In this document: positions 1-39,802 of the stretch, in pieces
How the letters are laid out: every line of letters begins with the position of its first letter
Position numbering within the stretch: the stretch's first letter is position 1
Assembly: GCA_015489315.1 (NCBI GenBank)
Contig: WFZZ01000057.1
Span: 1 to 39,802, forward strand
Direction: 5' to 3'
DNA: 39,802 bases
Origin: Deltaproteobacteria bacterium
GTDB taxonomy: Bacteria; Desulfobacterota; Dissulfuribacteria; Dissulfuribacterales; QOAL01
Made by a program: the position numbers and the translations under genes
The notes under the pieces: model-generated
What the model was told of the DNA's origin: nothing
Databases searched by the model: none
The model's input: only the letters and a program-made list of their open reading frames with translations

Positions 1-633
1 ACCCAGGAAAGGATAACCTTTGTCCCTTCCCCTCGCGAGGTAAAAGAGGTTGCCCTTTATCATTTGGAACGAGTAAAAAAAGGTGTGGTGAGTTTTGGTC
101 AGGGTTGTGAAGGAGAGCCCCTTTTACAATCTGAGCTCATCTCTTCTGCCATTAAGGGCATAAGAAAGGTCACAAAAAGAGGGACCATAAATCTAAATTC
201 CAATTCAAGCCTACCTCAAAAATTGAAAGTTTTAATAGAAAGTGGTCTTGACAGCATAAGGATCAGTCTAAACTCCCTTTTACCCGAGTATTATGAACGC
301 TACTACAGGCCCAAAGGCTACAATCTTAAGGATGTGTTATTTAGCTGGAGGCTGGCCAAGGAAGCGGGCCTTCACGTTTCGTTGAATCTTTTCATCATGC
401 CCGGCGTGACGGACCAGGAGGATCATGTTGAGATTCTATCAAACCTTATTGAAAGATTTGGCCTTGACCTTATCCAGTTAAGAAACCACAATATCGACCC
501 AGATTGGTACTTAGAAAAGATCGGCTTTAAGGATACGGGAAAGGCCCTTGGCGTGAAAGGAATGGTTGAGCTTTTAAAAAAGAGATTCCCACAGCTTAAA
601 TTTGGCTATTTTAACCCGCCACTAAAGGATTAA
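1..633 (+). CDS. Radical SAM protein, 3' part (5' end outside window)
   Basis: The reading frame is open from the first base to a stop at 631-633, so the gene begins before the window; the TTG at 64 is only an internal codon. The visible 210 residues look like the middle and C-terminal part of a radical SAM TIM barrel. There is a GQGCEGEPLL segment like the family's GGE/GEP motif that contacts SAM, an NLNSNSS strand, and a SLNSLLPEYYERYYRP segment followed by NLFIMPGVTD, as in barrels of this fold. The CxxxCxxC iron-sulfur motif would lie upstream and cannot be seen, so the substrate cannot be assigned. The next gene starts 13 bases downstream on the same strand, suggesting co-transcription. 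Radical SAM membership is likely; anything more specific is not supported. Confidence 0.8.
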   Translation, partial: TQERITFVPSPREVKEVALYHLERVKKGVVSFGQGCEGEPLLQSELISSAIKGIRKVTKRGTINLNSNSSLPQKLKVLIESGLDSIRISLNSLLPEYYERYYRPKGYNLKDVLFSWRLAKEAGLHVSLNLFIMPGVTDQEDHVEILSNLIERFGLDLIQLRNHNIDPDWYLEKIGFKDTGKALGVKGMVELLKKRFPQLKFGYFNPPLKD

Positions 634-646
634 GAAAGGGATTGAG

Positions 647-1504
647 ATGAAAGAAAAGATAATGGGCGTTGCAAGCAGAATTTTAAGGGAGGAGTCCCTT
701 GCCTATGACATTTTGGAGATAGCACTAGGTGCAATTTTAGAGGCTGGCAATGAAATAGCAAGTCTTTATGAAAAGCCCCATGATGTGAACTATAAGGGTG
801 AGATAGACCTTGTTACAGAGGCCGATTATAAATCCGAAGAAATCCTAAAAGAGGCCCTTTCAGGGGTGGCAAATGGTGAGCTTTTGGCTGAAGAAAGTGC
901 TGAATCAATAGAGCTTAGGGATGGAACCTTTTGGATCGTTGACCCCTTGGATGGAACAACAAACTTTGCCCATGGTTTTCCTTTTTTTGCCCCTTCGGTT
1001 GCCTTTGCAACCATAAAGAATGGAAAGTACGAAACCCAAATTGGGTGCGTCTATCTTCCCATTCTTAAAGAATGCTTCTGGGCCGTTAAAGGCAAGGGGG
1101 CCTATCTGAATGACAAAAGGATATATGTATCAAAGGTTAAAAGGCTAAAGAGGGCACTTTTGGCAACGGGCTTTCCTTATGATGTCTATGAAAGGCCAGA
1201 TGCTGTAATATCTGCCCTAAAAGATGTAATAGTAAAGGCCCAGGGGATAAGGCGGGCAGGGGCTGCTGCCATTGACCTTGCCTATGTATCCTGCGGGCGA
1301 TTTGATGGCTTTTGGGAGATGAAGCTAAAACCGTGGGATACGGCAGCAGGTATACTTCTGGTGGAGGAGGCAGGAGGCACGGTTACAGACTTTACGGGCG
1401 GAGGATATAACCCCTTTTTGCCAGAGATACTTTCTTCAAATGGTTTTATTCACCAGGAACTTATAGAAATTCTTAGGGGCTATACATGTCAACCTACAAG
1501 ATAA
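647..1504 (+). CDS. Inositol monophosphatase family protein (SuhB-like)
   Basis: A 285-residue Mg-dependent sugar-phosphate phosphatase of the inositol monophosphatase family. The three metal-binding motifs are present: LLAEES near residue 82, [12 protein letters not shown] with Asp99 and Asp102, and KPWDTAAG with Asp231. Length is slightly above the usual 260-270 because of a short N-terminal extension; ATG 647 follows a purine-rich AAAGGGATTGAG, and a second ATG at 662 is possible. Substrates in this family include inositol-1-phosphate, fructose-1,6-bisphosphate and NADP-type phosphates, and sequence alone does not decide between them. The 3' end overlaps the NUDIX gene by 19 bases, so the two are probably translated together. 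Confidence 0.9.
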
Positions 1505-1941
1505 TAAAATGTCCAAGGTGTGGGTATGAGATCAAGGCTTATAAAAATCCTGTTCCAACAGTTGATACCATCATAGAGCTTGAAGAGACAGGAAATATTG
1601 TCCTTATAAAGAGAAAGAACCCTCCCTTTGGTCTTGCAATTCCAGGAGGCTTTGTTGACTATGGAGAAAGCGTAGAACACGCTGCCATAAGGGAGGCAAA
1701 GGAGGAGACAGGCCTTGACGTAGAGATAAAGTATCTTTTAGGTGTCTATTCAGACCCAAACAGGGATAAAAGGCTTCACACAATAAGTACGGTATTTGTA
1801 GTAAAGGCAAAGGGCGTTCCGGTGGCAGGTGATGATGCAAAGGAAGTCCTTTTGGTGGATCCGATAAATATAAAAGACCAGTTATGCTTTGATCATGAGA
1901 AAATCATAAAAGATTATCTTAAAAGACTGGAACGCAGTTAA
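1486..1941 (+). CDS. NUDIX hydrolase with N-terminal zinc-ribbon-like segment
   Basis: A 151-residue NUDIX pyrophosphohydrolase. The NUDIX box is complete at residues 55-77 (Gly55, Glu61, Arg69-Glu70, Glu73-Glu74, Gly76). The N-terminus has [20 protein letters not shown], resembling the start of NUDIX proteins annotated as ADP-ribose or NADH pyrophosphatases; only one CxxC pair is present, so a full zinc ribbon is not visible. The KNPVPTVD stretch and the [11 protein letters not shown] box fit the ADP-ribose pyrophosphatase-like group, but the substrate is an inference. It overlaps the phosphatase gene upstream and ends with a stop codon interleaved with that of the opposing GGDEF gene. Confidence 0.88.
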
Positions 1942-2879
1942 TTTGTATCTTCGGCAATTACTAGTTGATTGCCCCCAGCTCTTTTTGCAGAATAAAGGGC
2001 GTCATCTGCCATTTTTATTAATTTTCTTACAGCGTAATCCGTATCTTTTTTATTATGATTGAGTTTTGCAAGTCCAAGGCTTAAGGTTACATCTTTTTTG
2101 TTAAGAGCCTTTAAGAAATTGTTCCGAATTCTTTCTGAAATGGCCACTGCCTGGTCAAGCTTTGCATAGGGGATTAAAACTGCAAATTCGTCACCACCAA
2201 ACCTAAAAAGTATATCTACCTGATTTCTTGTGGAATTTTTGAGCGTATTGGCAAGGGCTATAAGAATTTTATCACCCTCTGGGTGACCAAATTCGTCATT
2301 TATATCCTTAAATCTATCTACATCAATCATCAAGAGATACAGGGGATATTTTTGTCTAATGGCTCGAACAGCCTCTTCTTTAATTTTATGATTAAAATAT
2401 CGCCGGTTGAATAGGTCAGTGAGCCCATCCTTTACAGAGATCATCTTCAGGGTATGTCTTAACTGGCGCTCTTTGATTAGTCTTTGAAGCTTCGCCTCTA
2501 TTTCATCAAGAGAACAAGGTTTTTGTACAAAATCACTGGCTCCGGCCCTGATGACATCGGTGTAGGTAAAATTTTTTGTATAGCCAGTCATAACAATGAC
2601 ATCGATATTGGGCCAGGATTCTTTTATGATTTTTAAAAGCTCAAGACCATCTATTTGGGGCATAATCAGGTCTGTAATTACTATGGTAAATGGATAATTC
2701 TCTAAAAGTTCAAGGGCCGCCTTTCCATTTTCAGCAATTTTAAAGTCAAAGCCCTTGTGTTCAAGAAACTGGCCAAGTAAATCTAAAATGGATTTATCGT
2801 CATCTACTACAAGAAGGTGTTGTTCTTCCTCTGGGATATTAATATAAGAAGGATCAATCAAAAAATCCGAATTATCCAT
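1938..2879 (-). CDS. Response regulator with GGDEF domain (probable diguanylate cyclase)
   Basis: A 313-residue protein with a receiver domain (about residues 20-135) joined to a GGDEF domain (about 150-310). The receiver keeps the acidic pocket (VVDDDKS, Asp26/27), phospho-acceptor Asp70 in ITDLIMP, Thr98 and Lys120 in QKP. The GGDEF signature is intact at 228-232 ([11 protein letters not shown]), so c-di-GMP synthesis from two GTP is expected, controlled by phosphorylation. The allosteric RxxD site, expected four positions earlier, reads N219-Q-V-D222, with an Arg only at 218, so product inhibition may be weak or absent. It is the last gene of the minus-strand flagellar block, about 30 bases after yedF, which suggests a role in switching between motility and attachment. 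No cognate kinase is adjacent. Confidence 0.92.
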
Positions 2880-2910
2880 ATACCACTATCCACATTTTAA
2901 TTAAGTGTCT

Positions 2911-3510
2911 TTATATCCTTATGACCTTTGTTGCCAAATGCATTGAAGTAACAATATCTAACATGTTGGTGGTTTGCCCAACAGCCTTTTTTTCAAAAAG
3001 ATCAAAGAAATTAAGACAGGTCCCGCAGACAAGCACGTCCACTCCAGAGTCCTCAAGATTTTTTAGTTCCTCTAGGACCGGAGAATCCTTTGTTGAAAGT
3101 CTAACTCCTCCGTTAACAAGCACGATCCTCCAAAGATCGCTTCCTAGTTCTTTCAAAGTGCCTACAAAATTTTTCATCAAGGCCTTCCCAAGTTCGTCAT
3201 TTCCTGAACCGAATATATCCGTGGGTATTACTACAAGGATCTTTTGCTCCTTATGATCTTCTGTTTGATGAGGGGGCTCATGTTTTATTTCGCACGTCCC
3301 GGGGGCCCCGGTAATCATAAAGCATCCCTTGCCCATTTCATTTACGGAGACAGACCACCCCTGGCTCTTTAGAAAGCGAGATACATTTTCCATGGATGCC
3401 TTGTTGTCAACAATAACTTCTACCAGTTCATTAGGAGAAGCCTCTATGGCATCCTTTGTGGCAAGAACAGGCTGAGGACAGGGCATTCCTCTACAATCGA
3501 TCTTTTTCAT
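2911..3510 (-). CDS. yedF: YedF-type protein: TusA domain fused to DsrE-like domain
   Basis: A 199-residue two-domain protein. Residues 1-72 form a TusA/SirA fold with the sulfur-carrier motif C11-P-Q-P preceded by DCRGMPCP. Residues about 90-199 form a DsrE/DsrF-like domain with two cysteines (C162, C165) in DVLVCGTCLNFF. This architecture is known as YedF and is annotated in many anaerobes as a selenium-metabolism or persulfide-handling protein; the exact role is not settled. ATG 3510 is supported by GGAG six bases upstream. It sits between nrdR and the GGDEF gene on the same strand, only 18 bases after nrdR, so it appears to be in the tail of the flagellar transcription unit. Confidence 0.88.
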   Translation of the reverse strand: MKKIDCRGMPCPQPVLATKDAIEASPNELVEVIVDNKASMENVSRFLKSQGWSVSVNEMGKGCFMITGAPGTCEIKHEPPHQTEDHKEQKILVVIPTDIFGSGNDELGKALMKNFVGTLKELGSDLWRIVLVNGGVRLSTKDSPVLEELKNLEDSGVDVLVCGTCLNFFDLFEKKAVGQTTNMLDIVTSMHLATKVIRI

Positions 3511-3528
3511 AAGTCACTCCAAAATGTT

Positions 3529-4008
3529 CTATTTGGCAGTCATGTCTTTTTTTTGACCCTTTTCCAGAAGCTCTTGCAACTGGTTCATGAATTCCTTTAG
3601 GTCCTTAAACTGCTTGTAAACAGATGCAAATCTCACATATGCAACGTCATCCCATTTTCGGAGCTGGTCCATGACCCTCTCTCCAATTACCTTGCTTGGT
3701 ATTTCTGGGCTTCCCTTTTCCTGGATATCCCTTTCTATTTCATCCACAAAGGCCTCAATTTTGTTTATGCTTATAGGCCTTTTCTCACATGCCTTAAGAA
3801 TTCCATCAATAATCTTTTTCCGTTCAAAGGGCTCTCGGCGGCCATCCTTTTTGATGACCATGGGTTGAAATTCTTGTATTTGTTCATAGGTAGTAAAACG
3901 CTCAAGACAGTTAAGGCATTCGCGTCTTCTCCTAATGGCCCTGCCGTCTTTGGCAGGCCTGGAATCAACGACTTTTGAGTTAGGATGTTGGCAAAAGGGG
4001 CATTTCAT
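3529..4008 (-). CDS. nrdR: Transcriptional repressor NrdR
   Basis: A 159-residue NrdR, the nucleotide-sensing repressor of ribonucleotide reductase genes. The zinc ribbon uses Cys3, Cys6, Cys31 and Cys34 (MKCPFC...CLNC), with the basic RAIRRRREC stretch typical of the family. An ATP-cone follows at about residues 46-136 ([16 protein letters not shown]). I chose ATG 4008 because NrdR proteins begin almost exactly with MxCPFC; the frame is open to a TTG at 4026 but neither site has a clear ribosome-binding sequence. The C-terminal 20 residues are rich in Glu, Gln and Lys. It lies in line between fliW and yedF. I see no obvious NrdR box in this window and no reductase gene is present. Confidence 0.95.
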
Positions 4009-4052
4009 ATCGAGATGAAACACCAAAATAAAAAAGATTTCAATGGTGAGGA

Positions 4053-4490
4053 TTAATTAAATTCGTATCTTACTGGATATTTATTTGGATCAAGTACAAC
4101 CTGACAAGCCAAACGTTTTTCTACATTGATTACAATGGGGCCAAGAAGATTGGCTGTCATTTCTATTTTTTTATCCTTGTTAATTTCATTTCTTCTTATG
4201 GTAACAATTACAAGGGATTCGGCCTGTTCTGGAGACTCTAGTTCTAGGCTTTTTTCAATATCATCAGAAACCTCAAAGGAATAGTCAGATACTATAAGAG
4301 AAGGATTGATGACAATAAAGGCAAGTTCAGGGCTATCAAGACTCTGTAGCCAGAAAAAGGGAGAGTCTTCCCTGTGTGGCAAAAGGGCATATCTCTTATC
4401 CTTGGGAAAACCCAAGATGCCTCTGACAAAGTTGATAATCTTGTTGTTATCAATTTCTATAGTCCCAAATCGTGTGGTATCTATCTTCAT
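4053..4490 (-). CDS. fliW: Flagellar assembly factor FliW
   Basis: A 145-residue FliW, a full-length member of the family. The N-terminal [14 protein letters not shown] and the [16 protein letters not shown] segment are diagnostic, followed by [20 protein letters not shown]. FliW binds flagellin and the global regulator CsrA; as free flagellin falls, FliW sequesters CsrA and releases flagellin translation. csrA lies immediately upstream (25 bases) and flgL before that, the same neighbourhood as in other FliW-encoding bacteria. No flagellin gene is in the window. The start has only a weak, distant AAAGG ahead of it, so translation may depend on coupling with csrA. Confidence 0.95.
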
Positions 4491-4515
4491 ATTTTCAAAA
4501 AGGCCTTTCTATCTA

Positions 4516-4752
4516 TTAATTGCTTTTTTCTATATCTAGATCGTCAAAATCTAAGGTTTCATTGAATTGGCTCTGTGCTGCAAGACGGTTTTCCTCTAAT
4601 ATCTTCTGATAGACTTCTTCCCTGTGAATTGATAGCCCCTTTGGAGCATTTATGCCAATTTTGATGTTACCTTTTTTAACCTCTAGAATTGCAATTTCAA
4701 TATCGTCGCCTATCCTGATTTTTTGCCCTGCCTTTCTGGTAAAAATAAGCAA
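4516..4752 (-). CDS. csrA: Carbon storage regulator CsrA
   Basis: A 78-residue CsrA, a dimeric RNA-binding protein that blocks ribosome access at GGA-containing leaders. The canonical fold is present: MLIFTRKAGQKIRIGDDIEI, then GINAPKGLSIHREEVYQKI, with RNA-contacting Arg6 and Arg44. The start codon is TTG (4752), supported by GGAGGG six bases upstream. An acidic tail (about residues 61-78, including LDFDDLDIE) extends beyond the short enterobacterial form, as in CsrA proteins that pair with FliW, where the C-terminal extension contributes to FliW binding. Adjacent to fliW and downstream of flgL. Confidence 0.96.
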   Translation of the reverse strand: MLIFTRKAGQKIRIGDDIEIAILEVKKGNIKIGINAPKGLSIHREEVYQKILEENRLAAQSQFNETLDFDDLDIEKSN

Positions 4753-4796
4753 TCTTTGCCCTCCTTGGCCTCTATTTTTTCTCTTTATAGAATGAA

Positions 4797-5693
4797 TTAA
4801 AGGTAATCGGCAAGGCTTACCTTCATTATCTTTGAAGCAGCTCCAAGGGCGGCCTGATAGGCAGTTTGAGTGGCATTAAGTGAGCTAATGGCCTCTATCA
4901 TATCGGCATCTTCGATATTTGACAGAATCTCCTTATTAGTGAGGCGTCCTGTTTCGTTGAGATCTTCCTTGACTTCCAAAGAATTTTCCATTGAGCCAAT
5001 CTTACCAATTTGATTGGTAATCTCAGTTAGGCTTTTATCAAGTTTATCAATGGCGTTTTCTATATTAGGTTGGCTATCTGCCATCAGACTGTCATAAAGG
5101 TCCTTTACTGCCTTAAATGCACCGCTATCAATAAGTGCACCTTTCCCATCTAGATTAATCTTTTCCTTTATTCCAGGGGCGACATTTATGGAGATGTCTT
5201 CCGTATTGCCTGTATATATGACGTTTCCTTTATAGTCCATTTGAAAGGGCATTTCATCTTTATGACTTCCGTTGGTTTTTGTACCTGCAAAGACAAACCT
5301 GTTGCCAAATTTGGTATTTCCTAGGCTAACAAGCTCTTCAAGTATACTTTTAACCTCTGTGGCAATAGCGCGTCTTGTGTCGGCATTTTGAGTATCATTG
5401 GCGCCCTGTATTGCAAGTTCCTTTGCCCTTTGGAGACGATCTTCGAAACTTCTTAAGGTATTTTCAGTAACTGCGAGCCACCCCTTTCCGTAGCTGATAT
5501 TTCTTTTAAATTGATCAAGGTTGGAAATGGTATCCCTTACACCTAGGGCATGGGTAAGTTTTATAGGAGCATCAGATGGGGTCTGATATATTTTACCAGA
5601 AGATATCTGGGCATTGTATTTGTTTAACCTTTCTGTAAGTCTGTCTAGATCTGTTTTAACCCTTTCATACATGGTGTTCATTGTAACTCTCAT
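4797..5693 (-). CDS. flgL: Flagellar hook-filament junction protein FlgL
   Basis: A 298-residue FlgL (HAP3), the second junction protein between hook and filament. The N-terminus MRVTMNTMYERVKTDLDRLTERLNK and the C-terminus (EAISSLNATQTAYQAALGAASKIMKVSLADYL) are the paired coiled-coil termini shared with flagellin; the IYQTPSDAPI segment is a family hallmark. The D1 region includes LVSLGNTKFGNRFVFAGT. Length is typical. A run of G's nine bases before the ATG serves as ribosome-binding site. It follows flgK by 18 bases, and csrA starts 44 bases after its stop. Confidence 0.95.
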   Translation of the reverse strand: MRVTMNTMYERVKTDLDRLTERLNKYNAQISSGKIYQTPSDAPIKLTHALGVRDTISNLDQFKRNISYGKGWLAVTENTLRSFEDRLQRAKELAIQGANDTQNADTRRAIATEVKSILEELVSLGNTKFGNRFVFAGTKTNGSHKDEMPFQMDYKGNVIYTGNTEDISINVAPGIKEKINLDGKGALIDSGAFKAVKDLYDSLMADSQPNIENAIDKLDKSLTEITNQIGKIGSMENSLEVKEDLNETGRLTNKEILSNIEDADMIEAISSLNATQTAYQAALGAASKIMKVSLADYL

Positions 5694-5711
5694 GGAACAT
5701 TGCCCCCATTT

Positions 5712-8537
5712 TTATTTTACCTGAAGGAGAGATAAAAATAGCTCATCTGCTGCCTTTATAAGCTTTGCTGCAGCCGTATAGGCATGCTGGAATTTTAATA
5801 GGTCAGAAAGCTCTTCATCGAGGGACACACCGGATATGTTTTCCCTCCTGGCAAAAAGGTCTCTTACAGCCCCCTTCATGAAATCATGGTCAAGTTCTAC
5901 GGAACGAGTATTTATTCCTATTTCACCCACCAGACCGTGATATGAATCGCTTATGGTTGCGTCACCAAGGTCAGATATAGGCTCAGTGTTCAAATTTCTT
6001 ATTGCAATGGCATTTTCATTGTTTGCTGGGGAAAGTTCTCCTGCCGGAGGTATAGAAAGGCCCAGGTAATTAAGAAGATTGGAATCATCATTTATAAATG
6101 AAAAATATGCAGCATCTCCAGCAGCAAAGATCTGGAGCTTATTATTTTTGATTACTGCCCTGAGGTAGTCTGTATTGTTTATGGCATCCCTTATATCTTC
6201 CAGAGAGTCATTATCAGGATCAATATTTATTGTCAAGTCACTTATTGGCTGGCCGTTACTGTCATAGGGTCGAATTATGATGTTTCCAGAAACGACATCT
6301 AGATTATCTCTTTTGGCATCATATGTTTTAACAGGCTCAAAGGTTCTATCTACCCTTAAGGATGCTTCAAAACTTTGGCCTAAAAAGTCGTTTGTTAAGT
6401 TTCCCAAAAATTTAAGAAAATTAGTAGGTGGTGAATTGGCTGGGTCTTCTTCAATAGAGACTTGATAGCTTTCGTTTTCAGCTTGAATTTTAATGAGACC
6501 ATCTTCTATTGTTGCCTTGATTCCTTCCAGAGAATTAATTTCATCTAAGATATCATTAATAGAGGTTTGAGCCCTGTTAATATTTATGGTTTTTAATATT
6601 GGGTTGCCATCTCTATCGTTAACAGTAAGGCCTGAACTATCTTTTAGGCTTACAATTAGGTTTCCATCATAAATTTTTTCACCAAATTTTCTTTTGGGTT
6701 CCATGACATCATAAGTGCTAGTGATAGAATCGACCTTTCCTGTTCCAACCTTGGCTGCTGCTATCAGTCTGGGATCATTAATTAAGTCAGGATTTAGGGT
6801 GATGTCGTTGGCAGTGGTTCCCGTAAAGAAACTGTTAAGTCCAAGGGCCATAAGGACATTGGAGGTATCATCGGAAAAGGCAAAGCCCTCTACAATTTTG
6901 CCATTATTTGGAGTACCATCAACACCAATTACCAGGGTCTTGCCATTTATTACCGAAGCTGTAAGCCCGTCAATATTACCTATCTGGCTTGCAACGGAGA
7001 TCAGGTTGGTATTTGAATCGACATTTATTGTTATCGGATCATTAATTCCAGGAGTTGAAGTATCTGTATCAATAACATTCCCGTCCTTGTCATAAAGCCA
7101 AATCTTGAAAGAGCCCTCTTTGACATCCCCTGAAAATTCAAGACCAGAGGATTTGCTAATCAGAGGTTTATCAGGATTTAAGACTTCATTAAAACTTGTA
7201 ACCTCTTGAAGAGGAATGAGACCCACTCCCTGTGCGTGTTGAGCATTTACGGTTTTTATTAGCTCTTTTGCAATTAAATTTAACTTTTCCGTAAAAGAAA
7301 GAGGATAGTTGTTGTCAAATTTCCCAAGTTTTAGACCGATAATATCCCCATTTATCCCATCAATTTGAAAACTTATTGGATAGGTACCTGGATCGATATC
7401 CTTAATTTTAATTCTTCCATCATCAGTTGTTGTAATTTGAACTTTATTACCAAATGCATTGGCGACGAAATTGGCAAAGTCCCTTATGGTGGATGAAGCA
7501 TCCCCGTTAAATGTATCGGAAATGGCATTACCATCCTGGTCTATCCCTGAAAAACTAATGGTGAAGTTTCCATTTACAATTACGCCATCGATATCTGAGA
7601 AGAGATCATCCATGTGTATGGCCTCTCCTCCATTTGACGTATTAACAATGGAATTTGTGAGTTCCGTTGGGTCCTTTGGTTTTAACTTTCTTTTGATATC
7701 AAGCCAGCCTCCAAGCTCACCGCTGGTGATATCCTTGGTGGTTAACTCAAAGGTTTGACCATTTGATCCAAACCAGGTGACCTTGTTATCCAAAAGACCC
7801 AATTCCCAGGCCTTGTCATCTTCTACCAATGGGCTTCCCTGTCCAATCAAAATGGTATAAGAGCCCCTATCGGTTTCAAAGTATTTAATATTGGTCAATT
7901 GTGAAAGTTCTTTCACTAGCTCATCACGCTGGTCTCTCAAGTCATTGGCTGAGTGATGGCTTGCTTCAGCAGATACTATCTGAACATTTAATTCTGCTAT
8001 TTGCTTTGCCAACCTGTTGATGTCGTCAATATTGCTCTGAATATTGAGATCAATATCTCTAGAGAGTTTCATAAGACTTTGATATTTGTCCTTTAAGGAT
8101 TGAGCTAAAAGACTTGCCCGTTGAAGAAGAGTCCTTCTCTCAGTCATTCCCTCCGCATTATTGGCCAAATCATCCCAACCCTGCCAGAAATCGGCCAGCA
8201 GATTGTTTAAGCCATTTTCATCAACTTCATTCATTAACGATTCAATCGTCTTAAGACCTGAGAGTCTTGTTTCAAGACCGCTCAAATCAGAGGTTTTGGC
8301 GAAAAGGGACATGGTGATAAATCGGTCATATGCCCTTTTAATTTCGGTTGCGTCAACTCCATTACCAATGGGACCTATAAAAGTTGGAGTAGGTGGTTTG
8401 GCGGTAAGAGTTACCTTTTGTTTGGAATAACCTTCTGTATTTACATTGGAGATATTGTGGCCGATGGTTTGAAGGTTGGTCTGATGGGCCAAAAGCCCCA
8501 CCTTTGCTATATTTAACAGGCTGGTTAATCCACTCAT
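5712..8537 (-). CDS. flgK: Flagellar hook-associated protein FlgK, unusually long
   Basis: A 941-residue FlgK (HAP1); most family members are about 450-650 residues. The N-terminal D0/D1 region (LLNIAKVGLLAHQTNLQTIGHNISNVNTEGYSKQ, residues 8-40), the D1 coiled coil (130-215), the LSFTEKLNLIAKELIKTVNAQHAQG strand-helix (413-437) and the C-terminal helix (903-940, LDEELSDLLKFQHAYTAAAKL) are standard. The extra length comes from modules of about 80-95 residues at roughly 322-405, 474-568, 624-712 and 750-828. Each begins with a G-x-x-x-I/V strand and a D-x-x-G turn and ends in a hydrophobic LGL/LGN-type segment, resembling the 'flagellin hook IN' motif. The gene starts within flgN (ATGA overlap) with GAGGGGG ahead of the ATG, and is followed by flgL. 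Confidence 0.95.
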   Translation of the reverse strand: MSGLTSLLNIAKVGLLAHQTNLQTIGHNISNVNTEGYSKQKVTLTAKPPTPTFIGPIGNGVDATEIKRAYDRFITMSLFAKTSDLSGLETRLSGLKTIESLMNEVDENGLNNLLADFWQGWDDLANNAEGMTERRTLLQRASLLAQSLKDKYQSLMKLSRDIDLNIQSNIDDINRLAKQIAELNVQIVSAEASHHSANDLRDQRDELVKELSQLTNIKYFETDRGSYTILIGQGSPLVEDDKAWELGLLDNKVTWFGSNGQTFELTTKDITSGELGGWLDIKRKLKPKDPTELTNSIVNTSNGGEAIHMDDLFSDIDGVIVNGNFTISFSGIDQDGNAISDTFNGDASSTIRDFANFVANAFGNKVQITTTDDGRIKIKDIDPGTYPISFQIDGINGDIIGLKLGKFDNNYPLSFTEKLNLIAKELIKTVNAQHAQGVGLIPLQEVTSFNEVLNPDKPLISKSSGLEFSGDVKEGSFKIWLYDKDGNVIDTDTSTPGINDPITINVDSNTNLISVASQIGNIDGLTASVINGKTLVIGVDGTPNNGKIVEGFAFSDDTSNVLMALGLNSFFTGTTANDITLNPDLINDPRLIAAAKVGTGKVDSITSTYDVMEPKRKFGEKIYDGNLIVSLKDSSGLTVNDRDGNPILKTININRAQTSINDILDEINSLEGIKATIEDGLIKIQAENESYQVSIEEDPANSPPTNFLKFLGNLTNDFLGQSFEASLRVDRTFEPVKTYDAKRDNLDVVSGNIIIRPYDSNGQPISDLTINIDPDNDSLEDIRDAINNTDYLRAVIKNNKLQIFAAGDAAYFSFINDDSNLLNYLGLSIPPAGELSPANNENAIAIRNLNTEPISDLGDATISDSYHGLVGEIGINTRSVELDHDFMKGAVRDLFARRENISGVSLDEELSDLLKFQHAYTAAAKLIKAADELFLSLLQVK

Positions 8538-9142
8538 CTTGCCCCCTCAAAGGCCCCTTTTTGAAGCCTTTCATAGAGTTTTAATAACTCTTTTTCCTGG
8601 TCGGGTCTGGTCGAAGTCGTTTTTGGGCTACTCAGATGGTTATTTAAAAAAGGTCTTTTCGAAGTTTTTTTATGATAACAAGTATCTTTTTTGAGGGTAT
8701 TTCCGGAAAGTATATTTGATAATTCATTTAAAAACTTAAGGCGTTCTTTTAGCCAAAAAAATGTCTTTCCATTGGTAAGGGCTACAAGCTGTTTTGTCCT
8801 TTGTCTCCTTTTTAAAAGTTCAAGGGTATAAGCCCCCTTTTTATATCCAAGAGATGTTAAAAGTAATTCGGCATTGTTTCGAGTCTCTTTTGGGGGAATA
8901 TCCTTTATTTTTGAATGTATTCTTTTTGATAGCTCTTCTTCGTCCCTGGCAATTCTGTTTGCAAGATTCTCTTTAATTTGAAATATTTTATAAAGCCTTG
9001 AAAAGTCATCTCTAAGAAGATACTTCCATTCAGCCTTTAATAGGCGGTCTAATGTTTCCCATTTATCCACAACTTCTTCCAAAAGAGCTGTTATTTCATC
9101 ATCAATGCCCCTTTTCTTTTTTTCCATTTGTTGGTCTTTCAT
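8534..9142 (-). CDS. flgN: FlgN-like flagellar chaperone
   Basis: A 202-residue, highly charged and helical protein between the rod-binding protein gene and flgK. Position and helical character match FlgN, the export chaperone that escorts FlgK and FlgL. Residues about 15-130 resemble FlgN helices (LLEEVVDKWETLDRLLKAE...IKENLANRIARDEEEL), and the C-terminal 50 residues are basic and likely disordered. I chose ATG 9142 over the longer TTG start at 9166 because GAGG stands seven bases before it (CGAGGTAGACAA). It begins before the stop codon-proximal end of its neighbour by a few bases only and overlaps flgK by four. Family assignment leans partly on context. Confidence 0.78.
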   Translation of the reverse strand: MKDQQMEKKKRGIDDEITALLEEVVDKWETLDRLLKAEWKYLLRDDFSRLYKIFQIKENLANRIARDEEELSKRIHSKIKDIPPKETRNNAELLLTSLGYKKGAYTLELLKRRQRTKQLVALTNGKTFFWLKERLKFLNELSNILSGNTLKKDTCYHKKTSKRPFLNNHLSSPKTTSTRPDQEKELLKLYERLQKGAFEGAR

Positions 9143-9146
9143 TTGT

Positions 9147-9476
9147 CTACCTCGTAAGATATTCAAAAAGCATGTCCGAAAGACCTATGGCAGACTTTGT
9201 CTTTGTGGCTTCCTGGCAAAGCTGCTGGTCAAAAAGGCTAGTGTAAATGTCTTTTTGAATGGAATCGGGGAATATCCCGCCTTTTGGTATGGTCTTTCTC
9301 ATCTCCTTTAACATAATGTTTAAGAAAACCGCCTCTACACCTAGGCATGCCTTTTTTAAGGCCTCTTTATCCTGACCTTTCGCTGATTTTTTACTAATAC
9401 CTGAGCCCTTTAAAAGATCGAGACTTAAATCCTGTTTGAAATCGGTTTGATTGAGAGGTCTAGTTATCCCAGTCAT
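9147..9476 (-). CDS. flgJ: FlgJ-type rod-binding protein (no muramidase domain)
   Basis: A 109-residue protein corresponding to the N-terminal rod-binding domain of FlgJ. The signature is visible in the middle: GVEAVFLNIMLKEMRKTIPKGG followed by a DIYTSLFDQQLCQEATK segment and the final IGLSDMLFEYL helix. The peptidoglycan-hydrolase half found in enterobacterial FlgJ is absent, which is common in other phyla where a separate enzyme opens the cell wall. It is expected to act as a scaffold or cap for rod assembly in the periplasm. The ATG has AAGGAAG five bases upstream. It follows flgI by 14 bases and precedes flgN. Confidence 0.9.
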   Translation of the reverse strand: MTGITRPLNQTDFKQDLSLDLLKGSGISKKSAKGQDKEALKKACLGVEAVFLNIMLKEMRKTIPKGGIFPDSIQKDIYTSLFDQQLCQEATKTKSAIGLSDMLFEYLTR

Positions 9477-9490
9477 TGTATCTTCCTTAA

Positions 9491-10651
9491 CTAAATTACT
9501 CTTAGGTCTGCATGTAATGCCCCTGCTGCTTTAATAGACTGCATTATAGAGATCAGGTCCCTCGGAGTGACGCCAACTGCATTAAGAGCTGATACTAACT
9601 CACCAATGGTTGCACCTCGTTTTAAGACGATGAGTTTTCCAGCGCCTTCCTTGACCTTTACTTGGGTATTTGGGGTAACAGCAGTCTGACCCCCTCCAAA
9701 TGGGGCGGGTTGGCTTACCTCAGGATTTTCCTTTATCTGAATACTCAGATTTCCATGGGCAACGGCGACAGTTGATATCCTAACATTTTTCCCCATTACT
9801 ACAGTGCCTGTGCGCTCATCAAGTATAACCTCTGCCTTGGTATCAGGTGAAATTTCTACATTTTCTACAGCCGCCATAAGGGCCACAGGAGAGCCTTCAT
9901 ATTCAGGAGGAATTGTAAGGGAGATGGTCTCCGCATCTATTGCCTTGGCAAATTCAGCTCCAAGTGTATCGTTTATTGCATCTACTGCTCTTTCGACAGT
10001 GGTGAAGTCAGGTCTAAAGAGATTTATTTTCAGTTCCCTTTTGGCCATTAAATTTACCGGAATCTCCCGCTCAATGGTCGCCCCGTTTGGGATACGGCCC
10101 ACTGTAGGGTGGTTTTTCTGAACATTTGCACCTGCACCACCTGCTGAGTAGCCGCCGATGCTAATTGGCCCCTGGGCTATTGCGTATATCTTTCCATCAA
10201 TTCCCTTTAGGGGAGTAAGGATCAATGTTCCCCCGAGTAGGCTTTTTGCGTCACCAAGGGAGGATACGACTACATCTATTTTCTGGCCAATTTTTGCCAA
10301 GGGGGGCATCTTTGCAGTAACCATTACTGCCGCCACATTCTTTACCTTTATTTGCTTCGGATCCACACTAATTATGCCCATGCGTTCCATTATGTTTCTG
10401 ATGGATTTAATAGTAAATTTTACCTGCGTGCCATCCCCTGTGCCTGCAAGCCCCACTACAAGGCCATAGCCAACAAGTTGATTTTCTCTAAGACCCTGAA
10501 TGGATGCTATGTCTTTAAGCCTTGCCGAAAAGGATGGCGCTGCTGCAAAAAAAGAAAAAATTGCCACGAAAAGGATTATTTTTCCTATCCACAAAGCCCT
10601 GAATCTTTTCAGTAGGTCCATATTTTTTCTTTTGATTTCAAAAAGTTTCAT
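9491..10651 (-). CDS. flgI: Flagellar P-ring protein FlgI
   Basis: A 386-residue periplasmic P-ring protein. A signal peptide occupies about residues 1-43 (basic start, hydrophobic IILFVAIFSFFAAAPSFSA). The mature part begins RLKDIASIQGLRENQLVGYGLVVGLAGTGD, the best conserved stretch of FlgI, and ends with the family's LNAVGVTPRDLISIMQSIKAAGALHADL. A second ATG ten codons in (10621) would still leave a signal peptide; neither start has a strong ribosome-binding site. A sigma-54-like promoter lies just upstream, after the flgH stop, so this gene may start its own transcript as well as being read from the upstream one. Confidence 0.97.
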   Translation of the reverse strand: MKLFEIKRKNMDLLKRFRALWIGKIILFVAIFSFFAAAPSFSARLKDIASIQGLRENQLVGYGLVVGLAGTGDGTQVKFTIKSIRNIMERMGIISVDPKQIKVKNVAAVMVTAKMPPLAKIGQKIDVVVSSLGDAKSLLGGTLILTPLKGIDGKIYAIAQGPISIGGYSAGGAGANVQKNHPTVGRIPNGATIEREIPVNLMAKRELKINLFRPDFTTVERAVDAINDTLGAEFAKAIDAETISLTIPPEYEGSPVALMAAVENVEISPDTKAEVILDERTGTVVMGKNVRISTVAVAHGNLSIQIKENPEVSQPAPFGGGQTAVTPNTQVKVKEGAGKLIVLKRGATIGELVSALNAVGVTPRDLISIMQSIKAAGALHADLRVI

Positions 10652-10690
10652 CTTTCTTTAGGGAAATAGCCATAATTTTCTATTTATTAA

Positions 10691-10705
10691 GCAAAAACAA
10701 GGCCA
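10691..10705 (-). promoter_or_regulatory. Possible sigma-54 promoter for flgI
   Basis: Minus-strand TGGCCTTGTTTTTGC keeps TGGC and TTGC with ten bases between GG and GC, but diverges from the consensus at CAC/G. It begins three bases after the flgH stop and would start transcription near 10679, about 28 bases before the flgI ATG. Second-best RpoN-like match seen after the flgF site. Confidence 0.4.
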
Positions 10706-10707
10706 AT

Positions 10708-11430
10708 CTAGAAAGGGGCAATAATTCCAAGTAGTCTTCCAAGCCATCCAGGGTGCTGCATTTCACTTAGCTGCCCTCCGCCTGAATAAGAAATCCTTGC
10801 CTCAGCAATCTTTGTGGATGAAACTACATTGTTATGGTCAATATCTGATGGACGGACTATACCAGTAAGCACAACATATTGGGTTTCATTATTGATTGTG
10901 ATTTCCCGTGTTCCGCGGATAAAAAGATTTCCACCTGGCAATTTTTTCACGACCCTTACAGAGATGGTACCTGACAAGGAGGTATCTCCTGAGGTTGCCC
11001 CTTTGCTGTCGAATTTATTTTCGCTGAGCCCTCCGATGGCCTTTGTGGCATCTACTTTTTGACCTGGGTAATGGGGAGAAACCTGTTTATTAAATTCAAG
11101 ACCAAGGATTCCCGTAAGTCCTACATTTACTGAAGACTTTTTATCCGTATTTGTCTTAACATCCTTTGCGCCTTTAAGGTTTTCCTCTATTTTCACCGTG
11201 AGGACATCTCCTACCCGTCTTGCCCGAAAATCTGCCACAAGGCTTCCTTCAACATCCGGGTCAAAAAGTGAGCCCTCCTGGGGTTGAGATGGCTTAATGG
11301 GCAAAGGTGAAAAGGTTATGTCATCATTTCTTGTTATCTGAGGGGGCTTGTTTACAGAACAGCCTGAAATAATCATTAAAAAAAGAATCAAAGCTATTAT
11401 CTTGAATCTTTTAAAATAAACCCTTTTCAT
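10708..11430 (-). CDS. flgH: Flagellar L-ring lipoprotein FlgH
   Basis: A 240-residue outer-membrane L-ring protein. The N-terminal lipoprotein signal ends in the lipobox ISGC with Cys24 as the lipidated residue. Conserved segments include SLVADFRARRVGDVLTVKIEE, the GTISVRVVKKLPGGNLFIRGTREI strand pair and GIVRPSDIDHNNVVSSTKIAEARI. The start has TAGGAG six bases upstream, overlapping the flgA stop region. Presence of FlgH together with FlgI shows a diderm flagellum with both rings. Length is normal. Confidence 0.97.
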   Translation of the reverse strand: MKRVYFKRFKIIALILFLMIISGCSVNKPPQITRNDDITFSPLPIKPSQPQEGSLFDPDVEGSLVADFRARRVGDVLTVKIEENLKGAKDVKTNTDKKSSVNVGLTGILGLEFNKQVSPHYPGQKVDATKAIGGLSENKFDSKGATSGDTSLSGTISVRVVKKLPGGNLFIRGTREITINNETQYVVLTGIVRPSDIDHNNVVSSTKIAEARISYSGGGQLSEMQHPGWLGRLLGIIAPF

Positions 11431-11439
11431 AATCAGCTC

Positions 11440-12189
11440 CTAAAAATTGACATAAACTGTATGGCTATCTCTTACCCGGGCAATAATCACCCTTTTGGTC
11501 TGAATATTTTTAACCCTTACAAAGTCCCCAAGTCGCCCATTTTCTACAGCCACGCCGGGGCATGTGATTTCAATGGTTGGGGACTTTGCAACTATGAGGA
11601 CCTTGTTCCCTCTCTTTACCAGTAAAGGTTTACTGATGCTGCTTGCATAGATAACTTGCCCGGGCCTCACAGTTCTTTTGGCCTGGAGTCCCAAAATGGC
11701 GTTTGGATCATCAAAAAAGCGACTTTTAAGCTTACTAATTGGCATTCTAACAAGGCTAATATCCCTTGGGCCTATTAGTTGCCCTCTTATAAGTCCATTT
11801 TTAGCGCAAATAACCCGTTTAAAACATTCTATATAGGCACAGGCCCTTGCCCGACGACAGGGTTTTCCATTAACAAGGATTGTTACAAGGCTAGATACCT
11901 TGCCCAGAAACTGTCCGCTTCTTGGTTCAGAAAATTTGAAGGAAAGTGTTCCCTGTGGAACCCAGATGTTTTTAGGAAGTACCTTAAGGTCTGAAATCTC
12001 CATCTCTCCCTTATCCCAGGGGGAATTGGCCATCAAAAAGGCCTTAAACCTTTTCTTTATAATGCCTTCATCAACTAACTGGGTCTTTAAATCCTGGCTG
12101 GAAAGGCACACAGGGGTATGAAAGAGAAAAATAAGCCCAAGGAAAAATGATATAATGAAAAAGGGGCTTTTAACCTTTTGACTTATCAT
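11440..12189 (-). CDS. flgA: Flagella basal body P-ring formation protein FlgA
   Basis: A 249-residue FlgA, the periplasmic chaperone for P-ring assembly. A signal peptide covers about residues 1-31 (FFIISFFLGLIFLFHTPVCLSS). The C-terminal half is the SAF-like domain: RPGQVIYASSISKPLLVKRGNKVLI, then VAVENGRLGDFVRVKNIQTKRVI. I chose ATG 12189 rather than ATG 12204 because GGAGG lies eight bases before it, while the longer start has none. Residues about 110-130 hold four cysteines (PCRRARACAYIECFKRVIC), more than usual, which could form periplasmic disulfides. It lies between flgG and flgH. Confidence 0.9.
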   Translation of the reverse strand: MISQKVKSPFFIISFFLGLIFLFHTPVCLSSQDLKTQLVDEGIIKKRFKAFLMANSPWDKGEMEISDLKVLPKNIWVPQGTLSFKFSEPRSGQFLGKVSSLVTILVNGKPCRRARACAYIECFKRVICAKNGLIRGQLIGPRDISLVRMPISKLKSRFFDDPNAILGLQAKRTVRPGQVIYASSISKPLLVKRGNKVLIVAKSPTIEITCPGVAVENGRLGDFVRVKNIQTKRVIIARVRDSHTVYVNF

Positions 12190-12210
12190 TATAAAAACCT
12201 CCATGGAGAG

Positions 12211-12990
12211 CTATCTCTTGAGGTTGCTTGCAATACCCAGCATATCATCTGCTGTCTGGACGGCCTTAGAGTTAAGCTCATAGGTCCTCTGGGTAACGAT
12301 CATATCCACCATCTCCTGGACCACATCCACATTGGACTGTTCCAGAAATCCCTGGGCGATCGTTCCAAAACTGTCTGTTCCAGGGTTTCCTTCAATGGGG
12401 TCGCCAGAGGCCTCGCTCTGTCTGTAAAGATTTCGCCCTATGCTTATAAGACCGGCAGGGTTGGGAAAGTCTGTTATGGTAAGCTGAGACTGGGCCAGTG
12501 CGTTTCCGGCCTCATCTGAGGCAGTAATGAGTCCATAGGCATCAATAGTTATGTTTATGGTGCCCTGGGGTACTGCAAATTCTGGCTGGAGTTTGTAGCC
12601 ATTGGAAGTGACAATATACCCGTCTCTATCGAGTTTAAAGGCCCCTGCCCTTGTGTAAAGTTCCTCGCCATTTACTAGTATCTTAAAAAAACCTCTTCCT
12701 TCTATGGCCCAATCAAGATTGTTTCCTGTGCTTTGATAGTCTCCCTGGGTGAATATCTTTTGAATGGCAGAAGGTCGAGAGCCGAGTCCAACCTGCATAC
12801 CTGTTGGCATCTGTGTACCATCTCCATTTTCGGTACCTGGCATCTTTATTGTTTGATAAATAAGGTCCTCAAAATCTGCCCTGCTCCTTTTGTAGGCAGT
12901 GGTCTTGGCGTTTGCCAGGTTATTTGAGATTACATCAAGGTTAAGTTGCATAGAATTCATTCCTGATGCGCCAGTCCATAGGGCTCTCAT
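12211..12990 (-). CDS. flgG: Flagellar distal rod protein FlgG
   Basis: A 259-residue distal rod protein, the usual length for FlgG. The N-terminal MRALWTGASGMNSMQLNLDVISNNLANAKT motif and the C-terminal SNVDVVQEMVDMIVTQRTYELNSKAVQTADDMLG are diagnostic. The short linker region GTENGDGTQMPTGMQVGLGSRP is the FlgG-specific insertion that keeps the rod straight. ATG 12990 has AAGGAGGG seven bases upstream. It follows flgF by 19 bases, so the two rod genes are co-transcribed. Confidence 0.97.
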   Translation of the reverse strand: MRALWTGASGMNSMQLNLDVISNNLANAKTTAYKRSRADFEDLIYQTIKMPGTENGDGTQMPTGMQVGLGSRPSAIQKIFTQGDYQSTGNNLDWAIEGRGFFKILVNGEELYTRAGAFKLDRDGYIVTSNGYKLQPEFAVPQGTINITIDAYGLITASDEAGNALAQSQLTITDFPNPAGLISIGRNLYRQSEASGDPIEGNPGTDSFGTIAQGFLEQSNVDVVQEMVDMIVTQRTYELNSKAVQTADDMLGIASNLKR

Positions 12991-13009
12991 TTAAAATCCC
13001 TCCTTTTAT

Positions 13010-13762
13010 TTAACCTACTCTTCCAATGTTATTTGCTGCCTTGTCATTTAACTGATCAACTGTCTGGAGCGTCTTTTGCTGGACCTCGTAGCCACGGTTT
13101 AAATCGATGAGATTCACCATTTCTAGTATTGGATTAACATTTGAATTTTCGATATATCCCTGTTTAACAACTGGTTCACCGGGGGTCGGAGTGCCTGCTC
13201 CCTTTGTGGCCTGAAAATAGTTTTTCCCAAGCCTTTTTAGGGCTTGTGGGTTTTTAAAGGTTACAATATCAATCTTTGAACTTATGGTTTCATCTACAAA
13301 GAAGTGACCATCTTCACTGAGCCATGTACCTTTTCCAGTGGTATCTTCCAGGACGATTGGTGCACCATCTCCAAGGACCCTGTATCCTTCCTGTGTCACC
13401 AGCTCATATTTATCGTTAAGAGTAAAATTGCCTGCCCTGGTATAAAGTGGCCCGTTTGGACCCTGGACTACAAAAAAACCAGCCCCATCAATGGCACAAT
13501 CAAAGGGGCTGTCACTTTTTTGAAGGCTTCCTTGGGAAAAATCTGCCCATCCCTGTTCACCTTTTGCCGCTCTGCGGTTGCCATCTTGAAGGTTTAAGAG
13601 ATATTCATGAAAGGTGGTGTGAATAGTCTTAAAACCAACAGTATTTGCGTTGGCAAGATTGTTTGTGGTGACATCCAGCTTGGTTTCAAGAATTTTTGCC
13701 CCTTCAAGGGCCTCCATTGCACCAAGTCTCGTGTATGGATGAAGTCCTGTATAAAGTTTCAT
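13010..13762 (-). CDS. flgF: Flagellar proximal rod protein FlgF
   Basis: A 250-residue rod protein of the FlgF type. It has the N-terminal TTNNLANANTVGFKT motif, the ADFSQGSLQKSDSPFDCAIDGAGFFVVQGPNGPLYTRAGNF core and a C-terminal ENSNVNPILEMVNLIDLNRGYEVQQKTLQT helix. It is shorter than, and lacks the specific insertion of, the neighbouring FlgG. ATG 13762 is firmly set by AGGAGG six bases upstream. It is the first gene after the sigma-54-type promoter and so probably heads the rod/ring transcript. Confidence 0.93.
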   Translation of the reverse strand: MKLYTGLHPYTRLGAMEALEGAKILETKLDVTTNNLANANTVGFKTIHTTFHEYLLNLQDGNRRAAKGEQGWADFSQGSLQKSDSPFDCAIDGAGFFVVQGPNGPLYTRAGNFTLNDKYELVTQEGYRVLGDGAPIVLEDTTGKGTWLSEDGHFFVDETISSKIDIVTFKNPQALKRLGKNYFQATKGAGTPTPGEPVVKQGYIENSNVNPILEMVNLIDLNRGYEVQQKTLQTVDQLNDKAANNIGRVG

Positions 13763-13786
13763 AGCATGCCTCCTGACAACCTAAAA

Positions 13787-13800
13787 GCAATGAGCGTGCC
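13787..13800 (-). promoter_or_regulatory. Sigma-54 (RpoN) promoter for flgF operon
   Basis: Read on the minus strand the site is GGCACGCTCATTGC. This matches the RpoN consensus GGCACG-N4-TTGC, with exactly ten bases between the -24 GG and the -12 GC. Predicted transcription would begin about base 13775, immediately before the AGGAGG (13769-13774) that serves flgF, giving a leader of only about a dozen bases. RpoN control of rod and ring genes is well known in other flagellated proteobacteria. Confidence 0.8.
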
Positions 13801-13866
13801 TTGTTTCTAGCTTGCTTTAAATGGGAGAAAAATAGGTAGATTTTCAACTTTTAATGGAAAGATAGA

Positions 13867-13898
13867 CAGGTATTGCCGGAGAGTCCTATTCGTACCTG
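13867..13898. promoter_or_regulatory. Inverted repeat upstream of the sigma-54 promoter (possible activator site)
   Basis: CAGGTA at 13867-13872 is mirrored by TACCTG at 13893-13898, with 20 bases between the arms. It starts directly after the stop codon of the FlhB-like gene and lies about 92-123 bases upstream of the predicted sigma-54 start. That is the usual distance for an enhancer-binding activator. It lacks a T-run, so it is a poor terminator on either strand. Six-base arms can arise by chance; the location is the main argument. Confidence 0.3.
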
Positions 13899-14165
13899 CT
13901 ATTTTTTGCCTTTCTTGTTGACTTCGTAAACCCAGGTAAGTATCTGGGCCACTATAACATAGGTTTCGGGTGGAATTTCTTCATAAAGATCGAGTCTTGA
14001 AAGGACTTCTACAAGGTCCTTTTCTTCCTTTACTGGAACTCCTGCCTCTTTTGCTATCTCAATTATTTTTTGGGCTATTTCCCCTTGGCCCTTTGCAGTA
14101 ATCCTCGGGGCATTATCCTTTTGAGGATCATATCTTAACGCAACTGCTTTTTTGGCTTTTTTCAT
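13899..14165 (-). CDS. Stand-alone FlhB C-terminal-domain protein
   Basis: An 88-residue protein similar to the cytoplasmic C-terminal domain of FlhB/YscU, the export-gate substrate-specificity switch. It shows VALRYDPQKDNAPRITAKGQGEIAQKIIEIAKEAGVPV and ETYVIVAQILTWVYEVNKK. No membrane region is present. The autocleavage motif NPTH of full FlhB is missing; the equivalent strand reads YDPQKDNAPRI. Such short paralogues (YlqH-like in Bacillus) often neighbour fliK-type genes, as here, and can partly replace the FlhB C-terminal fragment. It follows the fliK-like gene by 13 bases, supporting a role in hook-length or export switching. Confidence 0.88.
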   Translation of the reverse strand: MKKAKKAVALRYDPQKDNAPRITAKGQGEIAQKIIEIAKEAGVPVKEEKDLVEVLSRLDLYEEIPPETYVIVAQILTWVYEVNKKGKK

Positions 14166-14178
14166 TTTTTCATATCCA

Positions 14179-16092
14179 TCATGTTACAAGATGAAACGAG
14201 CCATTTGACGAAACTGGTAGCAGGGTCTCAATGGAGTCCTTTCTTGAACTTAGGTCTATATTTTTTATCTTAAGTCCAAGAGCCCTGATCTTTTCATAAA
14301 GGACGGGTAAATTCTCACGGATAATACATAGGCTTTTTTCTTCTGACTGAACATTGATTGAAAGGCCATCGGGTTCTACTATGAGGTGAATAAATAATTC
14401 TCCAAGGTTTGTAAGATCAAGGTCAAAGGCGATGTGACAAAACTCATTTTCATCTTCTCCTCTTTTAGCGTCTTTTTCTTTCCAATACATCCACTGTCCA
14501 ATACCAAGGCCTTCTCTAAATAAAATGGGAAAAGCAAATACCTCTAGTCCCAGCTTTAAAAGATGTGCATGAATCCGATCATTGGTTTCTGTTAGATTTA
14601 TAAGGCCCTTTAAGATATTTTTTGCAATCTCCTCTGGGTCCTTTTCAAGGTGTTGTATGTTTAAACCTTCTTTTGAAATATCTCTTTCTTGAACTGACTT
14701 TTGTGATGATCTATTTAAAAGAAATTGTTCAGTCTTAGAGGCCCTCTCTATCGGCCTTCCTTCCAGGAATGGCTTTTGGAAGGCTTCAAAATTTGGTTCT
14801 TTGGTACTTTTAATGACTTCTTTAGATTGTGTATCCTCACTGGTTTTTGGGGCTATTTCTTGATCAAACTGCACTTTTTTATTGGGATTTACCCCTTTTT
14901 CAATAAGGACTCTTTCAAAAGGGCCTTTTCTATTAGAAAAAGGGTCATTAAAAGAATCTTTGTCATTCTTTAGAAAGGGACTTTTTAATACGTCAGGGAT
15001 ATTTTTTTCTTTTTCTATATGTTCATTTTGAAGGTTTTCTCTTTGAACAAAAGGCTTTTCTATTCTGTTTTTATCTTGAAATCCTTTTAAGTTATGTCTA
15101 GTTACCTTTCTAAGAGACACGCTTTCATCTTTAGAAAGGTCTTTTTCATTTTGTTGATTTTTTCTGGAATCAGTTGGCGACCTTTTGGCCTTTTTAAAGG
15201 CGGTAAGGTCTTCTTTCTTAAGCCAAGTTATGGTGCTATTGTTATTTTCTATATCCTTGTTCTTAGTGGTTATGTCCTTATTAACCATATAATTTTCTTC
15301 TGTTATCTTAAAAACTTGGATCCCTTTGGACTTTATAGCATTTTCACTTGTTGATACTTCAACTTTGGGAAAGCCACTTTTTGATGATGGCTCAGGCCTT
15401 GAAAGAGAGGGATTATAATCATTTTTTTGAAGAATATTTTTGGGATTGGCCTCTTTAGTTGCTGGTCCTTTTTCATTTGAAGATATCCCTTTTCCAAGTA
15501 ATTTTTCGTTCCCTCTTTTTGATCTTTCTAAAAGGGTGTCTAGTTTTTCGAAAAAGGGTTTTGAAAAAAAAAGTGCCTTTTCTTGAAGGTCCTTTGAAGA
15601 GGTATTTTCGTCAATATCCAATGTATCAATTACTTTTTTTAAGATTGCAATTTTTGGAAGAATTTCATCTTTATAAACACCTTTTTTAAGGTATTTTTGG
15701 AGACCTCTTACGAGCTTTAAGTTGCTGTTAAGCCTTATTAGATTTGTCTTTGAGGTAGCCAGAAGAGACAATGAATTTTTTAAAAGTGGTGTTGTTTCAT
15801 CCTTTTCAACAACTTTTACTTCAAGAGGGGAGCCTGAGCCTATCACCTTAAGCCTTACCAGTTCTCCTTCTTGTGCCCTAATTTGACCCTTTGCAGTAAA
15901 TATTTCACCAGTTGGGGTTTCAATTTGTGATAAAGTGCCTTCATTTTTTAACAGTATCCCTTCAATTACGTCACCGATCTTAAGGTCTGAAAGAAAGGTG
16001 CGTTTTGAGGCTACTTCGATACTCTTTGAGCTCTTAGAAAAAAAAGAGGATATTTGTCCTTCCAGGATTTTTAAAAGGTGCGGAGGAATCAT
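14179..16092 (-). CDS. fliK: FliK-like flagellar hook-length control protein
   Basis: A 637-residue protein with three parts. Residues about 35-100 form a small beta-rich domain (LKIGDVIEGILLKNEGTLSQ...EGELVRLKVIGSG). Residues about 190-480 are low-complexity, rich in Lys, Asn, Ser and Glu, and probably disordered, as expected of the FliK ruler. The last 120 residues resemble the FliK C-terminal switch domain (DLTNLGELFIHLIVEPDGLSI, then ENLPVLYEKIRALGLKIKNIDL). The position before the FlhB-like gene strongly supports hook-length control. There is no clear ribosome-binding site before ATG 16092. Similarity to FliK is mainly at the C-terminus, so the symbol is a functional inference. Confidence 0.8.
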   Translation of the reverse strand: MIPPHLLKILEGQISSFFSKSSKSIEVASKRTFLSDLKIGDVIEGILLKNEGTLSQIETPTGEIFTAKGQIRAQEGELVRLKVIGSGSPLEVKVVEKDETTPLLKNSLSLLATSKTNLIRLNSNLKLVRGLQKYLKKGVYKDEILPKIAILKKVIDTLDIDENTSSKDLQEKALFFSKPFFEKLDTLLERSKRGNEKLLGKGISSNEKGPATKEANPKNILQKNDYNPSLSRPEPSSKSGFPKVEVSTSENAIKSKGIQVFKITEENYMVNKDITTKNKDIENNNSTITWLKKEDLTAFKKAKRSPTDSRKNQQNEKDLSKDESVSLRKVTRHNLKGFQDKNRIEKPFVQRENLQNEHIEKEKNIPDVLKSPFLKNDKDSFNDPFSNRKGPFERVLIEKGVNPNKKVQFDQEIAPKTSEDTQSKEVIKSTKEPNFEAFQKPFLEGRPIERASKTEQFLLNRSSQKSVQERDISKEGLNIQHLEKDPEEIAKNILKGLINLTETNDRIHAHLLKLGLEVFAFPILFREGLGIGQWMYWKEKDAKRGEDENEFCHIAFDLDLTNLGELFIHLIVEPDGLSINVQSEEKSLCIIRENLPVLYEKIRALGLKIKNIDLSSRKDSIETLLPVSSNGSFHLVT

Positions 16093-16127
16093 ATCAGCGA
16101 TTTTTTATATTCTTATCGGTCAAATCA

Positions 16128-17333
16128 CTAATTAGAAAAATTTTGATATGTCTTTATTGGTAACCTCTCACATGGACCAATGCCTTGAAAGCATGTGTCA
16201 GCGCCTTTGATCCAGCCATAGCCGCTAAGATCGTTTTCCCCAACATCCATGTTAATGAATATCCAGCCATTAGTCGTTTTGAAAATGGCTTGAGCATACT
16301 CATTAGGCTTAAGAATACCTTTCAGGCCGTATTTTTCTCCAGGGCCTCTAAAGACCTTAGTTTTCATTCCGCCAATAAAACAAAATTTTGGTTGTGGTGG
16401 TTCAGTTTCTTGAATGTTTCTACAATCACCAGAAAGAAAAGCTGTTCCATTTAACGGTGTCCAGCGAAGCCTAAACGGTCCAACATTACAAGCCTGGGCA
16501 ACACCTGGATCAAAGCCAACCCAGGTTCCATTTTTTGAAAATGAAAGCACTTCAACCTTTTCAGCCGGATTTAAGGTGCCAAATTTTTCACTTTTATATG
16601 AAGGATAGAAAAAGACAGGTGTTTCCTTTAAGGGGATCAAAAGACAGGTTTTGTGTGCATCTTCTTCAGAATCATATTGTTCTCCCATAAATCCAACATA
16701 ATATATACGGCTTTTAAATTCCCACCCAAATCCATAGACCTTAAGAGTTTTTATAATATTTGGAGCAATTTTTAATCCTAAAAGATCAGGGGATTGCCAT
16801 GTGAAAGTAGCAGTGATGGGTTTTTGGCTAAAATGTTTTTTGTCAGGAGTCCCCTTACAATTGTTGTAAAATCCATGATACCATCTGTGCTTATTCCCTT
16901 TTTTATTAAGATAGGTAATGGAAATTTGTAAGGCTCCTTCTGGAAACCACCTTGGGTTCCAGTTGGCAATATTTCCACCCCTTTCATAAAGAATTTCTCC
17001 CTTAATTTTGACATAAAGGTGCCTTAGATTTGAGACTTTAATGTTTAAGGGAAATACAATACCTGCCGCACCTCCGTCATTTCCTCCTTGTATGCGTTTT
17101 AATTCAATTATCTTACCCTCTTCACCATCGATTATGTTAACGCTATTTCGTCCATGGACTAAGGAGCCTGGCTGGAGCCATAAGTTCCAGCATCTTCTAG
17201 ATGTGATAAGGTTTTTCCCTAATATTTCCGCGGCATAATAAGAGGCATCCTCTAGTTCTCCCTTAACTGCTATGGGTTTATAAAAAAGAGGGCTTAAAAG
17301 GACAAAAAGTATCCAAAGTCTCTTACGTTTCAT
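16128..17333 (-). CDS. Secreted protein of unknown function with tandem SH3-like segments
   Basis: A 401-residue protein that I cannot assign to a named family. Residues 1-25 form a signal peptide. Residues about 40-225 look like a beta-sandwich (alternating strands, many Trp and Tyr, LRHLYVKIKGEILYERGG, GALQISITYLN), in the manner of carbohydrate- or ligand-binding folds. Two SH3-like segments follow at about 238-300 and 325-380: each has an FGTL/LKGI turn, an A-or-V-rich strand and an NGTWVGF or NGWIFINM strand ending in a W. Eight or so cysteines suggest disulfides in the periplasm. It precedes the fliK-like gene by 35 bases on the same strand, but a flagellar role is not shown. Confidence 0.7.
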   Translation of the reverse strand: MKRKRLWILFVLLSPLFYKPIAVKGELEDASYYAAEILGKNLITSRRCWNLWLQPGSLVHGRNSVNIIDGEEGKIIELKRIQGGNDGGAAGIVFPLNIKVSNLRHLYVKIKGEILYERGGNIANWNPRWFPEGALQISITYLNKKGNKHRWYHGFYNNCKGTPDKKHFSQKPITATFTWQSPDLLGLKIAPNIIKTLKVYGFGWEFKSRIYYVGFMGEQYDSEEDAHKTCLLIPLKETPVFFYPSYKSEKFGTLNPAEKVEVLSFSKNGTWVGFDPGVAQACNVGPFRLRWTPLNGTAFLSGDCRNIQETEPPQPKFCFIGGMKTKVFRGPGEKYGLKGILKPNEYAQAIFKTTNGWIFINMDVGENDLSGYGWIKGADTCFQGIGPCERLPIKTYQNFSN

Positions 17334-17456
17334 TTTTTATCCCCCTTTATCTTTATAATTTAATTTCTGATTATAGCTAAATAGCCTCCTTTTTCCATTT
17401 AATAAAGGAATGTCCAAAATTTTTAGATTTTTTAGATAAAAAAGCTCTTTTTTCTC

Positions 17457-17485
17457 TTGACAATAAAAATCTATTGATCTAATAT
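17457..17485 (+). promoter_or_regulatory. Sigma-70-type promoter for the DVU0772-like gene
   Basis: A perfect TTGACA at 17457-17462 is followed, after 17 bases, by TAATAT at 17480-17485 (four of six matches to TATAAT). The predicted start is near 17492, giving a leader of about 45 bases that contains the stem-loop at 17499-17517. It is one of the best -35 boxes in the window. Confidence 0.65.
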
Positions 17486-17498
17486 TTAACTAACTAAA

Positions 17499-17517
17499 AA
17501 AGCCCCCTAGGGGCTTT
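17499..17517 (+). promoter_or_regulatory. 5' leader stem-loop ahead of the DVU0772-like gene
   Basis: AAAGCCCC at 17499-17506 pairs perfectly with GGGGCTTT at 17510-17517 around a three-base loop. On the plus strand it would sit about seven bases from the predicted RNA 5' end and about nine bases before the GGGAGG ribosome-binding site. It may protect the mRNA 5' end. Read on the minus strand the stem is followed by six T's, so it could instead be a terminator for leftward transcripts, although no minus-strand gene ends next to it. Confidence 0.5.
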
Positions 17518-17536
17518 ATGAAAATGGGAGGCCCTT

Positions 17537-17917
17537 ATGCAGTTTTTGGATCTTCAAAAATTAAGGCAGAGAAGAGATATAGTTAATCGGATTGATTGGA
17601 ATATGACTCCAGAAAAGGCAGTAGATATGTATCTTGAGTGGGGTGCAGGATGGACTAGGGGTAATGATTTTGTTAGAGGTGAAGGCGATGAGTCCATTTA
17701 TTTTGTTTTATATGAATGGGAGACACCTCCTCAAGTCACCCTATTAAGAAGAAATTCAAAAGAAGTAGAAGAGCTTGCCAAGATTCCAATAGATAAAAAG
17801 TTTTATATAAAGACCATAGAAGAAGGTGGTAAAAAGGCTGGCGTAGGAGTGTATGCCCCAACAAAGGAGTTAAAAAAGTGGTTGTCTGAGGTGCTATCAG
17901 GCCCTCCAGTAGAATAG
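17537..17917 (+). CDS. Conserved small protein, DVU0772-like
   Basis: A 126-residue cytoplasmic-looking protein without signal or membrane segments. The N-terminal half has KLRQRRDIVNRIDWNMTPEKAVDMYLEWGAGW, and the C-terminal half LLRRNSKEVEELAKIPI and YAPTKELKKWL. From memory this resembles the family named after DVU0772, found mainly in sulfate-reducing deltaproteobacteria and of unknown function; I could not check this. ATG 17537 has GGGAGG five bases upstream. The gene is a single transcription unit with a strong promoter, a leader hairpin and a near-ideal terminator, which suggests high expression. No function is proposed. Confidence 0.8.
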   Translation: MQFLDLQKLRQRRDIVNRIDWNMTPEKAVDMYLEWGAGWTRGNDFVRGEGDESIYFVLYEWETPPQVTLLRRNSKEVEELAKIPIDKKFYIKTIEEGGKKAGVGVYAPTKELKKWLSEVLSGPPVE

Positions 17918-17962
17918 ACTAACTGACCCCTCCTTTCTTGTTGTTATTTCCTTCCTCCTCTC

Positions 17963-17998
17963 TGGCCGCCTGGTAAATCCAGGCGGCCATTATTTTTC
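17963..17998 (+). terminator. Rho-independent terminator after the DVU0772-like gene
   Basis: An 11-base perfect stem (TGGCCGCCTGG at 17963-17973 with CCAGGCGGCCA at 17979-17989) closes a five-base loop TAAAT and is followed by TTATTTTT. The GC-rich stem stands out from the AT-rich surroundings. It lies 46 bases after the stop codon and closes the transcription unit. Confidence 0.9.
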
Positions 17999-18065
17999 AG
18001 GCAAGGGCTTTTCCCTTGATGAAATTTTAAAATTTTTTATTTTGTTGGCCAAAGGATTACAAAAA

Positions 18066-18485
18066 ATGTCCTATCTTTTGGTGTCTAAAAAAAAACAACT
18101 ACTCTCGGCAGCCATCATGTGGTCAGCAGTCGGGATTTTTCTCTTTTTACGTGGGGTTATAAATATCTCACTTCTAGATGATCCCTATAAATATCTTTGG
18201 GTGACCATTGCTCTGGCCCTTGGGGTCTTTAAGGCAAAGTTTGTCCTTGAAAAGACGGCAAAAAGGATAATTGAAAGGATATTAAAAAGAGATGATCCCT
18301 CACATTTTTTTGGTTTTTTGCCTTTAAAAAGCTGGATACTTATTGGTTCAATGATCGGGCTAGGTATCCTTCTTAGACACAGTCCCCTAAATCGTTCTTT
18401 GGTATGGAGTGTCTATGTGGCAATTGGAGCTGCCCTTTTTGCATCAAGCCGCATCTTTTGGAAAGGCTGGAAGGGTGTTTCTTAA
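18066..18485 (+). CDS. Four-helix inner-membrane protein, unknown function
   Basis: A 139-residue protein with about four predicted membrane helices (AAIMWSAVGIFLFLRGVI; LWVTIALALGVFKAKFVL; WILIGSMIGLGILLRHSP; WSVYVAIGAALFASSRIFW) and a basic cytoplasmic loop between the second and third (KTAKRIIERILKRDD). I do not recognise a functional family. ATG 18066 is preferred over TTG 18042 because AAAGGA lies about nine bases before it. It follows a strong terminator, so it must use its own promoter, which I could not define. It converges on the methyltransferase gene with a 12-base gap. Confidence 0.72.
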   Translation: MSYLLVSKKKQLLSAAIMWSAVGIFLFLRGVINISLLDDPYKYLWVTIALALGVFKAKFVLEKTAKRIIERILKRDDPSHFFGFLPLKSWILIGSMIGLGILLRHSPLNRSLVWSVYVAIGAALFASSRIFWKGWKGVS

Positions 18486-18497
18486 AAATTAATCAAT

Positions 18498-19781
18498 TTA
18501 GATTTTGATTTTCCTTGATACAAATATGGTTCCAAAAACAGGATTTCCTGCCTCTTTTCTAAGAACCAGGTCTTTTTCTGAAAGGATAGACCCTCCCTTT
18601 TCTTTAAGTTTTTCTCTTACATAGTCCTTATTATGAGCGAATCTTCCAGTTCTTTGAAGCCTAAAGTCACTATTGCCAGGTAACTTTTCAACAGAAAATC
18701 CAAAAATTGAATTAGGCTTAAGGATTTTGTAAACCTTTTCAAAGACTCTAGATAGATCGCCAAAATAACAAAGGCAGTCAGAGCTATAGATGAGGTCAAA
18801 TGAAAGGTCATTTTCCCATTCATCAAGTATATCTGCCTCTATCAGCTTATCATAAAGCCCCTTTTCTTTTGCTATGCCAAGCATTTTGGGGCTACAGTCT
18901 ATCCCAACAAGATGTATTGCAAAGGGCCGATAGAGCTCTGCTCCAAGGCCTGTGCCACAGCCAAGATCAAGTATATCCATATCCTTTCTTAAAAAGGGTT
19001 TTAATCCATCAAATAGGTGCCTTGGTGTATTGTATTCAAGATCCTTTAGAAGTTTTTTTTCAAAGACATGTGCCCAGTCATCAAAGGTCTTTTTTACATA
19101 TTCCTTAGGTGCCCTGTCGGTTAAATTTTGTTCCATGCAATTTAAAAGGAATTTTGCCGTGGGCTCCTGAGGAGCCCTTTTAAGGACCCAGCTAAGTTCC
19201 TTTTTCGCCCCTTTAAAATCCCCGTACCTAAAAAGAAGGACTCCAAGATTGAAGTGGGCAGAATAATAATCATTATCCAACTCAATAGCCTTTAAAAGGG
19301 CCTTTTTTGCCTTATGCAACTCATCCAGTTCCTCATAAATCACTGCAAGATTGTTAAATGCCTTTGCATAGCCAGGCGAAAGCTCGCACACCCTTTTAAA
19401 ACAGGAAAGGGCCTTTTTATAATCACCTTCTTCCTTATAAATAAGCCCCAGATTATTCCATGCATTAACAAATCCTTCATCAAGTTTTAGAATACGTTCA
19501 TAGATTTTTTTCGCCGCCTTAAACTCCCCTAAAGATTGTTTAACCATTGCCAGGTTATAAAGGGCCGGAAGGTAGTCTTTTTGAATCCTTAAGCACCTTG
19601 AAAGATATTTTTCTGCCTCAAGGAAGTTTTTTCTCTGAAGCAAAATGGCAGAAATTGCATTCAGTATCTGAAAATTTTCAGGATCAAGCTCAAGACATTT
19701 CTTGAAATGCCTTTCAGCCCCTTCTAAGTCTCCCCTCTGTTGACAGATTAGGGCCATTTTTATTCTCTTTTGAATATCCAT
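18498..19781 (-). CDS. TPR-repeat protein fused to SAM-dependent methyltransferase
   Basis: A 427-residue protein in two parts. Residues about 5-215 form six tetratricopeptide repeats (for example AWNNLGLIYKEEGDYKKALSCF). Residues about 230-425 form a class I methyltransferase with motif I LDLGCGTG (271-278), the acidic GIDCS of motif II (about 293-297) and a FDLIYSSDCLCYFGDL motif IV-like strand. The TPR part probably binds a protein or complex; the methyl acceptor is unknown. I chose ATG 19781 over TTG 19805; neither has a clear ribosome-binding site and ATG 19757 is also possible. It is flanked by genes on the opposite strand and stands alone. Confidence 0.88.
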   Translation of the reverse strand: MDIQKRIKMALICQQRGDLEGAERHFKKCLELDPENFQILNAISAILLQRKNFLEAEKYLSRCLRIQKDYLPALYNLAMVKQSLGEFKAAKKIYERILKLDEGFVNAWNNLGLIYKEEGDYKKALSCFKRVCELSPGYAKAFNNLAVIYEELDELHKAKKALLKAIELDNDYYSAHFNLGVLLFRYGDFKGAKKELSWVLKRAPQEPTAKFLLNCMEQNLTDRAPKEYVKKTFDDWAHVFEKKLLKDLEYNTPRHLFDGLKPFLRKDMDILDLGCGTGLGAELYRPFAIHLVGIDCSPKMLGIAKEKGLYDKLIEADILDEWENDLSFDLIYSSDCLCYFGDLSRVFEKVYKILKPNSIFGFSVEKLPGNSDFRLQRTGRFAHNKDYVREKLKEKGGSILSEKDLVLRKEAGNPVFGTIFVSRKIKI

Positions 19782-19823
19782 AATAGGTTCATAAAAAGAA
19801 TTCAAAATTTGCCGTTTAGCTTC

Positions 19824-19852
19824 TTGTCAAAGTGCCTATTACATAATATAAA
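19824..19852 (+). promoter_or_regulatory. Sigma-70-type promoter for the efflux operon
   Basis: TTGTCA (19824-19829) and TATAAA (19847-19852) are separated by 17 bases, each matching five of six consensus positions. The predicted start is near 19859, giving a leader of about 95 bases before the tolC-like ATG. A second TATAAT-like box near 19936 has no good -35 partner. Confidence 0.6.
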
Positions 19853-19955
19853 TGGGCACAAATTCAATGCTAACTATCGTTTTTCGTTAAATTTTTGGGG
19901 AATCTATAAGTCTATACTGAACAATTAGCAGCATATAATTTGGTTAATAATACGA

Positions 19956-21359
19956 ATGAGTCAGGGAAAATTTTATTTTAAAAAGGCAGGGATTTTTTGC
20001 TGCATTTTTTTTGTGGGGTTCCTATTTCTGTACAGCCCAGGTTTTTGCAAGGAGGAAGGCCAAAGACTTTCTCTAAAGGAGGCCTTTCAAAATGCCCTTA
20101 ATCATAATCCTATTATTCTCAAGGCTATTGCCCAAAAAGAAAAGGCACATGCCCATGTCTTTAAGTCCATTAGCGCCTTTTTACCAAAGGTTAATTTTGA
20201 ATTTGGATATACGAGGTCAAACAATCCAGTAAAGGTCTTCTCTGATAAGCTTAACCAGGCAGATTTCAGGACATCTGACTTCGACGTGGATATCCTTAAC
20301 AATCCCGATTACAGAAGTGCCTGGCAGGCAAGATTTATAATGACCCAGCCTGTATTTAACCAGGGTCGAGAAATAATTGGCTATAAGACCTCAAGGCTTT
20401 TGGAAGAAATGTCCAGGCTGGGGCTAAAGGGTGCAGGCCAGGATGTTCTTTTTAACGTAGAAAAGGCCTATTGCCAGGCCCTTTTGGCCAAGGAGAAGGT
20501 GGATGTTTTGGAAACCGCCTTTAAAACGGCCCTCTCTCATGAGAGGCTGGCCAGCAAAAGATATGAGGCGGGTCTTGTTTTAAAATCAGATGTATTGAGT
20601 GCAAGGGTTCAAAAATCAACCATTGAAAGGGAGCTTTTTAAAGCGAAATCTGATTATAAAATTGCCATGGCTGCCCTTAATAGGGCCATGGGCTTAGGGC
20701 AGGATAAGATGTGGGAACTTAGCCCCTTAGATAATGAAAAAAAGGACCCTGATGCACTTAGTGTGTTAATTGAGAAGGCCAAAAGGTTTAGGCCAGAGCT
20801 CCTTCTTGTAAAAGACAAGGAAGAAATTTCATCATATATGCACAAACAGGCCCTATTTCAGTTTTTGCCCTCGTTTAATCTTCATGGGATCTATCAGACA
20901 GATAGAGAGAATCTGGCCTATTTTGGAGGAGATTCCTGGACATTTATGGCTACCCTTTCCATGAATCTTTTTAATGGCTTTGGTGATAAGGCCAATCTAG
21001 ATGAGGCATCTGCAGAAGTAAGACGTGCCCAAGCCGAATTCAAAGAAGCGCTCCAGGGTATAGAGCTTGAAGTCAGAAAGGCCTATTATGACTTTTTGAC
21101 TGCCAAAAAACAGCTTAAGGTGGCCCGGGAGTCAGTTAGTCAGGCTATAGAAAGCCAAAAGATACTTAAAAATAGATATCAAAACGGTCTTGCACTCATG
21201 GTTGAACTTCTGGCCGCAGATACAAATGTAAAAATGACTATGCTTGAAGAGGCCAAAGCAAGGTTTGATGCAAGGCTGTCATGGTCAAAGTTAAAGAGAA
21301 AGGTGGGTATTTTGGGCAAGGATGTATTGGAACAAGAACTTTCAAATAACCACCAGTGA
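19956..21359 (+). CDS. TolC-family outer-membrane efflux protein
   Basis: A 467-residue outer-membrane channel of the TolC family. A signal peptide covers about residues 1-31 (KKAGIFCCIFFVGFLFLYSPGFC). The mature part starts LSLKEAFQNALNHNPIILKA, the usual opening helix, and has the two internally related halves of the family, with long amphipathic helices (for example EVRRAQAEFKEALQGIELEVRKAYYDFLTAKKQLKVA). It forms the exit duct of the tripartite pump encoded with the next two genes. No clear ribosome-binding site precedes the ATG. Its stop overlaps a GTG codon of the next frame. Confidence 0.93.
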   Translation: MSQGKFYFKKAGIFCCIFFVGFLFLYSPGFCKEEGQRLSLKEAFQNALNHNPIILKAIAQKEKAHAHVFKSISAFLPKVNFEFGYTRSNNPVKVFSDKLNQADFRTSDFDVDILNNPDYRSAWQARFIMTQPVFNQGREIIGYKTSRLLEEMSRLGLKGAGQDVLFNVEKAYCQALLAKEKVDVLETAFKTALSHERLASKRYEAGLVLKSDVLSARVQKSTIERELFKAKSDYKIAMAALNRAMGLGQDKMWELSPLDNEKKDPDALSVLIEKAKRFRPELLLVKDKEEISSYMHKQALFQFLPSFNLHGIYQTDRENLAYFGGDSWTFMATLSMNLFNGFGDKANLDEASAEVRRAQAEFKEALQGIELEVRKAYYDFLTAKKQLKVARESVSQAIESQKILKNRYQNGLALMVELLAADTNVKMTMLEEAKARFDARLSWSKLKRKVGILGKDVLEQELSNNHQ

Positions 21360-21367
21360 GAGGGGAT

Positions 21368-22558
21368 ATGCAAGGGAAATTTAAGCCAAATCCTGTCATC
21401 CTTATATTTTTGGGCGTTGTTTTTTTGTTTTTCGGTTGTGGCAAGAAAGAGGATCAAAAAGGGCCTTCTAATTCACATGCTGTCCGGGCCGATACCATTG
21501 TGGTTGAAAAGACCAGAGTCCCTGCAATGAGGATTTTCCCTGGAAGGGTAAGGTCCAAGGTTCAGATAATGCTTGCCTCTAAACTTCCAGGTTATGTAAA
21601 AGATGTTCCCGTCAACATAGGTGATGAAGTGAAAAAGGGCGACTTACTGGTCTTGGTAGATGATACAGATGTAAAGGCAAGGATAAAGACACTTCAGGAA
21701 ATGAGAAGAGCGGCCAAGGCCCAGTTGAATGCCATTGAGGCCCGATATGAATATTCAAAGATAAACTATGAAAGATTTAAAAGGCTCTACAAAGAGGAGT
21801 CTGCTACCAAAGACGAACTTGACAGGGCCAGAACCGAGTTTCTTGCCATGAAGAATCAGGCAGATGCAATTAGGTCCAAGATTAAAAGTATTTCTGCTCA
21901 AATACGAGAGGCAAAAAATCAGCTTTCTTATTTAAAGATACTTGCCCCATTTGATGGATGGGTTGCCGATAGAAAGGTTGACCCAGGGACTTATGTAAAT
22001 CCAGGGATGCCTTTGATTCGTTTTGATGGAAAAGATGTAGGGTTCTGGTTTGAAGCCGCGATTGATGACAGTTTATTTGAAAAGGTTAAGATAGGTAAAA
22101 AGGTAAGGATTGTAATTCCAGCCATTGGAAGTACTTCTGCCACAGTGGTGCACAAACAGGAGTCCTCAGACCCATCTACCCATACCTTCACCCTTTTGGC
22201 TGACCTCGACAAAATGTCTCAACTTAAAAGCGGTCTTTTTGGAAGGGTTTATATAGAACTCGGCTTTCATGATTCTCTTTTGCTTCCAGAAAATGTTCTT
22301 ATTCAAAGGGGTGGAATTACCGGGGTGTATGTTGTAGATGCCTCCAATACCGTTCACTGGCGCATAATAAGGACCGGAAAAAGGTGGGTTAAGACAAAGG
22401 ATGGCTTTTTGCCTGTTCTAAAGGATACAGAGGGCATAGAAGAAAAGAATCAGAGGGTTTCAGGGCATTTTGTTGAGGTGTTAAGCGGGCTATTGCCTGG
22501 AGAGAGGGTAATCTCGTCAAATTTATTAAAGGTCAAAGAGGGAGACAGGGTTGAGTAA
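21368..22558 (+). CDS. RND efflux periplasmic adaptor (membrane fusion) protein
   Basis: A 396-residue adaptor, probably a lipoprotein: hydrophobic PVILIFLGVVFLFFGC ends in a lipobox-like FFGC. A lipoyl half-motif follows (ASKLPGYVKDVPVNIGDEVKKGDLLVLVDD), then a coiled-coil hairpin at about residues 90-180, the second lipoyl half (LAPFDGWVADRKVDPGTYVNPGMPLIRF), and the beta-barrel and membrane-proximal domains. ATG 21368 follows GAGAGGGG; a GTG at 21356 would add four residues and overlap the TolC gene. Its 3' end overlaps the RND gene by eight bases. Substrate cannot be judged from sequence. Confidence 0.92.
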   Translation: MQGKFKPNPVILIFLGVVFLFFGCGKKEDQKGPSNSHAVRADTIVVEKTRVPAMRIFPGRVRSKVQIMLASKLPGYVKDVPVNIGDEVKKGDLLVLVDDTDVKARIKTLQEMRRAAKAQLNAIEARYEYSKINYERFKRLYKEESATKDELDRARTEFLAMKNQADAIRSKIKSISAQIREAKNQLSYLKILAPFDGWVADRKVDPGTYVNPGMPLIRFDGKDVGFWFEAAIDDSLFEKVKIGKKVRIVIPAIGSTSATVVHKQESSDPSTHTFTLLADLDKMSQLKSGLFGRVYIELGFHDSLLLPENVLIQRGGITGVYVVDASNTVHWRIIRTGKRWVKTKDGFLPVLKDTEGIEEKNQRVSGHFVEVLSGLLPGERVISSNLLKVKEGDRVE

Positions 22559-25500
22559 CATGGATAGCTCCCAAAGGCCCAGTGCCACACATAATGCACC
22601 TTTTCTAACTTGGGTTACCAAGACCTTTGTTGATTCAAAGCTTACGGGGCTGATAGTCCTATTTGCTATTTTGCTAGGGGCCTTTGCAATATATTTCACC
22701 CCCAGCGAAGAGGAACCTCAGATAGTGGTTCCAATGGTGGATGTAATGGTTAGCATGCCAGGGGCATCTCCATCAGAGATAGAAAAAAGGGTCATTGGGC
22801 CAATGGAAAGGCTCCTTTGGGAGATCCCAGGTGTTGAGTACGTCTATTCAACCGCAATGGATGGAAAGGCCTTAACGGTTGTAAGGTTCTATGTGGGAGA
22901 GGATACTGAAGACAGCCTTCTTAAAACCTATGATAAGCTCTATTCTCATTTTGACTGGATACCCCCTGGATGCAGCAAGCCCCTTTTAAAGCTTCATTCC
23001 ATTGACGATGTGCCCATAATATGTCTTACCCTTTGGGGAGATAACCACGATGCCCAGGGCCTTCGTACAGTTGCAGCCCGTCTTAGAGAAGAAATAAAAC
23101 AAATTCCTGGTATAAGCGAGATTTTTATAAAGGGAGGGCTTAGACGGGAGTTGAGGGTAAGGTTAAGGCCAGAGGCCCTTGCTACCTTAAATCTCGATCC
23201 CGCAGATATAATTGGTGCCCTTTCTTCCCAGAATCAGGCCTCGTGGATTGCAGATATTACAAAGGACAATAGTGCCTTTTCCCTTAGGCTCAACAACTTT
23301 TTTTCCACTCGCGAGGAGGTCGAAAGGGCGGTTGTAAAGGTTGTTGATGGAAAGATTGTCCGTCTGGGCCAAATTGCAGATATTGTTGATGGGCCAGAGG
23401 AGCCAGAATCCTATGTGTTAATAGGGGCTGGCAAGGGTCATAGTTATAAAAAGGGAGTAGAATTCGGCCCTTCAAGGCTTAAAAATGCAGTCACCATTGC
23501 AGTTGCCAAGAGAAAGGGCTGGAACGCCACCTACCTTGCCAACAAGGTTCTTGAAAAGGTAAAGGCCACAAAGGGCTTTATTCTACCAAATGATATTCAT
23601 TACGTTGTCACTAGGGACTATGGAGAAACTGCCAAGGATAAATCCAATGAGCTTTTAGAGCACCTCGCCATTGCTACTATATCTGTGGCAATTTTGATGG
23701 CCTTGCTCCTTGGTTTAAGGGCAAGCCTTGTGGTTCTTGTGGCAATACCTGTCACCCTGGCCCTTACACTATTCATTTATTACATACATGGTTATACCCT
23801 TAACAGAGTTACCCTTTTTGCCCTCATCTTTTGCATAGGTATCCTTGTTGATGATCCTATCGTTGGTGTGGAAAACATAGTCAGACATGTACGGCTTCCC
23901 TTTAATAGGGGAAGGCCCTTAAAATCCATTATTGTTGAAGCTGTTGTAGAGGTTGGAAGCCCTCTAATACTTGCCACCTTTACGGTCATAGTGGCCATTC
24001 TTCCTCTTGCCTTTGTAAGGGGTTTGATGGGGCCTTACATGCGCCCAATGCCAGTTGGGGCCTCGGTTGCCATGTTCCTTTCCATGGTCATCTCTTTTGT
24101 AATTACACCTTGGACTGCCTATCATATTCTTGGAAGAAAGGAACAGGAAAAGGTTGAAAAAGACAACTGGCTGGACAGGGTTTACCGTTGGGCCATGTGG
24201 CATCTAATTGAAAAGCCTCACCAAAGATGGCTTTTTTTAGGGTTTATGGCCATTTTATTTCTTGTCTCCTGTTCTCTTATCTATTTCAAGGTGGTCCACG
24301 TAAAGATGCTTCCCTTTGACAATAAAAGTGAGTTTCAGGTCATAATCGATATGCCAGAAGGCACTGCCCTGGAAGAGACTGCAAAGGTAGCCGAGGAGCT
24401 TGGGGCAGTTCTCTCAAAAGAGGACGTAGTTACAGATTATGAGCTTTATATAGGTACGGCTGCTCCCTTTAATTTCAATGGTCTTGTAAGGCATTATTAT
24501 ATGAGGCAGGGGCCGAACGTGGCAGATATACAGGTAAACCTTGTTCCAAAGCATGAGAGGGATGAACAGAGCCATCCCATTGCAAAAAGAATCAGGCCGA
24601 AGCTTCAAAGGGTTGCAGAAAAATATGGAGCAAGGATTAAAGTTACTGAAATTCCACCTGGTCCACCGGTCCTTCAGACCCTTGTGGCCGAAGTCTATGG
24701 GCCTGATTATGAAAAGCAGATTGATGTAGCCAGGAAGATAAAGGCCATATTTGAAAATACAGAGGGTGTGGTGGATGTTGACTGGTATATGACAGATCCC
24801 CAGCCAGAACTTAGAGTGATTGTGGAAAAGGATAAGGCGGCTGCTCTTGGTGTTCCTCCAGAAAGGGTCCTAAAGGTGCTTCAGGCCTATGTTGCCGGGG
24901 CAAAGGTGGGGCTTTTGCATGTTCCAAATGCCCCTGAAGATGTCCCTATTGTTGTGAGACTTCCAAGGGCAGAGCGGTCAGGTGAATTAGACCTTGCATC
25001 AATGAAGGTAAGGTCTATGTCTGGTAAGATGATTTCCATTTCAGAAATTGCCCATATCAAACATGTTATTAAACCCCATCCAATTTACCATAAGAACCTA
25101 AAGCCTGTTGTATATGTTACAGGAGATGTTTCAGGATTAGAGGAAAGCCCAGTATATGCTATTTTAAAGGTCAACAAAGCCCTTCAAAAATTAGAGACTC
25201 CAGATGGAAAGACTGGGATCGAGGTCTATTACACCCAGCAGCCTTTTAATTCAAGTACATGGGCCATGAAATGGGATGGCGAATGGCAGGTGACCTATGA
25301 GGTCTTTAGAGATATGGGTGCTGCCTTTGCAGTTGTAATAGTTCTTATCTATGTACTTGTTGTTGGATGGTTCAGGTCTTATTCTGTTCCGCTGGTAATA
25401 CTTGCTCCAATTCCTCTCTCTCTTATTGGAATTATCCCAGCCCATGCCATGATGGGAGCCTTTTTTACAGCCACGTCAATGATAGGTTTTATTGCCGGTG

Positions 25501-25802
25501 CAGGTATTGTTGTCCGAAATTCAATCATTCTGGTGGATTTTATCGAGCTTCGTCTAAAGGAAGGCATGCCTATTGACGAGGCAGTCATTGATGCAGGTGC
25601 TATTCGCTTTAGGCCAATGCTTTTGACTTCATCAGCAGTAGTGGTTGGTTCCTTTGTGATACTTTTTGACCCCATCTTTCAGGGCCTTGCCATATCCCTT
25701 ATGGCAGGGGAGATAGCGGCAACCATCTTTTCAAGGATGGTGGTACCCATATTATACTACCTTGATTACAGGATAACCCATGAAAAGAGGTTAGTACTTT
25801 GA
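22551..25802 (+). CDS. RND-family efflux transporter, inner-membrane permease
   Basis: A 1083-residue proton-driven RND pump with the expected 12 membrane helices and two large periplasmic loops (about residues 50-365 and 585-890). The proton-relay helix 4 carries ILVDDPIVGVENIVRH with Asp434 and Asp435. The LRASLVVLVAIPVTLAL and PLVILAPIPLSLIGIIPAH helices are typical. The pore-loop sequences place it with multidrug/hydrophobe exporters rather than the heavy-metal CusA group, but that is a judgement by eye. TTG 22551 has GGGAG six bases upstream; ATG 22560, three codons later, is an alternative. It overlaps both neighbours and forms an operon with them. Confidence 0.94.
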   Translation: MSNMDSSQRPSATHNAPFLTWVTKTFVDSKLTGLIVLFAILLGAFAIYFTPSEEEPQIVVPMVDVMVSMPGASPSEIEKRVIGPMERLLWEIPGVEYVYSTAMDGKALTVVRFYVGEDTEDSLLKTYDKLYSHFDWIPPGCSKPLLKLHSIDDVPIICLTLWGDNHDAQGLRTVAARLREEIKQIPGISEIFIKGGLRRELRVRLRPEALATLNLDPADIIGALSSQNQASWIADITKDNSAFSLRLNNFFSTREEVERAVVKVVDGKIVRLGQIADIVDGPEEPESYVLIGAGKGHSYKKGVEFGPSRLKNAVTIAVAKRKGWNATYLANKVLEKVKATKGFILPNDIHYVVTRDYGETAKDKSNELLEHLAIATISVAILMALLLGLRASLVVLVAIPVTLALTLFIYYIHGYTLNRVTLFALIFCIGILVDDPIVGVENIVRHVRLPFNRGRPLKSIIVEAVVEVGSPLILATFTVIVAILPLAFVRGLMGPYMRPMPVGASVAMFLSMVISFVITPWTAYHILGRKEQEKVEKDNWLDRVYRWAMWHLIEKPHQRWLFLGFMAILFLVSCSLIYFKVVHVKMLPFDNKSEFQVIIDMPEGTALEETAKVAEELGAVLSKEDVVTDYELYIGTAAPFNFNGLVRHYYMRQGPNVADIQVNLVPKHERDEQSHPIAKRIRPKLQRVAEKYGARIKVTEIPPGPPVLQTLVAEVYGPDYEKQIDVARKIKAIFENTEGVVDVDWYMTDPQPELRVIVEKDKAAALGVPPERVLKVLQAYVAGAKVGLLHVPNAPEDVPIVVRLPRAERSGELDLASMKVRSMSGKMISISEIAHIKHVIKPHPIYHKNLKPVVYVTGDVSGLEESPVYAILKVNKALQKLETPDGKTGIEVYYTQQPFNSSTWAMKWDGEWQVTYEVFRDMGAAFAVVIVLIYVLVVGWFRSYSVPLVILAPIPLSLIGIIPAHAMMGAFFTATSMIGFIAGAGIVVRNSIILVDFIELRLKEGMPIDEAVIDAGAIRFRPMLLTSSAVVVGSFVILFDPIFQGLAISLMAGEIAATIFSRMVVPILYYLDYRITHEKRLVL

Positions 25803-26239
25803 AAGGCCATAAAAAAAAGCCCGTCTTGTCGTCAGGGGTGATAGTTGTAAGGAGAGATGACAATGGCAAGTGGAAATATCTCCTTTTAAGGGCCTATGGA
25901 TACTGGGATTTTCCTAAGGGCCTAGTTGAAGAAGGAGAAGATCCGATAGAGGCTGCCAAAAGGGAAACAAGAGAGGAGACAACAATAACGGATCTCGATT
26001 TTAAATGGGGCTATGACTATAGGGAGACCGGGCCCTACAATCAGGGAAGAAAGATTGCCCGTTATTACATTGCAGAGACCCCAAAAAAGGACATTGAGCT
26101 TCCTGTAAATCCAGAAATCGGAAAGCCAGAACATGACGCCTACAAATGGGTAACCTTTGATGAGGCCAAAAAGATGGTAGCAGAAAGGGTCCTTGGAGCC
26201 CTCAAATGGGCAAGAGACAAGGTGGAAGGTCAAAAATAA
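25799..26239 (+). CDS. NUDIX hydrolase, Ap4A-hydrolase-like, coupled to the RND operon
   Basis: A 146-residue NUDIX protein. GYWDFPKGLVEEGEDPIEAAKRETREET gives the box; the WDFPKG lead-in is typical of asymmetric diadenosine-tetraphosphate hydrolases. The Gly usually found after REXXEE (REUXEEXGU) is replaced by Thr (REETTI), a common variation in this group. The start is TTG 25799, overlapping the RND stop as TTGA, with GAGG eight bases upstream, so translation is probably coupled to the pump. Its stop is one base from the facing permease gene. Substrate is inferred from the motif style only. Confidence 0.85.
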   Translation: MKGHKKKPVLSSGVIVVRRDDNGKWKYLLLRAYGYWDFPKGLVEEGEDPIEAAKRETREETTITDLDFKWGYDYRETGPYNQGRKIARYYIAETPKKDIELPVNPEIGKPEHDAYKWVTFDEAKKMVAERVLGALKWARDKVEGQK

Positions 26240-26240
26240 A

Positions 26241-26960
26241 TTATCTTATTATTAAAAGAACTCCCATTACGAGAAGCATTATATAAATCAGTCTAAGATA
26301 GCCTTTGTGGGTGAGGCGATTATACAGTTTTGTCCCCAAAATAGTGCCCAAGGTTACAGGAATGGCCGAAATCACGAAGAATCTTATTACTGCCCATGTG
26401 GTAATACCAGAAAGAATGTGGGCAATGGCTATCAATATCCCAGTCAATAGGAAAAAGCCCGAAAGAGTAGCCTTTATTTCGTCTTTCTTCCAGTCGTTTA
26501 GACTGGTATAGATGATAGTTGGAGGACCTCCTGCACTAAAGGCTGCTCCGATTGCACCTGTAAAAAAACCTGCAAGTACGCCCCAGAGTCTATTGAGCCT
26601 TTTTTGCCTGACTGAGATAAATAGCTTAAAAAGGCTATAGAATATAAGAATAAGTCCCAAAAGGAGCTTTATTATTCCATTATCAACGGTTTTTAAAAAA
26701 TAGGTTCCAACTGCAATCCCAGGAATACAGCCAATAAAGATTGGACCTATCTTTTCCCAGTCAAGGTGTCTTTTAAGATCAAGGCTCAAAATACTTGTGA
26801 TAACAAGCCCCATTAGAATGCAAAAGGGCGTGGCAACTCTTGCAGGAAGAAACTGAAGGAGAAGGGGCATTGCAAAAAGGGCAGAGCCAAATCCGCAAAG
26901 CCCCTGTATGAGCCCTGCAAAAAAGGCGATTGAAGGAACCAGGATAAAGGTTATTTCCAA
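26241..26960 (-). CDS. TauE/SafE-family permease (sulfite exporter-like)
   Basis: A 239-residue hydrophobic protein with about seven to eight membrane helices. The family features are visible: AFFAGLIQGLCGFGSALFAMPLL near the N-terminus and the internally similar GVLAGFFTGAIGAAFSAGGPPTIIY in the second half. Members export sulfite or sulfoacetate or transport other anions; the substrate is not decided here. It follows the aminotransferase gene by two bases on the same strand and probably shares its transcript. A sulfur role would suit the presumed sulfate-reducing lineage but is an inference. Confidence 0.9.
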   Translation of the reverse strand: MEITFILVPSIAFFAGLIQGLCGFGSALFAMPLLLQFLPARVATPFCILMGLVITSILSLDLKRHLDWEKIGPIFIGCIPGIAVGTYFLKTVDNGIIKLLLGLILIFYSLFKLFISVRQKRLNRLWGVLAGFFTGAIGAAFSAGGPPTIIYTSLNDWKKDEIKATLSGFFLLTGILIAIAHILSGITTWAVIRFFVISAIPVTLGTILGTKLYNRLTHKGYLRLIYIMLLVMGVLLIIR

Positions 26961-26962
26961 GG

Positions 26963-28150
26963 CTATTTCAAGGAATCTACAGCCCGTTTAAAGCCATCTT
27001 CGGATCGCTTTATCGTGTCTTCATCAACGCAAAAGGCTATCCTGATATAGCCAGGTTGTCCGAATCCGCTTCCAGGAACTGTAAGAATAAGCTCCTTTTG
27101 AAGTATCTTCACAAATTCCGTTTCGTCTTCTATGGGGCTTTTAGGGAAAAAGTAAAAGGCACCTTGAGGCATGGCGAATTCAAGGCCGGCCTTTTCAAGA
27201 ATTTCAGCAAATAGGTCCCTCCTTTTTTCATAAATGGACACATCAACACTTTCTGAGGCCACCTTAGCCACCACCCTTTGCATAAGGGCTGGTGCATTTA
27301 CATAGCCAAGGATTCTGTTTGCAAGGGTAAGGGCACCTATCAAGGCCTCCTTTTGGTAGATTTCTGGATGTACGGCAACATATCCAATACGTTCCCCTGG
27401 TATGGAAAGGTCCTTTGAAAAGGAGGTGGTAACAATGGTATTTTTGTAATGCTTTAAAAGTGGGGGAACGGTATTCCCAGAAAAGACAAGTTTTCGGTAG
27501 GGCTCATCAGAGAGAAGAAAGATTATCTGTCCCTTTTTCTCCATCTCCATAAGGAGCGAGCAAAGCCCCTTTATGGAATCTTCACCGTATATTATGCCTG
27601 AAGGGTTGTTTGGTGAATTTATAAGGACTGCCTTTGTCTTAGGCGTGATGGCATTTTTTATTGAATCCAGATCAAGGCCAAAGTCAGGTCTCGAGCTTAC
27701 GGGAACAAGTTTTCCTCCGTGGTTGTCCACATAAAAATTGTATTCCACAAAAAAGGGCCTTGGAACGATTACCTCGTCATCAGGGTTTAAAATGGCCTTA
27801 AATATGATATTTAGCCCTCCAGCAGCACCACAGGTCATTAGTATCTCATTTTGTGTGGGCTTAACATCGTGTTCCCTTTCTACTACCTTTGCAATCTCAT
27901 CACGAACCCAAGGGATGCCTGCATTTGGCATATAGGAATGAAGGCCTGGCTCATCCATCTTGGCTGTTTCAATAAGTGCCTTTTTAAAGGTTTCAGGAGG
28001 CAAAAGATCTGGGTTCCCAAGACTAAAGTCACAAACCTTGTCAGCACCATATTCCTTTTTAAGCCGGGCTCCTTCTTCGAACATCTTTCGAATCCACGAA
28101 GCTCGTTCCATAAAGGTTAACATCTTTTGGGAAATGGCATTATAGTCCAT
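26963..28150 (-). CDS. PLP-dependent aminotransferase, class I/II
   Basis: A 395-residue fold-type I aminotransferase. It shows the SLGNPDLLPPE start, the NPSG motif in SPNNPSGIIYG, D215-E-P-Y218 for the pyridine ring, and Lys246 in TTSFSKDLSIPGERIGY as the Schiff-base lysine. Arg254 follows. Substrates could be aspartate, alanine or aromatic amino acids; sequence does not decide. ATG 28150 is set by AAGGAG seven bases upstream; the TTG at 28156 would be one base from that site. It is divergent from rpe across a 176-base gap and is followed directly by the TauE/SafE gene. Confidence 0.92.
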   Translation of the reverse strand: MDYNAISQKMLTFMERASWIRKMFEEGARLKKEYGADKVCDFSLGNPDLLPPETFKKALIETAKMDEPGLHSYMPNAGIPWVRDEIAKVVEREHDVKPTQNEILMTCGAAGGLNIIFKAILNPDDEVIVPRPFFVEYNFYVDNHGGKLVPVSSRPDFGLDLDSIKNAITPKTKAVLINSPNNPSGIIYGEDSIKGLCSLLMEMEKKGQIIFLLSDEPYRKLVFSGNTVPPLLKHYKNTIVTTSFSKDLSIPGERIGYVAVHPEIYQKEALIGALTLANRILGYVNAPALMQRVVAKVASESVDVSIYEKRRDLFAEILEKAGLEFAMPQGAFYFFPKSPIEDETEFVKILQKELILTVPGSGFGQPGYIRIAFCVDEDTIKRSEDGFKRAVDSLK

Positions 28151-28326
28151 TGGCAATCTCCTTAATTTTTTAAATACTTTTTAGGATATTACCTATCTAA
28201 AACCAAAAGAGGTCAAATGCAATAAAGGTTTTTTTGGTTTTTTAAAAGAAGTCGATAGGGTCTTGATTTTTAAAATTAAGTAGGGGTATATGGGGGCAAC
28301 TTTTTATTAAGGAGACAGCAAAAATA

Positions 28327-28998
28327 ATGAAGGTAAAGATTGCTCCATCAATCCTTTCTGCAGATTTTTCAAGGCTTGGTGAAGAAATAAAGGCTGTTCA
28401 AGAGGCAGGGGCTGACATAATTCATATTGATGTGATGGATGGCAGATTTGTCCCAAATATTACTATAGGCCCATTGGTAGTTTCTGCCATAAGGCCTTTT
28501 ACCAATTTGCCCTTTGATTGTCACCTGATGATAAAAGAACCAGAAAGATATGTGGAGGCCTTTGCTAAAGCCGGAGCGGATTACATCACAGTCCATGTAG
28601 AGGCATCAATTCATCTTCATAGAACCATACAGCAAATAAAATCTCTTGGTTGTAGGGCAGGGGCCGTCTTAAACCCGTCAACACCTTTATCAACCCTTGA
28701 TTATATTCTCGAAGAACTGGACATGGTCCTTTTAATGAGTGTGAATCCAGGTTTTGGTGGTCAAAAGTTTATACCTTCAAGCCTTCGAAAAATCGAGGAG
28801 CTCAGACAGATTATTGACGACAGGGGGTTTAATGTGGAAATAGAGGTGGATGGAGGGGTCAATTCAGAAACAATTTCTGATGTGGTAAAGGCTGGAGCCG
28901 ATATTCTGGTGGCAGGTTCTGCGGTTTTTGGGAAAAAAGACTATAAAAAAGCTATATTAGAACTTAGAGACTCTTATTTAAAGGAAATTTCGATTTAA
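28327..28998 (+). CDS. rpe: Ribulose-phosphate 3-epimerase
   Basis: A 223-residue TIM-barrel epimerase that interconverts ribulose-5-phosphate and xylulose-5-phosphate. It has the standard [16 protein letters not shown] start, [17 protein letters not shown] with metal-binding His and Asp, [11 protein letters not shown], the [11 protein letters not shown] loop and EVDGGVN for the second catalytic Asp. Length is normal. The AAGGAG upstream is 12 bases from the ATG, a longer spacing than usual; no nearer start fits the family alignment. A weak TTGATT/TATATG promoter pair lies near 28263-28292. Confidence 0.97.
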
Positions 28999-29004
28999 TA
29001 AATA

Positions 29005-29028
29005 AAAAGGGGGCTTATGCCCCCCTTT
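29005..29028. terminator. Bidirectional terminator between rpe and the small secreted protein gene
   Basis: AAAGGGGGC (29006-29014) pairs with GCCCCCCTTT (29019-29028) around TTAT, with one extra C. On the minus strand the stem is followed by TTTTATTTATT, so it serves the small secreted protein gene best; on the plus strand it can also stop rpe transcripts, seven bases after that gene's stop. Confidence 0.8.
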
Positions 29029-29052
29029 CACATTTAATGAGAAAATATTTAA

Positions 29053-29259
29053 TTAGCAGCCTTCAACCTTTGCAGCGCTTTTTACCTTAATCTTTACGCT
29101 GTCTCCAGACTTTGCTTTACACTCACCCTTTAGCTTGATGACAAGCTGACCGCCTTCATTTTTCTCAACAGTTCCTTTGCACTTGGCAGCAAGGCTTACT
29201 CCAGCTGTTCCCATTGCAAATACAAGGGCCAAAACCAATGATGTTAATTTCTTGCGCAT
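29053..29259 (-). CDS. Small secreted cysteine-containing protein, unknown function
   Basis: A 68-residue precursor. A signal peptide covers residues 1-25 (MRKKLTSLVLALVFAMGTAG, cleavage after SLAA). The mature 43 residues begin KCKGTVEKNEGG and continue as beta-strands (LVIKLKGECKAKSGDSVKIKVKS) with Cys27, Cys47 and a C-terminal Cys68, which suggests a small barrel stabilised by a disulfide. I do not recognise a function. ATG 29259 has a perfect AAGGAGG five bases upstream; a longer frame to 29298 adds a non-signal-like start and is rejected. It has its own promoter and terminator and is therefore probably abundant. Confidence 0.78.
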   Translation of the reverse strand: MRKKLTSLVLALVFAMGTAGVSLAAKCKGTVEKNEGGQLVIKLKGECKAKSGDSVKIKVKSAAKVEGC

Positions 29260-29315
29260 GACTTCCTCCTTATTCTTTTTTTTAAAGGATGGTGACATTA
29301 CTACAATATTGTTTT

Positions 29316-29342
29316 ACTATACGAAGTCTGAATGTGTGTCAA
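29316..29342 (-). promoter_or_regulatory. Sigma-70-type promoter for the small secreted protein gene
   Basis: On the minus strand TTGACA (29342-29337) is followed 15 bases later by TATAGT (29321-29316). Both hexamers are strong, but the spacing is two bases shorter than ideal. The predicted leader is about 50 bases and ends in AAGGAGG. The site lies in the divergent gap with the histidine kinase gene. Confidence 0.5.
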
Positions 29343-29375
29343 GAGGCTTAGTGATAAAGACCTCAAACTTAGACC

Positions 29376-30827
29376 ATGCAAAATAAATTGAAATTGGATT
29401 TAGGAATAGAGCACTTGGATAAGGAAGATATTTCTGGTGAACATTCATTTAAGCCAATAAAGCTACTGCTTGATTTTGTCATAAAGCTCAATAGCGCCTT
29501 TGTAAGTGCAGGAGAGCTTAGCGAGGTTTTAAATGCAGTTCTAGCTGGAATAACCTCAGGAGAGGGCCTGGGTTTTAACAGGGCATTTCTATTTTTGGTT
29601 AATAAAAATTCGGGCTATTTGGAAGGGCACTGCGCCCTTGGTCCCCAGAATGAATCTGAAGCTGCATTAATCTGGACAAAAATAAATGAAGATCATTTGA
29701 CTCTTTTTGATATTTTAAAAGGTGTAAGGGAACAATTAAAGGATGAGAATCATCCCTTAAATTGCCTTGTTAGGAACATCAGGGTCCCTTTGACAGACCT
29801 TGAAAATAGCTTAATTGTGGCCCTTAATACAAATCAGGCGCTTCTTGTCACAGAGTCTCCAAGGGTAGGGAGTATTGAATCAAAAGAACTTTGTAGGCTT
29901 TTTGGGGCTGGAGAGTTGGCCATAGCGCCCCTTTATACCCATGGAGAAAAATATGGGGTAATAGTAGCTGATAATCGGTTTACAAGGACTCCAATTACCC
30001 AGGAACTTTTATATGCACTGCATCTTTTTGCCGGTCTTGCCTCCCTTGCTGTTTGCCAAAGTAATATTTGTAAGACCTTGGAAGATAAAATAGAACGGTT
30101 AAAAGAGGTAAATAAGGCTATAGAAGATCAAAAACACATTTTGGTGGAGACTGAAAAATATTCTGCAATAGGTAGGATGTTAGAAGGCATTTTGCATGAA
30201 ATAAGAAATCCAATTACATCAATTGGTGGCCTGGTAAAACTTATTGAAAAACGTGAAGATGACCCCAAAAAGAAGGTTTATATCGATGCAGTCGTAAAAG
30301 AGGTTGCAAAGATAGAAAGGACCTTAAATAGTCTTGCTGAACTTCATAACATTGGTCCAATAGAAAAAGAGGTCTTTAATTTTACCAGCCTCGTTGATAT
30401 GGCCATTGCTCTGATTCAGACAGAGCTTAGTGAAATTGGAATTGTCCTGCACAAGAATTATCCCAGGGCGCCAATCTATGTGGATGGAGATCGTCAAAAA
30501 CTTCAAGAGGCAATCCTTTGTATCTTAAAAAATGCAATTGAGGCCATGCCAGATGGTGGAATTATGGTCATTGCACTTGTGAAAAAGGGAAAGGACCTCG
30601 AGTTAAGGGTGTCAGATAGCGGTCTCGGGATTGCGAGAGGGCATTTTAAAAAGGTGGAAAACCCATTTTTTACTACAAAACATAGTGCCTTGGGCCTTGG
30701 CCTTTCTAAGGCCAAAAGGATTTTTGAGCTTCATAAAGGAAGCCTTTGTCTAACCTCTAACAGGATTGGTGGAACTACTTGTATTTTGACACTTCCTCGA
30801 ATTATCAAAACTAGCCACAATCATTAA
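29376..30827 (+). CDS. Soluble GAF-domain sensor histidine kinase
   Basis: A 483-residue cytoplasmic histidine kinase without membrane helices. Residues about 45-230 form a GAF-like sensor (VLNAVLAGITSGEGLGFNRAFLFLVNK, then ELAIAPLYTHGEKYGVIVADN). A short coiled coil leads to the H-box GILHEIRNPITSIGG with His274. The ATPase domain has Asn386 (ILKNAIEAMPDGG), Asp414 (VSDSGLGI) and the GLGLSKAKRIF G2 box. No receiver domain or response-regulator gene is adjacent, so it is an orphan kinase here; its partner could be any regulator including the distant GGDEF protein, which is speculation. The start lacks a clear ribosome-binding site. Confidence 0.92.
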   Translation: MQNKLKLDLGIEHLDKEDISGEHSFKPIKLLLDFVIKLNSAFVSAGELSEVLNAVLAGITSGEGLGFNRAFLFLVNKNSGYLEGHCALGPQNESEAALIWTKINEDHLTLFDILKGVREQLKDENHPLNCLVRNIRVPLTDLENSLIVALNTNQALLVTESPRVGSIESKELCRLFGAGELAIAPLYTHGEKYGVIVADNRFTRTPITQELLYALHLFAGLASLAVCQSNICKTLEDKIERLKEVNKAIEDQKHILVETEKYSAIGRMLEGILHEIRNPITSIGGLVKLIEKREDDPKKKVYIDAVVKEVAKIERTLNSLAELHNIGPIEKEVFNFTSLVDMAIALIQTELSEIGIVLHKNYPRAPIYVDGDRQKLQEAILCILKNAIEAMPDGGIMVIALVKKGKDLELRVSDSGLGIARGHFKKVENPFFTTKHSALGLGLSKAKRIFELHKGSLCLTSNRIGGTTCILTLPRIIKTSHNH

Positions 30828-30863
30828 CAAGTCATTTAAAGTTTTAGGTAATTGCGGGTAAAA

Positions 30864-31646
30864 ATGGAAAATTCATACCTTATAGACACACATGCCCATC
30901 TTGACATGGTGGCCAAGGAACAAGGGGAGCTTTCTCAAATAGTAGAACGGGCAAAAAAAGAAGGTGTAATAAAGATAATTACCGTTGGTATTGATATCGA
31001 TAGCTCAAAAAGGGCTTTGGAAATATCCAAGACCTTTGATGCTGTTTATGCAGCAGTTGGCATCCATCCAAATGATGCAAAGGATTTTTCCAAAAGCGCT
31101 CTCGAGACACTCTTTGAGCTTTCAAAGGATGAAAAAGTTTGTGCATGGGGTGAGATTGGCCTGGATTATTACAGGGATAAGACCCCCAAAAAGATACAGA
31201 TTGAGGCCTTTGAGTCTCAGTTAAACGGGGCTTTAAGGTCAGGGCTTCCTGTAATAATTCATGCTAGGGAAGCTCTAGATGACTGTATTTCAATTATTTC
31301 TAATTTTGTGAGAAAAGAACCATTAAGGGGTGTGTTTCATTGTTTTTCTGGCGACAAGTCCCATGCAAAAAAGGTTCTGGACTTGGGTTTTTATATTTCC
31401 TTTACAGGGGTTGTCACCTTCCAAAAGGCAGATGGTGTAAGGCTAACAGCAGGTTACGTTCCATTGGACAGGATGCTTCTAGAGACCGATTGCCCCTTTT
31501 TAAGTCCAGTTCCTTTTAGGGGGAAAAGAAATGAGCCTTCAAGGGTAATATATGTGGCAGAGGCCATATCAAGGGTTAAGTCGGCTACTATTGACGAGGT
31601 ATCAAGATGCACGAGCGAAAATGCCAAGGCCCTTTTCAGGCTCTAA
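30864..31646 (+). CDS. tatD: TatD-family metal-dependent hydrolase
   Basis: A 260-residue TIM-barrel hydrolase of the TatD DNase family. Metal ligands include His10 and His12 (IDTHAHLDM), the glutamate in WGEIGLDYYRD, HAREA, HCFSGDK and the final LLETDCPFLSP aspartate. Family members act as 3'-5' exonucleases in DNA repair or D-aminoacyl-tRNA-related processing. I chose ATG 30864 with GGG five bases upstream; TTG 30852 would add four residues. It begins 36 bases after the kinase gene and overlaps the maf gene by 40 bases. Confidence 0.93.
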   Translation: MENSYLIDTHAHLDMVAKEQGELSQIVERAKKEGVIKIITVGIDIDSSKRALEISKTFDAVYAAVGIHPNDAKDFSKSALETLFELSKDEKVCAWGEIGLDYYRDKTPKKIQIEAFESQLNGALRSGLPVIIHAREALDDCISIISNFVRKEPLRGVFHCFSGDKSHAKKVLDLGFYISFTGVVTFQKADGVRLTAGYVPLDRMLLETDCPFLSPVPFRGKRNEPSRVIYVAEAISRVKSATIDEVSRCTSENAKALFRL

Positions 31647-32233
31647 TACCGATAATTTTGGCCTCAGGCTCTCCTCGAAGAAAAGAGCTTTTGAAGGGTC
31701 TAGGGATAGATTTTGAAGTCATTGTTACCGATGAAATGGAGTTGGGAGAAGAAAGTGGCCTTTTGCCACGGGATTTGGTTATTGAAAATGCCAAGCTAAA
31801 GGCAAGGGCCGTTTCAAAAAATAGACGCTCAAGTCTAATAATTGGTGCAGATACCTGTGTGTATATAGATGGTAAAATCCTGGGCAAGCCGAAGGATAAA
31901 AAGGAAGCCTTCTTTATGTTAAATCTTCTTTCAAAAAGGTGGCATACTGTGTTTACAGGTGTTCATTGCTATTGCCATGAAAGAGGAATTGAGAAAGAAA
32001 TAGTGGTTGAGACCAAGGTTTTTTTGGATTCCTTTGATGATGAAATATCAAAGGCTTATATTGATACTGGAGAGCCCTTTGACAAGGCTGGTGGCTATGC
32101 AGTCCAGGCAGTTGGAGGCTTTATGATAAGGAAAATCGAAGGCTCTTATACAAATGTGATAGGTTTTCCAATGTCAGAGGTAATAGATATCCTTCTCGAC
32201 ATCAATGCAATAAAGCCATGTGCAAAAAATTAG
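31607..32233 (+). CDS. maf: Maf-family nucleotide pyrophosphatase
   Basis: A 208-residue Maf protein. The signature ILASGSPRRKELL is at residues 17-29, followed by ENAKLKARAV, GADTCVYIDGKILGKPKDKKEA and AGGYAVQAVGGFMI. Maf proteins hydrolyse non-canonical nucleoside triphosphates and affect septum formation. The first 14 residues (MHERKCQGPFQALI) are extra compared with the usual start just before the ILASGSPRR strand, but ATG 31607 is supported by GAGG seven bases upstream and no later start is available. The 40-base overlap with tatD and 16-base overlap with the next gene indicate tight coupling. Confidence 0.93.
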   Translation: MHERKCQGPFQALIPIILASGSPRRKELLKGLGIDFEVIVTDEMELGEESGLLPRDLVIENAKLKARAVSKNRRSSLIIGADTCVYIDGKILGKPKDKKEAFFMLNLLSKRWHTVFTGVHCYCHERGIEKEIVVETKVFLDSFDDEISKAYIDTGEPFDKAGGYAVQAVGGFMIRKIEGSYTNVIGFPMSEVIDILLDINAIKPCAKN

Positions 32234-32901
32234 ATGGAATAAAAAAAAGGGTAAAGATAGCGGCAGAAAGAGTTGGAAGAAATCCTTCAGAGATAAAGAT
32301 TGTTGCTGTTAGTAAGAAAAAACCTGTTTCACAAATAAAAGAGCTTTATGAGTGCGGGCAAAGGCTTTTTGGTGAAAATTATATCCAAGAGGCCATAAAA
32401 AAGATAGAAGGGCTTGGTAGCTTAAAGGATATCTCATGGCACTTTATCGGGCACCTTCAAAGAAACAAGGCTAAGTTTGCAGTACGGTACTTTGATTGGA
32501 TTGAAACTGTTGATAGCATTCGTCTTGCAAGGACCCTCAATAAAAAAGCTAATGACATAGGTAAAAGGGTGAATATACTTCTTCAAGTAAACATTGGAAG
32601 GGAGGAGTCCAAGTCAGGTTTTTTGGAGGAAGAGGTTCTAAAGGCCATAAATGCTATCAGTGAGCTAGATAATTTAAACTTAAAGGGTCTTATGACCATT
32701 CCACCTAAGGCTGCAACTGTCGAAGGTTCTCGAAAGTGGTTTAAAAAGATGGCAGAATTACGAAATCGTTTAAGAGAAACTTTTTCTTACCTTTCCCTTG
32801 AAGAGCTTTCAATGGGAATGTCAAATGATTTTGAAGTGGCAATTGAAGAAGGGGCTACCATTGTCAGGATAGGCACAGCCCTTTTTGGCCCTAGGGATTA
32901 A
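32218..32901 (+). CDS. YggS/PROSC-family PLP-binding homeostasis protein
   Basis: A 227-residue protein of the YggS (PLPBP) family, which buffers pyridoxal phosphate. The PLP lysine is Lys33 in IVAVSKKKP; the FGENYIQEA, WHFIGHLQRNK, NIGREESKSGF and LSMGMSNDFEVAIEEGATIVRIGTALFG motifs are all present. Length is normal. ATG 32218 has no visible ribosome-binding site and overlaps maf by 16 bases, so translation probably depends on the upstream gene. It precedes queD by 17 bases. Confidence 0.96.
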   Translation: MCKKLDGIKKRVKIAAERVGRNPSEIKIVAVSKKKPVSQIKELYECGQRLFGENYIQEAIKKIEGLGSLKDISWHFIGHLQRNKAKFAVRYFDWIETVDSIRLARTLNKKANDIGKRVNILLQVNIGREESKSGFLEEEVLKAINAISELDNLNLKGLMTIPPKAATVEGSRKWFKKMAELRNRLRETFSYLSLEELSMGMSNDFEVAIEEGATIVRIGTALFGPRD

Positions 32902-32918
32902 TTGAGGAGTGAGTTTAT

Positions 32919-33290
32919 ATGTATAAAGTTTTTATTAAGACACATTTTTCATCTGCCCATTATCTTAGAAATTATCCGGGAAATTGTGAGCACCTGCATG
33001 GTCACAACTGGGATGTAGTCATCACTGTACGAGCAGAAAGGTTAAACGAGATAGATGTGGCCATTGATTTCAGGGACTTAAAAGAAATAGCATCAAAGAT
33101 AATGAGTGAGCTGGACCATAAAAATTTAAACGAACTGGAGGCCTTTAGCAGAAGTAATCCTTCTTCTGAAAGATTAGCTGAATATGTTTATAGACGCTTA
33201 AAAGAAGAGCTTAGGTTATTTGATGGAGTTTCTCCTGAGTCTGTTGAGGTTAGAGAGACTCCTTCAACAGGTGTCATCTATAGTGAATAA
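32919..33290 (+). CDS. queD: 6-carboxytetrahydropterin synthase QueD
   Basis: A 123-residue QueD/6-pyruvoyl-tetrahydropterin synthase family enzyme, converting dihydroneopterin triphosphate to 6-carboxytetrahydropterin in queuosine synthesis. Zinc ligands are His14, His27 and His29 (SSAHYL and CEHLHGHNW), with catalytic Cys23. The DLKEIASKIMSELDHKNLNEL segment and the C-terminal VRETPSTGVIYSE are typical. ATG 32919 has GAGGAG with a suitable gap. The adjacent queE supports the queuosine pathway rather than tetrahydrobiopterin. Confidence 0.93.
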   Translation: MYKVFIKTHFSSAHYLRNYPGNCEHLHGHNWDVVITVRAERLNEIDVAIDFRDLKEIASKIMSELDHKNLNELEAFSRSNPSSERLAEYVYRRLKEELRLFDGVSPESVEVRETPSTGVIYSE

Positions 33291-33948
33291 GGGTCTAAGT
33301 TCACTTGAAAAAACTTTAAGAGTTTCAGAAGTATTTACCAGTATTCAAGGAGAAGGGACACATTCTGGACTTCCTTGTTTTTTTATAAGGCTTACTGGGT
33401 GTAATCTTAGATGCAGTTATTGTGATACCAAATATGCATATTACAATGGAAAGCCTATTCCTATTAGGGACCTTTTAAGGCTCTGGGAAAAAAGTGGGCT
33501 AAGGTTAGTCCAGATAACAGGGGGTGAACCCCTTTTAAGCCCAAATGTCTATGATTTGTTAGATGTTTTTTTAGCTAATGGAGCAAAGTGTATCCTGGAG
33601 ACAAATGGGAGTCTATCAATTTCAAATGTGCCCCCGGAAGTGACAAAAGTTCTTGACTGGAAAACTCCAGGAAGTGGGTTTGGCCAATCATTTTTGAAGG
33701 AAAATTTAAGATACCTTTCTTTTAAGGATCAAATTAAATTTGTAATTACATCAGAGGAAGATTACAGGTGGGCAAAACGTATTGTCGAAAAAAATTTTTT
33801 GCCAGAAATTTGTGAAGTTTTAGTTTCCCCCGCTTGGGGACAAGTGGACGCAAAATGCCTTGCAAATTGGGTAATTGAGGACAAATTACAAGTCAGATTT
33901 CAGATTCAGTTGCATAAATTTCTCTGGGGCGATAAAAGGGGTGTTTAA
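33283..33948 (+). CDS. queE: 7-carboxy-7-deazaguanine synthase QueE
   Basis: A 221-residue radical SAM enzyme that contracts the QueD product to 7-carboxy-7-deazaguanine. It has VSEVFTSIQGEGTHSGLPCFFIRLTGCNLRCSYCDT with Cys40, Cys44 and Cys47 as the iron-sulfur ligands in a CX3CX2C spacing, then the TGGEPLLSP motif and the VLDWKTPGSG and IKFVITSEEDY segments. The frame is open to TTG 33220, deep inside queD, but family proteins begin near LRVSEVFTSIQGEG. GTG 33283, eight bases before the queD stop and nine after an AGGTG, is the best start; GTG 33271 is an alternative. QueC and FolE are not in the window. Confidence 0.9.
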   Translation: MNKGLSSLEKTLRVSEVFTSIQGEGTHSGLPCFFIRLTGCNLRCSYCDTKYAYYNGKPIPIRDLLRLWEKSGLRLVQITGGEPLLSPNVYDLLDVFLANGAKCILETNGSLSISNVPPEVTKVLDWKTPGSGFGQSFLKENLRYLSFKDQIKFVITSEEDYRWAKRIVEKNFLPEICEVLVSPAWGQVDAKCLANWVIEDKLQVRFQIQLHKFLWGDKRGV

Positions 33949-33965
33949 AAATACGTTAAAAGGCG

Positions 33966-33994
33966 TTGACATTGAAGAATAAATAAGGTAAAAG
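33966..33994 (+). promoter_or_regulatory. Possible promoter for the ATP synthase operon
   Basis: A perfect TTGACA at 33966-33971 is separated by 17 bases from TAAAAG at 33989-33994, which matches only four of six positions of the -10 consensus. It lies in the only sizable gap (130 bases) before the operon and would give a leader of about 75 bases. Confidence 0.45.
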
Positions 33995-34011
33995 CTAAAT
34001 CCAAAATAATG

Positions 34012-34029
34012 AATGAAGCTTCATTTTTT
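34012..34029 (+). terminator. Weak hairpin with T-run before the ATP synthase operon
   Basis: AATGAAGCTTCATT (34012-34025) is a perfect palindrome overlapping a run of six T's. The stem is only five AT-rich pairs, so termination would be weak. It could end queE transcripts or act as an attenuator in the ATP synthase leader; position downstream of the proposed promoter makes the second possible. Confidence 0.3.
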
Positions 34030-34078
34030 CTTTCATTGAAAAAATTTGGCTACTAAGCCTTCGGGGGTAGGAGAGCAT

Positions 34079-34504
34079 ATGATTACTATAGATCTATCAT
34101 TCTTCGCTGAAATCATTGGAATGTTAATCCTCATAGTTGTCCTAAATTCTATGCTCTATGAGCCGCTCAGGCGCGTTATGAAAGAGCGAAAAGAGCAGAT
34201 GGATGCCCTAGAGGGAGAGGCAATAAAATTTGAAGACAGGATCAAAAGTCTTGTGGAAGACTATGAAAGAAAGCTTCAAGAGGCTCGCAAGGCTGGAAAA
34301 TCCGAATTTGAGAAATTGAGAAACGAGGCTCGCGAGGAAGAAAAGAAGCTTATTGAAGAAAGTACAAAAGAGGCTGAAGCAAAAAGGCAAGAGCTTATGC
34401 AGCAGCTCACTAGCCAAATAGAAGCAGCTAAGAAGGAGCTTCAGGCTAAGGCAGAGGCCTTTGCAGTGGAAATTGCTCAAAAGTTGCTTGGGAGGGCTGT
34501 ATAA
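34079..34504 (+). CDS. atpF': ATP synthase Fo subunit b' (first b-type subunit)
   Basis: A 141-residue peripheral-stalk subunit. One membrane helix at about residues 8-26 (FFAEIIGMLILIVVLNSML) is followed by YEPLRRVMKERKEQMDA and a long charged coiled coil to the end. ATG 34079 is supported by AGGAG five bases upstream; the open frame to TTG 34046 encodes an unlikely leader. It is the shorter and non-exported-looking member of the b'/b pair; the next gene is the other. The a and c subunit genes are not upstream, so they lie elsewhere, as is usual in Desulfobacterota. Confidence 0.92.
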   Translation: MITIDLSFFAEIIGMLILIVVLNSMLYEPLRRVMKERKEQMDALEGEAIKFEDRIKSLVEDYERKLQEARKAGKSEFEKLRNEAREEEKKLIEESTKEAEAKRQELMQQLTSQIEAAKKELQAKAEAFAVEIAQKLLGRAV

Positions 34505-35218
34505 ATGTCATTTAAAATTAAGAACTTATTCATAGCGCTTTTTCTAGGGTTTTTGTCAGTTGTGTATTTTGTAGCCCCAGTAATGGCTAGTGAGGGTTCT
34601 GGGCATGAATCTGTGGTGGCGCATGAGTCTGCAAAAAGCATAGATGCAGGTCATGCTGCTAGTCATGGTGCATCGGAAGAAGCAACTCACGGGGGTGCTC
34701 ATGAAGGAGGGCATGAAGGCCATCATGGTTTAACGCATGGCCAGGTGATGAATTTTTTATGGCACTGCCTTAACTTTGCTCTTTTGGTAATAATCCTTGT
34801 AAAATATCTTAAAAAACCAATTACTGACAGCCTTAAGGGTCGCCAGGAATCCATAGCAAAGGCCTTTGAAGAGCTTGAAAATAAAAAGGTTGAAGCAGAG
34901 AAGCGCTATCAGGAATATGTGAAAAAGCTTTCGGGAATGGATGAAGAAGCAAAGAGTATCCTCGAGAATTTTATAAAACAAGGTCAAAAAGAACGTGAAC
35001 ATATAATAGAGCAGGCCAAGGCAGCTGCCGAGCGTATTAAGTCGCAGGCCGAGTTTTATGTGCAGCAGGAGCTTGCTAAGGCAAAGACAGAACTCCAAAA
35101 AGAGGTTGCCGATACAGCAGTCAAGCTGGCTGAGGAAATAATAAGGAAAAACCTGAATGAGCAAGATCAATCAAAGCTCATCAGTGAATATCTTGAAAGG
35201 GTGGTGCAGAAAAATTGA
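34505..35218 (+). CDS. atpF: ATP synthase Fo subunit b with signal peptide and His-rich arm
   Basis: A 237-residue stalk subunit, longer than the usual 155-170 residues. Residues 1-28 look like a signal peptide (LFIALFLGFLSVVYFVAPVMA). Residues 29-80 are rich in His, Gly, Glu and Ala, with ten histidines between positions 34 and 78 (for example HGGAHEGGHEGHHGLTHG). A membrane helix follows at about 83-101 (NFLWHCLNFALLVIILVKYL), then LKKPITDSLKGRQ and the coiled coil. A short exported N-terminus is known in deltaproteobacterial b subunits; the long His-rich form is the oddity. It starts right after atpF' and overlaps the delta gene by four bases. Confidence 0.92.
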   Translation: MSFKIKNLFIALFLGFLSVVYFVAPVMASEGSGHESVVAHESAKSIDAGHAASHGASEEATHGGAHEGGHEGHHGLTHGQVMNFLWHCLNFALLVIILVKYLKKPITDSLKGRQESIAKAFEELENKKVEAEKRYQEYVKKLSGMDEEAKSILENFIKQGQKEREHIIEQAKAAAERIKSQAEFYVQQELAKAKTELQKEVADTAVKLAEEIIRKNLNEQDQSKLISEYLERVVQKN

Positions 35219-35766
35219 TTAGCACAGTATTAGCAAGAAGGTATGCAAAGGCGCTCTTTGCCGCTGGCAAAGAGGAGGATAAGTTGCAGGCCTTTAATGA
35301 GACCCTTCAGGAGATTAGGGCCTTTTTAAGTGCCAACCCTGAGATTGAGGCCGCCCTGGAGAGTCCTGTGATTGGCCTGGATGTTAAGCAAGAGGTGATT
35401 GAGGAAATCATTAAGGCCTCCAAGGTGGATAAGACCATGGCCAATTTTTTGAGGGTCCTGGTTCAGAATAATAGGGTTCACCATATTGGTCTTATCGCTG
35501 ACTCCTTCCAGGAATTGATGGACGAGGAGCTGGGGGTGGTCAGAGCCAAGGTTATTACAGCAATTCCCTTGAAGAAGGACCTCAAGAAAAAGATGGAAGA
35601 GGTCTTCTCACAAGTCACGGGTAAGCAGGTAGTGCTCGAGACAAAGGAAGACCCTGACATAATTGGTGGTGTCATTGCCCATGTTGGAGACATGGTTTGG
35701 GATGGCAGCATCAAAAGCCAATTGCTAGGCTTTAAAGAAACCATAGGGAGAGGTGAAATAGGATAA
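35215..35766 (+). CDS. atpH: ATP synthase F1 subunit delta
   Basis: A 183-residue delta subunit linking the F1 head to the b-subunit stalk. The [21 protein letters not shown] start, [39 protein letters not shown] core and the [26 protein letters not shown]-terminus are typical. It starts with TTG at 35215, overlapping the atpF stop as TTGA, and its own stop overlaps the atpA ATG by one base. Confidence 0.95.
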
Positions 35767-37289
35767 TGGCACAGATAAACGCATCCGAAATCAGCGATAT
35801 AATAAAGAAAAAAATAGAAGAGTTTGAAAAGACGGTCGATCTGGCAGAAACTGGTACCGTTCTATCAGTAGGTGATAACGTTGCCCGCGTCTATGGCGTT
35901 CGTAATTGCATGGCCATGGAGCTTTTGGAGTTTCCTGGAGGTATCATGGGTATTGCCCTGAACCTTGAACAGGACAATGTCGGTGTTGCCATTATGGGCG
36001 ACGTTACAGGCATTAAGGAAGGCGACCTGGTCAAAAGAACTGGCAAGATTGCTCAGGTGCCAGTTGGTGAGTGCATGTTGGGAAGGGTCGTTGATTCTCT
36101 GGGTAATCCCATTGATGGAAAGGGCCCGATAAATGCCACTGAATTCCGCAGGATTGAGATGAAGGCCCCAGGCGTTATTGACAGAAAGCCAGTTCACGAG
36201 CCCTGTTATACGGGTCTAAAGGCAATAGACGCCATGACTCCAGTTGGACGCGGCCAGCGTGAGTTGATTATTGGCGACCGTCAGATTGGAAAAACGGCAA
36301 TTGGAGTAGACGCAATCATCGCTCAAAAGGAGACAGATGTCTATTGTATTTATAATGCAGTTGGTCAGAAGCAGGCAACTGTGGCGCTGGTTGTTGAGGC
36401 TCTTAGGCGTGCAGGCGCCATGGATTACACTATAGTTGTTGCAAGTAGTGCTAGCGAGCCTGCCTCTCTCCAATATCTGTCCTCCTTCTCCGCAACAGCA
36501 ATGGGCGAATACTTTAGGGATAATGGAAAACATGCCCTGATCATTTATGACGACCTTTCAAAGCAGGCTGTTGCATATCGTGAGCTGTCACTTCTTCTCA
36601 GACGTCCTCCAGGACGTGAGGCATATCCTGGAGACATCTTTTATAACCACTCAAGGCTCCTTGAAAGGTCGGCAAAGCTGAATGATGAACTGGGGGCAGG
36701 AAGTCTGACAGCCTTGCCGATTATTGAAACACAGCAGGGTGACGTTTCCGCATATATTCCAACGAACGTTATTTCAATTACAGATGGACAGGTCTATTTA
36801 GAGCCATCCCTATTTTTCGCTGGTATTAGACCTGCAGTTAACGTAGGGCTTTCGGTCTCAAGGGTTGGTGGTGCTGCTCAGGTAAAGGCCATGAAGCAAG
36901 TTGCCGGAACCCTTCGTTTGGATCTTGCCCAGTATCGTGAGCTTGCTGCCTTTGCTCAGTTTGGTAGTGACCTTGATGAAGCTACACAAAAGCAGTTGAG
37001 ACGTGGTGAGAGGTTAGTCGAGCTTCTTAAACAGCCACAATACAATCCTCTTCCAATGGAAAAACAGGTCCTGGCTCTTTTTGCAGGAACAAAGGGGTTA
37101 TTGGATGAGCTTCCTGTTTCTGCTATCCAGGAATTTGAAAAGGAACTCTACGAATTTGTTGAGCAAAAATATCCACAGATTTATGAAGAATTAAGGGAAA
37201 AACAAGAGATAAGCGATGCTCTGGATAAAAAAATGAGGGATGCAATCGCTGAGTGTATCTCACAGTTTAAGAGTGCTCGGAACCTGTAA
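35766..37289 (+). CDS. atpA: ATP synthase F1 subunit alpha
   Basis: A 507-residue non-catalytic nucleotide-binding subunit of normal length. It has the P-loop GDRQIGKTA (about residues 169-177), the [22 protein letters not shown] loop and the [13 protein letters not shown] arginine-finger segment. The N-terminal crown and the C-terminal helical bundle are complete. Arginine codons are largely CGT/CGC, unlike the AGG/AGA preference of most other genes here, which suggests high expression. Translation is coupled to atpH through a one-base overlap. Confidence 0.98.
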
Positions 37290-37307
37290 TTCAGGGGGCT
37301 AAGATAA

Positions 37308-38198
37308 ATGGCATCCTTAAAAGATATTAAATTAAAAATTCAAGGTATAAAAAAGACGGAACAGATAACCAAGGCCATGAATATGGTGGCTGCGGCAAAA
37401 TTCCGCGGTGCTCAGGAGCGGATGGAAGAATTCCGCCCCTATGCCAGTAAATTTGCCACAGTCATGGGGCAGTTATCTGGTACCGCTAATCCAAACGCCT
37501 TTCCTTTAATGGAACAAAGGGAAGTTAAAAATAGTTTATTATTGGTTGTCACTTCTGATAGAGGTCTTTGTGGAGCCTTTAATGCAAATATCATAAATGC
37601 ATCTGAGAAGTTTCTTGACTCCAAAAAGGAGAAGGGAATAGGCGTATCTGTGGGATGCATTGGTAAGAAGGGTTCCCAGTATTTCACAAAAAGAGATTAT
37701 GAGGTGCCTATAAATATTACCGACTGTATGGCAAAGGTTGAAATGGTAAACGCCAGGCAGGCTGGCCAGGAATTAATCCATCTTTTTTTAGATGGAAAAG
37801 TGGATGAGGTCCATCTCATATACGGTCGGTTTATTAATGTTGTAACTCAGAAGCCAACTATAAATAAGCTTCTACCAATATCTGCGTCCGGCTTGGGTGA
37901 ATCCGGTGGTGAACAAGAGGAAAAGGAAGGGCCAAAATCCACCTACATTTATGAGCCGGCACCAGAAGAAATTTTAGATAAATTAATGCCCATGTACATA
38001 AATGTTCAAATTATGGCAGCAATGCTTGAAACAGTGGCAAGTGAACAAGCTGCAAGAATGACTGCCATGGACAATGCTACAAGGGCATGTGGTGATATGA
38101 TTCATGAGTTAACACTTGCTTTTAATAAGGCACGTCAGGCCTCCATTACTGCTGAATTAATGGACATAGTTGGCGGTGCTGAGGCCCTAAAAGGATAA
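37308..38198 (+). CDS. atpG: ATP synthase F1 subunit gamma
   Basis: A 296-residue rotor-shaft subunit. The N-terminal LKDIKLKIQGIKKTEQITKAMNMVAAAKFRGAQ and the C-terminal ARMTAMDNATRACGDMIHELTLAFNKARQASITAELMDIVGGAEAL helices form the coiled-coil shaft. The DRGLCGAFNANI strand is the family signature. A Gly/Glu-rich loop at about residues 193-212 (SGLGESGGEQEEKEGPKS) is a modest insertion. It lies 18 bases after atpA. Confidence 0.97.
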   Translation: MASLKDIKLKIQGIKKTEQITKAMNMVAAAKFRGAQERMEEFRPYASKFATVMGQLSGTANPNAFPLMEQREVKNSLLLVVTSDRGLCGAFNANIINASEKFLDSKKEKGIGVSVGCIGKKGSQYFTKRDYEVPINITDCMAKVEMVNARQAGQELIHLFLDGKVDEVHLIYGRFINVVTQKPTINKLLPISASGLGESGGEQEEKEGPKSTYIYEPAPEEILDKLMPMYINVQIMAAMLETVASEQAARMTAMDNATRACGDMIHELTLAFNKARQASITAELMDIVGGAEALKG

Positions 38199-38229
38199 AT
38201 TTTACGGGTAAATACCCTGTGGGAGGTAG

Positions 38230-39639
<1,410 letters not shown>

Positions 39640-39654
39640 AATTAAGGTGATAAA

Positions 39655-39802
39655 ATGGCCAATAAACTAAATTTGGAAGTGGTCACACCAACTAAGCTAG
39701 TAGTAAGTGAGCAGGTGGATTTATGTACAGTGCCAGGCACAGAAGGTGTGTTTGGTGTTATGGCAAATCACGCGCCTATTTTAGCCACCATAGCCATTGG
39801 TG
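39655..39802 (+). CDS. atpC: ATP synthase F1 subunit epsilon, 5' part (cut by window end)
   Basis: An open frame from ATG 39655 to the window edge, 49 full codons. The translation starts MANKLNLEVVTPTKLVVSEQ and continues CTVPGTEGVFGVMANHAPIL, the beta-sandwich start of the epsilon subunit, which regulates the rotor. The ribosome-binding site AAGGTG stands five bases before the ATG, 15 bases after the atpD stop. The C-terminal helical domain lies outside the window. Confidence 0.95.
   Translation, partial: MANKLNLEVVTPTKLVVSEQVDLCTVPGTEGVFGVMANHAPILATIAIG

Follow-up and report, generated by a model that had tools for sequence, protein, structure and literature searches.

A DVU0772-family gene with a hairpin in its predicted mRNA leader, and operator-like palindromes upstream of some of its relatives

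Transcription unit and its surroundings

Our analysis of the window, i.e., the whole stretch of 39,802 nucleotides from a Deltaproteobacteria bacterium (contig WFZZ01000057.1), revealed a compact single-gene unit on the plus strand at 17457-17989, which comprises a promoter, a leader hairpin, a ribosome-binding site (RBS), the open reading frame (ORF) of a DVU0772-family protein and a terminator (Table 1). The -35 box TTGACA (17457-17462) and the -10 box TAATAT (17480-17485) are separated by 17 nt. Transcription is predicted to start at about 17492, seven nt past the -10 box, and, counted from this predicted start, seven unpaired A-rich nt precede the hairpin. The hairpin arms, AAAGCCCC and GGGGCTTT, enclose the loop CTA and form eight pairs, all of them perfect; eight nt separate the end of the hairpin from the Shine-Dalgarno sequence. 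The terminator stem consists of 11 perfect pairs and is followed by TTATTTTT. The parts named in the original prediction, that is, the TTGACA box, an 8-base stem-loop about seven nt from the predicted 5' end, a strong RBS and a terminator with an 11-base stem, are all present, and this observation is confirmed part by part. No Rfam family reached its gathering score anywhere across the window.

Table 1. Features of the DVU0772 unit and the genes downstream of it (window coordinates)
Feature	Coordinates	Strand	Basis or remark
Sigma-70-type promoter, TTGACA-17-TAATAT	17457-17485	+	Motif scan and recurrence in the GTDB family
Predicted mRNA leader, 45 nt	17492-17536	+	+1 placed from the -10 box
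GC-rich hairpin, 8 bp, 3-nt loop	17499-17517		Sequence and folding
Shine-Dalgarno sequence, GGGAGG	17526-17531	+	5 nt ahead of ATG 17537
DVU0772-family protein, 126 aa	17537-17917	+	NF045682 match, 102.5 bits
Intrinsic terminator, 11-bp stem	17963-17989	+	Scan; same sequence in the sister species
Downstream ORF, 147 aa	18042-18485	+	No Pfam match; hydrophobic stretches by eye
TPR-methyltransferase gene	18498-19805	-	Context

A promoter scan of the 5-kb region performed at the chance level (11 promoters found, 11.9 expected); the promoter is credible because it recurs in relatives, not because of the scan. Within the window's GTDB family, the box TTGAC[A/T] occupies the equivalent position in 18 of 18 loci (all loci of that family with a match, L017, L019 and L029 having been added by eye). 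It is followed 17 nt downstream (16 nt in one locus) by a -10-like hexamer, the scan having been run with a slight preference for the 17-nt spacing and without a shuffled control. Codon adaptation to five ATP-synthase genes was 0.746, which ranks the gene second after atpD (0.769) among the 36 scored ORFs of the window, the five reference genes being counted within the 36 and part of the window ORFs being unscored. Given the promoter, the RBS and the codon bias, it is plausible that the gene is well expressed. The proposal of a high-expression unit thus stands as far as the sigma-70 promoter, the strong RBS, the terminator and the codon bias are concerned; its other element, a conserved stabilizing leader hairpin, does not (see below).

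The 147-aa ORF downstream adjoins the DVU0772 gene in L031-L040 too. The genes to the left of the promoter (16128-17333 and on), on the flagellar side, are divergent and lie on the minus strand. On this side, the window and its sister species are rearranged relative to L032, L033, L036 and L037, in which the left neighbor is a co-directional plus-strand cysteine-rich ORF of 268 aa. In the 121 bp just upstream of the -35 box (17334-17454), 29 of 115 aligned sites differ between the window and the sister species, compared with 2 of 82 in the promoter and leader.

The DVU0772 family

The HMM search suggested in the original prediction places the protein in the DVU0772 family: the match to NCBIfam NF045682 exceeds the cut-off of 45 bits and covers 98 of the model's 100 positions. 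The gene was found in 38 of the 60 genomes searched, including the window's own and eight other genomes of the genus. Across the phylum, roughly one sampled genome in four has a member of the family (103 of 395 match the model at E 0.001, 98 of them over the cut-off). Pfam has no family for the protein, and a sequence profile search against the PDB gave nothing convincing (best E 0.23). An AlphaFold model built from a 34-sequence alignment has a mean pLDDT of 78.8, with residues 34-46 below 50; a structure search with it yielded no Foldseek match at E 0.001 or better, and the best VIA-align Z was 2.7; neither program gave a usable match. A missing fold match does not amount to a new fold. The protein alignment omits L049 because of a stop codon: this orthologue (6001-6375, the same as L021) has an in-frame TAA and is either a pseudogene or a sequencing error.

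The literature searched contained no paper with DVU0772, and no function was found for the family. The main text of one fitness paper (PMC10102598) makes no mention of PerR, oxygen, peroxide or DVU077. The protein itself shows no noted difference from the rest of the family; it is the regulatory leader of the window gene that is unlike that of the genus members. By eye, 10 of 15 further loci, many of which were picked for long reading frames, have a similar C-terminal extension of about 150 aa after the DVU0772 domain (L101-L108, L110 and L111, all from other families). The one extended protein that was tested matches Lcl_C (DUF1566) with E 3.1e-15, a possible functional clue.

The leader hairpin

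The hairpin was compared with chance at several scales. When the leader was shuffled with its dinucleotides preserved, 109 of 5000 versions contained a perfect stem of at least 8 bp. Folding of the leader minus the RBS gives -12.3 kcal/mol (z -3.0), a value equalled by one shuffle of 300; the fold is unremarkable if the stretch is extended over the RBS and the first codons (z -0.24, equalled by 77 of 200 shuffles). The window as a whole holds five perfect stems (at least 8 bp, at least four G+C per arm, loop 3-8), the DVU0772 unit accounting for two of them, versus 0 to 3 such stems in each of ten shuffles.

One might take the palindrome for the DNA operator of another repressor, as it is a perfect inverted repeat that directly follows the -10 box and occupies the slot in which relatives have operator-like palindromes. 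We consider this very improbable: AAAGCCCCNNNGGGGCTTT has no perfect match in the 2.4-Mb draft genome other than the window hairpin itself, and four of the five matches with two mismatches fall within long ORFs; the fifth (L153) lies between two co-directional ORFs.

The hairpin was expected to be kept ahead of orthologues, and this expectation failed: among nine species of the genus, the GC hairpin was found in two, the window's and its sister (L002/L031), whose DVU0772 proteins are 99% identical. At about the same position, L003, L004, L005 and L009 carry an AT-rich palindrome, TGAGA-N5-TCTC. Among these four leaders, only that of L003 folds clearly better than its own shuffles (z -3.3; L005 -1.7, L004 -0.5, L009 -0.2). 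No notable leader fold was seen in L006, L007 and L008 (z 0.2, 0.1 and 0.9). A UGGAA/UUCCA pairing noticed by eye in L006 was dropped, as it lies mostly outside the predicted leader.

The original interpretation was that the hairpin is a 5'-terminal stabilizer of the ompA type and that the protein is abundant. Stem-loops at the 5' end stabilize some bacterial mRNAs, according to PMC3997798 and PMC7509114, and the former describes 5' hairpins as impeding RppH, which in B. subtilis requires at least two unpaired nt. As in the E. coli ompA and papA stabilizers, the predicted 5' end in the window is close to a stable stem-loop, which is followed by a strong RBS; the folding energy relative to shuffles and the high codon adaptation also agree with such a role. 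Protection of the ompA type tolerates fewer than seven unpaired 5' nt. The window differs from the E. coli examples in the approximately seven free A-rich nt predicted before the stem, which is above this rule, and in the lack of conservation across the genus, where the hairpin is common to one sister species only. Moreover, divergence from the sister in the promoter and leader (2 of 82 sites) is ordinary for the locus, where the gene differs at 6 of 381 sites and the 3' spacer at 1 of 124, and shows no sign of selection on the hairpin. We therefore regard the stabilizer reading as doubtful.

A somewhat better, although still unlikely, alternative is that the hairpin is an intrinsic terminator for leftward transcription, which would stop antisense read-through from the TPR-methyltransferase gene into the divergent genes on the left. 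Read on the minus strand, the window hairpin has the GC stem and U-tract of intrinsic terminators, i.e., a stem-loop (about -11.3 kcal/mol) followed by TTTTTTAG. It is also the only leftward terminator-like site found between the TPR-methyltransferase gene and the promoter, the scan having given none between the 3' end of that gene and 17517. The left neighbor is leftward in the window and the sister and co-directional in the four hairpin-less loci with the cysteine-rich ORF, so that the hairpin coincides with something to protect. However, L034 has a leftward left neighbor yet no GC hairpin, and the comparison of the leftward terminator rests on two sequences.

The single substitution between these two sequences (window C17503 to T in the sister) bears on the choice of strand. 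In the plus-strand RNA of the sister it keeps a G.U pair, leaving the stem intact (-9.6 kcal/mol); in the minus-strand RNA it creates a C.A mismatch and lowers the stability to -6.4 kcal/mol, versus about -11.3 to -11.8 in the window, and the scan missed the site although the sister has the same gene order. Thus, leftward termination, which had been named in advance as the alternative that would undermine the prediction, fits the sequence of the window and is weakened by the damaged minus-strand stem of the sister; in addition, the hairpin, unlike a typical terminator, sits between a plus-strand promoter and its gene. A purely structural role in the leader would require nothing beyond the observed sequence. 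Action in the plus-strand leader RNA appears slightly ahead, and only slightly, because a single substitution makes up the evidence on the strand and the divergence of the leader is ordinary.

PerR/Fur-type palindromes upstream of DVU0772-family genes

Rodionov (2004; PMC545781) predicted PerR sites before the genes 206199 of D. vulgaris and 395549 of D. desulfuricans, the function of which is given as '?'. A matrix was built from the five Desulfovibrio sites of Table 7 of that paper, two sites of unknown genes being omitted. Of the 126 regions upstream of DVU0772 genes, 19, distributed over eight GTDB families, scored at least 10 bits with this matrix, some genomes contributing two loci and related species not being independent. 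The controls gave far fewer sites: on average 1.15 (maximum 3) in 20 shuffles, 0.85 (maximum 2) in random windows from the same loci, and 1.38 (maximum 4) with column-permuted matrices. The 126 regions are those of 128 loci without L201, in which no domain was found, and L100, a duplicate of L026; seven family matches are not among the loci (five below the cut-off, one at a contig end and one a 72-base fragment). The remaining 107 regions had no PerR-type site at the 10-bit threshold. Palindromes of the same 19-bp type as in the Desulfovibrio PerR regulon (PMC545781) thus occur at part of the DVU0772-family loci, among them L008 of the window's genus (13.6 bits, in the leader slot), whereas the leader of the window gene has none, its best score being -3.4.

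The genes apsAB are DVU0846-0847, and later work is reported to place DVU0772 in the D. vulgaris PerR regulon. By locus numbering, VIMSS 206199 is probably DVU0772, apsAB being 206272 in PMC545781. The exact 206199 site is absent from the 395 phylum genomes; when one mismatch was allowed, 4 of the 247 genomes taken from one family matched, and in the DNA examined no match adjoined a DVU0772 gene. Neither pattern search confirmed the identity. One of the matches with one mismatch (L211) precedes, by eye, a perR-like gene.

The AT-rich leader palindromes of the genus relatives look like operators of the Fur superfamily. The palindrome of L003, TTGAGAATTTTTCTCAA, and its kin occupy the position of the window hairpin, and four species retain the TGAGA...TCTC core, inside which there is no compensatory pair change. 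In the same GTDB family, perR-rbr operons have TGATAATTATTATCA or its variants between the -10 box and the RBS, and a fur-like gene has sites of the TTAAGAAT type, all picked by eye. Matrices made from the perR sites only and from the fur sites only each identified one of the 18 upstream stretches of the family at the 10-bit threshold. A combined matrix of nine perR and fur sites, likewise picked by eye and tried after these two, gave 3 of 18 at 10 bits or more, versus a mean of 0.12 (maximum 1) in 100 shuffles; the matches were in the leader slot of L003 and L005 and over the -35 box of L021. The genus matrices revealed no comparable operator in the leader of the window or the sister: with the combined matrix they scored -6.7 and -7.2, respectively, while true sites scored 15 to 20; the perR-only matrix gave -7.0 and -6.0, and the fur-only matrix values slightly above zero (1.6 and 1.2).

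A nearly identical palindrome, TTGAGAATCTTTTTCAA, is located 29 nt ahead of a metal-uptake gene of the ZnuA family (PF01297, E 1.4e-50), followed by an ORF similar to ABC-transporter ATPases, both in the window genome G000 (L065, 727-743) and in the sister (L066, 898-914). It is a candidate Fur/Zur-type site of the genus, and its place before a metal-uptake gene, as expected of such a site, supports the Fur-superfamily reading. A regulator of this superfamily likely acts in the window's genus. It may be PerR, Fur or Zur, as the L003 palindrome is closer to the fur-type than to the perR sites and the ZnuA neighbor suggests metal control. The pattern TTGAGAATNNTTCTCAA was considered as a site of a wide regulon and rejected, since control patterns matched about as often in G000, G001 and G005. 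With one mismatch allowed, it has few occurrences in nine genomes, six of them from the genus; the reversed-pattern control was empty in G002, and the match of this type in L070 falls within a coding region.

The explanation that we consider best, if still tentatively, is that the gene was ancestrally under PerR/Fur-type control and that its operator slot is now occupied by the GC-rich hairpin in the lineage to which the window and its sister belong. The DVU0772-family protein would be produced from a single-gene unit with the conserved sigma-70 promoter. For some members of the family, a Fur-superfamily repressor probably binds the palindrome located within or close to the promoter or leader; this would be a PerR-type peroxide sensor in Desulfovibrionaceae-like lineages and PerR, Fur or Zur in the window's genus. 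In the window and the sister, where the GC-rich 8-bp stem-loop would have taken the slot, there is no matching palindrome, and hence control of the promoter through that site has probably been lost. The stem-loop most likely forms in the plus-strand leader RNA, where it would pair the C- and G-runs with each other, away from the RBS, and its effect on mRNA decay would be at most modest. It is a more speculative, and rather improbable, extension that by exchanging operator for hairpin a repressed stress gene became constitutively transcribed and tuned at the mRNA level.

If the operator was indeed replaced, the window lineage would provide a natural example of a gene's departure from a PerR/Fur-type circuit. 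The first interpretation of the locus is, overall, partly supported, and the most informative point about the gene is the tie of its family to that circuit. The motif statistics connect part of the DVU0772 family with the stress circuit of the PerR/Fur type in anaerobes and thereby offer a lead on its role; from regulon association only, we infer that DVU0772 may function in oxygen/peroxide or metal stress.

Two further observations concern the regulators and sites. The sister genome contains a cluster (L118) of perR, a small HTH-like ORF, rubrerythrin and a peroxiredoxin-like gene; a search of the window draft genome found neither perR nor the full rubrerythrin part of this cluster, owing to either loss or incomplete assembly. 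Finally, upstream of the DVU0772 orthologues in L059, L060, L062 and L063 there are different palindromes, of the type TTGACCCAGGTCAA.
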